Assembly (NCBI RefSeq): GCF_015557635.1
Contig: NZ_JADNOP010000008.1
Location: 1 to 64,000, forward strand
DNA length: 64,000 nucleotides
Direction: 5' to 3'
DNA from: Fusicatenibacter saccharivorans
Lineage (GTDB): Bacteria > Bacillota > Clostridia > Lachnospirales > Lachnospiraceae
This document shows positions 1 to 64,000 of the stretch, one piece after another. How positions within the stretch are numbered: the stretch's first letter is position 1; every line of letters begins with the position of its first letter. Below the pieces are notes generated by a model that saw only the letters and a program-made list of their open reading frames with translations, searched no databases and was not told the DNA's origin. Both the position numbers and the translations under genes were made by a program.

Positions 1-71
1 CCTCGATAGCTCAATGGTAGAGCATTCGGCTGTTAACCGAAGGGTTGTTGGTTCGAGCCCAACTCGGGGAG
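1..71 (+). tRNA. tRNA-Asn (GTT), first base outside window
   Basis: Cloverleaf with anticodon GTT in the loop CTGTTAACC and T-arm GGTTCGAGCC. The 3' acceptor strand TCGGGGA (64-70) pairs with the 5' strand whose first T would lie just before base 1, so the gene is cut by one base at the window edge. Discriminator G71. First of five tRNAs in one cluster. Confidence 0.95.
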
Positions 72-125
72 TGAATGCGACCTGTAAGAGTTTCTTACAG
101 GTCAGTTCTTTCAAAAAGTAAATAT

Positions 126-197
126 GGCTCCGTGGTCAAGCGGTTAAGACATCGCCCTTTCACGGCGGTAACACGGGTTCGATTCCCGTCGGAGTCA
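126..197 (+). tRNA. tRNA-Glu (TTC)
   Basis: Acceptor strands GGCTCCG (126-132) and CGGAGTC (190-196) pair. The anticodon loop CCTTTCACG contains TTC and the T-arm reads GGTTCGATTCC. CCA is not encoded. Confidence 0.96.
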
Positions 198-223
198 CTG
201 AATATAAAATATTTGTTATGTAT

Positions 224-296
224 GCCGATGTGGCTCAATTGGCAGAGCAGCTGATTTGTAATCAGCAGGTTATCGGTTCGAGTCCGATCATCGGCT
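224..296 (+). tRNA. tRNA-Thr (TGT)
   Basis: Acceptor strands GCCGATG (224-230) and CATCGGC (289-295) pair. The anticodon stem CTGAT/ATCAG encloses TGT, and the T-arm is GGTTCGAGTCC. It reads ACA-type threonine codons. Confidence 0.96.
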
Positions 297-300
297 CTTT

Positions 301-374
301 GGACCTTTAGCTCAGTTGGTTAGAGCAACCGGCTCATAACCGGTCGGTCCCGGGTTCGAGTCCCTGAAGGTCCA
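301..374 (+). tRNA. tRNA-Met (CAT)
   Basis: Acceptor strands GGACCTT (301-307) and AAGGTCC (367-373) pair perfectly. The anticodon stem CCGG(C)/(A)CCGG encloses CAT. The paired first acceptor base argues for an elongator tRNA rather than the initiator. A CAT tRNA could also be tRNA-Ile with lysidine, but the overall sequence resembles clostridial elongator Met. Confidence 0.9.
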
Positions 375-408
375 CTTTAGTTCCATATTTTATATTCTGT
401 ATATGTCT

Positions 409-482
409 GGCCCGGTGGCTCAGCTGGTTAGAGCGCCGCCCTGTCACGGCGGAGGTCGTCGGTTCGATCCCGATCCGGGTCG
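409..482 (+). tRNA. tRNA-Asp (GTC)
   Basis: Acceptor strands GGCCCGG (409-415) and CCGGGTC (475-481) pair with one G-U. The anticodon loop CTGTCAC contains GTC. Last tRNA of the cluster, followed directly by a terminator. Confidence 0.96.
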
Positions 483-486
483 CTTT

Positions 487-513
487 AAAAAGTCTGCGGA
501 AGCAGGCTTTTTT
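487..513 (+). terminator. Terminator of the tRNA cluster
   Basis: Stem GTCTGC (492-497) and GCAGGC (502-507) with loop GGAA is followed by a run of T. It sits 5 bases after tRNA-Asp. Confidence 0.85.
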
Positions 514-540
514 CGTGTATAAAATTTCTTCCAGCTATAA

Positions 541-598
541 AAGATGCCGTGTTCCAGACATAGAAAAAAGTCTGAAAGACGGCATCTTGCTTAACAGA
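541..598 (-). terminator. Terminator of the flavodoxin-like gene
   Basis: Arms AAGATGCCGT (541-550) and ACGGCATCTT (589-598) pair perfectly, with an inner CAGAC/GTCTG pair. Read on the minus strand it lies just after the stop codon of the 603-1220 gene and ends in CTTTTAT. Confidence 0.6.
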
Positions 599-602
599 TA
601 AA

Positions 603-1220
603 TTAACGGATAAAGTTTGTGCCGACGCGCGGTTCCTTTTCCGGAAGACCAAAGGATTCTTTTCCGAGCTGGATGCTCTTCATCAGAAAACTCATATTCC
701 GTGCAAGGGTACGCATGATCTGCAGGCCTTCGAGATCTTGCTGTGCCTCGTCCGCATTATTTCCATGGATACTGTTCCAATACTGGCCGGAAGCAACCGG
801 CATGCCGGAGATGGTGAAGTATTTGTTCAGCTCATCAAAGGTAGCGGAAAGACCGCCGCGGCGTGCAGAGACAACCGAAGCGCCGACTTTCATGGTCTTG
901 TCAAAGTGTGTGCTGTAGAACAGCCGGTCAAGAAAAGCAATAAGTGTTGCATTTGCAGATGCATAATAAACCGGACTTCCGACAACAAGGCCGTCAGCCT
1001 CTTCAAATTTCGGGGCAACCTCATTTACCATATCGGAAAAAGCACATTTTCCGAGCTTGGAACAGGCACCGCAGGCAACACAGCCGCGGATATCTTTATT
1101 TCCGATATGTACGATTTCCGCCTCAATACCATTTTCTGTAAAGACTTTTTCCATTTCGTGCAGGGCAGTATAAGTGCTGCCTTTTGCGTGAGGACTTCCG
1201 TTGATTAATAATACTTTCAT
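603..1220 (-). CDS. Flavodoxin-fold NAD(P)H-dependent oxidoreductase with an Isf-like cysteine motif
   Basis: A 205-residue protein of the NADPH-dependent FMN reductase/flavodoxin-like family. It opens with the FMN phosphate-binding segment MKVLLINGSPHAKGST and continues with the second flavin loop GSPVYYASANA. A compact cluster of cysteines, C47-x2-C50-x2-C53-x5-C59, matches the pattern that binds a 4Fe-4S cluster in archaeal iron-sulfur flavoproteins (Isf), so it may be a small iron-sulfur flavoprotein passing electrons from ferredoxin. I start it at the ATG at 1220 because AGAGAGG lies just upstream; a longer reading frame to 1340 has a poor N-terminus. The substrate is unknown. It is divergent from the rhamnosidase. 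Confidence 0.85.
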   Translation of the reverse strand: MKVLLINGSPHAKGSTYTALHEMEKVFTENGIEAEIVHIGNKDIRGCVACGACSKLGKCAFSDMVNEVAPKFEEADGLVVGSPVYYASANATLIAFLDRLFYSTHFDKTMKVGASVVSARRGGLSATFDELNKYFTISGMPVASGQYWNSIHGNNADEAQQDLEGLQIMRTLARNMSFLMKSIQLGKESFGLPEKEPRVGTNFIR

Positions 1221-1306
1221 TTGATGGTACCTCTCTTTCGTAATTTTCTTTATTATAACACCGGAAAAGATGCAAATAAAGACGCTTTTTTGGGCAAAAA
1301 CTGATC

Positions 1307-1336
1307 TTAACAGAAATAGCTGCTGGACGGTATAAT
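1307..1336 (+). promoter_or_regulatory. Sigma-A type promoter for the GH78 gene
   Basis: TTAACA at 1307-1312 and TATAAT at 1331-1336 are separated by 18 bases, 44 bases before the chosen start codon. Confidence 0.7.
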
Positions 1337-1379
1337 ACAATCAGCAAAGAAGGCAAAACTTGCAATGGGAGGTTACCAA

Positions 1380-4300
1380 ATGAAGATAGAGAGAATTCTG
1401 ATTGAAGATCAGATGGCACCGATCGGGCTGGATGAGAAAAAACCGGCATTTTCCTGGCTGCTGACGGCAGAAGAAGGAGAACAGAATCTGATGCAGAGCG
1501 CATGCCGGATCGTTGTGCGCACCGGAGAAGATACTGTGTGGGACAGCGGAAAAATGGAAACCGGCGTATCAACAGGGATTGGTTATGAAGGAGAAGCACT
1601 GCAGCCCTGTACCAAATATGAGGTAAAAGCAGAGGTGTGGGATAACCACGGCGGAAAAGCAGAAGCAGAAAGTTCCTTCGAGACAGGCCTTATGGATTCT
1701 TTGTATGCAGCATGGGAGGGAGCTGAGTGGATCGGCGCACCGCATGCGACGGTATGCGCGGAAAACCGCGGTGTTTTTACGATCGAGAGTGAATTTTGGA
1801 TGGAAGGCGGGAAGGGAGAAGCGGGTATCGTCTTTGGAGCCAATGACTTCCGTCTGAACGATCATACGAAAAATGAGCTTGGCATGGAAGGGGAGAACTA
1901 TATCCGTTATGCTGTGTGCCTTGAGGATGGAGATGCACGCCTCGAAATTTACCGCGTGGGCTATGCGCCGGAGGATACAGCGGAAAAACCGTTTGCCGTT
2001 ACGAAACTGGTCAACTGGAAAGAGAAAACGCAGGAAATCCTGACACCAGAGAATGCCGATGCCTTTCATAAGCTGACCGTAGAGGTTGACGGCAATGTGG
2101 CATACGCCTATGTCGACGGCATTCTCGTGGATGCAATTGAAGAGCATGGATTTTTTGGAACGAAAGTATCAGGCCGCCAGCTGAATCCGAGAGGAAATAA
2201 CGATGTGCTGCCGTATCCGAGACTGAATGAGATCGGATTTTATGCAGGAAAAGGGACGACAGGATATTTTAAGAATCTGACTGTAAGAAACGTAAGAAAA
2301 CCATCCGCGGAAATTATTCGTGAGACGCCGGAAGGACGGCTGGATGGGGGAAAAAGTATCTTTGCGGATCAGATTCCGGTGGAAAACGGATACTTTAAAG
2401 TAGAAGACAGCCAGATTACGGCAGATCCGTCCCATCATTCAATTCCAATGCTGCGGTCGTGTATTTCCTGCCAGAAAGAGAAAAAACTGGCATCGGCACG
2501 CCTTTATATTACTGCGCGCGGTATCTACGACTGCCGGATCAACGGACAGGAGATCACGAAAGATCTGCTGCGTCCGGGTCTGACACAGTATGACCACAGA
2601 ATGAACTATCAGACATACGATATCACAGGGCTGATGAAACCGGGCCGAAACGGAATCGGCGTGACGCTGGCATCGGGCTGGTGGAGCGAGGCACAGACCT
2701 TTGTGGTGAAGAACTTCAATTACTTTGGAGACAAGGAGAGTCTGCTTGCCAAGGTTGTCATGAAGTACGAGGACGGCAGCCGCGAGGTCTTTGGAACAAA
2801 TACCGAGGATTGGAAGTATTTCGGAGAAGGTCCTTACCTGTTTTCCAGCTACTTTGCCGGAGAGCAGTACGATGCGCGCCGGGCAGAGGTTTACGAAACT
2901 TATTCTCTGCCGGAGTTTGATGACAGCACCTGGGAAAAGCCAGTTGTTGTGGATACCGTCATGATCGAAGAGTTCTGCACGATGCCGGGCTTTGGACGGT
3001 CCTGGCCGGCGGTTCATGAGCAGAAGCCGGAATATATCGGTGAGTACGATGCGCCAGTGCGGATTGTGGACCAGAGAACGGCAAAGACAAGAAAAGAGCT
3101 GTTCCCGGGTGTGTATCTCTACGATCTGGAACAGGAGATGGCTGGTGTACCGCGGATTACACTGCATGAGAAGGCGGGCACAAAGATCATCATCCGCTAT
3201 GCGGAGGTGCTTTATCCGGATCTGCCGGAGTATGCCGGAAAAGAAGGCACGATGATGCTGGAAAATTACCGGGATGCGACGAGTACGGATGTTTATATCT
3301 GCCGCGGCGGGGAAGAGGTGTTCCAGCCGAAGTTTACCTTCCACGGCTACCGCTATATTGAGATCAGCGGTGTGGAGCATGCGCCGGAGCTGGAAGAAGT
3401 AGAGAGTCTTCAGTATTCTTCTGTGACGGAATTCCATGGAAGCCTTACGAGTAGCCATAAACTGCTGAACCGGTTTGCCGAGAATGTTTCCTGGTCACAG
3501 AAATGCAACTTTATCAACATTCCGACCGACTGCCCGCAGAGAAATGAGCGCATGGGCTGGGCGGGCGATACGCATATTTTCTGCCATACGGCGCTCAACA
3601 ACAGCAGCCTGAAGAAATTCTATGAGCGGAACCTGCAGGCGATGTGTGATCTGCAGACACCGGAAGGCCAGTACCCGGAGATTGCACCGGTGGGCGGCGG
3701 ATTCGGCGGCATTACGTATGAGTGTGCGAGTATTTTTATGGCGTGGGAACTGTATGAGCAGTATGGGGATATCCGCACACTGGAGAAATTTTATCCTGGC
3801 ATGCAGAAATATATGGACTATATGAAGGATAAGGGTCTGCCGGGAACGAAGGTAAATCCGGCGATCGGACCGCTTGGCGACTGGCTGGCACCGGAAGAGA
3901 CGGATCTGCTGCTTTTATGGAATGCATTCTATTATAAAGAAGCCGATCTGATGAGCCGGATTGCCGGTGCGCTCGGAAGAACAGAGGAGCAGCATCAGTA
4001 TGAGGCGCTTGCTGCGAAGGTGAAGAAATTCTGGAATGAGACATTTGTACTTCCGGATTCCGGAAAGACCTGCAATGCGGACGGAACGCTGTGTGATACG
4101 CAGTGCTCGTATGCAATTGCACTGTCTTATGGTGTGGCAGAAGACAGAAAGAGAATAGGAGAGCATCTGATCCGAAAGACGAGAGCGATCGGCCATACGG
4201 TCGGAACGGGATTCTTTGGAACGGGTATTCTGAACCAGATGCTGACCGAGCAGGGCGCTGTGGAGGATGCCTGGAAGATGATGCTGCAGACGGCATTCCC

Positions 4301-4712
4301 GTCGTGGCTGTATCCGGTGACCCAGGGAGCGACGACGATCTGGGAGCACTGGGATTCCTACACGAAGGAAAAAGGCTTCGGCGGACAGAATGCGATGAAC
4401 TCGTTCAATCATTATTCTCTCGGAAGCGTTCTTTCCTGGCTGTATCACACGGGACTTGGTATCCAGAGAGACGAGACAAAACCGGGTTATCAGCACATTC
4501 TGCTGAAACCGCAGCCGGGCCCGCTCGAGTTTATGAAAGGTTCCGTAGACAGCCCGTACGGCGTGATTTCTGCCGGATGGGAGCGGAAAGGTGACAAAAT
4601 AGAGTATCAGGTTACGATTCCGGTCAATACAACGGCAACCCTGTTTAAAAACACGCAGGATCCGGCGGATACCGTGGAACTGGGAAGCGGAACGTATACT
4701 TTTATGCTGTAA
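1380..4712 (+). CDS. Alpha-L-rhamnosidase, GH78
   Basis: A 1110-residue enzyme expected to remove terminal alpha-L-rhamnose from plant flavonoid glycosides or pectin fragments. The (alpha/alpha)6-barrel signature D717-CPQRNERMGWAGD is the GH78 hallmark and carries acidic residues of the active site. The N-terminal beta domain (about 5-105), a middle beta-sandwich (about 350-540) and a C-terminal beta domain fit the family order. Residues about 125-305 form an extra jelly-roll, LamG-like segment inside the N-terminal half. No signal peptide is visible, so it is probably cytoplasmic. The start is the ATG at 1380, 7 bases after GGGAGG; the ATG at 1365 is part of that ribosome site. Confidence 0.93.
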   Translation: MKIERILIEDQMAPIGLDEKKPAFSWLLTAEEGEQNLMQSACRIVVRTGEDTVWDSGKMETGVSTGIGYEGEALQPCTKYEVKAEVWDNHGGKAEAESSFETGLMDSLYAAWEGAEWIGAPHATVCAENRGVFTIESEFWMEGGKGEAGIVFGANDFRLNDHTKNELGMEGENYIRYAVCLEDGDARLEIYRVGYAPEDTAEKPFAVTKLVNWKEKTQEILTPENADAFHKLTVEVDGNVAYAYVDGILVDAIEEHGFFGTKVSGRQLNPRGNNDVLPYPRLNEIGFYAGKGTTGYFKNLTVRNVRKPSAEIIRETPEGRLDGGKSIFADQIPVENGYFKVEDSQITADPSHHSIPMLRSCISCQKEKKLASARLYITARGIYDCRINGQEITKDLLRPGLTQYDHRMNYQTYDITGLMKPGRNGIGVTLASGWWSEAQTFVVKNFNYFGDKESLLAKVVMKYEDGSREVFGTNTEDWKYFGEGPYLFSSYFAGEQYDARRAEVYETYSLPEFDDSTWEKPVVVDTVMIEEFCTMPGFGRSWPAVHEQKPEYIGEYDAPVRIVDQRTAKTRKELFPGVYLYDLEQEMAGVPRITLHEKAGTKIIIRYAEVLYPDLPEYAGKEGTMMLENYRDATSTDVYICRGGEEVFQPKFTFHGYRYIEISGVEHAPELEEVESLQYSSVTEFHGSLTSSHKLLNRFAENVSWSQKCNFINIPTDCPQRNERMGWAGDTHIFCHTALNNSSLKKFYERNLQAMCDLQTPEGQYPEIAPVGGGFGGITYECASIFMAWELYEQYGDIRTLEKFYPGMQKYMDYMKDKGLPGTKVNPAIGPLGDWLAPEETDLLLLWNAFYYKEADLMSRIAGALGRTEEQHQYEALAAKVKKFWNETFVLPDSGKTCNADGTLCDTQCSYAIALSYGVAEDRKRIGEHLIRKTRAIGHTVGTGFFGTGILNQMLTEQGAVEDAWKMMLQTAFPSWLYPVTQGATTIWEHWDSYTKEKGFGGQNAMNSFNHYSLGSVLSWLYHTGLGIQRDETKPGYQHILLKPQPGPLEFMKGSVDSPYGVISAGWERKGDKIEYQVTIPVNTTATLFKNTQDPADTVELGSGTYTFML

Positions 4713-4768
4713 AAAGAAAACCCGAAAGGCTCCGGCAAAGAAATGGGAGACTTTCGGGCGGAAAGAGA

Positions 4769-4809
4769 AACGCTGTCGGAGAGAAGAGAACTCCGGCAGC
4801 GTTTTCTTT
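4769..4809. terminator. Bidirectional terminator between GH78 and DtxR genes
   Basis: AACGCTGTCGGAG (4769-4781) pairs with CTCCGGCAGCGTT (4791-4803) with one G-U, then TTCTTT. It separates two convergent genes. A second stem, CCCGAAAG (4721-4728) with CTTTCGGG (4751-4758), lies just before it. Confidence 0.8.
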
Positions 4810-4816
4810 GTCATGT

Positions 4817-5194
4817 TTATTTTTCGGCAGTCATGTGCAGATGACGTTTGATCGCTTCAAAGCTTTCCTGGCTGATGACATGCTCGATGCGGCAGGCATC
4901 TTCCGTGGCGGTCTGCTCATCAACACCAAGGCTCATCAGGCCGCGGGAGAGGAGCTGGTGGCGCTCATAGATCATCTCTGCGATCGCGCGTCCGCTGTCG
5001 GTCAGGTAGATGTAGCCTTCCGGCGTTACGCGGATCTGCTCTTTTTCTCTTAAGTTTTTCATGGCAACGCTGACACTTGATTTTTTAAAGCCAAGTTCTT
5101 CTGCAATATCAACACCGCGTACAACGGGTTTTTTCTGACTTAAGACTAAAATGGTTTCCAAATAATTTTCTGCGGATTCGTTCGTTTTCAGCAA
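4817..5194 (-). CDS. DtxR/MntR-family metal-dependent repressor
   Basis: A 125-residue regulator. The N-terminal winged helix (SAENYLETILVLSQ... VDIAEELGFKKSSVSVAMKNL, about residues 5-65) is followed by a dimerisation and metal-binding domain with the family pattern LLSRGLMSLGVDEQTATEDACRIEHVIS (shown here as its usual run, about 80-110); H, E, C and D/E side chains there are the usual Mn/Fe ligands. There is no SH3 domain, as in short MntR forms. The chosen start is TTG at 5194, six bases after GAGGTG; a GTG at 5203 has no ribosome site of its own. An AT-rich stretch upstream (5228-5250) could be its operator. It probably controls Mn or Fe uptake or export, but no transporter is adjacent. 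Confidence 0.88.
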   Translation of the reverse strand: MLKTNESAENYLETILVLSQKKPVVRGVDIAEELGFKKSSVSVAMKNLREKEQIRVTPEGYIYLTDSGRAIAEMIYERHQLLSRGLMSLGVDEQTATEDACRIEHVISQESFEAIKRHLHMTAEK

Positions 5195-5442
5195 GATGTT
5201 CACCTCGTTTTTCTAAATAGCTGAAGATTCATAAATATATATACATATAGAATAGCATATTTTTCGGAATAGGGCAATGATGGTTTTTGATGGTTTTTCT
5301 TAATTTCAGAAAAGTTGTAAGATTTCAGAAAAAAAAGACAATGAGGATAGAAGAAGAAAAGCAAGATAAAAGATGACAGGGGGCAAAAAGAGAGGTAAAA
5401 TAGGAAAAAACAATGAAATTTAGATGGAGGTTAGAACATACC

Positions 5443-6621
5443 ATGGAACAGGTGATAAAGAAAAGACTGCAGCAGGTGATGGATGCGTCTGTTGCAAAAG
5501 GAGAGACACCGGGCTGTCTTCTGATGGTGATCAAAGACGGAGAGGAGCAGGTTTATCTGGAGAGCGGATATGCGGATATCGAAGCAAAAAAGCCGGTTTC
5601 CCGCGATAATATTTTCCGCCTCTACTCCATGAGCAAGCCGATTACCGCGACGGCCATGATGATTCTGGTAGAGCGCGGAATCGTCGATCTGGCGGATCCG
5701 GTCAGCAAGTATCTGCCGGGCTTCCGGAACCCGGTTGTATGTACAGCGGATGGGAAGATAGAAAAAGCGGAGCGGGAGATCCTTCTGGAGGATATTATGA
5801 ATATGACATCCGGGCTGACGTACGGCGGAACGGATGAGACGGGACGGCAGACCGATGCACTTTTTCAGGAGGTGATCCACGGACTTAAGGAAGAAAACGG
5901 CGGAACGATCAGTACAGTAGAATTTGCAAACCGTCTTGGAAAAGTCCCGCTTCTGTATCAGCCGGGCCAGTCCTGGAGTTATGGAACGTCGGCGGATGTC
6001 GTAGGTGCGGTGATTGAGGTGGCAAGCGGCATGCGCTTTGGGGATTTTCTGAAAAAAGAAATTTTCGAGCCGCTCGGCATGAACGATACCGATTTCTGGG
6101 TTCCGGCAGAAAAGCAGGATCGTCTGGCGAAGGTGTATGACTGCAGGGAGGGACAGCCGTCCGTCCGTTATCTGGACAATAACCTTGGCATTCAGAACGA
6201 TATGGCGTACCGCCCGGCATATGAGGCAGGCGGAGCAGGCCTTGCATCTACCATCGACGATTATGCGAAATTTACGCAGATGCTGCTGAACGGCGGCACC
6301 TACAACGGTGTACAGATTCTCCGTCCGGCGACGGTAAAATTTCTGGGAGGCCACACATTAAGCGCGGTACAGCAGGCAGGCTTTGATAACTGGATCGGTC
6401 TGGAAGGATTTTCCTACGGAAATCTGATGCGTGTTCTGGTAGATCCGACGCGTGCGGTAACGCTGGGAAGCAAGGGTGAGTTCGGCTGGGACGGCTGGCT
6501 TGGATGCTACATGGAAGTCGTGCCGGAGCAGAATATGACATTTCTGATGATGACCCAGAAAAAAGATGCCGGAACGTACACCCTGTCCCGGAAGATCCGA
6601 AATATTATTTTCAGCGAATAA
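5443..6621 (+). CDS. Serine beta-lactamase-like hydrolase (EstB/PBP4* group)
   Basis: A 392-residue protein of the beta-lactamase-related (class C, PF00144) family, which covers esterases, D-amino-acid peptidases and class C beta-lactamases. The nucleophile motif is S62-M-S-K65, within LYSMSKPITAT. The tyrosine motif is in WSYGTSADVVG and the third box is near the C-terminus (KGEFGWDGWLG). It has no signal peptide or membrane anchor, which favours a cytoplasmic esterase over a resistance enzyme. GGAGG lies 12 bases before the ATG at 5443; an ATG at 5413 is an alternative start adding ten basic residues. Substrate unknown. Confidence 0.85.
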   Translation: MEQVIKKRLQQVMDASVAKGETPGCLLMVIKDGEEQVYLESGYADIEAKKPVSRDNIFRLYSMSKPITATAMMILVERGIVDLADPVSKYLPGFRNPVVCTADGKIEKAEREILLEDIMNMTSGLTYGGTDETGRQTDALFQEVIHGLKEENGGTISTVEFANRLGKVPLLYQPGQSWSYGTSADVVGAVIEVASGMRFGDFLKKEIFEPLGMNDTDFWVPAEKQDRLAKVYDCREGQPSVRYLDNNLGIQNDMAYRPAYEAGGAGLASTIDDYAKFTQMLLNGGTYNGVQILRPATVKFLGGHTLSAVQQAGFDNWIGLEGFSYGNLMRVLVDPTRAVTLGSKGEFGWDGWLGCYMEVVPEQNMTFLMMTQKKDAGTYTLSRKIRNIIFSE

Positions 6622-6953
6622 CTTTTCATGAGAGTGATTCTCAAGTAAGGCCTTCCGGCCCGTCAGATCAGACGAAAAAAGTGCCGGAAAAGAAACAACT
6701 TAACGAATCAGACGGAACATATGAGCAAATTGCTGTAAAACTACGTCGAATTTTGTCTAAAACGGATATTTGCAGTGAGACAGATGTATGCTATTTTAGT
6801 GTCAGTCGAAAATGAAGGCGATTTCATTACTACTTTCAGAAAAAACAGCAAAAAAGGGATATCGTGTAAGTTTTTGACCGATTTTGAAGGAAATAAAAGA
6901 AAGAATTCAAAATCATGAAAAGAAGACTAAAAAGCAGAAAGGATGCAGAAAAT
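6622..6953. other. Intergenic region with no recognised gene
   Basis: About 330 bases between the serine hydrolase and the HPr-like gene. I see short frames only, none with a ribosome site, a small stem at GAGAGTGATTCTC near 6630, and no convincing terminator or promoter. Confidence 0.5.
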
Positions 6954-7181
6954 ATGATTTCGTTACCGTTAAAGTTTGATGAAGTAGAGAGTGTAGAAGA
7001 ATTTGTAAATATGGTGAAACGCCTGGATTACGACGTTGACGTAAAAATAGGACGATGCGTCTTTGATGCGAAATCCCTGATGAGTGTCCTGATGATCGCC
7101 GGAAACCCGGATGCGGTTGTGGAAGCCCATACGAACGATATCGAAGCATTTAAAAAGAAATTTAAGGATTACCTTCAGTAA
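6954..7181 (+). CDS. HPr-like protein lacking the phosphorylatable histidine
   Basis: A 75-residue protein. The segment VFDAKSLMSVLMIAGNPDAVVEAHTND aligns in pattern with the AKS(I/L)MG region of the PTS phosphocarrier HPr, and the length is right. The N-terminal GLHARPA loop carrying the catalytic histidine is replaced by LKFDEVESVEEFVNMV, so it cannot take phosphate as HPr does. It may be a regulatory relative, in the sense that Crh is, or a structural homologue. I chose the ATG at 6954, ten bases after AAAGGA; 6915 would add 13 mostly basic residues. Confidence 0.65.
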   Translation: MISLPLKFDEVESVEEFVNMVKRLDYDVDVKIGRCVFDAKSLMSVLMIAGNPDAVVEAHTNDIEAFKKKFKDYLQ

Positions 7182-7208
7182 GAAAAAAAGTCGGAAAGGC
7201 ACTGTGTG

Positions 7209-7230
7209 TAAGACGCATGGTGTCTTTTTT
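7209..7230 (+). terminator. Short terminator after the HPr-like gene
   Basis: AAGAC (7210-7214) pairs with GTCTT (7222-7226) and is followed by T residues. The stem is short. Confidence 0.5.
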
Positions 7231-7367
7231 GATGCACGAAAAAGCGGGTGAAGTATCTTGCCGGGGAGACGTGTGCATGGTAAAATAAAGTCTATTGGGA
7301 TGGAAATAAGAGAATCAAAAGAACGGGCTGATGTAGAAGAAGTTTTTCGTAAAAAAGGAGGCACAAA

Positions 7368-10300
7368 GTGGAAGAAGAGAAACTGGAAAGAAGCATCAGA
7401 AAATCAGAGATTCCCGGACTTACGAGGGAAGAGGAGGAAGCACAGCTTGCGAAGGTGATCGGGATTGCCGAGCAGAATCTTGAACAGGCGAAGGCGGATA
7501 TCCGGTCGGCGAATGAGGATCTGGCGGATCTGATGGAGACGTACGACGCAAAAGAGGCGGAAGGCCTGGCGCTCTGGAACAACGCGACGGCGAAGCTGAA
7601 TGCGTACCAGCACGGCATGGCGCGGCTGGAAAAAGCGAGAAAGAAGCCGTATTTCGGGCGGATTGATTTTCAGGATCCGCGGCTTTCGTTTTTAGAGTCC
7701 TATTACATCGGGCGCGTCGGCATTTCCGATGAGAAGGCGGAACCGGTTGTGCTGGACTGGCGGGCGCCGATTTCCTCCGTCTATTATGAGAACAGCACCG
7801 GGCCGTGCAGCTATACGGTGAGTTCAGAGGGTACTTTTTCGATTGATCTGAAAAGAAAGCGGACGTATGAGATTGAAAATGACCATCTGAAAGACTTTTT
7901 TGATTCCGATGTGGTAGCGAACGATGAGCTGCTGACAAAGTATCTGGCGAAGAACAAAAAAGCGGTGCTCGGTGAGATCATTGCGACGATCCAGCAGGAG
8001 CAGAACCTCATTATCCGCAGATCCCCGAAGACGAATCTGATCGTACAGGGCGTGGCTGGTTCCGGAAAGACGACGGTGGCGATGCACCGGATTTCGTACA
8101 TCCTCTATAATTACGAGGAGGACTTCCGGCCGGAGGAGTTCTATATCATTGGAAGCAACCGCATTCTGCTGAACTACATTACCAGCGTTCTGCCGGAACT
8201 CGATGTGTACGGCATCCGTCAGATGACGATGGAGCAGCTTTTTATCCGGCTTCTGTACGAGGACTGGGACGAAGAAAAGTACACGGTACACACCATCGAC
8301 CGCGCGGATGAGAAAAACAGCATAAAGGGCGGAAGCGGCTGGTTTTTCGATCTGGAAAATTTCTGCCGCACGTACGAGGCAGAGCAGATTCCGCGGGAGC
8401 CGGTGCGGCTGGAAAAAACGGGAACATTGCTTCTGGACGCCGAGTATATTGATAACTATTGCAGGGAGCAGTCCACATCTTCCATGGAAGGAAAGATGTG
8501 CATGCTGAACGAGATCCTGCTGGCAAAATTTGAGAACGAGGTTTCGGGAAAAGAAGTGACGTTTCCGGCGCGCGAAAAAAAGGCGCTGAAGCGGAAATAC
8601 GAGAAATATTTTGGAGATGGAAAATGGCGGGGATCCATTTTTGATCTCTATTTACAGTTTCTGGAGCAGCAGGCGGAGAAAGGAAAAGCGGTGGAAGTGC
8701 CGGAAAACTCCTTTGATGTCTATGATCTGGCGGCGCTGGCATACCTCTATAAGCGGATCAAGGAAAACGATCCCGTGCGCGAGGCGAGCCATGTGGTCAT
8801 CGACGAGGCGCAGGATTTCGGGATGATGGCGTACCAGGTGCTTCATTACTGTCTGCGTGACTGTACGTATACCATTATGGGAGATACGTCGCAGAATATC
8901 CATTTTTCCTACGGCCTGAACGACTGGGAGGAGCTGAAAAAGCTGATTCTGACCGGCACGTACGATGCGTTCGGCGTTCTGCGGAAGAGTTACCGGAATA
9001 CGGTGGAGATCTCCGATTTTGCAAACGAGATTCTGCGGCATGGGGACTTTGCGATCTATCCGGTGGAGCCGGTGCTGCGGCACGGAACGGCGGTGCGGAA
9101 AGAAGCATTTGACGATGAAGCGGCGCTGCTCGCCACGGGTGTTCAGACAATCAAAGCATGGCAGGCGCAGGGATATGAGACGATTGCCGTTGTATGCCGG
9201 GATGAGGCAGAAGCGGCGGATACGGCGCGGAAGCTGAAACAATACGTGCCGGTTGTGGAGGAGGATCTCGAGACGGCAGAGTTCGGCGAGGGCGTGATGG
9301 TGCTCCCGGTGGCATATACGAAAGGTCTTGAGTTCGATGCGGTGCTGCTTCTTGATCCGACGGAAGAAAAATATCCTGAAAATGACGGGCAGGTGAAGCT
9401 GCTTTACGTGGCGGCGACGCGGGCACTGCATGAGCTGGCGGTGCTGTATACAGGAGAACTGACGGGAATCCTTGCCAAAGAAGCGCCGAAGGGCCGTCAC
9501 AATCAGGAATTTGCCATGGAGACGCTGACGAAGGCGAAAGAGTATGAGAAGGTTTCGCTGACGCAGAAGGAGGCGCGTGAGGAGAACCGCGCGATCGGCA
9601 TTCAGGAGATGGACGAGCGGAACAGCCATGGACCGAAACGGATTGTGATCAAGCCGGAGCAGAGGCCGGGAATGGCGCTTGGAAATACAAGCACGACCGG
9701 AACAGCGGTGATGGCAAAAGGCAGTACGGCAACGCGGAGGGCTGCGGCAGAAACGGGAGAAGAAATTGCCGCAAAGACAATGCAGCAGCGTGCACCGGAA
9801 GGGGTGTCATCTATTTTTGCTGGTGCGGCTTATCATGGAAAGGCAGGCGGCAAAGCGCCGGGAAGCAGACGGAGTGCAGGAACACAGGCAGGAATGCAAT
9901 ATGGAACGGGCACGGCCGGAGTGCAGAGTGCAAAAAGACCGGGCGGAGCAGGTATGGTACCAGGAGAAGCCGAGAAGACGGAGCGCCTGAATACCTCATC
10001 TTACGCTTTCGGTGCAATCCCGGAAAACGAGCTGCTGCGCATCAAGGGCCATTCGAAGATCAAGTGTGCGGTGAAATGGGCAAAGAAAGGAAAATCGGCG
10101 GTTGAGATTGCCAGCATGTACGGCATCTTACGCATCACCCCGATCACGCCGGAGGTGATCCGCATCAGTTTTGTAAAGGGTGTGACCGCAAAAGTGCAGG
10201 ATACGTACTGGAAGCCGAAGGCAGATACCGCGTTTCCGTGGAGTGCGAAAGAATCGAAGACAGCGGTTCTGGTGGAGACGGAAAAGCTGCGCGTCATGGT

Positions 10301-10703
10301 AGAAAAAAAGGACGGCGCGGTGCAGTTCCTGACGCCGGACAACAAACCAATCCTTTCCGAGAAGCGTGACGAGCCGCGCATGATTGACGGCGGCATGACA
10401 TGGACGTTCTTCGACTGGAGCGGTTCCGAAAAGCTGAAAGCAAAAGGCATTCTTTCGACCGAGTGGCTGGATCTGACCGCGAAGGCGCGCTACGTCTCTT
10501 TTGGCGGAAAGCAGGCGCGGATGCCGCTGCTTGTTTCGAACCGCGGCTACGGCATTGCGGCCGCCGCGTCCCGGACGGCACTGCTGTGCAATGTACGGAC
10601 GTTTGGAACGTATCTTCACACCGCAGGGGACGGACAGATTGATTATTACTTCATTCTCGGAAAAGACCGGGAGGAAATTGTAAAACAGTATAAAGAGCTA
10701 TAA
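7368..10703 (+). CDS. HelD/UvrD-like helicase fused to a GH31 N-terminal-type domain
   Basis: A 1111-residue protein in one open frame. Residues 1 to about 750 are a HelD-type superfamily 1 motor: an N-terminal coiled coil, Walker A G228-VAGSGKTT, Walker B VVID479EAQ, and late motifs (SYRNT, YVAATRALHEL). HelD binds RNA polymerase and recycles stalled complexes. Residues about 770-890 are a low-complexity linker rich in Ala, Gly and Thr. Residues about 905-1111 (YGILRITPITPEVIRISF to the end, with MPLLVSNRGYGI and IDYYFILGKDREEI) match the mutarotase-like N-terminal beta domain of GH31 glucosidases, but the catalytic barrel is absent and the protein stops where it would begin. The start is GTG at 7368 after AAGGAGG. 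topB follows 16 bases downstream. The helicase call is firm; the fusion partner is read by motif pattern. Confidence 0.85.
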   Translation: MEEEKLERSIRKSEIPGLTREEEEAQLAKVIGIAEQNLEQAKADIRSANEDLADLMETYDAKEAEGLALWNNATAKLNAYQHGMARLEKARKKPYFGRIDFQDPRLSFLESYYIGRVGISDEKAEPVVLDWRAPISSVYYENSTGPCSYTVSSEGTFSIDLKRKRTYEIENDHLKDFFDSDVVANDELLTKYLAKNKKAVLGEIIATIQQEQNLIIRRSPKTNLIVQGVAGSGKTTVAMHRISYILYNYEEDFRPEEFYIIGSNRILLNYITSVLPELDVYGIRQMTMEQLFIRLLYEDWDEEKYTVHTIDRADEKNSIKGGSGWFFDLENFCRTYEAEQIPREPVRLEKTGTLLLDAEYIDNYCREQSTSSMEGKMCMLNEILLAKFENEVSGKEVTFPAREKKALKRKYEKYFGDGKWRGSIFDLYLQFLEQQAEKGKAVEVPENSFDVYDLAALAYLYKRIKENDPVREASHVVIDEAQDFGMMAYQVLHYCLRDCTYTIMGDTSQNIHFSYGLNDWEELKKLILTGTYDAFGVLRKSYRNTVEISDFANEILRHGDFAIYPVEPVLRHGTAVRKEAFDDEAALLATGVQTIKAWQAQGYETIAVVCRDEAEAADTARKLKQYVPVVEEDLETAEFGEGVMVLPVAYTKGLEFDAVLLLDPTEEKYPENDGQVKLLYVAATRALHELAVLYTGELTGILAKEAPKGRHNQEFAMETLTKAKEYEKVSLTQKEAREENRAIGIQEMDERNSHGPKRIVIKPEQRPGMALGNTSTTGTAVMAKGSTATRRAAAETGEEIAAKTMQQRAPEGVSSIFAGAAYHGKAGGKAPGSRRSAGTQAGMQYGTGTAGVQSAKRPGGAGMVPGEAEKTERLNTSSYAFGAIPENELLRIKGHSKIKCAVKWAKKGKSAVEIASMYGILRITPITPEVIRISFVKGVTAKVQDTYWKPKADTAFPWSAKESKTAVLVETEKLRVMVEKKDGAVQFLTPDNKPILSEKRDEPRMIDGGMTWTFFDWSGSEKLKAKGILSTEWLDLTAKARYVSFGGKQARMPLLVSNRGYGIAAAASRTALLCNVRTFGTYLHTAGDGQIDYYFILGKDREEIVKQYKEL

Positions 10704-10719
10704 AAGGAGCAGACATTTT

Positions 10720-12909
10720 ATGAAAACTCTGGTAATTGCAGAAAAACCATCCGTGGCACGCGACATTGCGCGCGTACTGGGGTGCAGCAAAAAAGAAAAC
10801 GGAGCGCTGGAGGGAAACAAGTATATCGTTACCTGGGCGCTCGGCCATCTGGTGACGTTAAAAGATCCGGAAGACTATGACAAAAAATATAAGGAATGGA
10901 ATATGGCAGTTCTGCCGATGATGCCGGAAAAACTGCAGATCAAGGTCATTCCGCAGACGGGAAAACAGTACCATGCGGTGACGACACAGCTTGCGCGGAA
11001 GGACGTGAATGAGATTGTCATTGCAACCGATGCCGGACGCGAGGGTGAGCTGGTGGCGCGGTGGATTCTCGACAAAGCACATAACCAGAAGCCGTGTAAG
11101 CGTCTCTGGATTTCCTCTGTGACGGACAAGGCGATCCGTGAGGGTTTTGACAATCTGAAGGATGCGAAAGAGTACGACAATCTCTACCGCGCTGCCGTTT
11201 CCCGTGCCGAGGCGGACTGGCTCGTCGGCATCAATGCGACGCGGGCGCTGACCTGTAAATACAATGCACAGCTTTCCTGCGGCCGTGTGCAGACGCCGAC
11301 ACTTGCCATGATCGCACAGCGCGAGCAGGAAATCCGTGAATTTGTCCCGAAACCGTATTACACGGTGACGGCCGCGGCGGGCGGTGTGGTCTACACCTGG
11401 AAAGATGAAAAATCGGGCGGCACAAGAATCTCCGATCCGGAAAAGGCAAAGCAGATCGCAGAGAAGGCAAAACGGTATCCGCTTGTCTTACAGAACGTAG
11501 AAAAGAAGAAAAAGCAGAAAGAAGCGCCATTGCTCTACGATCTGACGGAGCTGCAGCGCGATGCGAGCGCACGGTTCGGCTATTCGGCAAAACAGACGCT
11601 GAATCTGATGCAGAGCCTCTATGAGACCCATAAAGTCCTTACGTATCCGCGGACAGATTCACGGTATCTGACGAAAGATATTGTGCCGACGTTAAAAGAG
11701 CGGCTGGATGCGGTCAGCATCGGCCCGTACAAAGCACTGGCCCAGCAGGCGAAGCGCAGTCCGCTGAACGGAAAGCTCTCCTTTGTCAATGATGCGAAGG
11801 TTTCCGATCACCATGCCATTATCCCGACGGAGCAGTACGTGCAGTTATCCGCACTCTCGAACGAGGAGCGCCGCATTTATGATCTTGTTGTGCGCCGTTT
11901 TCTTGCGGTACTGCTGCCGCCGTGTGTATATGAAGAGACGGTGATCCGGGCTTCCATCGAAAAGGAATGCTTTACTGCGCGCGGAAAGCGCATGGTCGAG
12001 AAAGGCTGGCAGGAGGCGTACGAGGATAACCGGTACGGCGAAGAGGATGAGGCGAAAGAAGAGGTGCGGGAGCAGAATCTGCCGCTTCTGGAGGCAGGCA
12101 TGAAGATCGGGCAGCCGAAGATCAGTCTCCGCGAAGGAAAGACAAAACCTCCGGCACGCTTCACGGAAGGCACGCTGCTCTCCGCGATGGAAAATCCGGT
12201 CCGCTACATGGAAAACCGCGACAGCAGCCTGGTAAAAACGATCGGTGAGGCGGGCGGCCTTGGAACGGTTGCGACCCGTGCGGATATCATCGAGAAGCTG
12301 TTCCGCAGCTTTCTGCTGGAGAAAAAAGGCAATGAGATCTATCTGACCTCGAAAGCACGCCAGCTTCTGAAGCTGGTTCCGGCGGATTTGAAAAAGCCGG
12401 AGCTGACGGCAAGCTGGGAGATGCAGTTAAACGACATTGCAAAGGGAAAGAAGCGGCGCGATGTGTTTATGGAGGAGATCCGCAGCTACACGGTGGAACT
12501 GATCGATGAGATCAAGACGGAAGAGGGAACGTTCCGCCACGACAACCTGACGAACAAGAAGTGCCCAAACTGCGGAAAACGGCTGCTTGCGGTGAATGGA
12601 AAGAACGCAAAACTGCTCGTCTGCCAGGACAGAGAGTGCGGCTACCGCGAGACGGTTTCCCGCACGACGAATGCGAGATGCCCGGTCTGCCATAAGCGCA
12701 TGGAGATGATCGGAAAGGGCGAGGATGCGACGTTTGTCTGCGCCTGCGGCCACAAAGAGCGCATGACAAAATTCCAAGAGCGCCGCAAAAAAGAGGGCGG
12801 CGGTGTGACGAAGCGCGATGTGGCAGCTTATATGAAGAAACAGAAAAAAGAGGCCGAAGAGCCGGTGAACAATGCGTTTGCCGCGGCATTAAAAGGAATT
12901 AAATTATAA
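10720..12909 (+). CDS. topB: DNA topoisomerase III
   Basis: A 729-residue type IA topoisomerase that relaxes and decatenates DNA through a 5'-phosphotyrosine. The toprim domain starts at residue 3 (VIAEKPSVARDIA) and contains ATDAGREGEL. The catalytic tyrosine is Y309 in LTYPRTDSRYL. Two C-terminal zinc ribbons (CPNCGKRL...CQDRECG and CPVCHKRM...CACG) end the protein. It starts 16 bases after the helicase stop with its own AAAGGAG, so the two are probably co-transcribed. Family length and motifs are complete. Confidence 0.96.
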   Translation: MKTLVIAEKPSVARDIARVLGCSKKENGALEGNKYIVTWALGHLVTLKDPEDYDKKYKEWNMAVLPMMPEKLQIKVIPQTGKQYHAVTTQLARKDVNEIVIATDAGREGELVARWILDKAHNQKPCKRLWISSVTDKAIREGFDNLKDAKEYDNLYRAAVSRAEADWLVGINATRALTCKYNAQLSCGRVQTPTLAMIAQREQEIREFVPKPYYTVTAAAGGVVYTWKDEKSGGTRISDPEKAKQIAEKAKRYPLVLQNVEKKKKQKEAPLLYDLTELQRDASARFGYSAKQTLNLMQSLYETHKVLTYPRTDSRYLTKDIVPTLKERLDAVSIGPYKALAQQAKRSPLNGKLSFVNDAKVSDHHAIIPTEQYVQLSALSNEERRIYDLVVRRFLAVLLPPCVYEETVIRASIEKECFTARGKRMVEKGWQEAYEDNRYGEEDEAKEEVREQNLPLLEAGMKIGQPKISLREGKTKPPARFTEGTLLSAMENPVRYMENRDSSLVKTIGEAGGLGTVATRADIIEKLFRSFLLEKKGNEIYLTSKARQLLKLVPADLKKPELTASWEMQLNDIAKGKKRRDVFMEEIRSYTVELIDEIKTEEGTFRHDNLTNKKCPNCGKRLLAVNGKNAKLLVCQDRECGYRETVSRTTNARCPVCHKRMEMIGKGEDATFVCACGHKERMTKFQERRKKEGGGVTKRDVAAYMKKQKKEAEEPVNNAFAAALKGIKL

Positions 12910-12915
12910 AAAAGG

Positions 12916-12965
12916 GAGCGAGTTCTGCCGAAAATCAAAAAATGGCGGAACCCGCTTCTTTTGTT
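12916..12965 (+). terminator. Terminator after topB
   Basis: AGCG-A-GTTCTGCC (12917-12929) pairs with GGCGGAAC-C-CGCT (12944-12956), followed by TCTTTTGTT. Confidence 0.8.
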
Positions 12966-12997
12966 AAAATCGTTGAGGAAAAGGTCAAAAAAAGTGA

Positions 12998-13026
12998 TTG
13001 TTTTATGCAGAGTTATGCCGTAAAAT
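12998..13026 (+). promoter_or_regulatory. Candidate promoter of the GH3-GH3-GH2 run
   Basis: TTGTTT (12998-13003) and TAAAAT (13021-13026) are separated by 17 bases. The -35 match is weak. Confidence 0.45.
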
Positions 13027-13085
13027 AGAAACAAATGATATAAGAAACAGGAAAATTCTGAAAATAACAACAGGGAGGTTTTTCA

Positions 13086-15296
13086 ATGAAACAGACAGAT
13101 CTGGAAAAACTGCTGGCGGATATGTCGCTGAAAGAGAAAGTAGATCAGATGCTTCAGTTAAGCGGAGCATTTTACCTCGGGGATGAAAACAGCGTCCTGA
13201 CCGGCCCGGCAAATGACATGGGAATCGGAAAAGAAGACCTGGAGATGGCCGGTTCCATTCTCGGTGCAGCCGGTGCCGATACGATGAAAAAACTGCAGGA
13301 TGACTACATGGCAAAACAGCCGCATCACATCCCGATGCTGTTCATGATGGATGTCATTCACGGCATGAAGACCATTTTCCCGGCGCCGCTGGCGCAGGGA
13401 GCCACTTTTGATCCGGAGCTCTCCGGAGAGTGCGCGTCTGCAGCCGCAAAAGAAGCATCCGCGGCCGGACTTCACGTTACCTTTTCTCCGATGGTTGACC
13501 TTGTGCGCGATGCGAGATGGGGCCGCGTTGTGGAATCCACAGGCGAAGATCCGTACCTGAACAGCCGCTTTTCCGAGGCGATCGTAAAAGGCTTCCAGGG
13601 CGATGATTTAAAAACACCGGGAAAAGTTGCCTCCTGCATCAAACACTTTGCAGGCTACGGCGGAGCAGTCGCAGGAAGAGATTACAACACCGTAGAGCTC
13701 TCAGAGCATACCTTCCGTGAATTCTATCTTCCGGCATACAAAGCAGGCATCGATGCGGGCGCAGCGATGGTGATGACATCATTCAACACGATCAACGGCG
13801 TTCCGGCGAGCACCAACAAATGGCTGATGCGCGATATCCTGCGCGGCGAGATGGGATTTGACGGCGTGCTGATTTCTGACTTTGCAGCCATTCTGGAAAC
13901 CGTTGCCCACAGAAGCTCGAAAGATGCCGCCGATGCAGCGAAAAAAGCACTGGAGGCAGGCGTGGATATTGATATGATGACATCCGTTTACGCCGCAAAC
14001 CTCTGCCGTCTCGTAGAAGAAGGTGAAGTGGACGAGCATCTGATTGACGAGTGCTGCCTGCGGATTCTGGAGCTGAAAAACAAACTGGGACTGTTTGAAA
14101 ATCCATATAAAGATGCGGATGCCGAGAAAGAGAAAGCATACAACCTCTGCCCGGAGCACCGTGCACTGGCGAAAAAAGCAGCGGAGGAATCCTTCGTCCT
14201 GCTGAAAAACGACGGCGTACTGCCGCTCGACACTTCGAAAAAGATCGCATTTGTCGGCCCGTATACCAACAATCATGAAATCAAGAGCAGCTGGTCCTTC
14301 ACCGGCGACAGCAAGGACTGCGTGACGATTCAGGAAGCAGCCGAGAAAGTCTTCGACGCATCACGCACCACGTATGCAGAAGGATGCCCGGTTATCGGAA
14401 ACGATGTGGAGCTGATCGGATTTACCGAGACGACACCGAAAAAATACAGTGAGGAAGAGCTTGCTGCCATGGAGCAGAGCGCACTACAGGCAGCAAAAGA
14501 GGCCGATCTCGTGGTAATGCCGATGGGTGAGCATTATCTGCAGAGCGGCGAGGCGACCAGCCGTGCCATGATCGATGTGCCGGAAATCCAGATGGAGCTG
14601 TTCCGCAAAGTGCTGGCCGTCAACCCGAATGTGGTTGTCGTTCTGTTCAACGGCCGCCCGCTGGATCTGCGGGAAATCAGCGCTAAAGCAAAAGCCATTC
14701 TCGAGGTATGGTTCCCGGGAACCGAGGGCGGAAGCGCTGTTGTGGATGTCCTGACCGGAAAGAAAAATCCGTCCGGCAAGCTGCCGATGAGCTTCCCGTA
14801 CTGCGTGGGCCAGGCACCGGTCAGCTACAACGAGTATTCCACCGGAAGACCGAATCTGCCGGGCATGAAAGAGCGGTTCCGCTCCAAATATCTTGACATT
14901 CCGAATGCACCGCTGTATCCGTTCGGCTATGGTCTTTCCTACACGACATTTGCCGTTTCGGATGTCGTGCTTGACCAGAACGAGATGGATAAGAATGGCA
15001 GAATTGCAGCAAAAGTAACCGTGAAGAATACCGGTGATGCTGCAGGCTGCGAGGTTGTTCAGATGTACATCCGCGATGATTATTCCGATGTGGTTCGTCC
15101 GGTGAAAGAGCTGAAAGGTTTCCGGAAAGTAGAGCTTGCCCCGGGTGAGGAGCAGGAGGTTACGTTCTATATTACCGAAGAGGATCTGCGCTACTACCGG
15201 CTCGACGGAACCTTCGGCAGCGAGCCGGGTACCTTTACGGTGATGATCGGCAACAGCAGCACGACGGAAAACAGTGCGGTATTTACATTAAAATAA
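13086..15296 (+). CDS. Beta-glucosidase, GH3 (BglX-like)
   Basis: A 736-residue GH3 enzyme. The TIM-barrel domain (about 1-330) has the substrate motif KHFAGYGG and the nucleophile D265 in VLISDFA. An alpha/beta sandwich (about 360-590) and a C-terminal fibronectin-III-like domain (about 645-735) follow the BglX order. It should release terminal beta-linked glucose or xylose from oligosaccharides. No signal peptide is visible, so it is likely cytoplasmic. GGGAGG is 7-8 bases before the ATG. The next GH3 gene starts 24 bases after the stop, so the two form an operon. Confidence 0.93.
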   Translation: MKQTDLEKLLADMSLKEKVDQMLQLSGAFYLGDENSVLTGPANDMGIGKEDLEMAGSILGAAGADTMKKLQDDYMAKQPHHIPMLFMMDVIHGMKTIFPAPLAQGATFDPELSGECASAAAKEASAAGLHVTFSPMVDLVRDARWGRVVESTGEDPYLNSRFSEAIVKGFQGDDLKTPGKVASCIKHFAGYGGAVAGRDYNTVELSEHTFREFYLPAYKAGIDAGAAMVMTSFNTINGVPASTNKWLMRDILRGEMGFDGVLISDFAAILETVAHRSSKDAADAAKKALEAGVDIDMMTSVYAANLCRLVEEGEVDEHLIDECCLRILELKNKLGLFENPYKDADAEKEKAYNLCPEHRALAKKAAEESFVLLKNDGVLPLDTSKKIAFVGPYTNNHEIKSSWSFTGDSKDCVTIQEAAEKVFDASRTTYAEGCPVIGNDVELIGFTETTPKKYSEEELAAMEQSALQAAKEADLVVMPMGEHYLQSGEATSRAMIDVPEIQMELFRKVLAVNPNVVVVLFNGRPLDLREISAKAKAILEVWFPGTEGGSAVVDVLTGKKNPSGKLPMSFPYCVGQAPVSYNEYSTGRPNLPGMKERFRSKYLDIPNAPLYPFGYGLSYTTFAVSDVVLDQNEMDKNGRIAAKVTVKNTGDAAGCEVVQMYIRDDYSDVVRPVKELKGFRKVELAPGEEQEVTFYITEEDLRYYRLDGTFGSEPGTFTVMIGNSSTTENSAVFTLK

Positions 15297-15320
15297 ATTG
15301 GGAAAAGAAGGGTGAAACTT

Positions 15321-17570
15321 ATGGAGAAAACAACGAAAAACGGAATCCACCGGATCCGCCAGGAGGGCGGAAAAACGATCGCCTGGGCAGAAGAGTCCGG
15401 CGTAAAAGTATTGGAAAAAGATGGATATTACTTTAAAGACCTGGCAAAAACCGGCGAACTGCTGCCGTACGAGGACTGGCGCCTCTCCGATGAGGAGAGA
15501 GCCGCAGACCTTGCGGGCCGTCTTTCCATCGAGGAGATCGCTGGCCTTATGCTGTACTCACCGCACCAGGCCGTACCGCCGATGCCGGGCGGTCCGTTCC
15601 AGGGAACGTTTGACGGAAAAACGTATCTGGAATCCGGCAAAGAACCGTATGCGATTTCTGATCAGCAGAAAGAATTTCTGGAGGACGAGCATATCCGCCA
15701 TATCCTGCTGACGAACGTGGAAAGCCCGGAGATTTCCGCAAAATGGAGCAATGAGCTGCAGAAACGGGCGGAGACACTGCCGTATGGTATTCCGATCAAC
15801 CTCTCCTCTGATCCGCGGAACGGAGCAAAGGATTCCGGCGCAGAGTTCAAGAGCGGCGGAAGCGAGATCAGCAAATGGCCGGAGGGTGTCGGCTTTGCAG
15901 CATGCTTTGACCCGGAAGTAGCCGGACAGTTTGCAAAGGATGCCTCCCGTGAATACCGGGCACTCGGCATCACAACGGCACTCGGACCGCAGATCGACCT
16001 CTGCACCGAGCCGAGATGGATGCGCTTTGTCGATACGTTAGGCGAAGAAGTGGAGATGTCCAAAAAGCTTACCAAAGCGTACTGTGACGGTATGCAGACA
16101 ACGGAAGGGGAAGCAGACGGCTGGGGAAAAGACAGCGTCAACACGATGGTCAAACACTGGCCGGGCGGCGGCACCGGAGAGGCCGGACGCGATGCACACT
16201 ATGCATTCGGACAGTTTGCCGTTTATCCGACCGGAAATTTTGAGGAGCATTTAAAACCGTTTACCGAGGCAGCCTTTCACCTGGACGGACCGACCGACTG
16301 CGCATCCGCGGTTATGCCGTACTACACCGTATCCTACGGCGTGGACAAGAAAAACGACAAGAACGTCGGAAACTCCTACAGCGAGTACCTGATCAAGGAT
16401 CTGCTGCGCGGAAAATATGAATTCAAAGGCATTGTCTGCACCGACTGGGGCATCACCCAGGATCCGGAGAAGACGATTGAGGGATTTGGAAGCCGCTGCT
16501 ACGGCGTGCAGGATATGACCGAGGCAGAACGGTGTCTGCTGGCGATCACAAACGGCGTTGACCAGTTCGGCGGAAACAGCGAGTCCGGTCCGATTGTCGA
16601 GGCGTATAAGATCGGCTGTGAGAAATACGGCGAGAAAGCGATGCGTGAGCGCATGGAGCTGTCCGCCAAACGTCTTCTGATCAACATTTTCCACTGCGGC
16701 TTGTTTGAGGACCCGTATCTTGATCCGGAAGAATCCGCAAAGATTGTAGGATGCGAAGAGTTCTGCCGCCATGGCTATGAGGCACAGAAGAAATCCATCG
16801 TCCTGCTGAAAAACAGTGCGAAACGCGCACCGGAAGGACAGAAGGGTGTGCTGCCGCTGAAGAAAGGTTTGAAGGTTTATATTCCGGAGAGAAAGATCGG
16901 ACCGTCCAAAGCGTTCTTCCGCATCGATCTGCCGGCAAAAACCGAAGATCCGCTGCCGGATGGACTGCCGTCCAAGTACGGTACACGCGTGGCATCACCG
17001 GAGGAGGCCGATGTGGCGCTGGTATTTATCGAAAGCCCGGCATGCAACCCGTATTCCACCGAAGATCTTGCGAACGGCGGCAACGGCTATCTGCCGATTA
17101 CACTGCAGTACCGCCCGTATACGGCGAAAAAAGCGCGTGAGGTCAGCATTGCCGGCGGCGATTTCCGCGAGAATTTCACGAACCGCAGCTATCTTGGAAA
17201 GACAAACACTGCCTACAACGAGGCTGATCTCGACAATATTCTCGAATGCCGCCGCGCGATGGGCGACAAGCCGGTGATCGTCTGCGCAACCGTCAACAAC
17301 CCGATGGTGATGCATGAATTTGAAGCCGAAGCCGATGCGATCGTCGCAGAGTTCGGTGTTTCGAGAGCCGCTGTGCTTGACGTTGTCTTCGGCGATTACA
17401 ACCCGACCGGCCGTCTGCCGATCCAGATGCCGAAGGATATGGATGCGGTTGAGGAGCAGAGCGAGGACCGTGCGTTGGATATGGAAACCTATATTGACAG
17501 CGAAGGACATAACTATGACTACGGTTATGGCATGAATTACGAAGGCGTTCTTCCTGCATGGAAAAAGTAA
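15321..17570 (+). CDS. GH3 glycoside hydrolase, second type
   Basis: A 749-residue GH3 protein only distantly similar to its neighbour. The barrel nucleophile is D375 in IVCTDWGITQD, and the usual KHF motif is replaced by VKHWPGGG with GRDAHYAFG after it. The second domain shows SIVLLKN and the later ACNPYS and DYNPTGRLP stretches; the C-terminal fibronectin domain of the first enzyme is missing. It is probably a beta-glucosidase or beta-xylosidase with a different aglycone preference. The start is the ATG at 15321 after AAGGGTG; a GTG at 15312 overlaps that site. Co-transcribed with the upstream GH3. Confidence 0.88.
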   Translation: MEKTTKNGIHRIRQEGGKTIAWAEESGVKVLEKDGYYFKDLAKTGELLPYEDWRLSDEERAADLAGRLSIEEIAGLMLYSPHQAVPPMPGGPFQGTFDGKTYLESGKEPYAISDQQKEFLEDEHIRHILLTNVESPEISAKWSNELQKRAETLPYGIPINLSSDPRNGAKDSGAEFKSGGSEISKWPEGVGFAACFDPEVAGQFAKDASREYRALGITTALGPQIDLCTEPRWMRFVDTLGEEVEMSKKLTKAYCDGMQTTEGEADGWGKDSVNTMVKHWPGGGTGEAGRDAHYAFGQFAVYPTGNFEEHLKPFTEAAFHLDGPTDCASAVMPYYTVSYGVDKKNDKNVGNSYSEYLIKDLLRGKYEFKGIVCTDWGITQDPEKTIEGFGSRCYGVQDMTEAERCLLAITNGVDQFGGNSESGPIVEAYKIGCEKYGEKAMRERMELSAKRLLINIFHCGLFEDPYLDPEESAKIVGCEEFCRHGYEAQKKSIVLLKNSAKRAPEGQKGVLPLKKGLKVYIPERKIGPSKAFFRIDLPAKTEDPLPDGLPSKYGTRVASPEEADVALVFIESPACNPYSTEDLANGGNGYLPITLQYRPYTAKKAREVSIAGGDFRENFTNRSYLGKTNTAYNEADLDNILECRRAMGDKPVIVCATVNNPMVMHEFEAEADAIVAEFGVSRAAVLDVVFGDYNPTGRLPIQMPKDMDAVEEQSEDRALDMETYIDSEGHNYDYGYGMNYEGVLPAWKK

Positions 17571-17589
17571 AAGAATAACAGAAAACCTG

Positions 17590-17624
17590 ATCGGCACCGG
17601 GACCGCGTGTGTTTCGGTGCCGAT
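17590..17624 (+). other. Intercistronic hairpin in the glycosidase operon
   Basis: ATCGGCACCG (17590-17599) pairs with CGGTGCCGAT (17615-17624). There is no T run after it, so it is more likely an mRNA-stability or processing hairpin between GH3 and lacZ than a full terminator. Confidence 0.6.
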
Positions 17625-17664
17625 ATTGGAAACAAAAGACAGAATAAGGAGGACTTAAAAAGAG

Positions 17665-20600
17665 ATGATTGTTCCAAAATATTTCGAAGATTTCGATCAC
17701 CTGCATGTGAATACCATGCCGAACCGTGCCTACTACATTCCGGCATCCCGCCGCATGGAGGATCTGGTGGAGAACCGGGAGGCGTCGGACCGCTTTTTCC
17801 TGCTTTCCGGCGACTGGAAATTCCGCTATTTTACCAGTGTTTACGATGTAAAAGAGGAGTTTTTCACAGAAGGATACGACACTTCTGCATTCGAGACGAT
17901 TCCGGTGCCGTCCGTCTGGCAGAATTATGGCCATGACCACCATCAGTATACGAACGTCCGCTACCCGTTCCCGGTGGATCCGCCGTATGTGCCGTATGAG
18001 AACCCGTGCGGTGCGTACGCGAGAACGTTCGAGTGGAAAAAACAGGAGGAAGCACCGAGGGCATTCCTGAATTTTGAGGGCGTGGATTCCTGTTTCTACG
18101 TGTGGATGAACGGCAGCTTCGTCGGCTACAGCCAGGTGTCTCATTCTACGAGTGAATTTGATGTAACAGACTTCTTAAAAGATGGCACCAACACCATCGC
18201 CGTACTGGTGCTGAAATGGTGCGATGGAAGCTATCTCGAGGATCAGGACAAATTCCGCATGAGCGGCATTTTCCGCGATGTCTATCTGCTTGCAAGACCA
18301 GAAAAAGGCATCCGCGATTACTTTGTAAAGGCAGCGCCGGACGCATCGTACCAGAATGGAGAAGTTTCGATTGCGATTACCTGGAATGACGGGGAACCGC
18401 AGGAAGGAACGGCAAAGCTGTTTGATACAGAAAATCATCTTGTGGCAGAGGCAGCGTTTGGCGGCGATACGGTTCAGATGCATGTAAAAGATGCACATCT
18501 GTGGAATGCCGAGGAGCCGTATCTGTATACGCTGGTGCTGGAGACGGCGGGTGAGGTGATCACTGATCATGTCGGCATCCGTGAGATCCACGCGAAGGAC
18601 GGTGTTCTGTACCTGAACGGCGTGAAGATCAAATTCCACGGAACAAACCGCCACGACAGCGATCCGGTGACGGGATTTGCAATCAGCCTTGCACAGATCA
18701 AAAAAGATCTGAAGGTAATGAAAGAGCACAACATCAATGCGATCCGGACCAGCCATTACCCGAATGCGCCGTACTGTTATCAGCTTTATGACCGTCTCGG
18801 TTTTTATGTCATCGATGAGGCGGACAATGAGAGCCACGGCACAGAGGCAATTTATGCGAATTACACGAGCTGGGAAGAGTATGCGAAGAACTGGAATAAA
18901 CTAATTGCGAACAATCCGGTATTTACCGAGGCAACCGTAGACCGCACACAGCGTTGCGTAGAGCGCGATAAAAACCGCCCGAGCGTTGTCATCTGGTCGA
19001 TGGGAAATGAGTGCGCATACGGCTGTACCTTCGAGGCGGCCTTAAAGTGGACGAAGGAATTTGATCCGACGCGTCTGACGCACTATGAGTCGGCACGGTA
19101 TGTGGATGATCCGAAGAAATACGATTACAGCAACCTCGACCTCTACAGCCGCATGTATCCATCACTCGAGGAGATCAAAAAAGAGCTGGTGGAGTACGGG
19201 GATAAGCCGTATATCATGTGCGAATACTGCCATGCAATGGGCAACGGCCCGGGAGATCTTGAAGACTACTTTGAACTGATCCACAGCGAGGAGAAGATGT
19301 GCGGCGGCTTTATCTGGGAGTGGTGCGACCACGCAATTGATATGGGAAAAACGATCGAGGGAAAGAAGATGTACGCGTACGGCGGCGACCACAACGAGTA
19401 TCCGCACGACGGCAACTTCTGCATGGACGGACTTGTTTATCCGGACCGCACACCGCATACGGGACTGATGGAATTTAAAAACGTGTATCGTCCGGTGCGC
19501 GTGACGGGATATGATGCCGAAAAGGGTACACTGACCATCAAAAACTATATGAATTTTGTGAATCTGAAAGATTACGCTGTGCTTGGCTATGAGGTGCTTG
19601 TGGACGGCGAAGTGACGGAGAGCGGCAAGATTACAGATGAAGCACTGCTGGAGCTTGCGGCAGGCTGTGAGAAGACGATTCCGCTTGCCATTTCCGTGCC
19701 GGAGCAGGGAAAATGTGCGCTGAAGGTTACCTGGTATCAGAAACAGGCCACTGAGGTGCTGCCGGAGCAGTTCGAACTGGGATTTGAAGAAGTTCTGGTG
19801 AAAACGAAAGACAATCAGAACCAGAAGGCAAAAGAGATGATGAAGCGCCCGGAGGGAACGGCTTCGTTTGGATGGAAAGAGGACGATCATTATCTGACGG
19901 TATCGACGGAACAGTTCAGCTATACCTATAATAAGTTCACCGGCCTGTTCGAGAAAATGTGCTATGCCAACCAGAATCTGCTCGACCGTCCGATGGAGCT
20001 GAACATCTGGCGTGCGCCGACAGACAATGACCGCAATATCAAGAATACCTGGATGCGTGCTCAGTATGACCGCACCGTGACGCGGGCGTATGAGACAACG
20101 GCAAAAGAAGAAAACGGCTGCGTGGAGATCGAGACAAGCTATTCGATTTCGTCTCCGGCTCTGCAGCGGATCCTTGCAGGTGTGATCAAATGGACAATTT
20201 ACAGCGACGGAACGACCGATGTCCATGTAGAAGCAAAGAAAGACCCGGTATTCCCGGTTCTGCCGCGTTTTGGCCTGCGCCTGTTCCTGCCGGAATCGTT
20301 TGCAAAACTGACCTACTGCGGCCTCGGCCCGGTGGAGAGCTACGTGGATAAGCACCAGGCAAGCTATCACGGCGTTTTCCACAGCACACCGGCAGAACAG
20401 CAGGAGGACTATATCCGCCCGCAGGAGAACGGCAGCCACTACGACTGCGATTATGCAAGTCTTGCCAGTGATCGTGCGGTATTGACGGCAGTGGGCGAGA
20501 AAACCTTCTCATTCCAGGCATCTATTTACACGCAGGAGGAGCTGACCGCGAAAGCCCACAACTATGAGCTTCGGCCGTGCGGAAGTACTGTTTTCTGCAT

Positions 20601-20718
20601 CGACTACCGCCAGGCCGGGATCGGATCGGCAAGCTGCGGACCGATGCTGCTGGAAAAATATCAGCTGAAAGAAACCGAAATCAGCTTCGATGTGCGGCTG
20701 AAACCGAAACTGCTGTAA
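17665..20718 (+). CDS. lacZ: Beta-galactosidase, GH2
   Basis: A 1017-residue GH2 enzyme with the five-domain LacZ arrangement: jelly roll (about 45-200), immunoglobulin-like domain, TIM barrel (about 310-600), and a C-terminal beta-gal small chain (about 740-1010). The acid/base is E449 in WSMGNECAYG and the nucleophile is E520 in IMCEYCHAMGNGPG. FHGTNRHDSDPVTG is the usual entry to the barrel. It hydrolyses terminal beta-galactosides. No signal peptide is seen. An AAGGAGG site precedes the ATG. It follows the two GH3 genes by 94 bases containing a hairpin, so it may share their transcript or be partly independent. Confidence 0.95.
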   Translation: MIVPKYFEDFDHLHVNTMPNRAYYIPASRRMEDLVENREASDRFFLLSGDWKFRYFTSVYDVKEEFFTEGYDTSAFETIPVPSVWQNYGHDHHQYTNVRYPFPVDPPYVPYENPCGAYARTFEWKKQEEAPRAFLNFEGVDSCFYVWMNGSFVGYSQVSHSTSEFDVTDFLKDGTNTIAVLVLKWCDGSYLEDQDKFRMSGIFRDVYLLARPEKGIRDYFVKAAPDASYQNGEVSIAITWNDGEPQEGTAKLFDTENHLVAEAAFGGDTVQMHVKDAHLWNAEEPYLYTLVLETAGEVITDHVGIREIHAKDGVLYLNGVKIKFHGTNRHDSDPVTGFAISLAQIKKDLKVMKEHNINAIRTSHYPNAPYCYQLYDRLGFYVIDEADNESHGTEAIYANYTSWEEYAKNWNKLIANNPVFTEATVDRTQRCVERDKNRPSVVIWSMGNECAYGCTFEAALKWTKEFDPTRLTHYESARYVDDPKKYDYSNLDLYSRMYPSLEEIKKELVEYGDKPYIMCEYCHAMGNGPGDLEDYFELIHSEEKMCGGFIWEWCDHAIDMGKTIEGKKMYAYGGDHNEYPHDGNFCMDGLVYPDRTPHTGLMEFKNVYRPVRVTGYDAEKGTLTIKNYMNFVNLKDYAVLGYEVLVDGEVTESGKITDEALLELAAGCEKTIPLAISVPEQGKCALKVTWYQKQATEVLPEQFELGFEEVLVKTKDNQNQKAKEMMKRPEGTASFGWKEDDHYLTVSTEQFSYTYNKFTGLFEKMCYANQNLLDRPMELNIWRAPTDNDRNIKNTWMRAQYDRTVTRAYETTAKEENGCVEIETSYSISSPALQRILAGVIKWTIYSDGTTDVHVEAKKDPVFPVLPRFGLRLFLPESFAKLTYCGLGPVESYVDKHQASYHGVFHSTPAEQQEDYIRPQENGSHYDCDYASLASDRAVLTAVGEKTFSFQASIYTQEELTAKAHNYELRPCGSTVFCIDYRQAGIGSASCGPMLLEKYQLKETEISFDVRLKPKLL

Positions 20719-20743
20719 AGTGTAGAATTTGAAAAATAAGAAA

Positions 20744-20788
20744 AGCGCTGTGCCCTCTCTCTGAAAGGTGAGGGAACGGCGCCTTTTT
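20744..20788 (+). terminator. Terminator of the glycosidase run
   Basis: GCGCTGT pairs with ACGGCGC and inner CCCTC with GAGGG, followed by CTTTTTAT. Confidence 0.85.
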
Positions 20789-20821
20789 ATATGATGTACA
20801 AAAAAAGTCTTGATAAACCTA

Positions 20822-20869
20822 TTGAATTACTATGAATATAGGATTATAATGGACGAAATTATAATTCAA
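20822..20869 (+). promoter_or_regulatory. Promoter with flanking inverted repeat, HD-domain gene
   Basis: TTGAAT (20822-20827) and TATAAT (20845-20850) with a 17-base spacer form a strong sigma-A type promoter. TTGAATTA (20822-20829) is repeated inverted as TAATTCAA (20862-20869), so the two halves flank the core promoter and could be a repressor site. Confidence 0.7.
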
Positions 20870-20919
20870 ATCTAATCCAGGTGATTCTGGAAAGAGAAAA
20901 GGGAAGGAGAAAATCAAGC

Positions 20920-21528
20920 ATGAGTGAAATTACAAGAGATGAGGCATTTACTTTATTAAAAAAATACAACAAAGATCCCTTCCATATTCAGCATGCGCTT
21001 ACCGTAGAGGCCGTGATGAAATGGTATGCAAGAGAGCTTGGCTATGGGGCAGAAGAGGAGCACTGGGGTATTGTCGGACTGCTGCATGACATTGATTTTG
21101 AGCTGTATCCGGCAGAGCACTGCCTGAAAGCACCGGAGCTTCTGCGGGAAGGCGGCGTGTCGGAAGATATCATTCATGGTGTCGTTTCCCATGGCTGCGG
21201 CATTACCATTGAGTGCGGCGTCACACTGGATGTGGAGCCGGTGCATGAGATGGAAAAAGTTCTGTTTGCAGCAGATGAGCTGACGGGACTGATCTGGGCA
21301 GCTGCGCTGATGCGGCCTTCGAAGAGCACAAAAGACATGGAACTGAAATCCTTAAAGAAGAAATATAAGAGCAAAGGCTTTGCAGCAGGATGTTCGAGAG
21401 AGGTCATTGAGAGGGGCGCCGATCAGCTTGGCTGGCCGCTGGAAAAATTACTGACTATGACCCTGCAGGCAATGGCCGACAGCGAGGATGAGATCAACCG
21501 GGAAGTGGAAGCGGAACAGAACGCATAA
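20920..21528 (+). CDS. HD-domain phosphohydrolase
   Basis: A 202-residue HD superfamily protein. The metal-binding set H25, H56-D57 (in GLLHDIDFE) and D119 (in FAADELTG) is present, as expected for a metal-dependent phosphohydrolase. Such stand-alone HD proteins act on nucleotides or related phosphates, but the substrate cannot be told from sequence. The start is the ATG at 20920 after GGAAGGAG; a longer frame from 20881 lacks a site. Strong promoter upstream and terminator downstream make it a single-gene unit. Confidence 0.85.
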   Translation: MSEITRDEAFTLLKKYNKDPFHIQHALTVEAVMKWYARELGYGAEEEHWGIVGLLHDIDFELYPAEHCLKAPELLREGGVSEDIIHGVVSHGCGITIECGVTLDVEPVHEMEKVLFAADELTGLIWAAALMRPSKSTKDMELKSLKKKYKSKGFAAGCSREVIERGADQLGWPLEKLLTMTLQAMADSEDEINREVEAEQNA

Positions 21529-21577
21529 AAACAGTCTGAGTTTTGGTGTAAAAACGGGAACTCAGGCTGTTTTTTTG
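21527..21577 (+). terminator. Terminator after the HD-domain gene
   Basis: AAAAACAGTCTGAGTT pairs with AACTCAGGCTGTTTTT and ends in a T run. Confidence 0.88.
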
Positions 21578-21750
21578 CATGGCGCATCTTTTCCCAGGCA
21601 TTACCATTTCTTTTTTTGTTAGATCGCAAGAAGAAAATACGGAATCCGCACAGGGCAGGAAGAGGCGTTTTTTCAACATTGGAGGAAGTGACGGACAGGG
21701 AATTTTGTGATATAGTAAAACAAAATCTGAGTGAAAAGGTGAAATACAAA

Positions 21751-22083
21751 ATGATCAGTGAAAAAATTTTTGAATTAATTCTTCGAAACGGGGTGACCCA
21801 GAAAGAATTCTCTGAAGAAACCGGAATTTCACAGAGCACCATCAGCGACTGGAAAAGAAAGGGGACGAATCCGTCGGCGGATAAGATACTGAAAATCTGC
21901 GAAGTGCTGAAGGTTACGCCGTATGAGCTTTTAGGAGAAAATGAGATCGAACGGAAAGCAGTGGATCTCGAAATGTGCGCGGCAAACACAGAGGAGAAAA
22001 TGATTCTGGAAGGCTTTCGTAATTTGCCCGACAGAAAAAAGGAACGAATTCTGGGATATCTGGCGGCATTGCAGGAGGAATAA
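21751..22083 (+). CDS. XRE-family transcriptional regulator
   Basis: A 110-residue helix-turn-helix protein. TQKEFSEETGISQSTISDWKRKG (about residues 15-37) is the HTH, followed by PSADKILKICEVLKVTPYELL typical of Cro/C1-type regulators. The C-terminal tail is helical. I start at the ATG at 21751 after AAAGGTG; a frame from 21616 runs through the promoter region, where TATAGT at 21712-21717 is a likely -10. It stands alone; target unknown. Confidence 0.85.
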   Translation: MISEKIFELILRNGVTQKEFSEETGISQSTISDWKRKGTNPSADKILKICEVLKVTPYELLGENEIERKAVDLEMCAANTEEKMILEGFRNLPDRKKERILGYLAALQEE

Positions 22084-22224
22084 AAGGATGCAGAAACCAT
22101 CTGTGCATATCCTGGCCTCTCAGATGAGGAAAATATTTCAAAAATCTGAGATTTTCTATCGCGAATCTCTCTTAGGAGTGATAAAATAAACCATAATACG
22201 TTCGGCAGAAAGAGGGAATCGAGT

Positions 22225-22409
22225 ATGAAATATGCCTACAAAAACGGAAAAATTTTAAACGGAACGAAAGAGATGCAGGTCCAGACCGGTCTTACGATCC
22301 TGACGGAGGGAGAAAACATCACGGCGATTGTCCCGGAAGAATCGACCATCCGCAGGTAAAACGTAATCCGGTCGTGACGGCGGAGCTGGATAAATTTCTG
22401 GTGGATTAA
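22225..22409 (+). pseudogene. Amidohydrolase remnant: gene ends joined by an internal deletion
   Basis: The ATG at 22225, with an AGAGGGA ribosome site, opens MKYAYKNGKILNGTKEMQ and continues to PEESTIRR before TAA at 22357. This is the N-terminal strand region of an imidazolonepropionase-like amidohydrolase. In another frame the same stretch then reads HPQVKRNPVVTAELDKFLVD-stop (22347-22409), which resembles the C-terminus of the same family. About a kilobase in between, with all metal ligands, is gone, and the frame is shifted at the join. No functional product is expected. Confidence 0.65.
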
Positions 22410-22416
22410 AAACAGG

Positions 22417-22884
22417 ATGGAGAAGACAAACAAGATGGAAGAAACGAAAGAAACACAGGAAAGCTTACAGCGAAAAAGAGAACAGGCCCTGCAGCGGCTC
22501 CGCAAGGAGCGGACAGAAGAAGCTCTGTGGGACTGTGTTACTGCGTATCAGGATTTTGAGTTCCATACGTACTCCGGCCTGCCGTATTCCTACTATATGA
22601 AATACGGCAGAAGCGGCATCTATACAAAAGAGCTCTGGATCAACCGCAGAGAAAAAAGCAAAAGTCTTGTCTGGAGCTCCGTCCGGAGTGCATATCAGAA
22701 AGTGCTGGAATTACAGCAGGAGAGCGAAAGACCGGTTGTCGAGCGCCCGAAAGCGCTGGGCGATATTCGTGGAATCACGTATATTTACGGCATCTTTTAC
22801 GAGTTTGCCCTGCTGGAAATGCCGGAAAAAGCAAAAGAAAAAATTGCTCTGCAGACAGCAGGACAAAAATCGCCGGAAAAATAA
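22417..22884 (+). CDS. Hypothetical protein
   Basis: 155 residues, not recognised. It begins with a charged coiled-coil-like stretch (about 1-45) and has a compact aromatic-rich core with FEFHTYSGLPYSYYMKYG and DIRGITYIYGIFYEFALLE. No signal peptide, membrane segment or catalytic motif is visible. The ATG at 22435 is an equally possible start because GGATGGAG lies before it. It follows the amidohydrolase remnant by 8 bases, so it was probably the next gene of that operon. Confidence 0.6.
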   Translation: MEKTNKMEETKETQESLQRKREQALQRLRKERTEEALWDCVTAYQDFEFHTYSGLPYSYYMKYGRSGIYTKELWINRREKSKSLVWSSVRSAYQKVLELQQESERPVVERPKALGDIRGITYIYGIFYEFALLEMPEKAKEKIALQTAGQKSPEK

Positions 22885-22904
22885 ATTTTCCGCCCATGTA
22901 GGTC

Positions 22905-22932
22905 TTGACAACCACGCATTGGGTGATATAAT
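22905..22932 (+). promoter_or_regulatory. Promoter of the thrS T-box transcript
   Basis: TTGACA (22905-22910) and TATAAT (22927-22932) with 16 bases between, both perfect consensus. Confidence 0.88.
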
Positions 22933-22938
22933 CTAAAA

Positions 22939-23212
22939 CTATCGGGAGCCAAAAAGCACCGAACACAAAAAACAAAGCGTAGAAGAGACGAGTAAATCAC
23001 AGCGAATGTGACAGAGAGAAACCCCGTTTTGTGGTGCAAGGGTTTTAACAGGAACGTGATCGAAGACCAGCTCTGAGCGGCCCCAATCCGGCCCGGTGAT
23101 TCCGTTATCGTCAAATGAAGTGGTTTGAAAAAACAAAATGGGTGGAACCGCGGTGAATGAAAATACATCGTCCCTTTTGACAGCATAAGCGTGTCAGAAG
23201 GGACTTTTTTGT
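22939..23212 (+). promoter_or_regulatory. T-box riboswitch (threonine) upstream of thrS
   Basis: The T-box bulge core GGGTGGAACCGCG lies at 23140-23152. Stem I carries AGTA and the specifier region CGAAGACCAG, whose likely specifier codon is ACC (23066-23068), a threonine codon followed by A. The terminator is GTCCCTTTTGACA (23170-23182) pairing with TGTCAGAAGGGAC (23192-23204) and a T run. Uncharged tRNA-Thr would pair with specifier and bulge and favour read-through into thrS. Confidence 0.93.
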
Positions 23213-23279
23213 TGCTGTAAAAAGTATAAAAATTCTGAAACACGCTTGCGAAAAATATACAAAGAAAGAGGTAAAGCAA

Positions 23280-25217
23280 ATGATCATCACACTGAAAGAT
23301 GGAAGTACCAAAGAGTACTCCGAACCAAAATCCATCATTGAGATCGCAGCAGACATCAGCGAAGGCCTTGCAAGAATGGCCTGTGCAGGTGAAGTAAACG
23401 GTGAAGTAGAAGATCTTCGTACCGTCATCGACAAGGACTGCAATCTTTCCATTCTGACCTTCAACGATGAAGGCGGAAAAGCAGCATTCCGTCACACCAC
23501 ATCCCATATTATGGCACAGGCAATCAAGAGACTGTACCCGGAGACCAAGCTTGCAATCGGACCGTCCATCGCAGACGGATTCTACTACGATGTAGACAGA
23601 GAAACTCCACTCACCAGCGAAGACCTTGAAAAAATCGAAGCAGAAATGAAGAAAATTGTAAAAGAGGATCTGAAACTGGAGCGTTTTGAGCTGCCGAGAG
23701 CAGAAGCCATCGCCTTCATGAAAGAAAAAGAAGAGCCATATAAAGTAGAACTGATCGAAGATCTGCCGGAAGATGCAGTCATCAGCTTCTATCGTCAGGG
23801 TGAATTTACGGACCTGTGCGCAGGCCCTCATCTGATGAGCACAAAGCCGGTCAAAGCCTTCAAACTGACCAGCCTTGCAGGTGCATACTGGAGAGGCAGC
23901 GAGAAAAACAAGATGCTGCAGAGAATCTACGGAACTGCATTCACAAAGAAAGCAGAGCTCGAAGAGTACCTCCACATGATCGAGGAAGCAAAGAAACGTG
24001 ACCACAGAAAACTCGGAAAAGAGCTCGGCCTGTTTATGATGAGTGAGGACGGCCCGGGATTCCCGTTCTTCCTTCCAAAAGGAATGGATCTGAAAAATGC
24101 ACTGATGGATTACTGGCGTGAAATCCACAGAAAAGCAGGATACGTAGAAATCTCTACACCGATCATCCTGAACCGTCGCCTGTGGGAGACCTCCGGTCAC
24201 TGGGATCACTACAAAGAAAACATGTATACCACCGTCATCGACGATGAAGATTATGCAATCAAACCGATGAACTGCCCGGGCGGCGTTCTCGTTTACAAAT
24301 CCGAGCCTCGTTCCTACCGTGATTTGCCGCTGCGTCTGGCAGAGGTTGGCCTGGTACATCGTCATGAGAAATCCGGCCAGCTGCACGGCCTGATGCGTGT
24401 ACGCTGCTTCAACCAGGACGATGCCCATATCTTCATGACACCGGAGCAGATCAAAGATGAAATCAAAGGCGTTGCAAACCTGATTGACCAGGTTTACAAA
24501 CTGTTCGGATTCAAATATCACGTAGAGCTGTCCACCCGTCCGGAAGACAGCATGGGAAGCGATGAGGACTGGGAGGTAGCAACCGAAGGTCTCCGCGGCG
24601 CACTTGATGACCTTGGCCTTGACTATGTAGTCAACGAAGGCGACGGCGCATTCTATGGCCCGAAGATCGACTTCCATCTGGAAGACTCCATCGGAAGAAC
24701 GTGGCAGTGCGGTACCATCCAGCTTGACTTCCAGCTGCCGCAGAGATTCGAACTGGAATACACAGGAGCAGACGGCGAGAAACATCGTCCGATTATGATC
24801 CACCGTGTTGTTTACGGTTCTGTTGAGCGTTTCATCGGTATCCTGATCGAGCACTTTGCAGGCGCATTCCCAACCTGGCTTGCACCGGTACAGGTAAAGG
24901 TTCTGCCAATCTCCGACAAATACGCAGATTACGGCAAAAAGGTTCTGGACGCCCTTCATGAGGCAGGCATCCGCGCAGAGATGGATACCCGTTCCGAGAA
25001 GATCGGATATAAGATCCGTGAGGCACAGGGACAGAAGATTCCATACATGCTGATCGCCGGAGCAAAAGAGGAAGAGGCAGGTCTTGTATCTGTCAGAAGC
25101 CGTTTTGCAGGTGATGAAGGCCAGAGAAGCCTGGAGCAGTTTATCGCAGATATCAAAGAAGAAATCGCAAGCCGCGTTAACCGCCCGGTTACTGTTGAAA
25201 CAAAAGAAAATAAATAA
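23280..25217 (+). CDS. thrS: Threonyl-tRNA synthetase
   Basis: A 645-residue class II synthetase joining threonine to tRNA-Thr. The domain order is TGS (1-60), N2/SAD editing domain (about 65-220, with HTTSHIMAQAI and the CAGPH motif), catalytic core (about 245-535) and anticodon domain (about 540-640). The zinc ligands that select threonine are C332 (MNCPGG), H383 (QDDAHIF) and H508 (MIHR). The start at 23280 follows AAAGAGGTAAAG. Regulated by the T-box just upstream. Complete length. Confidence 0.97.
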   Translation: MIITLKDGSTKEYSEPKSIIEIAADISEGLARMACAGEVNGEVEDLRTVIDKDCNLSILTFNDEGGKAAFRHTTSHIMAQAIKRLYPETKLAIGPSIADGFYYDVDRETPLTSEDLEKIEAEMKKIVKEDLKLERFELPRAEAIAFMKEKEEPYKVELIEDLPEDAVISFYRQGEFTDLCAGPHLMSTKPVKAFKLTSLAGAYWRGSEKNKMLQRIYGTAFTKKAELEEYLHMIEEAKKRDHRKLGKELGLFMMSEDGPGFPFFLPKGMDLKNALMDYWREIHRKAGYVEISTPIILNRRLWETSGHWDHYKENMYTTVIDDEDYAIKPMNCPGGVLVYKSEPRSYRDLPLRLAEVGLVHRHEKSGQLHGLMRVRCFNQDDAHIFMTPEQIKDEIKGVANLIDQVYKLFGFKYHVELSTRPEDSMGSDEDWEVATEGLRGALDDLGLDYVVNEGDGAFYGPKIDFHLEDSIGRTWQCGTIQLDFQLPQRFELEYTGADGEKHRPIMIHRVVYGSVERFIGILIEHFAGAFPTWLAPVQVKVLPISDKYADYGKKVLDALHEAGIRAEMDTRSEKIGYKIREAQGQKIPYMLIAGAKEEEAGLVSVRSRFAGDEGQRSLEQFIADIKEEIASRVNRPVTVETKENK

Positions 25218-25430
25218 GGTAGGTGTCAAAAAAATTGACACCTATGATACCAGATTGCTCCGTACTTCGTACTCCCGCAATCTTCAAAACATTCGTACTC
25301 CGCTCATTTTTCTTCGAAAAATGGCTACTTACTTATGTTTTGGCGTGTCCAAAATTTAAAAATCCTCGTGCAAGCTTTGCTTGCGTCGGATTTCCAAACT
25401 TTGGACACTGGTATTATCAAATAAATAAGG
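25208..25430 (+). repeat. Palindromic insertion element flanked by 12-bp direct repeats
   Basis: AAATAAATAAGG occurs at 25208-25219, overlapping the thrS stop, and again at 25419-25430. Between them lie 199 bases built almost entirely of nested hairpins: TAGGTGTCAA (25220-25229) with TTGACACCTA (25235-25244); AGATTGC with GCAATCT (about 25252-25282); CATTTTTC with GAAAAATG (about 25306-25323); and GTGTCCAAA with TTTGGACAC (about 25345-25408). GATACCAG (25246-25253) is mirrored by CTGGTATTATC at the right end. No protein is encoded. The flanking repeats look like a target-site duplication. Confidence 0.65.
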
Positions 25431-25436
25431 CATAAA

Positions 25437-25507
25437 AAATTACCTCTTGGAAATAATGGTTTCTATGCGGGCGAAACCGCAGAAAACTAAATTTCAGGAG
25501 GTAATTT
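25437..25507 (+). promoter_or_regulatory. Leader hairpin covering the ribosome site of the DUF1540 gene
   Basis: AAATTACCTC (25437-25446) is perfectly complementary to GAGGTAATTT (25498-25507), which contains the AGGAGG ribosome site at 25496-25501. An inner stem TGCGG (25466-25470) with CCGCA (25477-25481) lies in the loop. Folded, this would hide the start of the DUF1540 gene. Confidence 0.6.
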
Positions 25508-25510
25508 ATT

Positions 25511-25834
25511 ATGCCAGCATTAAGTTGTTCCGCTATGACCTGTGTTTACAACCAGAACGAGCTCTGTTCCAAAGGAGATATCCGCGTAGGCGGAAGCGGA
25601 GCCAAAAGCTCCACGGAAACGTGCTGCGAGAGCTTCAAGGAGCGCGGTGAGGGCACGATGTCCAACTCCACCGGCTGCGGCTGTACGAAAATCGGTGTCG
25701 ACTGCAAGGCGCAGAACTGTACCTTTAACGACAACTGTAAATGCGAAGCCGGAGATATCCATATCGCCGGAGACAGCGCATGCAGCTGCCAGGAAACCGA
25801 GTGCAGCTCCTTCCGCTGTGGCTGCGGGAAATAA
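25511..25834 (+). CDS. DUF1540 domain protein, cysteine-rich, two repeats
   Basis: A 107-residue protein with two DUF1540 units: residues about 4-43 (LSCSAMTCVYNQNELC...CCESF) and about 65-105 (VDCKAQNCTFNDNCKC...CSSFRCGCG). Sixteen or so cysteines suggest metal binding. Such proteins are common in Clostridia, and their role is not established. No signal peptide. The perfect AGGAGG 9 bases upstream lies in a hairpin. It sits between the thrS unit and the infC promoter. Confidence 0.85.
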   Translation: MPALSCSAMTCVYNQNELCSKGDIRVGGSGAKSSTETCCESFKERGEGTMSNSTGCGCTKIGVDCKAQNCTFNDNCKCEAGDIHIAGDSACSCQETECSSFRCGCGK

Positions 25835-25859
25835 ATACGAAAAAATACGAAAATCAGTA

Positions 25860-25888
25860 TTGACAACAGGATGGGAGAGTGCTATACT
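25860..25888 (+). promoter_or_regulatory. Promoter of infC-rpmI-rplT
   Basis: TTGACA (25860-25865) and TATACT (25883-25888) with a 17-base spacer. Confidence 0.88.
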
Positions 25889-25894
25889 GCAATA

Positions 25895-26080
25895 GTCTGA
25901 GAAAAAGAAAGTAGAGTATCCACTCTCACCCTAGCGCAAACACGCGACTACGGTCCAATATTGATCTTAAGTTCTCTTTGTGTAGAGATTTATGTACAAT
26001 GTTAAGTGGATAGTCTGTCTATCCACTTTTCTTGCGTTACATATCAAAATTGGTCCGGTGAGCCAATTTTGATTTATGTT
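25895..26080 (+). promoter_or_regulatory. Autoregulatory leader of infC-rpmI-rplT (L20-leader-like attenuator)
   Basis: About 240 bases separate the promoter from infC. AAGTGGATAG (26004-26013) and CTATCCACTT (26019-26028) form a terminator followed by TTCTTG. An upstream copy, TATCCACT (25917-25924), can pair with the terminator's left arm instead, giving an antiterminator. A second long stem (CAAAATTGG with CCAATTTTG, about 26045-26071) follows. In Firmicutes this operon is repressed by ribosomal protein L20 acting on such a leader; assignment here is by position and folding. Confidence 0.7.
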
Positions 26081-26133
26081 AAGCCGCGAAAGTGCGGGAA
26101 CACAGTCTTTTATAATGATGGAGGTGCACTACA

Positions 26134-26640
26134 ATTAGCGAATTAATGATTAACGAGCAGATCAGAGACAGAGAAATTCGTCTGATCGGTCAGAACGGAG
26201 AACAGCTTGGAATTATGTCTGCCAGAGATGCGTACCTGAAAGCACAGGAAGCAGGTCTGGATCTTGTGAAAATTGCTCCGACAGCGAAACCGCCGGTTTG
26301 CAAAATTATCGACTACGGAAAGTACAGATATGAACTGGCCCGCAAGGAAAAAGAAGCAAAGAAAAAACAGAAAACAATTGAAATCAAGGAAGTTCGCCTT
26401 TCTCCAAACATTGACACCAATGATCTTAATACCAAAGTAGGTGCAGCCCGTAAGTTCATTACAAAGGGAGACAAAGTAAAAGTAACACTTCGTTTCCGCG
26501 GCCGTGAGATGGCACATATGAACAGCAGCAAATACATCCTCGATGAATTTGCAGAGAGTCTGTCCGATATTGCAACGGTTGACAAAGCGCCGAAAGTGGA
26601 AGGCAGAAGCATGACCATGTTTTTGACGGCTAAACGTTAA
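26134..26640 (+). CDS. infC: Translation initiation factor IF-3, ATT start codon
   Basis: A 168-residue factor that keeps 30S subunits free and checks the start codon. The N-terminal domain (INEQIRDREIRLIGQNGEQLG), a lysine-rich linker (about 80-95) and the C-terminal domain (IEIKEVRLSPNIDTNDLNTK) are complete. The start is the ATT at 26134: GGAGG (26120-26124) is nine bases before it but 21 before the first ATG at 26146, and the codons ATT AGC GAA TTA ATG give the usual xISELMINEQIR start. IF-3 discriminates against such codons, so it limits its own translation. First gene of infC-rpmI-rplT. Confidence 0.95.
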   Translation: MSELMINEQIRDREIRLIGQNGEQLGIMSARDAYLKAQEAGLDLVKIAPTAKPPVCKIIDYGKYRYELARKEKEAKKKQKTIEIKEVRLSPNIDTNDLNTKVGAARKFITKGDKVKVTLRFRGREMAHMNSSKYILDEFAESLSDIATVDKAPKVEGRSMTMFLTAKR

Positions 26641-26675
26641 AATACATTTGAATCAATATCAAGGAGGAAATTAAA

Positions 26676-26873
26676 ATGCCAAAGGTAAAAACAAGCAGAG
26701 CAGCTGCAAAGCGTTTTAAAACAACAGGAACAGGAAAATTAGTAAGAAATAAAGCTTACAAGAGCCATATCTTAACCAAGAAATCTCAGAAGAGAAAAAG
26801 AAACCTGAGAAAACAGACTACTGTTGATGCAACAAACGTAAAGAACATGAAGAAAATCTTACCTTACATGTAA
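26676..26873 (+). CDS. rpmI: 50S ribosomal protein L35
   Basis: 65 residues, basic, with the L35 pattern [20 protein letters not shown] and [11 protein letters not shown]. It is a component of the large ribosomal subunit. Spaced 35 bases after infC with AAGGAGG, in the conserved order infC-rpmI-rplT. Full length. Confidence 0.98.
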
Positions 26874-26922
26874 TTTTTGCAAGGTAGAGTTACGCCCAAC
26901 AGATCAAGGAGGAAAATAAGAA

Positions 26923-27279
26923 ATGGCAAGAATTAAAGGCGGCATGAACGCTAAGAAAAAACATAACAGAGTATTAAAACTGGCTAAAGGTTACAGAGGA
27001 GCCAGAAGCAAACAGTATAGAGTAGCAAAACAGTCCGTAATGCGCGCACTGACCAGCTCCTACGCAGGAAGAAAACAGAAAAAACGTCAGTTCCGTCAGC
27101 TGTGGATCGCTCGTATCAACGCAGCAGCAAGAATGAACGGTCTGTCCTACAGCAAATTTATGTATGGTCTGAAACTGGCAGGCGTTGAGCTGAACCGTAA
27201 AGTTCTGGCTGACATGGCAGTTAACGATGCAGAAGGATTTGCAACACTGGCTGAGCTTGCAAAAAGCAAAGTGGCATAA
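26923..27279 (+). CDS. rplT: 50S ribosomal protein L20
   Basis: 118 residues, with the L20 opening [20 protein letters not shown] and [14 protein letters not shown]20 is needed early in 50S assembly and also binds the leader of its own operon in Firmicutes, which fits the structured leader at 25895-26080. AAGGAGG precedes the ATG. Last gene before a terminator. Confidence 0.98.
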
Positions 27280-27308
27280 GTAAAAACATATTCTGTGTGA
27301 ATATACGA

Positions 27309-27348
27309 AGAAGCTGTGAGAACCGGTAAGGGGATCGCAGCTTCTTTT
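27309..27348 (+). terminator. Terminator after rplT
   Basis: GAAGCTGTGA (27310-27319) pairs with TCGCAGCTTC (27335-27344), followed by TTTTG. Confidence 0.85.
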
Positions 27349-27374
27349 GAAATATAGAAAAACATGAGGTGAAT

Positions 27375-28526
27375 ATGGAAAAAAGCAAAGTGGCAGTGGT
27401 TGCCTGTCCCGACTATGAGCCGGCGCGCGTAAAGGAAAGCCTGCAAAAGGGATTGGAAGCAATTGGCGGCCTGGAATCTCTGATCGGAAAAGAAGAGAAT
27501 ATCTTATTAAAACCGAACCTCGTCCGCTCCGCAAAACGCGAACGCGCCGTCGTGACCGACCCGGAAGTCATGGATGCCCTGATCACGATTTTGCAGGAAA
27601 ATGGCTATGAGAATATTTCCTGCGGCGATTCCTGCGGCCTTGGCACCCCGGAGGGCATTGCAAAGGAAGCCGGGCTGAAAGAGGTGCTGGAAAAACACAA
27701 CGTTCCGCTGAAGGATTTCCTTACGAGCGAGCGCGTAGAAACCGCCGATGGCAAATTTCTGATGATTGCGAAAGATGCACTCGACTGCGACGCCCTCATC
27801 AGCGTCAGCAAAATGAAAACCCACGCGCTGGAACGCATCACCGGAGCTGTCAAGAACCAGTACGGCTGCATCAGCGGCGTCTACAAAAAACTCGGCCACA
27901 CGCAGTATCCGAACGCTGAGAGCTTCGCACACATGCTGATCGAGCTGAACCAGAAAGTCGCCCCGCGCCTCTATATCTGCGACGGCATCGTAGCAATGGA
28001 AGGCAATGGTCCGACTTCCGGCGACCCGGTTTCGATGGGAGTTCTTCTTATGTCCACCGATCCGATCGCACTGGATACCGTGTTCTGCCATCTGGTGAAC
28101 CTCGATCCGTCGTATGTGCCGACAAATCTCTACGGGGAAACGCTCGGCCTTGGAACGTGGCACGACGACCGCATCGAAATCGTGACAGCGGATGGCACCA
28201 TATCCGAGGAAGAACTGAAAAGAAAGTACGGAAATCCAAACTTCAACGTCGACCGCCGCAAAGCCCGCAAAAAAGGAGCCCTCGACCTGCTCGAGATCCT
28301 CGGGGTCTTCCAGAGCCGCCCCTATATCATAGAAGAAAAATGTAAAAAATGCGGCGTCTGCGTCGAGAGCTGCCCGGTGGAAGGGAAAGCCGTCCGCTTT
28401 GATAACGGCCGCAGAAATCCGCCGGTCTACGATTATAAAAAGTGCATCCGCTGTTTCTGCTGTCAGGAAATGTGCCCGCATCAGGCAATCCAGGTAAAGA
28501 AACACTGTCTGCCGTGGGGAAAATAA
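27375..28526 (+). CDS. DUF362 protein with C-terminal 2x[4Fe-4S] ferredoxin domain
   Basis: A 383-residue protein. DUF362 spans about residues 5-290 (ILLKPNLVRS, KMKTHALERITGAVKNQYG, GNGPTSGDPVSMG). The C-terminal ferredoxin part has two cluster motifs, CKKCGVCVESCP and CIRCFCCQEMCP. Such proteins are redox proteins of unknown substrate in anaerobes. The ATG at 27375 directly follows GAGGTGAAT; a GTG at 27369 overlaps this site. Own unit after the rplT terminator. Confidence 0.88.
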   Translation: MEKSKVAVVACPDYEPARVKESLQKGLEAIGGLESLIGKEENILLKPNLVRSAKRERAVVTDPEVMDALITILQENGYENISCGDSCGLGTPEGIAKEAGLKEVLEKHNVPLKDFLTSERVETADGKFLMIAKDALDCDALISVSKMKTHALERITGAVKNQYGCISGVYKKLGHTQYPNAESFAHMLIELNQKVAPRLYICDGIVAMEGNGPTSGDPVSMGVLLMSTDPIALDTVFCHLVNLDPSYVPTNLYGETLGLGTWHDDRIEIVTADGTISEEELKRKYGNPNFNVDRRKARKKGALDLLEILGVFQSRPYIIEEKCKKCGVCVESCPVEGKAVRFDNGRRNPPVYDYKKCIRCFCCQEMCPHQAIQVKKHCLPWGK

Positions 28527-28615
28527 GGAAGCTATCCTACAAAGTGACTGGAAAAGCAAAAAGAGAAGTGTTATACTTGAAACCGGACAAAATTTAGTAC
28601 AGGAGGAACAACACC

Positions 28616-29053
28616 ATGGAATTAGAAACTTTAAGAAGTGATATGATAGCAGCAATGAAAGCCAAAGACAAAGCGAGAAAAGAGGCCATCTCTTCCCTGA
28701 TCTCCGCAGCAAAGAAAGTAGCCATCGACGAGGGCTGCCGCGATGACATCAAACCGGAGCTGGTAGACCGCGTCATCTTAAAAGAGCTGAAGACCGTAAA
28801 AGAGCAGATCGATACCTGCCCGGCATCCCGTGAGGACTTAAAAGCAGAGTATCAGTTCCGCTATGACGTCATCAGCGAGTATGCACCGAAACAGATGAGT
28901 GCAGACGAAGTCAAAGCCTACATCCAGGAGAAATTCGCAGACGTTCTGGCAACCAAGAACAAAGGTGCCATCATGAAGGCCGTTATGGCAGATATGAAAG
29001 GTAAAGCAGACGGAAAAGTCATCAACCAGACCGTTGCAGAACTGTGCAAATGA
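28616..29053 (+). CDS. yqeY: GatB/YqeY domain protein
   Basis: 145 residues of the YqeY family, which resembles the tRNA-binding tail domain of amidotransferase subunit GatB. The typical opening LRSDMIAAMKAKDKARKEAISSL and the end KGAIMKAVMADMKGKADGK are present. The function of stand-alone YqeY is not well defined. CAGGAGG precedes the ATG. The stop overlaps the next ATG as ATGA, so the ABC-F gene is translationally coupled. Confidence 0.92.
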   Translation: MELETLRSDMIAAMKAKDKARKEAISSLISAAKKVAIDEGCRDDIKPELVDRVILKELKTVKEQIDTCPASREDLKAEYQFRYDVISEYAPKQMSADEVKAYIQEKFADVLATKNKGAIMKAVMADMKGKADGKVINQTVAELCK

Positions 29054-30864
29054 ATATCATCAACATCGAACACATCAGCAAACTGTTCGGCGATAAACTG
29101 ATTTTTGACGATGCTTCCTTCGGCCTGCAGGAGGGCGACAAGGTCGGCATCGTCGGAATCAACGGAACCGGAAAATCCACACTGCTGCGCATGGTAGCAG
29201 GAGAGGAGACCCCGGATTCCGGCCAGATTATCCGCCAGAACAACCTCAAAATGGCCTATCTTCCGCAGACACCGGAATTTCCAAAGGATGCCACCGTGCT
29301 GTCCTACGCCCTTTCCGGCGATGAGGAGGAATGGCAGGTGCAGAGCAACCTTGTACAGCTCGGTATCACCGAATACGACGCAAAACTCGACACCCTCTCG
29401 GGCGGCCAGCGCCGCAAGGTTGCCCTGGCAAAAGTGCTTGCGTCCGATTTTGACGTCCTGATCCTCGACGAGCCGACAAACCATCTCGACAATGCGATGC
29501 TCTCCTGGCTCGAGGATTACCTGAAAAATTACCGCGGAACCGTCTTTATGGTCACCCATGACCGTTATTTCCTGGATAAAGTGTCGAACCGCATCCTCGA
29601 AATCAGCCACGGAAAAATGTACAGCTACGATTCTAACTATTCCCGTTTTCTGGAACTGAAAGCTGAGCGCGAGGAGATGGAACTCGCCTCTGAACGGAAA
29701 CGCCAGAGCATCCTGCGCATGGAACTCGAATGGGCGAAACGCGGCTGCCGCGCAAGAAGCACAAAACAGCGCGCCAGACTCGAACGTCTCGAAGTACTCA
29801 AAAATGGCACGGCACCGACCGCAGACGCTGTCGTGGAGATGGATGCTGTCGAGACCCGCATGGGAAAGAAAACGATTGAATTCCATAACGTCAGCAAAGC
29901 CTTCGGCGATAAAATGCTGATGAAAGATTTCGAATACATCTTCCTGCGGAACCAGAGTGTCGGCATCATTGGCCCGAACGGCTGCGGAAAATCCACAATG
30001 CTGCGGATGATCACCGGAGAAGTCCTGCCGGATGCGGGAACCATCGAAATCGGCGACACGATCCGCATCGGCTATCTGGCACAGGAAGAGCCGGACATGG
30101 ATACGAATCAGCGCGTGATCGACTACGTGAAAGATATCGCTGAGTATGTCCAGACCCGTGACGGCCGCATCAGCGCATCGCAGATGCTCGAACGCTTCCT
30201 GTTCACACCGGATATGCAGTACACCCCGATTTCCAAACTCTCCGGAGGCGAAAAACGGAGACTGTATCTCTTATCCGTCCTGGTGAGCGGCGCCAATGTT
30301 CTGATCCTCGACGAGCCGTCCAACAACGTTGATATCCCGACCCTGACCGTGCTTGAGGATTTCCTGAACACGTTCGTCGGCATCATCATCACCGTTTCCC
30401 ACGACCGCTATTTCCTGGATAACGTCGTGGACCGCATCTTCGAATTCGACGGAAACGGAAATCTTCTGCAGTACGAGGGCGGCTACACCGATTACCTCGA
30501 AGCAAAAGAACGCCGTTTCGGCGGAAGTGCGGAAGAAACGGCAAAAGCAGCGCCGTCCAAAACGTCCGCGGACGAACCTGCAAAGCCAAAGAACAATGAC
30601 TGGAAGCAGAACCGTCCGACCCGCCTCAAATTTACGTTCAAAGAACAGCGCGAGTACGAGACCATCGATGACGATATCGCCGCACTCGAGGAAAAGATTG
30701 CATCGCTTGACGATCAGATGCTCAAAAACGCCACCAACTCTGCAAAGCTCGCCGAACTGATGGCGGAAAAAGAGAAGACCGAAGCTGCTCTGGAAGAAAA
30801 AACCGAGAGATGGGTTTATCTCACCGACCTCGCAGAACAGATTGAGGCGCAGAATCAGAAATAA
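29050..30864 (+). CDS. ABC-F family ATP-binding protein (Uup-like)
   Basis: A 604-residue soluble protein with two ABC domains and no membrane segments. The first has G36-INGTGKS, LSGGQRRKV and LILDEPTNHLD; the second has GPNGCGKS, LSGGEKRRL and LILDEPSNNVD. A basic linker (about 235-275, RSTKQRARLERLE) and a C-terminal coiled coil (about 530-600) fit the Uup branch, which works on ribosomes and DNA-linked processes; antibiotic-resistance ABC-Fs usually lack that tail. The start ATG at 29050 lies in the yqeY stop (ATGA). Confidence 0.92.
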   Translation: MNIINIEHISKLFGDKLIFDDASFGLQEGDKVGIVGINGTGKSTLLRMVAGEETPDSGQIIRQNNLKMAYLPQTPEFPKDATVLSYALSGDEEEWQVQSNLVQLGITEYDAKLDTLSGGQRRKVALAKVLASDFDVLILDEPTNHLDNAMLSWLEDYLKNYRGTVFMVTHDRYFLDKVSNRILEISHGKMYSYDSNYSRFLELKAEREEMELASERKRQSILRMELEWAKRGCRARSTKQRARLERLEVLKNGTAPTADAVVEMDAVETRMGKKTIEFHNVSKAFGDKMLMKDFEYIFLRNQSVGIIGPNGCGKSTMLRMITGEVLPDAGTIEIGDTIRIGYLAQEEPDMDTNQRVIDYVKDIAEYVQTRDGRISASQMLERFLFTPDMQYTPISKLSGGEKRRLYLLSVLVSGANVLILDEPSNNVDIPTLTVLEDFLNTFVGIIITVSHDRYFLDNVVDRIFEFDGNGNLLQYEGGYTDYLEAKERRFGGSAEETAKAAPSKTSADEPAKPKNNDWKQNRPTRLKFTFKEQREYETIDDDIAALEEKIASLDDQMLKNATNSAKLAELMAEKEKTEAALEEKTERWVYLTDLAEQIEAQNQK

Positions 30865-30872
30865 AAGAAGCA

Positions 30873-30924
30873 AAGGAACTGTCCGCAGAAGAGAAAAAAT
30901 ATGCGGGCCGTTCCTTCTTTTTTT
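30873..30924 (+). terminator. Terminator after the ABC-F gene
   Basis: AAGGAACTGTCCGCA (30873-30887) pairs with TGCGGGCCGTTCCTT, then a run of seven or more T. Confidence 0.9.
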
Positions 30925-30998
30925 ATCGAGAAATTCGACGCGGAATTACCAGAAGTTGTAAAAAACTTGTATTTTTCCCTGAACACCCACAGAAAATC

Positions 30999-31027
30999 TG
31001 GACAGAATGCCCAATCGGTGTTATAAT
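30999..31027 (+). promoter_or_regulatory. Promoter of nifJ
   Basis: TGGACA (30999-31004) and TATAAT (31022-31027) with a 17-base spacer. Confidence 0.85.
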
Positions 31028-31033
31028 TCAAAC

Positions 31034-31168
31034 ACTGGACATAGTGGCATTGCCATGCCCTTATCCGGGTTTTTCGAAGCGCGGAGGCAACCGAAACCCG
31101 GCAGAACACCAACCTGAGAAAAGCCAAAGTAATTTTTGGTCATCATTTTTTAAGGAGGATAAAATCAA
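31034..31168 (+). promoter_or_regulatory. Structured 5' leader of nifJ, unassigned
   Basis: About 135 bases of leader. GGCAT (31046-31050) pairs with ATGCC (31055-31059). CCGGGTTT (31065-31072) pairs with AAACCCGG (31094-31101), enclosing a purine-rich loop. I do not recognise it as a known riboswitch, and there is no terminator before the ribosome site AAGGAGG. Confidence 0.45.
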
Positions 31169-34100
31169 ATGGCTAGAAAGATGAAAACCATGGATGGTAA
31201 CCAGGCTGCAGCACATGCGTCTTATGCGTATACCGACGTAGCAGCTATTTACCCAATTACCCCTTCATCCGTTATGGCGGAGCATACCGATGAGTGGGCA
31301 ACCCAGGGAAGAAAGAACATTTTCGGACAGGAAGTTCAGGTAACTGAGATGCAGTCTGAGGCAGGAGCAGCAGGTGCAGTACACGGATCACTGGCAGCCG
31401 GAGCTCTTACCACAACCTACACCGCATCCCAGGGACTTCTTCTTATGATCCCGAACCTTTATAAAATTGCCGGCGAGCAGCTCCCGGGCGTATTCAACGT
31501 ATCCGCTCGTGCCCTTGCAAGCCACGCACTTTCCATCTTCGGAGATCATTCAGACGTTTACGCCTGTCGTCAGACCGGAGTCGCAATGCTCTGCGAATCC
31601 AGCGTACAGGAGGTTATGGACCTGACACCGGTTGCACACTGTGCAGCACTGAAAGGCAAAGTTCCATTCATCAACTTCTTCGACGGATTCCGTACATCCC
31701 ACGAGATCCAGAAAATCGAAACATGGGATTACGAAGATCTGAAAGATATGGTAGATATGGACGCTGTTGACGAATTCCGTAAACATGCCCTGAACCCGAA
31801 CCATCCGTGCCAGAGAGGATCCGCACAGAACCCGGATATCTTCTTCCAGGCAAGAGAAGCATGTAACCCGTACTACGATGCTCTTCCGGCAATCGTACAG
31901 GAGTACATGGACAAAGTAAACGAGAAAATCGGAACCGATTACAAACTGTTCAACTACTATGGAGCAGCAGACGCTGAGCACGTCATCATCGCTATGGGTT
32001 CTGTCTGCGATACCATCGAGGAAACCATCGATTACCTCGTAGCAGCAGGCAAGAAAGTCGGCGTTGTAAAGGTACGTCTGTACCGTCCGTTCTCCGCAGA
32101 AGCACTCATCAATGCAATTCCGGAGACTGTAAAACAGATTTCCGTTCTGGACAGAACAAAAGAGCCAGGATCTCTTGGCGAGCCTCTGTACCTGGACGTA
32201 GTAGCAGCATTAAAAGGCAGCAAATTCGAGAGCACACCGGTATTCACAGGCCGTTACGGACTTGGTTCCAAGGACACCACACCGGCTCAGATCGTTGCTG
32301 TATATGAAAATACAGAGAAACAAAGATTTACCATTGGTATCGTAGACGATGTTACCAATCTGTCTCTGCCGGTTGGCGCTCCTCTGGTAACAACTCCGGA
32401 AGGAACCATCAACTGCAAATTCTGGGGACTTGGCGCAGACGGTACCGTAGGTGCAAACAAGAACTCCATCAAGATCATCGGTGACAACACAGACATGTAC
32501 GCACAGGCTTACTTCGACTATGACTCCAAAAAGTCCGGCGGTGTAACCATGTCTCACCTGCGTTTCGGAAAGAAACCGATCAAATCTACATACCTGATCC
32601 ACAAAGCAAACTTTGTTGCATGCCACAATCCTTCCTATGTGAACAAATATCACATGGTAGAAGAGCTGGTAGACGGAGGAACCTTCCTTCTGAACTGCCC
32701 ATGGGATGAAGCAGGCCTGGAAGAGCATCTGCCGGGACAGGTAAAAGCATTCATCGCAAACCACAACATTAAATTCTATGTGATCGACGGCGTTAAGATC
32801 GGTATCGAGACCGGCATGGGACCGACCCGTATCAACACCATTCTTCAGTCTGCATTCTTCAAGCTTGCGAAGATCATTCCGGAAGAAAAAGCCATCGAAC
32901 TCATGAAAGCAGCAGCAAAAGCTACCTATGGCCGTAAAGGTGATGATGTCGTAGCAAAGAACTGGGCAGCAATCGATGAGGGTGCAAAACAGATCAAAGA
33001 AGTTGCAGTTCCGGAAAGCTGGAAAAATGCAGCAGACGAAGGTCTGACCACAACTCATGCAGAGAGCGGCCGCGCTGACGCTGTTAAATTCGTAAATACC
33101 ATCCAGGCAAAAGTAACTTCCCAGGAAGGAAACAACCTGCCTGTATCCGCATTCACAGACTACGTAGACGGAACAACTCCGTCCGGCACATCCGCATACG
33201 AGAAACGTGGTATCGCTGTAAATGTACCTGTATGGAATCCGGAAAACTGTATCCAGTGTAACAGATGTTCCTTCGTCTGCCCGCACGCTGTTATCCGTCC
33301 GGTTGCCATGACCGCAGAAGAAGCAGCAGCAGCTCCGGAAGGCATCCAGACCATGCCGATGACCGGTATGCCGGACTACACCTTCACAATGGCTATTTCC
33401 CAGCTTGACTGTACCGGATGTGGTTCCTGTGCAAATGTATGCCCGGGCAAGAAGGGTGTGAAAGCGCTGGCTATGGAAAGCCTTGCAGCACACGAAGCAG
33501 AGCAGAAATACTTCGACTATGCAGCAGCTCTCCCGGAGAAGACCGACGTTGTAGCAAAATTCAAAGAAAATACCGTAAAGGGCAGCCAGTTCAAGAAACC
33601 GCTGCTTGAGTTCTCCGGCGCATGCGCAGGCTGTGGCGAGACTCCTTACGCAAAACTGATCACCCAGCTGTTTGGTGACAGAATGTACATCGCAAACGCA
33701 ACAGGATGCTCCTCTATCTGGGGTAACTCCTCACCGTCCACTCCTTACACCGTAAACGAGAAAGGACAGGGCCCGGCATGGTCCAACTCCCTGTTCGAGG
33801 ACAACGCAGAGTTCGGTTATGGTATGCTTCTTGCTCAGAGGGCAATCCGCGGCGGCCTGAAAGCCAAAGTTGAAGCTGTTATGAACTCTGAGAAAGCTCC
33901 GGAAGAAGTAAAAGCAGCATGCAAAGAGTATCTGGATACCTTTGACTGCGGCGCAACCAACGGAACCGCAACCGATAAACTCGTAGAAGCCATCAAAGAT
34001 GCTGACTGCGATACCTGCAGAGAAATCGTGAAGAACAAAGACTTCCTCGCTAAGAAATCCCAGTGGATCTTCGGTGGTGACGGATGGGCTTACGATATCG

Positions 34101-34720
34101 GATTCGGCGGCGTAGACCACGTACTTGCCAGCGGAAAAGATATCAACGTAATGGTATTCGATACCGAGGTTTACTCCAACACAGGCGGACAGTCCTCCAA
34201 AGCTACTCCGACCGGTGCAGTTGCACAGTTCGCAGCAGGCGGTAAAGAAACCAAGAAGAAAGATATGGCAAGCATCGCAATGAGCTATGGCTATGTATAC
34301 GTAGCACAGATCGCTATGGGCGCTGATTACAATCAGGCAGTCAAAGCAATCGCAGAGGCAGAGGCATATCCGGGACCGTCCCTCATTATCGCTTACGCTC
34401 CGTGTATCAACCATGGTATCAAGAAAGGTATGAGCAAAGCACAGACCGAGGAGCAGCTCGCTGTTCAGACCGGATACTGGCATTGCTTCCGCTTCAACCC
34501 GGCACTCGCTGCAGAAGGCAAGAGCGCATTCACACTGGATTCCAAGGCTCCGTCAGGAGATTATCAGGAATTCCTGAACGGCGAGGTACGTTACAACTCT
34601 CTGAAACGTGCAAACCCGGCGAAAGCAGAAAGACTGTTCGGCAAGAACGAGCAGGAAGCAAAAGACCGTTACACTTACCTGAACAAACTCGTAAAACTGT
34701 ACGGCGCAGAAGAAGAGTAA
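31169..34720 (+). CDS. nifJ: Pyruvate:ferredoxin (flavodoxin) oxidoreductase
   Basis: A single-chain 1183-residue enzyme that oxidises pyruvate to acetyl-CoA and CO2 and reduces ferredoxin, the central step of clostridial fermentation. Domains in order are: pyrimidine-binding domain I (YPITPSSVMAEH near residue 28), domain II, gamma domain (about 420-620), an insert with two 4Fe-4S motifs CIQCNRCSFVCP and CTGCGSCANVCP (about 690-770), and the TPP domain with CAGCGETPY and GGDGWAYDIGFGG...SNTGGQSSKATPTG. All cluster cysteines are present. Codon choice differs little from thrS and the ribosomal proteins, which suggests high expression. Single-gene unit. Confidence 0.97.
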   Translation: MARKMKTMDGNQAAAHASYAYTDVAAIYPITPSSVMAEHTDEWATQGRKNIFGQEVQVTEMQSEAGAAGAVHGSLAAGALTTTYTASQGLLLMIPNLYKIAGEQLPGVFNVSARALASHALSIFGDHSDVYACRQTGVAMLCESSVQEVMDLTPVAHCAALKGKVPFINFFDGFRTSHEIQKIETWDYEDLKDMVDMDAVDEFRKHALNPNHPCQRGSAQNPDIFFQAREACNPYYDALPAIVQEYMDKVNEKIGTDYKLFNYYGAADAEHVIIAMGSVCDTIEETIDYLVAAGKKVGVVKVRLYRPFSAEALINAIPETVKQISVLDRTKEPGSLGEPLYLDVVAALKGSKFESTPVFTGRYGLGSKDTTPAQIVAVYENTEKQRFTIGIVDDVTNLSLPVGAPLVTTPEGTINCKFWGLGADGTVGANKNSIKIIGDNTDMYAQAYFDYDSKKSGGVTMSHLRFGKKPIKSTYLIHKANFVACHNPSYVNKYHMVEELVDGGTFLLNCPWDEAGLEEHLPGQVKAFIANHNIKFYVIDGVKIGIETGMGPTRINTILQSAFFKLAKIIPEEKAIELMKAAAKATYGRKGDDVVAKNWAAIDEGAKQIKEVAVPESWKNAADEGLTTTHAESGRADAVKFVNTIQAKVTSQEGNNLPVSAFTDYVDGTTPSGTSAYEKRGIAVNVPVWNPENCIQCNRCSFVCPHAVIRPVAMTAEEAAAAPEGIQTMPMTGMPDYTFTMAISQLDCTGCGSCANVCPGKKGVKALAMESLAAHEAEQKYFDYAAALPEKTDVVAKFKENTVKGSQFKKPLLEFSGACAGCGETPYAKLITQLFGDRMYIANATGCSSIWGNSSPSTPYTVNEKGQGPAWSNSLFEDNAEFGYGMLLAQRAIRGGLKAKVEAVMNSEKAPEEVKAACKEYLDTFDCGATNGTATDKLVEAIKDADCDTCREIVKNKDFLAKKSQWIFGGDGWAYDIGFGGVDHVLASGKDINVMVFDTEVYSNTGGQSSKATPTGAVAQFAAGGKETKKKDMASIAMSYGYVYVAQIAMGADYNQAVKAIAEAEAYPGPSLIIAYAPCINHGIKKGMSKAQTEEQLAVQTGYWHCFRFNPALAAEGKSAFTLDSKAPSGDYQEFLNGEVRYNSLKRANPAKAERLFGKNEQEAKDRYTYLNKLVKLYGAEEE

Positions 34721-34753
34721 TTCTTTTTCCTTAAAAAGAATTTGAAAAAGGAG

Positions 34754-34792
34754 AGAAGTCATACTTGAGAGAGTATGGCTTCTTTCTTTTTG
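34754..34792 (+). terminator. Terminator after nifJ
   Basis: AGAAGTCATACT (34754-34765) pairs with AGTATGGCTTCT, followed by TTCTTTTT. Confidence 0.88.
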
Positions 34793-34829
34793 GGAGAAAA
34801 AATGAATTAGCGACATTTGGCAATAGTTT

Positions 34830-34879
34830 TGTATCGTTTGTCAACATTTTTATCCCGGAAAATGTTGACAAACGATACA
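34830..34879. repeat. 21-bp perfect inverted repeat upstream of the DUF4869 gene
   Basis: TGTATCGTTTGTCAACATTTT (21 bases, arms 34830-34850 and 34859-34879) is repeated inverted without mismatch around an 8-base loop TATCCCGG. It lies after the nifJ terminator and before the DUF4869 promoter region. It could be an operator for a dimeric regulator, a second terminator, or the scar or end of a mobile unit. Confidence 0.8.
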
Positions 34880-34882
34880 TTT

Positions 34883-34933
34883 TTGCGCAAGAAGGCTTTG
34901 AGATATGGTATAATGTGCGTATCACGATATAAT
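34883..34933 (+). promoter_or_regulatory. Promoter region of the DUF4869/P-loop pair with duplicated -10
   Basis: Two near-identical blocks, TATAATGTGCGT (34909-34920) and TATAATGAGCGT (34928-34939), lie 19 bases apart. The first has a possible TTGCGC -35 at 34883-34888 with a long spacer. Either may be the true -10. Confidence 0.5.
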
Positions 34934-34958
34934 GAGCGTTAGCGAGAGGAATTTTATT

Positions 34959-35399
34959 ATGTTGAAAATATATCTTGGAGAAATGAAAGGTGCAATCTAT
35001 CATCCGCCAACCTATTTTGATAATTGTTATGAAGATGAATGGCTGACCACGCCACTGGCAAAAGAAATGATCCGCGATGTGGATCGCTCGGAGGTAATCA
35101 GTGCGCATCTGATTGACAGCCCGGTGCTTGGTCCGATTCCACCGAAAGATTTATCCGGAGGAATCAAAACGTTGCTGCTGATGGCATACGATACAGACGG
35201 AAAGATCTTTAATGCCTCCGTATGTGGAGATAATTGTGCAAAATGGATTTTAAAATTAGGAGAGCAAAAGGATCTGACGATTAATCTGCGTCATGTGATG
35301 CGGTTTGGCAAAGATCCTTTTGAAATCCTGATTTTAAATACAGGGACTATTGTGCGGAATATGTCCGAATTTGTAGATGTTGCCGAGGCTTATGTATAG
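34959..35399 (+). CDS. DUF4869 domain protein
   Basis: 146 residues of a family known only as DUF4869. Conserved-looking stretches are MLKIYLGEMKGAIYHP at the start, VDRSEVISAHLIDSPVLGPI in the middle and CGDNCAKWILKLGEQKDLTINLRH later. No catalytic motif or signal peptide is apparent. The start is the ATG at 34959, with GAGAGGA nine bases before; a frame from 34932 has no site. It is followed at 8 bases by a P-loop ATPase, and the pair is visibly AT-richer than its neighbours. Function unknown. Confidence 0.8.
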   Translation: MLKIYLGEMKGAIYHPPTYFDNCYEDEWLTTPLAKEMIRDVDRSEVISAHLIDSPVLGPIPPKDLSGGIKTLLLMAYDTDGKIFNASVCGDNCAKWILKLGEQKDLTINLRHVMRFGKDPFEILILNTGTIVRNMSEFVDVAEAYV

Positions 35400-35407
35400 G
35401 TGGATGT

Positions 35408-36385
35408 ATGAAGGGAAAGAAAAGAGTTATTATTCAAAATAACAGAGTTCATTATGAATTTGTGATAAAGCGTAATATTACAATCATCCAGGGGGATAGT
35501 GCATCAGGAAAAACAACACTGGTAAATATGATCCGGCAGGCAGAAAATTTAGGGGAGTCCAGCGGAATCAACGTTTCCTGTGAAGTACCGTGCAGAGTGC
35601 TGGAAGGTGTTAATTGGAAAATTATTTTGGAAAACAGCCGGGAAAGCATCTTTTTCATAGACGAGGAGAATTATTTTATAAAAACAGAAGAATTTGCTTC
35701 TGCCATACGGGGTTCAGAAAACTATTTTGTATTGATTACGAGAGAAAACTTATATAATTTGCCGTATAGTGTAGAAGAGATTTATGGATTGCATGTTTCC
35801 GGAAAATACAGAGATACCAGAAAAATATATCAGAAAATGTATCAGATCTATCCCAAAACAGCACGGCTTCCTGTTAGAGTACAAAAAATAATTACGGAAG
35901 ATTCCAATTCTGGGTATCAATTTTTTGAAAATGTATGTGCAGAAAGGAATATTACATGTGAAAGCGCTGGTGGAAAAACAAAAATACCGGAAATGATCGG
36001 CAAGGCAGGAACAGAAGAAACCTGTATTATTGCGGACGGTGCTGCAATTGGAGCAGAAATGAATCTTCTCAGCAATAAAATAGAGGAAAAACAGAACGTA
36101 CATTTATATTTACCGGAGTCTTTTGAATGGCTGATTTTAAATTCAGATCTTTTACAGGACAAAGAGGTTCGTAAAATTCTGGAAAATCCAGAAGATTATA
36201 TCGACAGCACAGAGTTTTTTAGCTGGGAACAATATTTTACAAAATTGCTGATTCAGAAAACAGAAGGAACATATTTGCAGTATAAAAAAGCAAAATTAAA
36301 TCCATCTTATTTGCAGGATAAAAATAAAAACAAAATACTGGAGAGTATACAAGGGATTCAGTGGAAAATAAAATCCTTAAAATAG
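35408..36385 (+). CDS. Small P-loop ATPase paired with DUF4869
   Basis: 325 residues. The Walker A motif is G29-DSASGKTT and a Walker B-like strand is SIFFID85EE. There is no ABC signature LSGGQ, no helicase motif and no GTPase NKxD, so it is a divergent P-loop NTPase; similar proteins have been loosely labelled translation initiation factor 2, which the sequence does not support. The C-terminal third (about 215-325) is helical and lysine-rich. Low GC and many ATA, AAA and TTA codons contrast with the surrounding genes and suggest acquired DNA. Co-transcribed with the DUF4869 gene. Confidence 0.7.
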   Translation: MKGKKRVIIQNNRVHYEFVIKRNITIIQGDSASGKTTLVNMIRQAENLGESSGINVSCEVPCRVLEGVNWKIILENSRESIFFIDEENYFIKTEEFASAIRGSENYFVLITRENLYNLPYSVEEIYGLHVSGKYRDTRKIYQKMYQIYPKTARLPVRVQKIITEDSNSGYQFFENVCAERNITCESAGGKTKIPEMIGKAGTEETCIIADGAAIGAEMNLLSNKIEEKQNVHLYLPESFEWLILNSDLLQDKEVRKILENPEDYIDSTEFFSWEQYFTKLLIQKTEGTYLQYKKAKLNPSYLQDKNKNKILESIQGIQWKIKSLK

Positions 36386-36415
36386 CAAAAATAATGAAAG
36401 AATAGAGAGAAGAAC

Positions 36416-37723
36416 ATGAACTATACAATTTATGACTATCTCGGCCTGTTTTTCTTTTACGCCTTCCTTGGATGGCTTCTGGAAACTTCTGTGGCCGCGA
36501 TCCGGAAAAAACATATGGTAAACAGAGGATTCTTAAATGGTCCGCTCTGCGCCATCTATGGAATCACAGCTGTCTTTATGACACGTTATCTGTATGAACT
36601 GCAGTCAAGCCCCGTCTTTTTGTTCCTTGGCTGTATGATTATCGCTACCGCAGTCGAGTGGCTGGCCGGTCACGCACTGGAACGTATTGGCCATGGCAAA
36701 TGGTGGGACTATTCCAATAAAAAATGGAACATGGACGGCTATATCTGCCTTCAGTATTCTGTACTATGGGGAATTTTAGGACTGCTTGCCATGAAAATCG
36801 GCAATCGCCTCTGCTTTACAGTTCTTCATTCAATTCCGGCCGGTTTCCTGCATATCACATCCTGGATTCTCTTTGGTATATTGATAGTAGATGCCGTCGG
36901 TTCCTATGCTGTTCTGCACCACATCACGAAAAAAATGCCGCGGATCAGCGCTATGAACGATCAGATCGACGCCTTCACCAGACGCCTTTCTGTCCGTGTT
37001 TACCGCTATCTGGAGCGTCGTGTGGAACGTGCCTATCCGGCCGTACAGCCAGTTTCGGAGAAAAAAGAGAAAACAGAAACCGGCGTATTTGCCGAAGGAT
37101 GCAGCTTTTACAAAATCGTTCTTCTCTTCATCATCGGCGCATTTTTGGGCGATATTACAGAAACCATATTCTGCCGCATCACCGCCGGTGTCTGGATGAG
37201 CCGCAGCAGCCTTGTCTGGGGCCCGTTCAGCATCGTCTGGGGCCTGGCCATCGCCCTCGCTACCTGGTTCCTCTACAACTACCGCGACCGCTCCGATGGA
37301 TTCCTGTTTGCCTTTGGTACCTTCCTCGGCGGAGCCTACGAATACATCTGCAGTGTGTTCACCGAAATCGTATTCGGAAAAGTCTTCTGGGACTACAGCG
37401 ACATTCCCTTCAACCTCGGAGGCCGTATCAACCTCCTGTACTGTTTCTTCTGGGGAATAGCCGCCGTCGTCTGGCTCAAAAAATTCTATCCTGTCATTTC
37501 GCGCTGGATTGAAAAAATCCCGATGAAATTCGGAGAAATCATCACTTGGATCCTGATCGTGTTCATGGTGGCCAACATGCTCGTATCTACCCTTGCTCTC
37601 GCCCGATACGACGAACGCGCCCACCAAAAGCCCGCAGCTAATGCCATCGAGCAGACCATAGATGCCCATTTCCCGGACGCCCGAATGGAAAAAATCTACC
37701 CCAATGCCAAAGCGATTAACTAG
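36416..37723 (+). CDS. Putative ABC transporter permease, tandem CmpB domains
   Basis: 435 residues, polytopic membrane protein with two copies of the CmpB-type domain (PF06541): residues about 5-185 (FFFYAFLGWLLETSVAAIRKK, FLNGPLCAIYG) and about 225-400 (FIIGAFLGDITETIFCRITAG, LVWGPFSIVWG). A basic linker (about 190-225) joins them. Despite the family name, no transported substrate is known and no ATPase subunit is adjacent. AGAGAAGA precedes the ATG. The base composition returns to that of the backbone after the AT-rich pair. Confidence 0.82.
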   Translation: MNYTIYDYLGLFFFYAFLGWLLETSVAAIRKKHMVNRGFLNGPLCAIYGITAVFMTRYLYELQSSPVFLFLGCMIIATAVEWLAGHALERIGHGKWWDYSNKKWNMDGYICLQYSVLWGILGLLAMKIGNRLCFTVLHSIPAGFLHITSWILFGILIVDAVGSYAVLHHITKKMPRISAMNDQIDAFTRRLSVRVYRYLERRVERAYPAVQPVSEKKEKTETGVFAEGCSFYKIVLLFIIGAFLGDITETIFCRITAGVWMSRSSLVWGPFSIVWGLAIALATWFLYNYRDRSDGFLFAFGTFLGGAYEYICSVFTEIVFGKVFWDYSDIPFNLGGRINLLYCFFWGIAAVVWLKKFYPVISRWIEKIPMKFGEIITWILIVFMVANMLVSTLALARYDERAHQKPAANAIEQTIDAHFPDARMEKIYPNAKAIN

Positions 37724-37745
37724 AATGTGTTAAAAAACATTTCCG

Positions 37746-37773
37746 TAGTCTGCACGCCCCAATTACAGACTAC
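37746..37773 (+). other. Hairpin after the CmpB gene
   Basis: GTAGTCTG and CAGACTAC pair across a 12-base loop, followed by AAAAAG rather than T. Possibly a weak terminator. Confidence 0.45.
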
Positions 37774-37859
37774 AAAAAGCCCTCTCCCGCCGTCATGCAA
37801 AGTCAGGCCCCGTTTCGACAGCTTTGGTCTGCGCGGTCCGTCACACCAAAAGAAAACCT

Positions 37860-37888
37860 TTGGCAACCCACCAAAAGTATGATATAAT
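37860..37888 (+). promoter_or_regulatory. Promoter of the SseB gene
   Basis: TTGGCA (37860-37865) and TATAAT (37883-37888) with a 17-base spacer. Confidence 0.82.
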
Positions 37889-37949
37889 GTCACATAGATA
37901 TTTTAGGGATACCATATCCTCTAAGAGCGAAGAAAGGACTCAACCACAA

Positions 37950-38915
37950 ATGACAGTAGACAACAGCTTCACAATGAAGAAATTTCAAAGCATGGAAATC
38001 ATCTATGTCACATTTTCCCAGATCACGAAACTCCCATACGTAGAGTGCGATCCGGAAACCTTTGACGATCAGGTATATATGTTTACCGAAGAAGAAGCAG
38101 CTAAAGAATTTGCAAAATCCTATGTAGAGAAGAATACCCCGCTGCTTACCGTAAAAGTACTGCGCAAGCAGATGCCGAACTTCTATATGGGCCTCTACGC
38201 AGAAGGTGTCAACATGGTCATCTTCCACGAAGGCGATCAGACCCGCCGCATCGAGCTGGAGCAGATCTTCCCGAAACCGGACATGGAAAAAATGAACAAA
38301 CAGCATCTTCCAGTCCTCAACCCTGGCGTACAGCTCACTGTAGTCTATTTCCTGCAGGAGCTCCGCAAACCAAACCAGAGAAGAGACGATGCCGAGCGCA
38401 TGCAGCACCTGCGTGAACTCGAAGAAGAAATGCTTGTCAACCTGATGCGAAGCAAATTCATCCTTGCTATCGACATCTCCCAGGTACAGGGCGAATTCGA
38501 TCCGGCCAACCCGGGACCGGATGTGCGCATCCCGTACATCAAAAACCAGAACGAAGAAATCTTCCAGCCATTGTTCTCCGATATCGGTGAATTCCAGAAA
38601 TTCCGTCCGGATCCGCAGGCAAAACTCCGGCTGGCAGCCATCCCGTTCCAGCACCTTCTGCCGTACCTGATGAAACAGGCCAAAGGCTTCGTCATCAACC
38701 CGTCCGGCTTCAACCTTCTGTTGACCAGAGAACAGCTCCAGAGAATCATGGGAGCCCAGGCGCAGAGCGTCCGCCCGAATCTCGAGGCGATGATGGCACA
38801 GGCTGCCGCAGCTCAGGCGCAGAGAAATGCGCAGAACAATGCTGCAAATGACGAAGTAAAAGATCATGTGGATGAGGCGGAAACTACCGACGCAGAAACA
38901 GACCACGAAGAATAA
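37950..38915 (+). CDS. SseB-family protein
   Basis: A 321-residue cytoplasmic protein with an SseB N-terminal-like domain (about 85-210, FILAIDISQ...VRIPYIKNQNEEIFQPLFSD) and the C-terminal IPFQHLLPYLMKQAKGFVINPSGFNLLL typical of SseB proteins in Firmicutes. SseB relatives have been linked to serine sensitivity and to secretion-associated regulation, but the biochemical role is unknown. A Glu/Ala/Gln-rich tail (about 280-321) is low complexity. The start is the ATG at 37950 after AAAGGA; 37824 would extend through the promoter. Confidence 0.8.
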   Translation: MTVDNSFTMKKFQSMEIIYVTFSQITKLPYVECDPETFDDQVYMFTEEEAAKEFAKSYVEKNTPLLTVKVLRKQMPNFYMGLYAEGVNMVIFHEGDQTRRIELEQIFPKPDMEKMNKQHLPVLNPGVQLTVVYFLQELRKPNQRRDDAERMQHLRELEEEMLVNLMRSKFILAIDISQVQGEFDPANPGPDVRIPYIKNQNEEIFQPLFSDIGEFQKFRPDPQAKLRLAAIPFQHLLPYLMKQAKGFVINPSGFNLLLTREQLQRIMGAQAQSVRPNLEAMMAQAAAAQAQRNAQNNAANDEVKDHVDEAETTDAETDHEE

Positions 38916-38929
38916 AAACCGACAGGGCC

Positions 38930-38968
38930 GCAGAAAATCCCAGTAAACGGGCACTGCGGTCCGTTTTT
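38930..38968 (+). terminator. Terminator after the SseB gene
   Basis: ACAGGGCCGCAG pairs with CTGCGGTCCGT, then TTTTG. Confidence 0.82.
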
Positions 38969-39023
38969 GACTGCATAAAACCGGAAATAACCGAGAAAAA
39001 CAACAAGAAAGGACACTTTTAAC

Positions 39024-41939
39024 ATGAACGCAGAACATTGCAAAGCCTACACCCTGCTGCAGGAACAGCAGATTGATGATATCCACGCACATGGCTACCT
39101 CCTTCGCCACAACAAAAGCGGAGCCCGCGTGCTGCTTCTCGAGACGGAGGATGACAACAAAGTATTCAACATTGCCTTCCGTACCCCGCCGGCCGACAGC
39201 ACCGGCGTAGCCCACATCCTCGAGCACAGCGTCCTCTGCGGCTCCCGCGAATTCCCGTTAAAGGATCCCTTCGTAGAACTCGTCAAAGGATCCCTGAACA
39301 CCTTCTTAAATGCTATGACCTACCCGGATAAAACCATGTACCCGGTAGCCAGCACCAACGATGCCGACTTCCAGAACCTGATGCATGTCTACATGGACGC
39401 CGTATTCTACCCGAACATTTACAAACACGACGAAATCTTCCGGCAGGAAGGCTGGAGCTATCATCTGGAAAGCGAAGACGGCCCGCTGACCTACAACGGT
39501 GTTGTATACAACGAGATGAAAGGAGCCTTCTCCTCCGCAGACGATGTCCTGGAGCGTGAAACATTCAACACCCTGTTCCCGGACACTCCGTACGGCGTAG
39601 AATCCGGCGGAGATCCGTCCTGCATCCCGAACCTGACCTACGAAAACTTCCTGAAATTCCATCAGACCTATTACCATCCGTCCAACAGCTATATCTACCT
39701 GTACGGAAACATGGATATGGAAGAAAAACTGGCATGGATGGATGAAAAATACCTGTCCCATTTTGATGCAAAAGAAGTAAAATCCGAAATTCCGTATCAG
39801 AAACCATTTGCAGAGACCCTCGACATTGTACACGAGTACCCGGTACTCGACGGCGATCCGCTTGAAAACAATGCGTACCTGTCCTACAACATGGTCATCG
39901 GCAGCGGTCTGGATGTAAAATTAAACGTGGCATTTTCTGTTCTGGAGTATGCACTCCTTGACGCACCGGGAGCCCCGGTCAAACAGGCACTCCTTGACGC
40001 ACACATCGGAAAAGATGTTTACGGCTCCTACGAGGACGGCATCCTGCAGCCATTCTTCTCCATCGTAGCCAAGAACGCCGATGAAAATGAGAAAGAAAAA
40101 TTCCTGTCCATCATCCGCGGCACCCTCAAGGATATCGTGAAAAACGGCATGGATCGGAAAGCCATCGAGGCAGGCATCAACTATTTCGAATTCCGTTTCC
40201 GTGAGGCGGACTTCTCCAGCTTCCCGAAGGGCCTGATGTACGGCATTGACGTCTTCGACAGCTGGCTGTATGACGAGAACAAACCGTTCGCCTACCTGCA
40301 GCAGCTTGCGATCTACGATGAGCTGAAAAAACTGGCAAAAGAAGGCTATTTCGAAAACCTGATCCAGACGTATCTGCTGGACAACACCCATGCCTCCATC
40401 GTGACCCTCATTCCAAAGACCGGTCTTGCCGCAGAAAATGATGCAAAGACCGCAGAAAAACTGCAGAAATACAAAGAGAGCCTGTCAAAAGAAGAGATCG
40501 AGAAAATCATTGCTGACACCAAAGAGCTGGCAGCATATCAGGAAGAAGAGGAGAGCGAGGAAGCACTCGAGACGATTCCGCTCCTGAAACGAAGCGATAT
40601 CAAACGTGAGTCTGTCAAACTTTACAATGACGAGCATGAAGTCGATGGAACGACGGTTCTTCATCACAACGTATTCACGAACGGCATCGGTTACTTAAGC
40701 TTGCTGTTTGATACGAAAAATGTGCCGAACGATCTGATCCCGTACATGGGCGTATTAAAATCCGTTCTCGGCTATGTGGACACCGAACACTACACCTACG
40801 GCGAACTGTTCAACGAGATCAATGCACAGACCGGCGGCATCAACTGCGGACTGCAGGTATTCCGCATTCCGGAAAATGATGACGACTGCCGCAGAATGTT
40901 CGGCATCCGCGCGAAATTCCTGTACGACAAACTGGATTTCGTCATGAAAATGATCGAGGAAATCCTGAATACCTCCCGCCTGGATGACGAGAAACGTCTT
41001 CACGAGATCATCTCCAGCATGAAATCCGGCCTGCAGAACCGCCTGTCTTCCGCCGGAAATGCAACGGCTGTGATGCGTGCAGCTTCCTATTACTCCCCGA
41101 TGAGCAATTTCCAGGACCGCATCGCAGGCATCGGCTTCTGCCAGCTCTTAAAAGATCTGGACGAGAACTTCGATGAGAAAAAAGCAGAACTGATTAAAAA
41201 TCTGCAGATCCTGATGAAATACATCTTCCGCAAAGAGAATCTGACCGTCTCCTATACCGCAGACGAGACAGGCTACGCACCGCTGGAAGAAAAAATCGCA
41301 GCATTCAAAGAGAATCTGTACACCGACGAAGTGGAGCCGGGCAGCATTGTGTATGACTTTGAACAGAAAAACGAAGCCTTCCAGACCTCCGGCCAGGTAC
41401 AGTACGTGGCACTCTGTGGAAACTTCGAGCGCGAAGGCTACGACTACACAGGAGCCCTGCGCATCCTGCGTGTCATGCTGAGCTATGACTATCTGTGGAT
41501 CAACATCCGTGTCAAAGGCGGCGCTTACGGCTGCGGCGGAGCTTTCGGAAGAGGCGGAAACGCGTGCATTTCTTCCTACCGTGACCCGAACGTCGGAAGA
41601 ACCCTTGAAGTATACCGCGGTATCGGCGATTACGTGCGCAATTTCGAGGCAGACGAGCGCCAGATGACCAAATACATCATCGGAACGATCAGCGAACTCG
41701 ACGTCCCGATGAACCCGTCCGCAAAAGGCCAGACCTCCGAGAGCGCATGGTTCAACGGCATCACCGAAGCAGACTTCCAGCAGGAGAGAGATCAGATCCT
41801 CGATGCAACCCTGTATGACATTCATGCACTGGCAGACCTTGTAGATGCAGCCCTAAAACAGAACAACATCTGCGTTGTCGGAAGCGAAGCAGCCATTCAG
41901 AAAGAGAAAGAACTGTTTAAGAACGTAGAGAACTTATAA
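39024..41939 (+). CDS. M16C zinc metallopeptidase (presequence-protease-like)
   Basis: A 971-residue insulinase-family peptidase of the M16C type (PreP/Cym1-like), with the inverted zinc motif H64-ILEH68 and the downstream glutamate region NEMKGAFSS. Two M16 halves (about 1-480 and 520-970) form the usual clamshell; the PF08367 linker with LSKEEIEKIIADTKEL lies at about 480-520. The second half has the R/Y substrate-binding pair in VKGGAYGCGG. It degrades short unfolded peptides inside the cell. AAGAAAGGA precedes the ATG. era starts 19 bases after the stop. Confidence 0.93.
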   Translation: MNAEHCKAYTLLQEQQIDDIHAHGYLLRHNKSGARVLLLETEDDNKVFNIAFRTPPADSTGVAHILEHSVLCGSREFPLKDPFVELVKGSLNTFLNAMTYPDKTMYPVASTNDADFQNLMHVYMDAVFYPNIYKHDEIFRQEGWSYHLESEDGPLTYNGVVYNEMKGAFSSADDVLERETFNTLFPDTPYGVESGGDPSCIPNLTYENFLKFHQTYYHPSNSYIYLYGNMDMEEKLAWMDEKYLSHFDAKEVKSEIPYQKPFAETLDIVHEYPVLDGDPLENNAYLSYNMVIGSGLDVKLNVAFSVLEYALLDAPGAPVKQALLDAHIGKDVYGSYEDGILQPFFSIVAKNADENEKEKFLSIIRGTLKDIVKNGMDRKAIEAGINYFEFRFREADFSSFPKGLMYGIDVFDSWLYDENKPFAYLQQLAIYDELKKLAKEGYFENLIQTYLLDNTHASIVTLIPKTGLAAENDAKTAEKLQKYKESLSKEEIEKIIADTKELAAYQEEEESEEALETIPLLKRSDIKRESVKLYNDEHEVDGTTVLHHNVFTNGIGYLSLLFDTKNVPNDLIPYMGVLKSVLGYVDTEHYTYGELFNEINAQTGGINCGLQVFRIPENDDDCRRMFGIRAKFLYDKLDFVMKMIEEILNTSRLDDEKRLHEIISSMKSGLQNRLSSAGNATAVMRAASYYSPMSNFQDRIAGIGFCQLLKDLDENFDEKKAELIKNLQILMKYIFRKENLTVSYTADETGYAPLEEKIAAFKENLYTDEVEPGSIVYDFEQKNEAFQTSGQVQYVALCGNFEREGYDYTGALRILRVMLSYDYLWINIRVKGGAYGCGGAFGRGGNACISSYRDPNVGRTLEVYRGIGDYVRNFEADERQMTKYIIGTISELDVPMNPSAKGQTSESAWFNGITEADFQQERDQILDATLYDIHALADLVDAALKQNNICVVGSEAAIQKEKELFKNVENL

Positions 41940-41958
41940 ATGAGGAGAAGAGACAGCA

Positions 41959-42876
41959 ATGGAAAACAATGCAAATTATAAATCCGGCTTTGTAGCCCTG
42001 ATCGGCCGTCCGAACGTGGGAAAATCCACGCTGATGAATCACCTGATCGGACAGAAGATTGCGATTACATCCAAGAAACCGCAGACCACCCGCAACCGCA
42101 TCCAGACCGTTTATACGTGTGACGAGGGACAGATCGTGTTCCTCGACACACCGGGTATCCACAAGGCGAAAAATAAGCTCGGCGAGTACATGGTCGATGT
42201 AGCCGAGAAAACGTTAAAAGAAGTCGATGTGATTCTCTGGCTGGTAGAGCCGAGCAACTTCATCGGAGCAGGAGAGCGCCATATCGCAGAGATCCTGGAG
42301 AAAGTCAATGCGCCGGTCATCCTCATTATCAACAAGACCGATACCGTGGAGAAAGATAAAATCCTGGAATTCATCGATACGTACCGCAAGCTGTTCCAGT
42401 TTGCCGAGATCATTCCGTGCTCGGCACTCCGTCATCAGAACACCGATGACATCATTCCGAGCATCTTCAAATATCTGCCGTACGGCCCGCAGTTCTACGA
42501 TGAGGACACCATCACCGATCAGCCGATGCGCCAGATCGTGGCTGAGATCATCCGCGAGAAAGCACTGTACGCCTTAAACGAAGAGATCCCGCATGGTATC
42601 GCCGTTGTGATCGACCAGATGAAAGACCGTCCGAACGGAAAAATCGTTGATATCGACGCGACCATCATCTGCGAGCGCGATTCCCACAAGGGCATCATCA
42701 TCGGAAAACAGGGCGCGATGCTTAAGAAGATCGGAAGCAACGCGCGGTATGAGCTGGAGCAGATGCTGGAGCAGAAAGTCAACCTGAAGCTCTGGGTCAA
42801 AGTCAAAAAAGACTGGCGCGACAGCGATTTCCTCGTGAAGAACTTCGGATATGATAAAAAGAAACTCGATTTATAA
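41959..42876 (+). CDS. era: GTPase Era
   Basis: A 305-residue GTPase required for maturation of the 30S subunit and 16S rRNA 3' end. The G motifs are G16-RPNVGKS, DTPG near 63, and NKTD near 126. The C-terminal KH domain contains GIIIGKQGAMLKKIGSNAR. It is probably co-transcribed with the M16C gene upstream and with recO 25 bases downstream; era-recO is a conserved order in Firmicutes. Confidence 0.97.
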   Translation: MENNANYKSGFVALIGRPNVGKSTLMNHLIGQKIAITSKKPQTTRNRIQTVYTCDEGQIVFLDTPGIHKAKNKLGEYMVDVAEKTLKEVDVILWLVEPSNFIGAGERHIAEILEKVNAPVILIINKTDTVEKDKILEFIDTYRKLFQFAEIIPCSALRHQNTDDIIPSIFKYLPYGPQFYDEDTITDQPMRQIVAEIIREKALYALNEEIPHGIAVVIDQMKDRPNGKIVDIDATIICERDSHKGIIIGKQGAMLKKIGSNARYELEQMLEQKVNLKLWVKVKKDWRDSDFLVKNFGYDKKKLDL

Positions 42877-42901
42877 TATTGCATTATAATAAGGAAGAAA
42901 C

Positions 42902-43645
42902 ATGCGAGAACCAATCAATGTAAGCGGAATGGTATTATCCGCCTCCCCGGTCGGAGAGTATGACAAGCGCGTCGTGATCCTGACCCGGGAGCTCGGCAAA
43001 ATCACTGCCTTCGCGCGCGGCGCCCGCCGCATGAAAAGCCCGCTGATGGCCGTCTCCAATCCGTTCGTCTTCGGCGAGTTTCAGGTCTACGAGGGCCGTG
43101 ACAGCTACACCCTCTCCAGCGCAAACATTAAAGAATACTTCCTCGACCTGGCGCAGATGCAGCCCGGCGTTTATTACGGCTTTTATTTTCTGGAACTGGC
43201 TGAATATTTCGGCCAGGAAGGAAACGATGAAACCCAGATGCTGAACCTTCTGTACGTGACGATGAACGCCATCCGTCGCGGAAAACAGGACCTCCGCCTG
43301 GTCCGGTGCATCTTCGAACTGCGGACGATCACGATCAGCGGAGAAGCACCGCAGATGTTCTCCTGCATGGAGTGCAGCACGAAAGAGAATCTGACCGTTT
43401 TCTCCCTGCGCGACAGCGCCATCTACTGCCCAAACTGTGGAAAAACCATCAGAGATCCATGGCCGCTGCAGCCGGGCACCGTGCTGGCATGCCGCTATAT
43501 CATTGCGGCACCGCTGGCGAAGCTGTATGGTTTTACTGTAAATGAAGAGATCCTGGACGAACTGGAACGATTGCTGCGTGCATATCTCCATCGCTATGTC
43601 GAAAAGAAGATGAAAACATTACAGATTCTGGATGTGATGAAATAA
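42902..43645 (+). CDS. recO: DNA repair protein RecO
   Basis: A 247-residue recombination mediator that loads RecA with RecR at gaps. The N-terminal OB fold (VSGMVLSASPVGEYDKRVVILTREL...) is followed by a helical domain and a zinc-binding site with CMEC and CPNC (about 155-185). AAGGAAGAAAC precedes the ATG. Last gene of the M16C-era-recO unit. Confidence 0.96.
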   Translation: MREPINVSGMVLSASPVGEYDKRVVILTRELGKITAFARGARRMKSPLMAVSNPFVFGEFQVYEGRDSYTLSSANIKEYFLDLAQMQPGVYYGFYFLELAEYFGQEGNDETQMLNLLYVTMNAIRRGKQDLRLVRCIFELRTITISGEAPQMFSCMECSTKENLTVFSLRDSAIYCPNCGKTIRDPWPLQPGTVLACRYIIAAPLAKLYGFTVNEEILDELERLLRAYLHRYVEKKMKTLQILDVMK

Positions 43646-43705
43646 TATAAAATGTAATAATTTGCAAAAATGTGAAATAATTATGTCCAAAAGTGTGTCC
43701 ACACC

Positions 43706-43734
43706 TTTACAAATAAGTAGAAATGGGATAGAAT
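43706..43734 (+). promoter_or_regulatory. Promoter of the sugar-phosphate transferase gene
   Basis: TTTACA (43706-43711) and TAGAAT (43729-43734) with a 17-base spacer, giving a leader of about 170 bases in which I see no clear structure. Confidence 0.72.
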
Positions 43735-43909
43735 ATTTGGAATAAAGAAAAAAATGGTTCTGTATTCGTCACAGAAGATATTACAAATGCATAGTACCAG
43801 AAAAAATGAGAAGGTTTTAGTGAAAATGGTAATATAAAAGCTAGAAAAACTATGCGAAACAAGAGAATGTTACGAGTACGGCGAAAAAAATACGACAGGG
43901 GAGAAAGGT

Positions 43910-45352
43910 ATGTACAAAAAATCATCCACAGGATGGCTGAAGCATCTGGATTTTATGGTTCTTGATATTATCTGTCTTCAGCTGGCTTTCGTCATGGGTT
44001 ATTTCTTAAGACATCACAGTTTTAAGCCATATGGAAGCCCAATTTACCGAAATGAGGCTATCGTATTCGCTCTGATCCAGCTGATGATCATGTTTTTTGA
44101 CGATTCCTTCAAAAACGTCATGAAGCGCGGATACCTCGTGGAAATCGGAATGACTGTAAAAAATATGGTATACATCATCGTTCTTGGTGTATTCTACCTG
44201 TTCCTGATTCAGGAGGGAGATCAGTTCTCCAGAGCAACCATTATGCTGACCGGTGCTCTGTACGGAATGCTTTCCTATCTGATGCGCATCGGATGGAAGG
44301 CTGTGGTAAAGAAACGCAGCAGCGGGGAACACAGCGGCCGTTCGCTTCTGATCATCACGACCGAAAAACAGTCACAGTCCGTTGTAAAGAGCATGCTGGA
44401 TTTCGATTACATCGGCGTTCGTCCGACTGGCGTTGTTCTCGTAGACCAGGACAGAACCGGACACAAAATCCACGGCGTACCGGTGGTATCGAACCTTGCA
44501 GATGCAGCTGAGTATGTCTGCCGTGAGTGGTTCGACGAAGTGCTGATCGTTCTGCCGGAAGGCAGAGAAATCCCGCAGAAAGTATTCGACGCATTCGCCG
44601 AGATGGGCATTACGATCCACGTAAAAATTGCGGACGTGAACGAAATGCAGGGAAAAAATCAGACTGTAGAGCGCATGGGCAACTATACCGTGGTCACCAC
44701 CTGCATCAATATGGCAAGCGCAGGACAGCTTGTGCTGAAACGAATCATGGACATCTGCGGCGGTCTTGCCGGATGTATTCTGACCGGAATCATCTTCCTG
44801 TTCGTTGCCCCTGCGATTTATATCAAGTCTCCGGGCCCGATCTTCTTCTCACAGTACCGTGTCGGAAAGAACGGAAGAAAATTCAAAATTTACAAGTTCC
44901 GTAGCATGTACATGGATGCGGAAGAGCGGAAAAAAGAACTGATGAAACAGAACCGCGTCAGCGATGGTCTGATGTTCAAAATGGAGAATGACCCGCGTGT
45001 CATCGGAAGCGAAAAAGGACCAGGCAAAGGAATCGGAAACTTTATCCGCAAAACCTCGCTGGATGAATTCCCGCAGTTCTTCAATGTGTTAAAAGGCGAC
45101 ATGAGCCTTGTAGGAACCCGTCCGCCGACAGTGGATGAGTGGGAGAAATATGAGCTCCATCACAGAGCAAGACTGGCAATCAAGCCGGGACTGACTGGTA
45201 TGTGGCAGGTAAGCGGACGAAGCGAGATTACAGATTTTGAAGAGGTTGTAAAACTGGATACGAAGTACATTTCAGAATGGTCCTTTATGCTGGATATTAA
45301 GATTTTGTTTAAAACTGTACTGATTGTATTAGGCCAGAAAGGTTCTATGTAA
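43910..45352 (+). CDS. Polyprenyl glycosylphosphotransferase (exopolysaccharide initiation)
   Basis: A 480-residue membrane enzyme that transfers a sugar-1-phosphate to undecaprenyl phosphate, starting a surface polysaccharide repeat. The N-terminal part has about four membrane helices (12-135), then a Rossmann-like CoA-binding-3 domain (about 140-250). The C-terminal catalytic domain (about 278-480) begins with KRIMDICGG, a membrane helix, and shows KFRSMYMDAE, RKTSLDEFPQFFNVL and GDMSLVGTRPP, as in WbaP/CpsE. Sugar specificity cannot be read. It stands alone, but functionally fits the flippase and choline genes downstream. Confidence 0.93.
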   Translation: MYKKSSTGWLKHLDFMVLDIICLQLAFVMGYFLRHHSFKPYGSPIYRNEAIVFALIQLMIMFFDDSFKNVMKRGYLVEIGMTVKNMVYIIVLGVFYLFLIQEGDQFSRATIMLTGALYGMLSYLMRIGWKAVVKKRSSGEHSGRSLLIITTEKQSQSVVKSMLDFDYIGVRPTGVVLVDQDRTGHKIHGVPVVSNLADAAEYVCREWFDEVLIVLPEGREIPQKVFDAFAEMGITIHVKIADVNEMQGKNQTVERMGNYTVVTTCINMASAGQLVLKRIMDICGGLAGCILTGIIFLFVAPAIYIKSPGPIFFSQYRVGKNGRKFKIYKFRSMYMDAEERKKELMKQNRVSDGLMFKMENDPRVIGSEKGPGKGIGNFIRKTSLDEFPQFFNVLKGDMSLVGTRPPTVDEWEKYELHHRARLAIKPGLTGMWQVSGRSEITDFEEVVKLDTKYISEWSFMLDIKILFKTVLIVLGQKGSM

Positions 45353-45375
45353 AAAAAATGAAAAATGGAGATATA

Positions 45376-45404
45376 TTGTAGTTTTGGGAGTAGTGTGGTA
45401 AAAT
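45376..45404 (+). promoter_or_regulatory. Candidate promoter of the terminated leader/sRNA
   Basis: TTGTAG (45376-45381) and TAAAAT (45399-45404) with a 17-base spacer. The -35 is weak. Confidence 0.4.
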
Positions 45405-45410
45405 AAAGGT

Positions 45411-45524
45411 AAATTTTAAGAAAAATTTATGAATGGAAGCGCAAAGAAGTCCTGATGACGGCGAAAAGGAAAAAGGCTTCCTTTGACAGGTGGTCCAAAT
45501 AATGTTAATTATTTGGACCTTTTT
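45411..45524 (+). ncRNA. Short structured transcript ending in a strong terminator
   Basis: After the candidate promoter comes a purine-rich block (near 45435-45480) with a nested hairpin CCTG...CAGG around AAAGGAA...TTCCTTT (about 45453-45491). Then a perfect 12-bp terminator: GGTCCAAATAAT (45492-45503), loop GTTA, ATTATTTGGACC (45508-45519), T run. The next gene has its own promoter at 45694, so this looks like a small RNA or a riboswitch whose target lies beyond. Not assigned to a known class. Confidence 0.5.
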
Positions 45525-45526
45525 AT

Positions 45527-45634
45527 GTGAACTTCCTGAAATATTAACTCTCGTTTCGACATGTTCTTGCTTTAAGCCAGTTGTAGCATACTTTAAAAGG
45601 AATTTTATGAGAGTTAATTTTATAGGAAGTTCAC
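45527..45634. repeat. 108-bp element with 26-bp imperfect inverted ends
   Basis: Arms at 45527-45552 (starting GTGAACTTCCT) and 45609-45634 (ending AGGAAGTTCAC) match at 23 of 26 positions in inverted orientation, around a 56-base centre. No protein is encoded. It lies between the terminator at 45492 and the promoter at 45694. MITE-like or a very stable hairpin. Confidence 0.6.
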
Positions 45635-45693
45635 ATATATACTACCACAAAAGTAATTATCTTTCACTGACAACTATCCTAACACACAGGGGA

Positions 45694-45722
45694 TTGAAAA
45701 AGTCATAAAGTTATGGTATAAT
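45694..45722 (+). promoter_or_regulatory. Promoter of the choline-activation operon
   Basis: TTGAAA (45694-45699) and TATAAT (45717-45722) with a 17-base spacer. Confidence 0.85.
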
Positions 45723-45761
45723 CGAAAACAAAAGTTCATGAAAAATGAAAGAAGGAAGTAT

Positions 45762-47540
45762 ATGAACAACTCAAAACAAGATATATTGAACAACCTGATA
45801 AAAGAACCCTTCATCAATCAGCGTATCCTTGCCGCACAGACCGGCCATTCGCTTGGAATCGTCAATCGTTCGATTAAGGAGCTGATTTCAGAAGGTTACC
45901 TGGATGAAGAGATCCGTCCGACGGAAAAGACACTGCGTGAGGCAAAAGAGAAAGCGCCGAAAAACGCCATTATCCTTGCCGCCGGATTTGGTATGCGGAT
46001 GGTTCCGATTAATACAGAGACACCGAAAGGACTTCTGGAAATCAAGGGAGAGCGGCTGATAGAGCGCACAATCCGTCAGCTTCATGAAGTCGGCATTACA
46101 GAGATTTACGTCGTTGTCGGATTTATGAAAGAGCAGTATGAATATCTGATCGATGAATACGGCGTAGAATTGATCGTCGCTCCGGACTATGTGTCGAAAA
46201 ACAATCTGCATTCCCTGAAAACGGCGGCAGCCCATTTATCAAACAGCTACATCATTCCCTGTGATATCTGGTGTGAAAAGAATCCATACAGCAGAAACGA
46301 ATTATATTCCTGGTACATGGTCAGCGATCTGGTGGATGATGACAGTACCGTCCGCGTAAACCGGAAGCAGGAGCTGGTCGTACAGAAAGAACAGGCAGGC
46401 GGAAACGCGATGATCGGCATCTGTTATCTGCTGGAAACAGAAGCGGAGATCGTGCGGGAGCGTCTGGAAGAACTGGGAAGAGATTCCCGATACGACGGAG
46501 CGTTCTGGGAGGAAACCTTATACCGGAAAGACAGAATGATTGTGACGGCCCGTGTTGTACATGCTGCCGATGCCGTAGAAATCAATACCTATGAGCAGCT
46601 GCGTGAGATTGACAGCGATTCCAGCCAGCTGCAGACGGATGCGATTCAGGTAATCTGTGAAGCACTTGGAGCACAGCAGAACGAAGTGACAAACATTACA
46701 GTTCTGAAAAAAGGAATGACAAACCGATCATTTTTATTCTCCTGTAAAGATAAAAAATACATTATGCGAATTCCGGGAGAGGGAACCGATCAGTTGATCA
46801 ACCGCAGGCAGGAAGCCGCTGTATATCAGACGATCGCCGGCCGCAGGATCTGTGATGAGATTGCCTATATTAACCCGGAGAACGGCTATAAAATCACAGA
46901 ATATCTCGACGGTGCGAGGGTCTGCGATGCAGAAAAGGAAGAAGATCTTCAGAAATGCATGAAGAAACTGCGGGAGTTTCACGGGCAGAAATTAAGAGTA
47001 GACCATTCCTTCGACCTGTTCGGACAGATGGAATACTATGAAAGCCTCTGGGAAGGAACTCCGTCAGCATATAAAGATTACGAAAAGACGAAAGCGCATG
47101 TGCTTCAGTTAAAGGATTACATCGAAGCAAATGCCGGAGAGTGGGTGCTCACTCACATTGATGCTGTGCCGGACAATTTTCTGTTTGTGGAAGAAAACGG
47201 AAAAGAGGAGATCCGCCTGATCGACTGGGAATACGCCGGAATGCAGGATCCGCATGTGGATATCGCAATGTTCTGTATCTATTCTCTCTACAAAAAAGAG
47301 CAGGTGGATCATCTGATTGATCTTTATTTTGAAGGAAACTGTGACGACAGAACACGCATAAAAATCTACTGCTACATCGCGGTCTGCGGTCTGCTCTGGA
47401 GCAACTGGTGCGAGTATAAACGGAAATTAGGCGTAGAATTCGGAGAGTATTCCCTGCGGCAGTACCGCTATGCAAAAGATTATTACAAAATAGTCCAGCA
47501 GGAACTGGGAGAGGAAGGAAAAGAAACATGTACAAAGTAG
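45762..47540 (+). CDS. HTH - nucleotidyltransferase - choline kinase fusion (LicC/LicA-like)
   Basis: 592 residues in three parts. Residues about 1-60 are a winged helix (QRILAAQTGHSLGIVNRSIKEL). Residues about 66-285 are a nucleotidyltransferase with AIILAAGFGMRMVPINTETPKG, as in CTP:phosphocholine cytidylyltransferase LicC. Residues about 290-585 are a choline/ethanolamine kinase like LicA, with VLTHIDAVPDNFLF (catalytic Asp and Asn) and IRLIDWEYAGMQDP (metal Asp). The protein could make both phosphocholine and CDP-choline. The start is the ATG at 45762 after GAAGGAAG; 45738 adds eight residues and lacks a site. The HTH may regulate the operon or be vestigial. The next gene overlaps its 3' end by 13 bases. 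Confidence 0.88.
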   Translation: MNNSKQDILNNLIKEPFINQRILAAQTGHSLGIVNRSIKELISEGYLDEEIRPTEKTLREAKEKAPKNAIILAAGFGMRMVPINTETPKGLLEIKGERLIERTIRQLHEVGITEIYVVVGFMKEQYEYLIDEYGVELIVAPDYVSKNNLHSLKTAAAHLSNSYIIPCDIWCEKNPYSRNELYSWYMVSDLVDDDSTVRVNRKQELVVQKEQAGGNAMIGICYLLETEAEIVRERLEELGRDSRYDGAFWEETLYRKDRMIVTARVVHAADAVEINTYEQLREIDSDSSQLQTDAIQVICEALGAQQNEVTNITVLKKGMTNRSFLFSCKDKKYIMRIPGEGTDQLINRRQEAAVYQTIAGRRICDEIAYINPENGYKITEYLDGARVCDAEKEEDLQKCMKKLREFHGQKLRVDHSFDLFGQMEYYESLWEGTPSAYKDYEKTKAHVLQLKDYIEANAGEWVLTHIDAVPDNFLFVEENGKEEIRLIDWEYAGMQDPHVDIAMFCIYSLYKKEQVDHLIDLYFEGNCDDRTRIKIYCYIAVCGLLWSNWCEYKRKLGVEFGEYSLRQYRYAKDYYKIVQQELGEEGKETCTK

Positions 47541-48259
47541 AGCGTGCCATTATTATGGCGGCAGGCCTTGGAAACCGGATGAAGCCGGTAACGTTAAAAA
47601 CACCAAAACCGCTGGTCCGGGTAAACGGTGTGCGGATGATTGATACCGTCATCGATGGACTGCACAAAAACGGAATCACAGAAATTTACGTGGTAGTCGG
47701 TTACCTCAAGGAACAGTTCCAGACACTGGAAGGGGAGTACCCGGGCCTGAAACTGATCGACAATCCGTGGTACGATACCTGCAATAACATTGCATCGCTG
47801 TATGTGGCGCGGGAACATCTGGAAAATGCCATTATTCTCGACGGCGACCAGATCATCTATCACTCGGAAATTCTGTCTCCGGAGTTTGAGCGATCCGGTT
47901 ACAACAGCGTGTGGACCGATGATGAGACCGACGAGTGGCTGCAGACTGTGGAAAACGGCATTGTGACAGGCTGCAGCAGAACCGGCGGAAAGGGCGGCTG
48001 GCAGCTCTACAGCATTTCCCGATGGACAGCAGAAGATGGAAAGCGGTTAAAAGGCCATCTGGAGCAGGAGTTTGAAGTAAAGAAAAACCGTCAGATTTAC
48101 TGGGACGATGTGGCAATGTTCTGCTACCCGAAAGAGTATCAGCTTGGCATCCGGCCAATGAAGGCAGAGGATATCATAGAAGTAGACAATTTCAGCGAGC
48201 TTGTTGCACTCGATGCATCGTATGCGGATTACGCAGAAAGGGAAGAAAATGAACAGTAA
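47528..48259 (+). CDS. Stand-alone cytidylyltransferase (LicC-like)
   Basis: A 243-residue sugar-nucleotide/choline-phosphate nucleotidyltransferase with ERAIIMAAGLGNRMKPVTLKTPKP at the start, LDGDQIIY for the metal-binding Asp, and a mixed C-terminal sheet. Together with the kinase upstream it should form CDP-choline, or another CDP-alcohol, from CTP. It overlaps the preceding gene by 13 bases and the transporter by 11, indicating tight coupling. It repeats an activity already present in the fusion protein; one of the two may use a different alcohol phosphate. Confidence 0.88.
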   Translation: MYKVERAIIMAAGLGNRMKPVTLKTPKPLVRVNGVRMIDTVIDGLHKNGITEIYVVVGYLKEQFQTLEGEYPGLKLIDNPWYDTCNNIASLYVAREHLENAIILDGDQIIYHSEILSPEFERSGYNSVWTDDETDEWLQTVENGIVTGCSRTGGKGGWQLYSISRWTAEDGKRLKGHLEQEFEVKKNRQIYWDDVAMFCYPKEYQLGIRPMKAEDIIEVDNFSELVALDASYADYAEREENEQ

Positions 48260-49817
48260 GAACCAACAGAAGAAAAAAGAAATCGACTGGATGATCACGC
48301 TGGTGCCTCTGGCGCTGATCGTTGCTCTATGTATCGTATTTTTCTTTGCACCGGAGCAGTCGAATCAGGTACTTGGCCAGATTCGATTTCTGTTTGGAGA
48401 CACCTTTGGAACGTATTACCTGGTCATCGGACTTGGCATTTTCTTTCTGTCTCTGTTTCTGGCAGGCTCCAAATACGGAAATATTGTGCTTGGAAAGCCG
48501 GATGAGAAGCCAAAATATTCCTTTTTTGCATGGGGCTGTATGATGTTTACCTGCGGTCTGGCAGCAGATATTCTGTTTTATTCGTTCTCTGAGTGGATTT
48601 TGTACGCAACAGATCCTCACATCGCAGAACTTGGCAGCATTCAGGACTGGGCAGGCGTATTTCCACTGTTTCACTGGAGCTTTATCCCGTGGGGATTCTA
48701 TCTGGTACTGGCTGTTGCGTTTGGCTTTATGCTTCATGTAAGAAAACGAAACCGTCAGAAATACAGCGAGGCGTGCCGTCCGATTCTGGGAAAACAGACA
48801 GATGGAATTGGCGGCCGTCTGATTGACCTTCTGGCTGTCTTTGCACTGCTGGCCGGAACTGCTACCACTTTTAGTGTGGCAACTCCTCTGATGGCGGAAA
48901 TCATCGGCGAGCTGTTCCATATGGAAGTCAGCAGAACTGTGATTAATATTATCATTCTTCTGATCACCTGCTGTGTTTATACCTATTCTCTTCTGCATGG
49001 ATTCAAAGGAATCAGCATTCTGGCCAAGGTGTGCATTTATCTGTTTTTCGGACTCCTTGCCTTCGTCCTGCTGTTTGGGGGAGAGACGCGGTATATTATT
49101 GAAACTGGATTTTCTTCTCTTGGAAAAATGATTCAGAACTTTATCGGTTTATCAACGTATACGGACCCGATGCGTACGACAAACTTCCCACAGAACTGGA
49201 CCATTTATTACTGGGCATACTGGATGGTATGGTGCGTGGCAGCGCCATTCTTCATTGGAAGTATCTCACGCGGAAGAACGGTGCGCCAGACGATTCTCGG
49301 CGGATACGGTTTTGGTGTGGGTTCCACGCTTGTCAGCTTTATTATTCTTGGAAATTATTCGATGGGAAAGCAGATTTCAGGTGCAATTGATTTCATTTCG
49401 CAGTATAATGAAAGCGGAGATTTATATCATCTGATCGTGTCGATGATCAAAACCATGCCATGTGCACCGCTGATTATGGTTGTTGTATTAGTTGCGATGG
49501 TTGCATTTTATGCAACATCGTTCGACTCGATCGCATTGACGGCATCGTGCTACAGCTACCGGAAACTGGAAGACGGCGAAGAGCCGGCAAAAGGAATCCA
49601 GCTGATGTGGTGTATTCTGCTGATCCTGCTTCCGATTGCGCTTCTTTTTGCAGAGAGTTCCATGAACAGTCTGCAGTCCGTCAGTATTGTAGCGGCATTT
49701 CCGATTGGCATTGTGATCGTGATGATTGCGGTCAGCTTCTTAAAAGATGCAAAACTGTATTTAGAAGAATTGCAGGGAGGAAAAGCGCATGGAGAGGAGA
49801 AAAAAGAGAATCGTTAA
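48249..49817 (+). CDS. BCCT-family transporter (choline/betaine type)
   Basis: A 522-residue membrane protein with about 12 helices. The BCCT signature NWTIYYWAYWMVWCVAAPFFIGSISRGR (about residues 315-345, with the conserved Trp/Tyr box and RG) identifies a betaine/carnitine/choline transporter. The context with choline kinase and cytidylyltransferase makes choline the likely substrate. The start is the ATG at 48249, inside the end of the preceding gene, after AGAAAGGGAAG; 48201 has no site. Last-but-one gene of the operon. Confidence 0.92.
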   Translation: MNSKNQQKKKEIDWMITLVPLALIVALCIVFFFAPEQSNQVLGQIRFLFGDTFGTYYLVIGLGIFFLSLFLAGSKYGNIVLGKPDEKPKYSFFAWGCMMFTCGLAADILFYSFSEWILYATDPHIAELGSIQDWAGVFPLFHWSFIPWGFYLVLAVAFGFMLHVRKRNRQKYSEACRPILGKQTDGIGGRLIDLLAVFALLAGTATTFSVATPLMAEIIGELFHMEVSRTVINIIILLITCCVYTYSLLHGFKGISILAKVCIYLFFGLLAFVLLFGGETRYIIETGFSSLGKMIQNFIGLSTYTDPMRTTNFPQNWTIYYWAYWMVWCVAAPFFIGSISRGRTVRQTILGGYGFGVGSTLVSFIILGNYSMGKQISGAIDFISQYNESGDLYHLIVSMIKTMPCAPLIMVVVLVAMVAFYATSFDSIALTASCYSYRKLEDGEEPAKGIQLMWCILLILLPIALLFAESSMNSLQSVSIVAAFPIGIVIVMIAVSFLKDAKLYLEELQGGKAHGEEKKENR

Positions 49818-50136
49818 ACTGACAGCATTTTTGTTTCTGCTTGCGGCATCCATTTTTGTGATGCCGCAAAAGGCGTTTGCGGACGAAAATGAGGATGTTA
49901 CATTGCCGACGGGCGATATTAAACCCATGGAACCACAGCAGGATGAGTCCGGGATTGATACATACGGGGCCGATGAAGGCGATGAGTTCAGCGGAACGGA
50001 GTATGAATTGTATACGGTTCTGGAGAATCGTGTGAAAGAAGCGATGCTGGCTGGAAATGAATGGGTATCCATTAAAGATTTAAAAATAAGAAGGGATACC
50101 TATGACATTTGGGAATCGAAACACATAAAGCAGTGA
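49789..50136 (+). CDS. Small exported protein, possibly truncated
   Basis: 115 residues. A classical signal peptide is visible: basic start MERRKKRIVK, hydrophobic LTAFLFLLAASIFVM, and a cleavage-like AFA-DE near residue 31. The mature part is acidic and ends ...RRDTYDIWESKHIKQ. No enzyme domain is present. Its length and abrupt end suggest the N-terminal part of a longer exported protein, but that is inference. It overlaps the transporter gene by 29 bases with GGGAGG upstream, so it belongs to the choline operon. Confidence 0.7.
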   Translation: MERRKKRIVKLTAFLFLLAASIFVMPQKAFADENEDVTLPTGDIKPMEPQQDESGIDTYGADEGDEFSGTEYELYTVLENRVKEAMLAGNEWVSIKDLKIRRDTYDIWESKHIKQ

Positions 50137-50137
50137 G

Positions 50138-50181
50138 AATCCCCCATGGTTGAATGGAAGCGTTCAACCATGGGGGATTTT
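50138..50181 (+). terminator. Terminator of the choline operon
   Basis: AATCCCCCATGGTTGAA pairs perfectly with TTCAACCATGGGGGATT across TGGAAGCG, followed by TT. An unusually strong 17-bp stem. Confidence 0.9.
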
Positions 50182-50264
50182 AATGGATGTTCCTCTTGCA
50201 GTCCCCCCCATTTTGTGTTAACATAAAACACGCAAATAACCAACAGCAAGGAGTTCTATTTTAC

Positions 50265-51701
50265 ATGAACATTACCTCAAAATACCGTTCTCTCTCCGTC
50301 CAGGCGAAGGCGGCGCTTTGGTTTACGATCTGCAGTTTCTTACAGAAGGGCATTTCGTTCATCACAGTTCCGATTTTCACGCGTCTGATGAGCACCGAGG
50401 AGTACGGAACCTATACGGTTTATCTGTCCTGGCTGCAGATTTTGACGATTATGACATCGCTGTATTTATTTAATGGTGTTTATGACAATGCGATGGCAAA
50501 GTACGAGAAGCAGCGGGATGAATATACATCTGCAATGCAGGGACTGACGCTTGTGATTACGGGTGCGGTTTTTGCATTGTATTGTTTTACATCGGGTTTC
50601 TGGGAGAAGATTTTAAATCTGCCGAAATCCATGATTTTGCTGATGTTTTTGGAAGCGCTGCTGAGTCCGGCGCTTTCTTACTGGTCGGGGCGGCAGCGGT
50701 TTGAGTATCGGTACCGGATTCTGGTCTGTGTGACGATTCTGCAGGCGCTGATGAACCCGATTGCGAGCTTGGTGCTGATCCGCATGAATGGCGGTACGGC
50801 CATGATGAGGATCCTGGGTATCGTCGGAGTGCAGATCTGTATCTGCGTGCCGATTATTGTGTTCCAGTTCTGCAAAGGAAAAGAGTTCTTTTCGAAGGAA
50901 TACTGGGGCTACGCACTGCGGATCGGAATTCCGATTGTGCCGCATTATCTGTCCGGTATTATCCTGAATCAGGGCGACCGCATCATGATCGACAAGATGG
51001 TCGGAAAGACGGAGGTTGCGCTGTACGGGCTGGCGTACAGCATTGGTATGCTGGTGCAGCTTTTCATCAGTGGTATGAACAGTGCATTGACACCGTGGAT
51101 GTACAGCAAGATCAAAAAGGGCGACATCCGTTCAATGCGGAAGGTGCTGCAGCTTCTTAGTGTTGTAGTGGTCGGTATAGCCGTGGCGCTGATGCTGATC
51201 AGCCCGGAGCTGGTGCTGATTTTCGGATCACCGAAGTACCGTGAGGCGGTATACGTCATTCCGCCGGTGGCAGCGAGTGTATTTTTTATCTTCATTTATA
51301 ATATTCTCTCGATGCCGCAGTTTTATTATGAAAAAACACAGTTTCTGATGGCTGCATCCATGGCGGCGGCTGGAGCGAATGTGGTGCTGAACTTTATTTT
51401 TATCCGCCTGTTCGGTTACATCGCGGCCGGTTACACGACGCTGGCATGCTATATGCTGTATTCGGTCGGCCATTATATTGTGAGCAAACGGATTCTGGTG
51501 AACGAAGGAATCCAGGAAAATCTGATGAGTCCAGGATTTCTTGTGGCGTGCTCCGTTTTTCTGATTGGAGCAAGCATCATCTGCAATCTTATTTTCCCGT
51601 ACAGAATCCTGCGTTACGCGATTCTGCTCGCAAGTGCAGGGCTGGTCTTCTGGAAGAAAGAACTTCTGCTGAAGACGATGGCGGATATCCGGAAAAAATA
51701 A
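50265..51701 (+). CDS. Polysaccharide flippase (Wzx/MATE-like)
   Basis: 478 residues with about 12-14 membrane helices, of the polysaccharide biosynthesis (PF01943/MOP) superfamily. The N-terminus ALWFTICSFLQKGISFITVPIFTRLMSTEEYGTYTVY is typical of lipid-linked repeat unit flippases, as is YGLAYSIGMLVQLFISGMNSALTPWMYSKI. It would move the undecaprenyl-linked sugar unit across the membrane. The start is the ATG at 50265 after AAGGAG; 50187 has no site. Polymerase and glycosyltransferases are not in the window. Confidence 0.92.
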   Translation: MNITSKYRSLSVQAKAALWFTICSFLQKGISFITVPIFTRLMSTEEYGTYTVYLSWLQILTIMTSLYLFNGVYDNAMAKYEKQRDEYTSAMQGLTLVITGAVFALYCFTSGFWEKILNLPKSMILLMFLEALLSPALSYWSGRQRFEYRYRILVCVTILQALMNPIASLVLIRMNGGTAMMRILGIVGVQICICVPIIVFQFCKGKEFFSKEYWGYALRIGIPIVPHYLSGIILNQGDRIMIDKMVGKTEVALYGLAYSIGMLVQLFISGMNSALTPWMYSKIKKGDIRSMRKVLQLLSVVVVGIAVALMLISPELVLIFGSPKYREAVYVIPPVAASVFFIFIYNILSMPQFYYEKTQFLMAASMAAAGANVVLNFIFIRLFGYIAAGYTTLACYMLYSVGHYIVSKRILVNEGIQENLMSPGFLVACSVFLIGASIICNLIFPYRILRYAILLASAGLVFWKKELLLKTMADIRKK

Positions 51702-51707
51702 AAAAGT

Positions 51708-51749
51708 GGGGGAGGATTTGAAACGAATGTTCAGAGACTCCCCGTTTTT
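51708..51749 (+). terminator. Terminator after the flippase gene
   Basis: GGGGAG (51709-51714) pairs with CTCCCC (51738-51743), followed by GTTTTT. Long loop. Confidence 0.65.
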
Positions 51750-51761
51750 GCGCGTTTTTTC

Positions 51762-51789
51762 TTGACAGTCACAGAAAAAACGATACAAT
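51762..51789 (+). promoter_or_regulatory. Promoter of the rhodanese-TtcA gene
   Basis: TTGACA (51762-51767) and TACAAT (51784-51789) with a 16-base spacer. Confidence 0.85.
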
Positions 51790-51839
51790 GAAAGAATGAA
51801 GAAAAGTAAGGCATTTTAAATTAGAAAAGGAAAAATTAC

Positions 51840-53039
51840 ATGAGTACCAGTATTTCAATAAAAGAACTAAAAGAGCTCGATCCGTCAAGCTATCAGATCG
51901 TCGATATCCGCGATGCGGTAGAGATCTCCCACGGCGCGATTCCGGGAGCGCTTGTGATGAAGACAGAAGAAATCGAGACAAGTGATGCGATTGACCGGAG
52001 CAAAAAGACGATTATCTGCTGCAGCCGCGGCCGGTTCAGTGTCGCAGCGGCGGAAGAATTACAGGAAAAAGGCTGGGACGCTGTGAGCCTGGAGGGCGGT
52101 TACATCGCCTGGCTGATGGATGTGATGAGCGCGCCGGAGGAGCAGGACAAGGCGGCAGACGTGGAGAAGAGTCTCCGCAAAAAATTCAAAAAGTCGATCT
52201 GGTCCAAATTTACGAAAGCGATCAACACATACGAGCTGGTAAAACCGGGCGATAAAATCGCTGTCTGTATTTCCGGCGGAAAAGATTCGATGTTGATGGC
52301 GAAATGCTTTCAGGAGTTAAAGCTTCACAATAAATTTGATTTCGAAGTAAAATTCGTTGTCATGGACCCGGGATACAGCCCGGAGAACCGCAAGGTGATC
52401 GAGGATAACGCAAAGAGCCTCCATATTCCGATCACGATTTTCGAGACCGATATTTTCGATTCGGTTTACCATGTCGAAAATTCGCCGTGTTACCTCTGCG
52501 CGAGAATGCGCCGCGGCCATCTGTATCATTTTGCACAGCAGCTCGGCTGCAACAAGATTGCACTCGGCCATCATTACGATGATGTCATCGAGACGATCCT
52601 CATGGGAATGCTCTACGGTGCGCAGGTGCAGACGATGATGCCGAAGCTTCACAGCATCCACTTCGAGGGCATGGAGCTGATCCGCCCGCTGTATCTGGTG
52701 CGCGAGGATGATATCAAGGCGTGGAGAGATTATAACGGTCTGCATTTCATCCAGTGTGCCTGCAAGTTTACCGATACCTGCACGACCTGCAATAACGAGG
52801 AGAATCGTTCGAAACGCGTGGAGATCAAGGAACTGATCAAAAACCTGAAAAAGGTGAATCCGTTCGTGGAGAGCAATATTTTCCGCAGTGTCGAAAATGT
52901 CAACATTGACACCGTGGTCGGCTACAAGCAGCACGGCATCCGCCACAATTTCCTGGAAGGATACGACGACAATCCGGGGTATGTGCCGGAGGCAGAAAAA
53001 GCGGCGGCGGAGACGGAGCAGGAAAAAGAAGGAAAGTAA
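51840..53039 (+). CDS. Rhodanese fused to TtcA-like tRNA 2-thiolation ATPase
   Basis: 399 residues. Residues 1-100 are a rhodanese domain with the persulfide cysteine in IICCSRGRFS (C61). Residues about 115-365 are an N-type PP-loop ATPase of the TtcA/TtuA group: ISGG-KDS at 144-150, C217-x2-C220 and C314-x2-C317 for an iron-sulfur cluster, and LGHHYDDVIETIL. The protein probably thiolates a tRNA base with sulfur passed from its own rhodanese domain. The Glu/Ala-rich tail is disordered. An XRE gene starts at the last base of the stop (TAATG). Confidence 0.88.
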   Translation: MSTSISIKELKELDPSSYQIVDIRDAVEISHGAIPGALVMKTEEIETSDAIDRSKKTIICCSRGRFSVAAAEELQEKGWDAVSLEGGYIAWLMDVMSAPEEQDKAADVEKSLRKKFKKSIWSKFTKAINTYELVKPGDKIAVCISGGKDSMLMAKCFQELKLHNKFDFEVKFVVMDPGYSPENRKVIEDNAKSLHIPITIFETDIFDSVYHVENSPCYLCARMRRGHLYHFAQQLGCNKIALGHHYDDVIETILMGMLYGAQVQTMMPKLHSIHFEGMELIRPLYLVREDDIKAWRDYNGLHFIQCACKFTDTCTTCNNEENRSKRVEIKELIKNLKKVNPFVESNIFRSVENVNIDTVVGYKQHGIRHNFLEGYDDNPGYVPEAEKAAAETEQEKEGK

Positions 53040-53293
53040 TGCACAGAAAAATAGAAGAAACGCCGGAGCGGGAGAAAATGTTGATCCGGCTGAAAGAGCT
53101 CCGTCTGGAACGCGGTTACTCGATGACACAGGCGGCGCGGAAGATTTTCAGTCACCCGGACACCTACAACCGGTATGAAAAAGGCATCCGTGAGATTCCG
53201 TTGGACTGTCTGATTACGCTGGCAAAGCTGTATGACTGCAGTCTCGATTATCTCGCGGGTGTTTCCGATCAGCCGCGAAAATATGGAAGGTGA
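53039..53293 (+). CDS. XRE-family helix-turn-helix protein
   Basis: 84 residues with a single HTH (about 15-70): RLKELRLERGYSMTQAARKIFSHPDTYNRYEKGIREIPLDCLITLAKLYDCSLDYLAG shown in part, typical of small Cro-like regulators. The turn differs from the usual SxxxxS pattern. It starts in the TAATG overlap with the TtcA stop, so it is translationally coupled. Target unknown. Confidence 0.85.
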   Translation: MHRKIEETPEREKMLIRLKELRLERGYSMTQAARKIFSHPDTYNRYEKGIREIPLDCLITLAKLYDCSLDYLAGVSDQPRKYGR

Positions 53294-53298
53294 TGTAA

Positions 53299-53871
53299 AT
53301 GGCAATTCCTCTTTATCTGACAACGATTGAACAGGATATTTTTGATACATTCCGGTATCTGCCGCATGCGGTTGCAGTCGGTGTCGGCTTTGTGACGGTT
53401 GCGGCGGCGTGGAAAAATCAGCAGATCCAGAAGAAACGGAAACGGCTGGAGCAGTACCGTGCGCTGCACGGCGGGCAGCTTCTGGCGTGGTTTCTGGTAG
53501 CCGTCTATTTTGCCATGCTGATTTCGATTACACTGCTTTCGAGAGAACCGGGTTCGAGAACCGGTGTGGATTTGAAGCTGTTTGAAACCTGGGGAAACCA
53601 GTGTCTGCCGGACCGGTATTTTGTGGAAAATATTCTGCTGTTTCTGCCGTTCGGTGCATTACTGCCGGCGGCGGTGCCGTTTCTTCGGAGATGGTGGTAC
53701 TGTGTGTATGCGGCATTTGCCACGAGCATGATGTTGGAAACTGTGCAGCTTTTAACAGAGCGCGGTTTCTGCCAGTTAGATGATGTTGTGACGAATACGC
53801 TTGGAGCAGCCATCGGGTATCTGGTGTTTGCACTGGTGCGGAAATGTTGGAGAGGGAAGATAGAAGAATAG
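53299..53871 (+). CDS. VanZ-like membrane protein
   Basis: 190 residues with about four or five membrane helices and the VanZ-like pattern FVENILLFLPFGALLP ... MLETVQLLTERGFCQLDDVVTNTLGAAIGY. VanZ-like proteins are widespread in Firmicutes; one confers low teicoplanin resistance, but most have no known role. GAAGGTGATG precedes the ATG by a short distance, 5 bases after the XRE gene, so the three genes 51840-53871 form one operon. Confidence 0.87.
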   Translation: MAIPLYLTTIEQDIFDTFRYLPHAVAVGVGFVTVAAAWKNQQIQKKRKRLEQYRALHGGQLLAWFLVAVYFAMLISITLLSREPGSRTGVDLKLFETWGNQCLPDRYFVENILLFLPFGALLPAAVPFLRRWWYCVYAAFATSMMLETVQLLTERGFCQLDDVVTNTLGAAIGYLVFALVRKCWRGKIEE

Positions 53872-53883
53872 AAGGAAAACAAG

Positions 53884-53914
53884 AAGGCTCTGCCCAAATG
53901 GACAGAGCTTTTTT
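53884..53914 (+). terminator. Terminator after the VanZ-like gene
   Basis: AAGGCTCTGCCCA pairs with TGGACAGAGCTT, followed by TTTTC. Confidence 0.82.
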
Positions 53915-53926
53915 CTTCCCTGTTTT

Positions 53927-54086
53927 TATAGCAAGACCCGAAAATAATGCAAAAAATTCAGCACCGCAGAGCGTGAATTACTGCGTCACAGATTTTCGTC
54001 GTACCCCGGTACGCCTTCAAATCTGTTCCTTGCAATTCGCGCTCTGCAGCACTGCCTTTTTTGCATTATTTTCGGGTCTTGCTATA
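53927..54086. mobile_element. 160-bp palindromic MITE-like element with TA flanks
   Basis: The whole segment is a near-perfect palindrome. From TAGCAAGACCCG at 53929 inwards the first 28 bases match the opposite end (to 54084) without error, and most of the following 50 also match, closing at GTACC-CC-GGTAC near 54001-54012. TA lies directly outside both ends. No protein is encoded. Length, terminal inverted repeats and TA flanks fit a MITE moved by an IS630/Tc1-type transposase. It sits between convergent VanZ and DegV genes. Confidence 0.75.
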
Positions 54087-54104
54087 GATGGAAGTGCAGG
54101 AGAG

Positions 54105-54992
54105 TTAATCCACCCGTTCTTTCCCCCAGAAAAACAATGCCACGGTTCCCGGCCCTGTGTGGCTGCCGATGGTGGTTCCGATGTTGTTGATCTCGACTTT
54201 TCCGTTCAGATTGGGAAAGCGTTCCTCGATAAGATCCGCAACGGCCCGCGCATCGTCGTAGCAGGCGGACTGGGAAATGTAGCATTTGCCGGAGTAGGAG
54301 AGGCCGCCCTCGGCGTTTTCTTCCATCTGGTCGACGATTTTTTTGATGACTTTTTTCTTCGTACGGATTTTGAACCGCGGAATCAGCCGTCCTTCGTTGT
54401 CCATGTTGAGCAGCGGGCAGATGCCGAGGAGGCCGCCGATTGCGCCGGAGGCTTTGGAGATGCGGCCGCCGCGCACGTAGAAGGTGAGGTCCGTGGAGAA
54501 GAACCAGTGATGGACTTTGAGACGGTTTTTCATCGCAAAATCGTAAACCTCTTCCAGCGGTTTTCCTTCATCGCGCAGATCGGCAAGGCGGTCCATCAGA
54601 AGACCATAGCCGGAGGAAGCGCCGAGGGAATCCACGATGAGGATTTTCCGTTCCGGGTAGCGCTCTTCAAGGTCGGCTTTGGCGATCATCGCGGAATTCA
54701 GTACACCGGAAATGCCGGAGGAGAGGCAGACGTGGAGAATGTCTTTGCCGTCCTGCAGGAATGTTTCAAAATAGGCTTCAAATTCATCGGCATTCACCTG
54801 GGATGTTTTCGTGGAAGCGCCGGCGGCCATGGCGGCATAGAACTGATCGAACGGCATGGACTTGCCGAGATCGTCCGCGTACTCGGTGTCATTTAATTTG
54901 TAATGGAAACAGATGTAGGAGATTTCCCGTTTGGAGAAATGTTCTTCGGTAAGGTCTGCCGTAGAGCAGCAGCTGATGACATAGGAACTCAT
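54105..54992 (-). CDS. DegV-family fatty-acid-binding protein
   Basis: 295 residues of the DegV family, which bind a fatty acid and in some bacteria feed the fatty acid kinase FakA. The typical elements are CSTADL near residue 9, CLSSGISGVLNSA and DSLGASSGYGLL in the middle, YVRGGRISKASGAIG, and IGSHTGPGTVALFF at the end. The start is the ATG at 54992 after GAGGAGGG; 55124 would add 44 residues through the promoter. No fakA homologue is nearby. Confidence 0.9.
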   Translation of the reverse strand: MSSYVISCCSTADLTEEHFSKREISYICFHYKLNDTEYADDLGKSMPFDQFYAAMAAGASTKTSQVNADEFEAYFETFLQDGKDILHVCLSSGISGVLNSAMIAKADLEERYPERKILIVDSLGASSGYGLLMDRLADLRDEGKPLEEVYDFAMKNRLKVHHWFFSTDLTFYVRGGRISKASGAIGGLLGICPLLNMDNEGRLIPRFKIRTKKKVIKKIVDQMEENAEGGLSYSGKCYISQSACYDDARAVADLIEERFPNLNGKVEINNIGTTIGSHTGPGTVALFFWGKERVD

Positions 54993-55127
54993 AAAATAAT
55001 CCCTCCTCGTAAAAATGAAAGTAAGAACTCTGGTTTCTGTGCCTATTGTAGCATCCCGAATGGGAAAAGGCAACTGCGGAACGTGATTATATCCGTAATG
55101 AAAGGGGCGGTGAAATGGTGTCAAGCC

Positions 55128-55157
55128 TTGTATTTGCGGTGCGGCCTGTGGTAAAAT
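55128..55157 (+). promoter_or_regulatory. Likely promoter upstream of the IscB/udp segment
   Basis: TTGTAT (55128-55133) and TAAAAT (55152-55157) with an 18-base spacer. It points into the structured RNA, IscB and then udp. Confidence 0.55.
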
Positions 55158-55171
55158 AGAACTATGAGAAT

Positions 55172-55500
55172 ACGAAAATACGAAGGACTAATTGTTAAGT
55201 AACTAAAAACATAGAAATATGTATATAAATGTAAATAAGAGTGGACATATGAAATCTCTTATCTATAGCTTAACAATAGGTCTCAAGCCTAAGTGACTGC
55301 TACTGTCGAAAGACATGTTGCAGATAGGAACTATGTTAAGTAGTAAGGTAAAGACACACCTTTAGATGTAATCTTCAGTCTGAAGCTCTGTGAGTACAAA
55401 CCAGGAAACAATGCTAATGTCCTGCATTGATAACAGGGAAACACATATCCTCTACTTGACTTTGGCACGAAGAGCAATTCTCCGAAAGGAAGGTGTCAGA
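55172..55500 (+). ncRNA. Candidate omegaRNA (HEARO-type) of IscB
   Basis: About 330 bases directly upstream of iscB with dense pairing: ATTGTTAAG (55191-55199) with CTTAACAAT (55269-55277); CTGC/GCAG (55297-55300, 55320-55323) capped by TGTC-GAAA-GACA; AAGGT/ACCTT (55345-55349, 55358-55362); an H-type pseudoknot from CAGGA (55402-55406)/TCCTG (55420-55424) and CAATG (55409-55413)/CATTG (55425-55429); and TGGCAC/GTGTCA (55463-55468, 55493-55498) enclosing the iscB ribosome site. IscB RNAs lie upstream of the gene with the guide at their 5' end, which would put the guide near 55172-55190. Exact ends are not known. Confidence 0.7.
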
Positions 55501-55501
55501 A

Positions 55502-56743
55502 ATGACAAGTTATTCTTTTGTATTAGATGCTAATGGGAAACAATTAGCACCGACAAAAGAACCAAAAGCATGGTTTCTTATCCGTAAGAAACGAGCAGCA
55601 TTGGTCAGCAAATATCCAATGGTAATACAATTGAAGAAAAAAATTCAAGAAAATGAAATCTGTAAAGATGAGATTCGTTGTGGAATAGATGATGGCGGAC
55701 TTCATGTAGGGATTGCTCTGGTTCAGAAATGTAAAAGTAAAAATAAAGTTGTTTTCAAAGGAACCATTGAGCAACGCAATGATGTAAAACATCTTATGGA
55801 AGTTAGGCGAAACTATAGACGTTACCATCGTTATCACAAAAGATATCGGCAGGCGAGATTCGACAATCGTAAATCTTCTAAAAGAAAAGGACGAATTGCT
55901 CCAAGTATTTTACAGAAACGGCAAGCTACCATAAGAGTTATTAATCGGCTTAATAAATGGATAAATATAACAAATTATTGGCTGGAAGATGTTTCTATTG
56001 ATATCCGGGTATTAACAGATGGGTATAAGTCTTATAGCTGGCAATATCAAAAATCCAACAGACTGGACGAAAATATCCGTAAAGCAACGATTCTAAGAGA
56101 TGGCGGTAAGTGTATGGAATGCGGAAAATCTAATTGTAGATTAGAGGTTCACCATATTAAGCCAAGAAGACGAAATGGTTCTAATACGTTAGACAATCTG
56201 ATTACATTATGTGAAAGCTGCCATCAGAAAACCGAAGGCCAGGAAGAATTATATATGGATCGATATTTTTCCCTGTTAAAATCGTCTGACAATAAAAACC
56301 TGAATTATGCACAACATGTAATGATTGGTAAGATGTGGCTTAGAAAACAATTGTCAGGTTTGGGAGTATTATATCTGACGAGTGGTGGGGATACAGCCAA
56401 CAAACGCATTGACTGGAATATTGAGAAATCACACACCAATGATGCTGTCTGCATTACGGACTTGCAGCCTGATACCTGTGATATAAAAGAATGGGCAATA
56501 AAACCTATGCGCAGACAAAGCAAAGCTAAAACCGACCATGTTTTAGGAATTCATCATAGGGATTTGGTTGAATATACATTCAAAAATGGTGAAACTCACA
56601 GAGGATATGTAACAGCACTATACCCGGACCAAAAAGCGATTAATTTTCAAAGCCAAACAAAACATTGTAAAAAAGTTAATGCGAGAAAGTGCAAATTACT
56701 ATGGAACTATTCAAAAATCTATTGGTTTGAGAATGCGAGCTAA
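55502..56743 (+). CDS. iscB: IscB-type RNA-guided HNH/RuvC nuclease
   Basis: 413 residues, the usual IscB size. The N-terminal PLMP-type segment is [20 protein letters not shown]. RuvC-I is G61-I-D63 ([13 protein letters not shown]), followed by the arginine-rich bridge helix [16 protein letters not shown] (101-116). RuvC-II is WLE162DVSIDIR. The HNH domain has C204-x2-C207, LEVH217H218, N232 and C237-x2-C240-H241. RuvC-III is SH311TND314AVCITD. All expected catalytic residues are present, so it looks intact. The start is the ATG at 55502 after AAAGGAAGGTG; a GTG at 55493 overlaps that site. Local base composition is AT-rich against both neighbours. No TnpA transposase is adjacent. Confidence 0.88.
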
Positions 56744-56801
56744 ACACATTTGTCTATGATTAGATGTAATTAACTATATTATTTTAAGGAGGTTTTTGCA
56801 T

Positions 56802-57578
56802 ATGCAGAATTATTCAGGAGAAGAAGGGCTGCAGTATCATCTGCAGATCCGAAAAGGCGATGTGGGACGGTACGTGATTCTGCCGGGAGATCCCAAACGG
56901 TGTAAAAAAATTGCAGCTTACTTTGAGAACCCGGTGCTCGTTGCAGACAGCCGGGAATTTGTGACTTATACGGGTACTTTGGACGGTGTAAAGGTTTCCG
57001 TTACATCTACCGGCATTGGCGGTCCGTCGGCTTCCATCGCGATGGAAGAGCTGATCCAGTGCGGCGCCGATACGTTTATCCGCGTCGGAACATGCGGCGG
57101 TATGGCACTCGATGTAGAGGGCGGCGATATCGTGGTGGCAACGGGAGCGATCCGTGCGGAGGGAACGTCAAAGGAATACGCACCGATCGAGTTCCCGGCA
57201 GTCGCAGACCTTACCGTGACGAATGCGCTGGTGCAGGCGGCAAAGAATCTTGGGAAAAAATGGCATGCGGGCGTGGTACAGTGCAAGGATTCCTTCTACG
57301 GCCAGCACGACCCGGAGCAGATGCCGGTCGGCGATGAGCTGCTGAAAAAATGGGATGCATGGATGAAGCTTGGATGCAAAGCGTCAGAGATGGAATCGGC
57401 GGCACTTTTTATCGTGGCAAGTGCCCGCGGCGTCCGTGCCGGATCGGATTTTCTTGTGATGGGAAATCAGGAGAGAGTGAAACGCGGCATGGAGAACCAC
57501 ATTACGCACGATACGGAAGGTGCGATTCAGGTAGCCATCGAGGCACTGCGGATTCTGATCCGGGAAGATCAGAAATAA
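56802..57578 (+). CDS. udp: Uridine phosphorylase-family nucleoside phosphorylase
   Basis: A 258-residue phosphorylase that splits uridine, or a related nucleoside, into base and ribose-1-phosphate. Motifs are [10 protein letters not shown] near 28, [16 protein letters not shown], and IRVGTCGGM; the C-terminal half has [15 protein letters not shown] and the SEMESAALF ribose site. The start is the ATG at 56802 after AAGGAGG (56786-56792). cdd follows 41 bases later, giving a pyrimidine salvage pair. The IscB unit lies between it and the nearest strong promoter-like sequence. Confidence 0.92.
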
Positions 57579-57619
57579 GAAAGAAAAAATAAGGGGATAC
57601 TGGAAAGGGGATGCTGGAT

Positions 57620-58051
57620 ATGAAACAGGAAATCAGTACAGAAATAAAACAGGAGCTGGTAAAACAGGCTCTGGCAGCGCGGAAATTTGCGTATGTGCCG
57701 TATTCGAAATTCCGCGTAGGCGCGGCGGTTCTGGCAAAGAATGGAGCGATTTATACCGGATGCAACATTGAAAATGCGGCGTATACACCGACAAACTGCG
57801 CGGAGCGCACCGCGGTCTTCAAAGCCGTATCCGAGGGCATAACGGAATTTGACGCGATCGCCGTCTGCGGCGGTCCGGGAGAGGCAGAGCCGGAGGATTT
57901 CTGCACACCGTGCGGTGTCTGCCGCCAGGTCCTGCGGGAATTCGTTGATCCGAACGAGTTTCTCGTTCTTCTCTGCAAGGGCGACGGTTCCTGGAAAGAG
58001 ATGACGCTCGAGGAGCTGCTGCCGATGGGATTCGGAAAAGAAAATTTATAA
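57620..58051 (+). CDS. cdd: Cytidine deaminase
   Basis: A 143-residue zinc enzyme turning cytidine or deoxycytidine into uridine. The zinc and proton-shuttle residues are C60-A-E62 and C98-x2-C101, with the CNIENAAY loop before them. The start is the ATG at 57620, ten bases after AAAGGGG; the ATG at 57611 is too close to that site. It works with udp just upstream. Confidence 0.95.
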   Translation: MKQEISTEIKQELVKQALAARKFAYVPYSKFRVGAAVLAKNGAIYTGCNIENAAYTPTNCAERTAVFKAVSEGITEFDAIAVCGGPGEAEPEDFCTPCGVCRQVLREFVDPNEFLVLLCKGDGSWKEMTLEELLPMGFGKENL

Positions 58052-58069
58052 ACAGAAGCCGGAAATAGA

Positions 58070-58117
58070 AAAAGTCCAGGCAGATACGGAAAGTACCGTA
58101 TGCCCTGGACTTTTTTG
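58070..58117. terminator. Bidirectional terminator between cdd and the DUF1846 gene
   Basis: AAAGTCCAGG pairs with CCTGGACTTT and inner ATACGG with CCGTAT, with A and T runs on the two sides. It separates convergent genes. Confidence 0.88.
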
Positions 58118-58137
58118 TTTAATATACGAAAAATTAT

Positions 58138-59598
58138 TTACTGAAATTTCGGCTCACAGGTCAGATCGCATCCCAGACGCTGGAACATTTTGCGGTCCAC
58201 GTCAGAGAGCATAACGCTGGAGTGTACCTGGCAGCCCTTTAACTGCGGCAGGCAGGACAGCGCTTTCTGTGCATCCTCGCTCTGTGCAGCAGTAGCGGAC
58301 AGCGCGATCAGAACCTCATCGGTATGAAGACGCGGGTTCTTGCTTCCGAGGTACTTGGTTTTCAGGGTCTGGATCGGAGCGATGGATTCCGGTGAGAGAA
58401 CATGTACGTCATGGTCGATGCCGGAGAGCTCTTTTAATGCATTCAGCAGAAGCGCCGCGCTCGATCCGAGCAGATCGCCGGTCTTTCCGGTGATGACGCG
58501 TCCGTCCGGCAGTTCCATGGCAGCGGCCGGTGCGCCGGTCGCCTCGGCACGGACAAGAGCCGGGGAAACGGTGGTACGGTCTGCGGCAACGATGTTTTCC
58601 TGTTTCATCAGAAGCTCGATTTTGTAAGCCTCAGTCTCGGAGCGGGAGCCGTCTGCGATACCGTCCACAGCAGTGTAGTAGCGGCGGATGATCTCCTGAC
58701 GGGAAGCCTCACGGCATGCCTCATCATCAATGATACAGTTTCCGGCCATGTTGACGCCCATGTCAGTCGGGGATTTGTACGGGCTCTCGCCGAAGATCTG
58801 CTGGAAGATCGCACGCAGAACCGGGAAAATCTCGACATCACGGTTGTAGTTGACGGTTGTCACGCCGTATGCCTCGAGGTGGAACGGGTCGATCATGTTG
58901 ACATCGTTCAGATCGGCGGTAGCAGCCTCGTAAGCCAGGTTGACCGGGTGCTTCAGCGGCAGATTCCAGATCGGGAAGGTCTCATATTTTGCATAGCCGG
59001 CGTTTACACCGCGTTTGTGCTCATGGTAAAGCTGGGAAAGGCAGGTTGCCATCTTTCCGCTTCCCGGTCCCGGTGCGGTAACGACAACGAGCGGACGGGT
59101 TGTCTCGATGTACTCGTTCTTTCCGTATCCCTCATCGCTCACGATCAGCGGCACATTATGTGGGTAGCCCGGAATCGTGTAGTGAATGTAAACCGGGATG
59201 CCGAGCTTCTGCAGTCTCTTCTTGAAAGCGTCTGCACTGTGCTGTCCGGAATACTGCGTGATGACAACACTGCCGACATAGAGGCCGCGTCCGCGGAACT
59301 CATCAATCAGGCGGAGCACGTCGCTGTCATAGGTGATGCCGAGGTCGCCGCGGATTTTATTTTTTTCAATATCTGCTGCGGAAATCGCCATTACGATCTC
59401 AGCCTGGTCGGAGAGCTGCATCAGCATGCGCAGTTTGGCATCCGGTGCAAAGCCCGGAAGAACGCGGGATGCGTGGAAATCATCGAACAGCTTTCCGCCG
59501 AATTCCAGATACAGCTTGTTGTCAAACTGGTTGATGCGGTCGCGGATATGCTCAGACTGCATTTTCAGGTACTTCTCATTGTCAAATCCAATCTTCAT
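58138..59598 (-). CDS. DUF1846 (UPF0371) family protein
   Basis: 486 residues of a family named DUF1846, common in Firmicutes. A P-loop-like segment VVVTAPGPGSGKMATCLSQL sits near residue 173, and NMIDPFHLEAYG and RYYTAVDG follow. The N-terminal MKIGFDNEKYLKMQSEHIRDRI is highly typical. The structure of a relative shows nucleotide-binding folds, but the reaction is not established. GGGAG precedes the ATG. Promoter at 59650-59678 on the minus strand. Confidence 0.92.
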   Translation of the reverse strand: MKIGFDNEKYLKMQSEHIRDRINQFDNKLYLEFGGKLFDDFHASRVLPGFAPDAKLRMLMQLSDQAEIVMAISAADIEKNKIRGDLGITYDSDVLRLIDEFRGRGLYVGSVVITQYSGQHSADAFKKRLQKLGIPVYIHYTIPGYPHNVPLIVSDEGYGKNEYIETTRPLVVVTAPGPGSGKMATCLSQLYHEHKRGVNAGYAKYETFPIWNLPLKHPVNLAYEAATADLNDVNMIDPFHLEAYGVTTVNYNRDVEIFPVLRAIFQQIFGESPYKSPTDMGVNMAGNCIIDDEACREASRQEIIRRYYTAVDGIADGSRSETEAYKIELLMKQENIVAADRTTVSPALVRAEATGAPAAAMELPDGRVITGKTGDLLGSSAALLLNALKELSGIDHDVHVLSPESIAPIQTLKTKYLGSKNPRLHTDEVLIALSATAAQSEDAQKALSCLPQLKGCQVHSSVMLSDVDRKMFQRLGCDLTCEPKFQ

Positions 59599-59649
59599 GG
59601 TATTTTTCTCCCTTTTTATCCATGGTGTCTGTTAAAAACAACTGTTTTC

Positions 59650-59678
59650 ATTTTACTATACGGAAAAGTCTCGTGCAA
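59650..59678 (-). promoter_or_regulatory. Promoter of the DUF1846 gene
   Basis: On the minus strand, TTGCAC (59673-59678) and TAAAAT (59650-59655) with a 17-base spacer. Confidence 0.7.
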
Positions 59679-59734
59679 GAAAAAATTATCGTGGGAACTT
59701 TAGAAAATTAAGGAAAAAAAGAGCTGAAAATAAA

Positions 59735-59870
59735 AAAATCTCCTAAAAAGGAGAGAGGCCGGGACTTGTTAGGGCCCCGGCGGTATGAAAAAGAAATCTA
59801 TCTATTAGAAAGGTTGGCATTGGAGACATGCTTCCAAGGGTGCTTTGCTGTCTCCTGGTTAAAATTTATA
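59735..59870 (-). ncRNA. Candidate structured non-coding RNA
   Basis: Read on the minus strand: a GGAGAC/GTCTCC stem (59822-59856), an A/T-rich linker, a GCCGGGG.../...CCCGGC stem (about 59758-59782), then TCTCCT-TTTT-AGGAGA and a run of T (59733-59755) that looks like an intrinsic terminator. It lies in a 576-base gap between divergent genes, upstream of and separate from the DUF1846 promoter. I do not recognise the class. The rest of the gap (59871-60174) shows nothing clear. Confidence 0.45.
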
Positions 59871-60174
59871 TAAAAACAATAGAGGTTTGTGTTTGTTTCC
59901 TTCGTTGTTGATGAGATTAGTATACGGAAAAATTGTGACCAGAATGTGTACATGAGATAAAGCTTTTCTGAAGAGAAGATGAAAACAAAACAAAGAAAAT
60001 CTGACGGAATCGTAAACAGAGGAAAGTTTTGGCGGAAAAAGGGGTCATGCAGAGGGGCAGCGGTGCATAGAATGCAGGGGAAGAAGGAAAAAGCAGCGAT
60101 TCCGTGACGCGGAGCAGAGACGGGAAAACGCCGCAGGTCTCAAAACGGTGCGGAGCTGCTGGAACGGAGAAAGC

Positions 60175-60786
60175 TTGCAGAACGTAATCCTGGATATGGT
60201 CAACCGCTTTGGATATGTCGGCGTCCTGATTCTGATTGCCGTGGAAAATGTCTTTCCGCCGATCCCCTCCGAGGTGATTCTGACGTTCGGCGGTTTTCTG
60301 ACGACATGCACCCGTCTGCATCCGGCGGGCGTTGTGCTGTCATCCACGGCAGGATCGCTTCTCGGGGCGCTGGTTCTCTATGGAGCGGGAACGCTTGTCA
60401 GCCCGGAGAGCCTTAGTGAACTGCTCGACAGCCGCCCGATGAAGCTTCTCGGATTTCACGCGGAGGATGCCTGGAAAACGATTACATGGTTTCAGAAGAA
60501 AGGCCAGCGGGCCGTTCTGTTCGGCCGGTGCATTCCCATCATCCGAAGCCTCATTTCCGTCCCCGCCGGGATGGCACGGATGGAGATGCCGAAATTTCTG
60601 CTGTTTACAATCATCGGAAGCACGGTGTGGAACATTCTTCTCGTCGGAACCGGTGCTGCGGTCGGTGTGGCGTGGGAGCAGGCGGCGGGATATGTGAAGA
60701 TGTATGCAGATATCGTTTTTCTCGTGCTGGCAGCCGGAGCGGTATGCTTTCCGGCGGTGCATTTATATAGGAAGAAACACAAATGA
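60175..60786 (+). CDS. DedA-family membrane protein
   Basis: 203 residues with four to five membrane helices. FGYVGVLILIAVENVFPPIPSE is the DedA opening, and GRCIPIIRSLISVPAGMARM is the conserved second motif. DedA proteins act in lipid flipping and membrane homeostasis, including undecaprenyl phosphate recycling. The start is read as TTG at 60175, five bases after GGAG; a GTG at 60148 adds nine residues. A Mn riboswitch unit follows. Confidence 0.87.
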   Translation: MQNVILDMVNRFGYVGVLILIAVENVFPPIPSEVILTFGGFLTTCTRLHPAGVVLSSTAGSLLGALVLYGAGTLVSPESLSELLDSRPMKLLGFHAEDAWKTITWFQKKGQRAVLFGRCIPIIRSLISVPAGMARMEMPKFLLFTIIGSTVWNILLVGTGAAVGVAWEQAAGYVKMYADIVFLVLAAGAVCFPAVHLYRKKHK

Positions 60787-60833
60787 AAAAACGTAAGTTG
60801 CATGAAATGAGGGACAAAATGTAAAAAATATAC

Positions 60834-60862
60834 TTGCAATTCGACAGGAAGTGTGCTAATAT
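60834..60862 (+). promoter_or_regulatory. Promoter of the Mn riboswitch transcript
   Basis: TTGCAA (60834-60839) and TAATAT (60857-60862) with a 17-base spacer. Confidence 0.78.
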
Positions 60863-60873
60863 ACACATCAACA

Positions 60874-61019
60874 AGTAAAAGGGAGTAGCGAAACGCCGCG
60901 GGAAACAAAAACGCATCCCGAGTGGGTTTGAAATCGTCAGCCGATGTCGAGAGACGTCCGTATCAAATGAGAACGCAAGACTTTTATTGTGGCAGTCGTC
61001 ATGATAGGAGTCTTTTTTT
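60874..61019 (+). promoter_or_regulatory. yybP-ykoY (Mn2+) riboswitch with terminator
   Basis: The class hallmarks are present: AAAAGGGAGTAGCG at the 5' side (60877-60890), CGTCA (60935-60939) in the middle loop and ACGCAAGACTTTT (60973-60985) at the 3' side. P1 is AGTAAAAG (60874-60881) with CTTTTATT (60981-60988). AAGACTTTTAT (60977-60987) can instead pair with ATGATAGGAGTCTT (61001-61014) before a T run, so P1 and terminator exclude each other. Mn2+ binding would switch the downstream gene on. Confidence 0.82.
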
Positions 61020-61105
61020 ATACTCCTGAATACCAAAGACAACATGAACTGCCGGAGCAATCCAAACCGTTGCCAGCGGAACAAAAGTGGCGGAAAGAGG
61101 AATGT

Positions 61106-61525
61106 ATGAGCAGCGAGAGAGTGAAAAAAGAATTATACGAAACAGCAATGACCGGAGAAAAGGCACTGACCAGTCTGATGTATGTACAGATGACACTGTA
61201 CGCAGCCAAAAGCCAGAGAACGTACGCAAAGGTACGCGGCGAGGGCAGAGCGATGATGCGCCACACAGGGATCCACATGAATCAGTATTTAAGGGCTGCA
61301 GGGAATGATCTGGAAAGCTTTCGGATCCGCTTAAAGGAAACGCACCTGCCGGATGAACTTCAGCCGAAGGCGGGAGCGTTTCTGGTTCAGACGGTACATA
61401 CTTTTGATACGACAGAGAAAAATCAGATGTACCGCCAGGAACTGCTGGGACTGGAAGCGAAAGTAAAAGAAATAGCAGAACAGATTGAAGGACTGCTGAA
61501 AGGCATGCGGGAACTTGGAGCATAA
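61106..61525 (+). CDS. Unrecognised helical protein under a Mn2+ riboswitch
   Basis: 139 residues, soluble and mostly helical, not recognised. Features are MTGEKALTSLMYVQMTLYAAKSQRTYAKVRGEG near the start and a C-terminal coiled-coil-like stretch LEAKVKEIAEQIEGLLKGM. No cysteine-rich site, membrane helix or exporter domain is visible, unlike the usual genes of this riboswitch. The start is the ATG at 61106 after AAAGAGGA; an upstream GTG frame from 60989 runs through the terminator. Followed by its own terminator, so it is the only gene of the unit. Confidence 0.7.
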   Translation: MSSERVKKELYETAMTGEKALTSLMYVQMTLYAAKSQRTYAKVRGEGRAMMRHTGIHMNQYLRAAGNDLESFRIRLKETHLPDELQPKAGAFLVQTVHTFDTTEKNQMYRQELLGLEAKVKEIAEQIEGLLKGMRELGA

Positions 61526-61533
61526 AAAAGGAG

Positions 61534-61577
61534 AGAACAGGAATCGGAACAGCAAAACGGTTCCTGTTCTTTTTTTG
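61534..61577 (+). terminator. Terminator after the riboswitch gene
   Basis: AGAACAGGAA pairs with TTCCTGTTCT, followed by T residues. Confidence 0.88.
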
Positions 61578-61733
61578 CGGTCATAGGATAGAAAAACGGA
61601 TTTGCAAATTATGAGAAATCCGTCCTTTTCTGACACTTTTCCGCCAACCGCCGGCTGGCAGGTGGACTTTTTTCCGGCAAAATGTTAGAATAAACCTATT
61701 CAGAGTCTGGTAAGGATAAAGGAGAAAACCGTT

Positions 61734-62429
61734 TTGGCAGAAGAAATTGCAGTGAAAGTGATTGCCCGGATCCACACGGATTTCCCGGAAAAGTTCGGGA
61801 TTCCGCGGCAGAGCGGGTTGATTGAAGAATTAAAGAGTACGATCGTCTTTGAACCGGAGTTCCGCGATGCGAATGCGCTGCGCGGCATCGAGGAATATTC
61901 CCATCTCTGGCTGATCTGGGAGTTTTCCGAGGCTGTGCGCGACACCTGGTCACCGATGGTGCGGCCGCCGCGGCTTGGCGGAAACAAGCGGGTCGGTGTA
62001 TTTGCAACGCGCTCTCCGTTCCGGCCCAATCCGATCGGGCTTTCTTCGGTAAAGCTGGAGCGTGTGGAGCAGCATCCGGCACTCGGGCCGGTGCTTCATC
62101 TGTCGGGGGCAGATCTGATGGACGGTACGCCGATTCTGGACATCAAACCGTATCTGCCGCATGTGGACAGCCATGCGGAGGCACTTGGCAGCTTTACGGA
62201 AAAAACGAAGGAATACTTCATTCCCGTTGAAATTCCGGATGAGCTGCTGAAAAAAATTCCGGCGGACCGCCGGGAGGCACTGAAAAAAGTGCTGGAGCAG
62301 GACCCGCGCCCATCGTATCAGAACAGTGAAGAGCGCATTTACGGGCTTTCCTTTGCGGGAATGGAAATCAAATTCCAGGTAAAGGACCAGGTGCTGCATG
62401 TCGTGGGGGCAGAGCGCGCCGGAACGTAA
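61734..62429 (+). CDS. trmO: tRNA-Thr N6-methyltransferase TrmO (TsaA/UPF0066)
   Basis: 231 residues. The TrmO/UPF0066 beta-barrel domain (about 8-145) has the signature GVFATRSPFRPNPIGLSSV and HLWLIWEFSE; the remainder is the usual C-terminal extension. TrmO methylates t6A37 of tRNA-Thr(GGU) with S-adenosylmethionine. The start is TTG at 61734, about nine bases after AAGGAG. A beta-glucuronidase remnant follows. Confidence 0.9.
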   Translation: MAEEIAVKVIARIHTDFPEKFGIPRQSGLIEELKSTIVFEPEFRDANALRGIEEYSHLWLIWEFSEAVRDTWSPMVRPPRLGGNKRVGVFATRSPFRPNPIGLSSVKLERVEQHPALGPVLHLSGADLMDGTPILDIKPYLPHVDSHAEALGSFTEKTKEYFIPVEIPDELLKKIPADRREALKKVLEQDPRPSYQNSEERIYGLSFAGMEIKFQVKDQVLHVVGAERAGT

Positions 62430-62486
62430 ACCGGCAGGAAAAGCAGGGGGATATACAAGAAAAATGGAGAAGGAGGAAACAAAAGT

Positions 62487-62684
62487 ATGTTATATCCAAG
62501 TATGACATCGTCCCGGTTTGTCAGTGACCTTTCGGGCATCTGGGACTTTGCGACGAGCCAGAGTCTCCTGCGCGTGCAGGGCAACAAGAAGGGAATCTTC
62601 ACCCGCGACCGCAAGCCGAAACTGGAGGCACATTATTTCCGGGAGAGATGGCATCAGATTCCGGATTTTGAGTATAAAAAATAA
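62487..62684 (+). pseudogene. uidA: Beta-glucuronidase (GH2) remnant with internal deletion
   Basis: The first 21 residues ([21 protein letters not shown]) are the start of a GH2 beta-glucuronidase and the rest ([25 protein letters not shown], then RERW) is its C-terminus, close in pattern to the end of E. coli UidA. Some 500 residues, including both catalytic glutamates, are missing. The join falls at GACTTT (62544-62549), which both ends would share, so it looks like a deletion at a 6-base microhomology that kept the frame. The AGAAGGAGG ribosome site is intact, so a 65-residue peptide could still be made. Confidence 0.85.
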
Positions 62685-62704
62685 AGAACAGACAGGAAGA
62701 AAGT

Positions 62705-63364
62705 ATGGAACGGAACGTAGATATAGACAAGATTTCAGATGGAAAACGATATGGAGCGAATGACATGGTAAAAGTGGGCTGCGACGACTGCCGCGGATGC
62801 TCCGCCTGCTGCCGCGGGATGGGCGACTCGATTGTGCTCGACCCGATGGATCTTTACCGGCTCGAGAGAAAACTCGGCAAAACGATGGAGGAGATTCTGA
62901 CGGCGGGATATATTTCACTCCGCGTAGTGGACGGTGTGATTCTGCCGCATCTGAAAATGACGGAGCAGTCAGACCAGTGCAGTTTCTTAAATGATGAGGG
63001 CCGGTGCAGCATTCACGATGCGCGGCCGGGCTTCTGCCGGATGTTTCCGCTGGGACGGCTGTATGAGAACGGAACGTTTTCCTATTTTCTTCAGGTCAGC
63101 GAATGTCCAAAGGAGAATAAGACAAAAGTCAAAGTCCGCCGCTGGCTCGACACGCCGGAGCTCGGAAAGTATGAAGCGTTTACGAACGAATGGCATTATT
63201 ATCTGAAAGAAAAACAGAACGAGGCGCGCCGGACAGAGGATGACGCGCTGCGGCAGCAGATCAGCATGGGAATTCTGAAGCTGTTTTATCTGCTTCCGTA
63301 TGACACAAAGACCGATTTCTATGCGCAGTTTGCGGCTCGGATGGAAGCGGCAGGGAAAAACTGA
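62705..63364 (+). CDS. YkgJ-family cysteine cluster protein
   Basis: 219 residues. The cysteine cluster CDDCRGCSACCRG (about 26-38), CSFL, CSIHDARPGFCRMFP (about 100-115) and a later CPK fit the CxxxCxxCC family, which is thought to bind zinc or an iron-sulfur cluster. No partner gene suggests a role. AGGAAGAA precedes the ATG. Ends in a strong terminator. Confidence 0.86.
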   Translation: MERNVDIDKISDGKRYGANDMVKVGCDDCRGCSACCRGMGDSIVLDPMDLYRLERKLGKTMEEILTAGYISLRVVDGVILPHLKMTEQSDQCSFLNDEGRCSIHDARPGFCRMFPLGRLYENGTFSYFLQVSECPKENKTKVKVRRWLDTPELGKYEAFTNEWHYYLKEKQNEARRTEDDALRQQISMGILKLFYLLPYDTKTDFYAQFAARMEAAGKN

Positions 63365-63377
63365 AAAATAAACAGAA

Positions 63378-63428
63378 ACAGGACAGCAGCCGTTGGTTCG
63401 AAAACAGAACCAGCGGCTGCTGTTCTTT
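63378..63428. terminator. Terminator between YkgJ and LytTR genes
   Basis: ACAGCAGCCGTTGGTTC (63383-63399) pairs with GAACCAGCGGCTGCTGT with one mismatch, followed by TCTTTG. Confidence 0.85.
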
Positions 63429-63474
63429 GTATCGGTGGAGCAAAGGCTGCAGGACATAGAAAATCAAAATCATA

Positions 63475-63873
63475 TTATAAGCGGCGGGACAGTGTTCTGG
63501 CATAAGCGAGGAAGGCTTCGCGGGTTTCACGCTTCCGTCTGCGGCTGCAGAAGACGGTCTGTCCGTTTTTCAGCAGAACCTCGCCGGTTGCCTGCACGAG
63601 CGCAACGTGGGAGAAATTGATCAGCAGACCTTTTCCGTTGCGGAAAAAACGGCCGGTTGAGGCAAGACATACCGTCAGGCCGGCAAATGTGCACCGGGTT
63701 GAAAAGTCACCCTGAACGGTATGCAGAATCAGCCGGTGCTGACAGGCCTCCACATAGATGAGATCATCCAGCGGAAACCGGATTCGTTCTGAGGCGCCCT
63801 GTGTGATGATGACCGGAATTTCGAGAAGAACCGGATCGTTGGAATTCAATGGAAAAAACAACTCTGAGTACAA
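63475..63873 (-). CDS. LytTR-domain DNA-binding protein
   Basis: 132 residues containing one LytTR domain (about 35-130): FPLDDLIYVEACQHRLILHT, then FFRNGKGLLINFSHV and GQTVFCSRRRKRETREAFLAY. There is no receiver domain, so it is a stand-alone LytTR regulator. The start is read as TTG at 63873, eight bases after AGGAGG; a GTG at 63882 overlaps that site. Two LytTR-like half sites lie just upstream, so it may control itself. Confidence 0.82.
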   Translation of the reverse strand: MYSELFFPLNSNDPVLLEIPVIITQGASERIRFPLDDLIYVEACQHRLILHTVQGDFSTRCTFAGLTVCLASTGRFFRNGKGLLINFSHVALVQATGEVLLKNGQTVFCSRRRKRETREAFLAYARTLSRRL

Positions 63874-63896
63874 AATTACCACCTCCTGAATTACTT

Positions 63897-63925
63897 ACCG
63901 TTTGCGTCGATGTGCAGCCGTTCAC
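63897..63925 (-). promoter_or_regulatory. Possible LytTR binding site pair
   Basis: ACCGTTTGC (63897-63905) and GCCGTTCAC (63917-63925) resemble the LytTR 9-mer at 8 and 7 positions with an 11-base spacer; the usual spacer is 12-13. The last 75 bases of the window show no further feature. Confidence 0.35.
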
Positions 63926-64000
63926 GTCGAAGCGGTTGTCCGGCGCAGGAAAACATGATACTGTAACTATGAAATCATTACAGGAACGATCATATGATTA

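Follow-up and report, generated by a model that had tools for sequence, protein, structure and literature searches.

The window, a stretch of 64,000 nucleotides from Fusicatenibacter saccharivorans, contains a single 1111-codon gene at positions 7368-10703 (+). The gene has a GTG start, with a ribosome-binding site (aaggagg; 7355-7361, +) read directly six bases upstream, and encodes a protein of 1111 amino acids. As the earlier note had described, the frame is uninterrupted, and this assembly shows no stop or rearrangement between residues 750 and 890. The protein comprises a HelD-type motor, a basic linker and a C-terminal domain resembling the N-terminal domain of glycoside hydrolase family GH31.

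GH78, GH3 and GH2 genes lie near the fused gene in the window. Neighbours of 31 other fused loci were picked mechanically (ORFs of 140-900 amino acids, at most two per side, excluding larger ORFs and those cut by locus ends). Among the 25 commonest of the 143 families matched by these 112 proteins, no glycoside hydrolase family had more than two members. The list of 112 begins with an alpha-amylase. A topB neighbour was seen in none of the 36 other distinct fused loci clustered. Since neither the neighbouring glycosidases nor the topB adjacency is conserved, the glycosidase context, which the earlier note had treated as informative, was rejected as functional evidence.

The HelD-type motor

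Residues 1-705 (7368-9482, +) constitute an SF1 motor of HelD type according to phmmer, NCBIfam and Foldseek. HelD (6wvk_H) is the nearest solved structure by sequence (phmmer, E = 1.3e-70) and by fold (Foldseek, first among the matches listed, E = 1.1e-40). Walker A (residues 228-236; 8049-8075, +) and the Walker B DEAQD (residues 479-483; 8802-8816, +) are located where the earlier note had placed them. These two patterns, like all five SF1 NTPase motif patterns tested, occur in each of the 36 fused proteins.

The coiled coil and the inserted arm expected of a HelD protein were both found, by prediction and by the fold match to 6wvk_H. The N-terminal coiled coil (residues 20-92; 7425-7643, +) is modelled as two long helices (residues 20-58 and 64-92) and its alignment with HelD of B. 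subtilis begins at residue 31. The coiled coil of HelD is described as entering the secondary channel of RNA polymerase (PMC7749165), and that of the fused protein is expected by homology to do likewise. At the place of the HelD main-channel arm, between two segments matched by phmmer, an insert spans approximately residues 292-449 (8241-8714, +). It is helical in the predicted model and falls short of its counterpart in HelD of B. subtilis (297-516 in 6wvk_H) by about 60 residues. Thus the fused protein has the SF1 motor, coiled coil, inserted arm and five motor patterns in common with HelD of the B. subtilis class (NF041464; PDB 6wvk and 6zca), but differs in its shorter arm, its additional linker and C-terminal domain, and its family score.

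Against NCBIfam HelD_BACSU (NF041464), the window protein scored 354 bits, below the equivalog cut-off of 419. The three fused proteins scanned scored 346-362 bits, and the unfused relatives L123, L125 and L018 also remained under the cut-off (352, 375 and 331 bits), whereas L085, a standard HelD paralog elsewhere in the same genome, exceeded it with 451 bits. Therefore, judged by sequence scores, the motor is HelD-like and belongs to a divergent HelD subfamily, and its function may have drifted. The HelD identity given in the earlier note holds in this broader sense, while the standard HelD of this genome is encoded elsewhere. HelD of B. subtilis is described as working with delta (PMC7749165). 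A relation between the fusion and delta was considered and dropped, because a single genome with PF05066 was found in each group, out of 26 fused and 17 unfused.

The linker and the GH31-like domain

The basic linker (residues 706-872; 9483-9983, +) is predicted to be disordered over most of its length (pLDDT below 50 at residues 713-737 and 746-871). Linker length is 66-175 residues across 35 of the 36 fused proteins; L107 was left out because a spurious match spoiled the measure. Their net charge is positive in 30 of the 31 linkers that the cutting pattern could excise. A short motif, GP[KR].I, is shared by 11 of these 31, and the window carries it as GPKRI (residues 755-759; 9630-9644, +). 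The linker is therefore of low complexity, as previously noted, but not solely so.

Residues 873-1111 (9984-10700, +) form a beta-sandwich domain like that at the N-terminus of GH31 enzymes, as indicated by a profile search of the PDB, by Foldseek and by PF13802. Searched by itself, the window's domain matched no Pfam family at E ≤ 10 and PDB entries only weakly (7kmp, E = 0.066). A profile of 17 orthologous domains matched GH31 alpha-xylosidases in the PDB at 7.1e-12, 1.1e-10 and 1.7e-9. In sequence searches GH31 was reached by the profile only, those with single sequences being nearly blank. The comparison with Gal_mutarotas_2 (PF13802) that the earlier note had proposed was successful for 7 of the 17 orthologs (best 7.3e-5) but not for the window's own domain.

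The predicted structure of the domain (pLDDT 85.3, pTM 0.87) matched a GH31 dextranase at the top of the 50 Foldseek rows listed (E = 2.2e-11, TMq 0.77). The likeness to YicI anticipated earlier was also recovered, with TMq 0.72-0.75 for the YicI-type entries 8t7z, 1we5 and 9q5c. Many of the 50 rows carry GH31 in their titles, and the remaining ones (sucrase-isomaltase, MGAM, GAA, other alpha-glucosidases and lmo2446) are presumably GH31 too. The TIM barrel (PF01055) is present in all seven GH31 relatives scanned with Pfam (L073, L074, L075, L088, L142, L143 and L146). The fused protein has no match to it at 0.001 and ends at residue 1111. The C-terminal domain is homologous to the GH31 N-terminal beta-sandwich and stops at the barrel border, as the earlier note had proposed. 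It has the fold and this border in common with GH31 N-domains (PF13802; BoGH31A 5jou, FjDex31A 6jr8, YicI 1we5), as well as many conserved positions such as G919, R932, E998, E1021, G1027, Y1042, S1057, Y1061, D1092 and F1095. Unlike GH31 enzymes, the fused protein is without the barrel and hence without the catalytic residues, bears a fusion-specific N-terminal extension, is basic instead of acidic in this domain, and has GH31-typical residues replaced.

The extension, FGxxPxxxxL (residues 879-894; 10002-10049, +), is conserved at F (36/38), G (36/38), P (35/38) and L (36/38). When as many as 60 upstream residues were included, the pattern turned up in 33 of the 38 fused rows and in 0 of 25 GH31 frames, 23 of which have fewer than 20 residues there; one of the 38 (L044) starts too far upstream in the domain alignment. 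Over 220 shared columns, the median net charge is +7 in 38 fused domains (1 to 14) versus -8 in 25 GH31 domains (-16 to 3); this and all the conservation counts given here come from related sequences and do not represent independent events. Basic residues occur in fused versus GH31 domains at position 903 (34/38 versus 1/25), 961 (36/38 versus 4/25), 1019 (34/38 versus 1/25; the window has G in place of the K) and 1041 (35/38 versus 0/25). The fused domains also have A1025 (33/38), A1040 (36/38), S1044 (36/38) and C1074 (37/38), none of which is found in the 25 GH31 domains; position 1025 is G in all 25 of them. GLG is present in 24 of 25 GH31 domains versus 3 of 38 fusions, and HQAN in 12 of 25 versus 0 of 38.

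A single fusion under purifying selection

The same domain pair was found in 36 distinct full-length fused proteins of 1001-1152 residues, including nine loci from named GenBank records, all nine fused. Therefore, the fusion does not stem from an assembly error, and its reading as an assembly or annotation artefact is refuted to near certainty. A tree of 71 rows has a branch (SH-aLRT 99) that sets the 37 fused rows apart from all others with one state change, and no unfused row is nested within the fused clade. The real gene fusion considered in the earlier note is thus borne out: the GH31 N-domain was acquired in a single event, by an ancestor belonging to the bacterial family Lachnospiraceae. 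Outside this family the fusion was not found among the genomes sampled. In the domain tree, one branch (SH-aLRT 99) parts 48 HelD-linked domains from 25 GH31 N-domains. In the search for a donor, none of the 25 nested among the fused domains. Of the complete GH31s, the family search ranked G347:C18 highest (E = 2.6e-36).

The dN/dS of the C-terminal domain was 0.04-0.18 in 11 of 12 pairs; the remaining pair, L091/L092, with a dS of 0.006, is uninformative (dN/dS 1.16). Linker values reached 0.88, with no value for three pairs. Several of the dS values in this comparison are above 1. The C-terminal domain is under purifying selection, and the analysis as a whole establishes the architecture, ancestry and constraint of the fused protein. 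Identity of the domain to 16 relatives is 26-47%, the corresponding value for the motors in fused relatives being about 50-66%.

Possible roles of the fused domain

The changed charge and key residues of the retained domain suggest that it now has a different job. We give even chances to the reading, drawn from the combined analysis, in which a divergent HelD-type motor has co-opted the GH31 N-domain as a tethered, basic module for docking on RNA polymerase or nucleic acid. The fuller version is rated somewhat less probable: the motor would be a second, specialised one of HelD type, present in part of one gut bacterial family, and one fusion plus a charge reversal would have made an accessory domain of a sugar enzyme into its putative anchor on nucleic acid or RNA polymerase. 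In this mechanism, a barrel-less GH31 N-domain would have been fused once to the divergent SF1 motor, which by homology would resemble HelD in binding and clearing stalled RNA polymerase. The C-terminal domain would have been released from sugar chemistry, and the tethered basic domain would keep the motor on RNA polymerase or its nucleic acids during work. PcrA is described as having a small beta (Tudor) domain on a long, variable and apparently disordered linker (PMC8318588). PcrA/UvrD with a C-terminal Tudor domain and the fused protein thus both join an SF1 motor to a small beta domain through a long linker, which in the fused protein is predicted to be disordered. The anchoring could be of the same kind, as the Tudor domain ties the helicase to RNA polymerase, although such binding was measured for PcrA and is inferred for the fused protein. 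The domain itself has the GH31 N-domain fold and not that of Tudor, the Foldseek matches listed being GH31-type enzymes.

The earlier note had suggested that the domain senses carbohydrate, and its fold and ancestry are indeed those of a sugar enzyme with glycosidase genes nearby in the window. Binding of a sugar or glycan could then couple transcription recycling to carbohydrate supply. However, those neighbours are not conserved, the G1025 of GH31 has become A in most fusions, HQAN is missing from all of them, and the net charge is reversed. In GH31 enzymes the G1025/HQAN region of the N-domain is close to the substrate, and isolated GH31 N-domains are not known to bind sugar. A sugar role is thereby weakened, and we consider it quite improbable. 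The domain might instead be a passenger, a functionless fossil of a chance gene fusion, in agreement with its greater divergence relative to the motors. Its low dN/dS compared with the linker, its near-invariant new residues and the lack of unfused rows inside the fused clade argue against this explanation, which appears very improbable.

The positive charge can equally mediate binding to acidic proteins or to the acidic core of the motor itself. Autoinhibition by self-docking, in which the basic linker and domain fold on the motor and keep it inactive until displaced by RNA polymerase or nucleic acid, would fit the net charges in the window (core -38, linker +8, domain +12), and the fusion-specific extension could supply the interface. 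Yet the core is no more acidic in fused rows (median -17) than in unfused ones (-18), and the full-length model gives the domain no fixed placement or confident docking (pTM 0.55). Self-docking therefore seems improbable, if slightly less so than a sugar role. The extension and the new near-invariant residues also suggest a specific interface, possibly with a different protein that has no connection with nucleic acid or RNA polymerase. Although no conserved neighbour gene names such a partner, this is weak evidence against it, and we regard this explanation as unlikely. Placement in the full-length model neither favours nor excludes a partner.

The proteins listed in a survey of HelD classes have 671-872 residues, and its main text does not contain the words glycos, extension, topoisomerase or C-terminal (PMC8655204). 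For these reasons, the longer fused subfamily is apparently undescribed in the main text and list of that survey. No publication on a fusion of HelD and a GH31 N-domain was found in the literature searched, which consisted mostly of work other than subscription papers and preprints. The fused subfamily would show diversified transcription recycling in gut bacteria. It is also a clear example of a domain transferred from carbohydrate enzymes to the information-processing machinery, with a charge switch that can be measured, and its close fused and unfused motors provide a natural experiment on what the tethered domain adds.

Candidates for separate motors and domains were also inspected. Two apparent stand-alone C-terminal domains were rejected, as L009 proved to be fused and G012 sits at a contig end, and G078 is split over two contigs by contig ends. 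In a further case, G178, the motor and the domain are encoded in neighbouring overlapping frames instead of one. The 122-residue piece L165 of G145 matched no Pfam family and matched the domain profile with 65.7 bits.

Architecture of the fused protein and its HelD-like motor

The fused gene (7368-10703, +) is a single frame of 1111 residues with a GTG start, preceded by aaggagg 6 bases 5′ of the GTG, and a TAA stop. It encodes a HelD-type motor (residues 1-705), a basic linker (706-872) and a GH31 N-terminal-like domain (873-1111), confirming the in-frame fusion observed from sequence in an earlier note. In the predicted full-length model, the motor was largely confident, pLDDT fell below 50 at residues 713-737 and 746-871, and the C-terminal domain was confident from about residue 873. 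The pTM of this model was 0.55, and the domain therefore has no fixed placement in it.

Residues 1-705 matched Bacillus subtilis HelD at a phmmer E-value of 1.3e-70, and a profile built from 35 fused proteins matched it at 6.7e-102. Five motor patterns were present in all 36 fused proteins, and the HelD chains 6wvk_H and 6zca_H held the top ranks when the full-length model was searched with Foldseek. HelD is described as inserting a coiled coil into the secondary channel of RNA polymerase (PMC7749165). A counterpart of this coiled coil is predicted in the fused protein; the inserted arm of its motor falls short of that of B. subtilis HelD by about 60 residues. Against the NCBIfam model HelD_BACSU (cut-off 419 bits), the window protein scored 354 bits, two further fused proteins 362 and 346 bits, and three unfused relatives 352, 375 and 331 bits. 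In contrast, L085 (contig C22), another HelD encoded in the genome of the window, scored 451 bits; a more distant HelD (L029) reached 483 bits. These scores therefore indicate that the fused motor belongs to a divergent HelD-like subfamily, in a genome that also carries a standard HelD. In a motor search of 250 genomes with at most four candidates scored per genome, a second HelD at 31-33% identity was also found in other genomes with the fusion (e.g. G002, G034, G120, G132 and G233). A relative of the topB cluster sits a few ORFs from L085.

Ancestry and altered surface of the C-terminal domain

Single-sequence searches with the C-terminal domain of the window protein were nearly blank, and PF13802 did not match it. 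A profile of 17 orthologous domains, however, matched GH31 alpha-xylosidases at 7.1e-12, 1.1e-10 and 1.7e-9 in alignments that take in the DYYF stretch; in BoGH31A (5jou), this stretch is matched separately, about 170 residues downstream. Seven of the 17 domains matched PF13802 (best 7.3e-5). The predicted model of the domain (pLDDT 85.3, pTM 0.87) had GH31 enzymes as its best Foldseek matches, and no enzyme of another kind was seen among the 50 rows listed, taking as GH31 enzymes those whose titles do not name GH31. In a complete GH31 enzyme (L073), the profile match stops at residue 232 and the catalytic barrel (PF01055) starts at residue 235. Together, the profile matches, fold matches and this border show that the domain was rightly identified as a GH31 N-terminal domain.

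The domain is under constraint, with dN/dS of 0.04-0.18 in 11 of 12 pairs of close relatives; the remaining pair, with a dS of 0.006, is uninformative. After removal of near-copies, 38 fused domains and 25 GH31 domains were compared, and many fold positions were common to both. Residues typical of the fusion were A1025 (33/38), A1040 (36/38), S1044 (36/38) and C1074 (37/38), each absent from all 25 GH31 domains. Each position of an N-terminal extension, FGxxPxxxxL, was kept in 35-36 of the 38 fused domains; the extension was found in none of the 25 GH31 frames, most of which begin about there. GLG occurred in 24/25 GH31 domains versus 3/38 fusions and HQAN in 12/25 versus none, while [AS][RK]Y[IVL]S occurred in 32/38 fusions and no GH31 domain. 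The GH31 region holding the GLG- and HQAN-type loop residues lies near the substrate. Net charge is reversed: over 220 shared columns, fused domains had a median of +7 (range 1 to 14), against -8 (range -16 to 3) for GH31 domains. The significance value for this difference disregards relatedness among the sequences and was set aside.

Linkers could be cut by pattern in all but 5 of the 36 proteins, and 30 of the 31 were net positive. Linker dN/dS ranged from 0.07 to 0.88 (9 computable pairs of close relatives). In this otherwise fast-changing segment, 11 of the 31 linkers carry GP[KR].I, which reads GPKRI at 9630-9644 (+) in the window. KKRISIVRN was seen in the linkers of several Eisenbergiella proteins.

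The nearest architecture is that of PcrA, also a motor with a linker-tethered C-terminal domain, although the fold differs (Tudor rather than GH31 N-terminal). As described in PMC8318588, PcrA carries its Tudor domain on a long linker that varies among orthologues; this domain binds the polymerase, with the motor positioned close to the exit channels. By analogy, the basic, decommissioned GH31 N-terminal domain may anchor the motor, either on RNA polymerase itself or on its nucleic acids. This proposal builds on the established domain architecture, GH31 ancestry, one-time gain, constraint and reversed charge of the domain. It supposes in addition that the motor binds RNA polymerase and that the C-terminal domain itself binds, and the anchoring might affect recycling. 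No published description of a HelD-GH31 N-terminal domain fusion was found in the literature searched, largely freely accessible journal papers.

Distribution and origin of the fusion

Named relatives with the fusion were Blautia, Eisenbergiella and one uncultured Lachnospiraceae assembly. Since all of these are Lachnospiraceae, we took the surveyed family to be Lachnospiraceae. Strong fused-type profile matches were found in 33 of 397 family genomes, including that of the window (E-values 2.8e-115 to 1.3e-34); one complete GH31 enzyme (G347:C18, 2.6e-36) fell within this range, and the remaining GH31-sized matches were weaker. Motor and domain shared one frame in 27 of 30 loci examined. Two loci were interrupted by contig ends (genomes G078 and G012), and in genome G178 (L108:6782-9887, +) motor and domain lie in adjacent overlapping frames, through either a natural split or a sequencing error. 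Outside these loci, G319 and G274 carried the fusion and G387 was judged from a 1023-residue frame alone. The domain pair that the earlier note proposed to seek in other Lachnospiraceae thus recurs there. The collection comprises 36 distinct full-length fused proteins, 1001-1152 residues long, some of them from closely related species. When 295 genomes of the order were searched (matches to 1e-15), five frames of 1016-1116 residues matched, each within Lachnospiraceae, and 11 genomes outside the family had matching frames of 784-825 residues; the two of these 11 scanned with Pfam were both GH31 enzymes. Across 398 genomes of the phylum, the profile matched only in the genome of the window and in a frame at a contig end that carries GH31 domains, with no further fusion.

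In a quick tree of 71 motor sequences, built without bootstrap and with long branches among distant rows, one branch (SH-aLRT 99) set the 37 fused rows apart from all others, with one state change. The closest relatives of this clade (L123, L124 and L163) are without the C-terminal domain. In a tree of 73 domains, a single branch (SH-aLRT 99) split 48 HelD-linked domains from 25 GH31 N-terminal domains. Both trees therefore indicate that the domain was gained once, with no loss seen in the sampled rows, and no donor emerged among the 25 GH31 domains. The close unfused relative L163:5490-8027 (-; genome G202) has 846 residues, and shifted Pfam match positions placed its surplus length before and within the motor, not at the C-terminus.

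Genomic neighbourhood

Directly 3′ of the fused gene lies topB (10720-12909, +), encoding DNA topoisomerase III. Its ATG is separated from the fused-gene stop by 16 bases and it has its own aaggag; the two genes may be co-transcribed in the window. In neighbour clustering, topB adjoined none of the 36 other distinct fused loci. Protein families were also tallied in 112 neighbours encoded at 31 other fused loci: the 25 commonest of the 143 families, the rarest of these 25 with 2 members, include no glycoside hydrolase. Since neither feature is conserved, the glycosidases of the window are no evidence about the domain. The earlier interpretation therefore stands as to the GH31 nature of the domain, but not as to the surrounding glycosidases being a clue to its function.

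In the window, an 814-residue open frame at 22797-25241 (-) had no Pfam match at 1e-10 and overlaps a 645-residue frame on the opposite strand; either strand may be the coding one. A second, divergent GH3-like protein (15312-17570, +; NCBIfam BglX 95 bits against a cut-off of 666) adjoins a standard GH3. In genome G002, a 1183-residue frame (L088:5955-9503, -) joins a partial GH127 arabinofuranosidase domain ahead of a GH31 enzyme.
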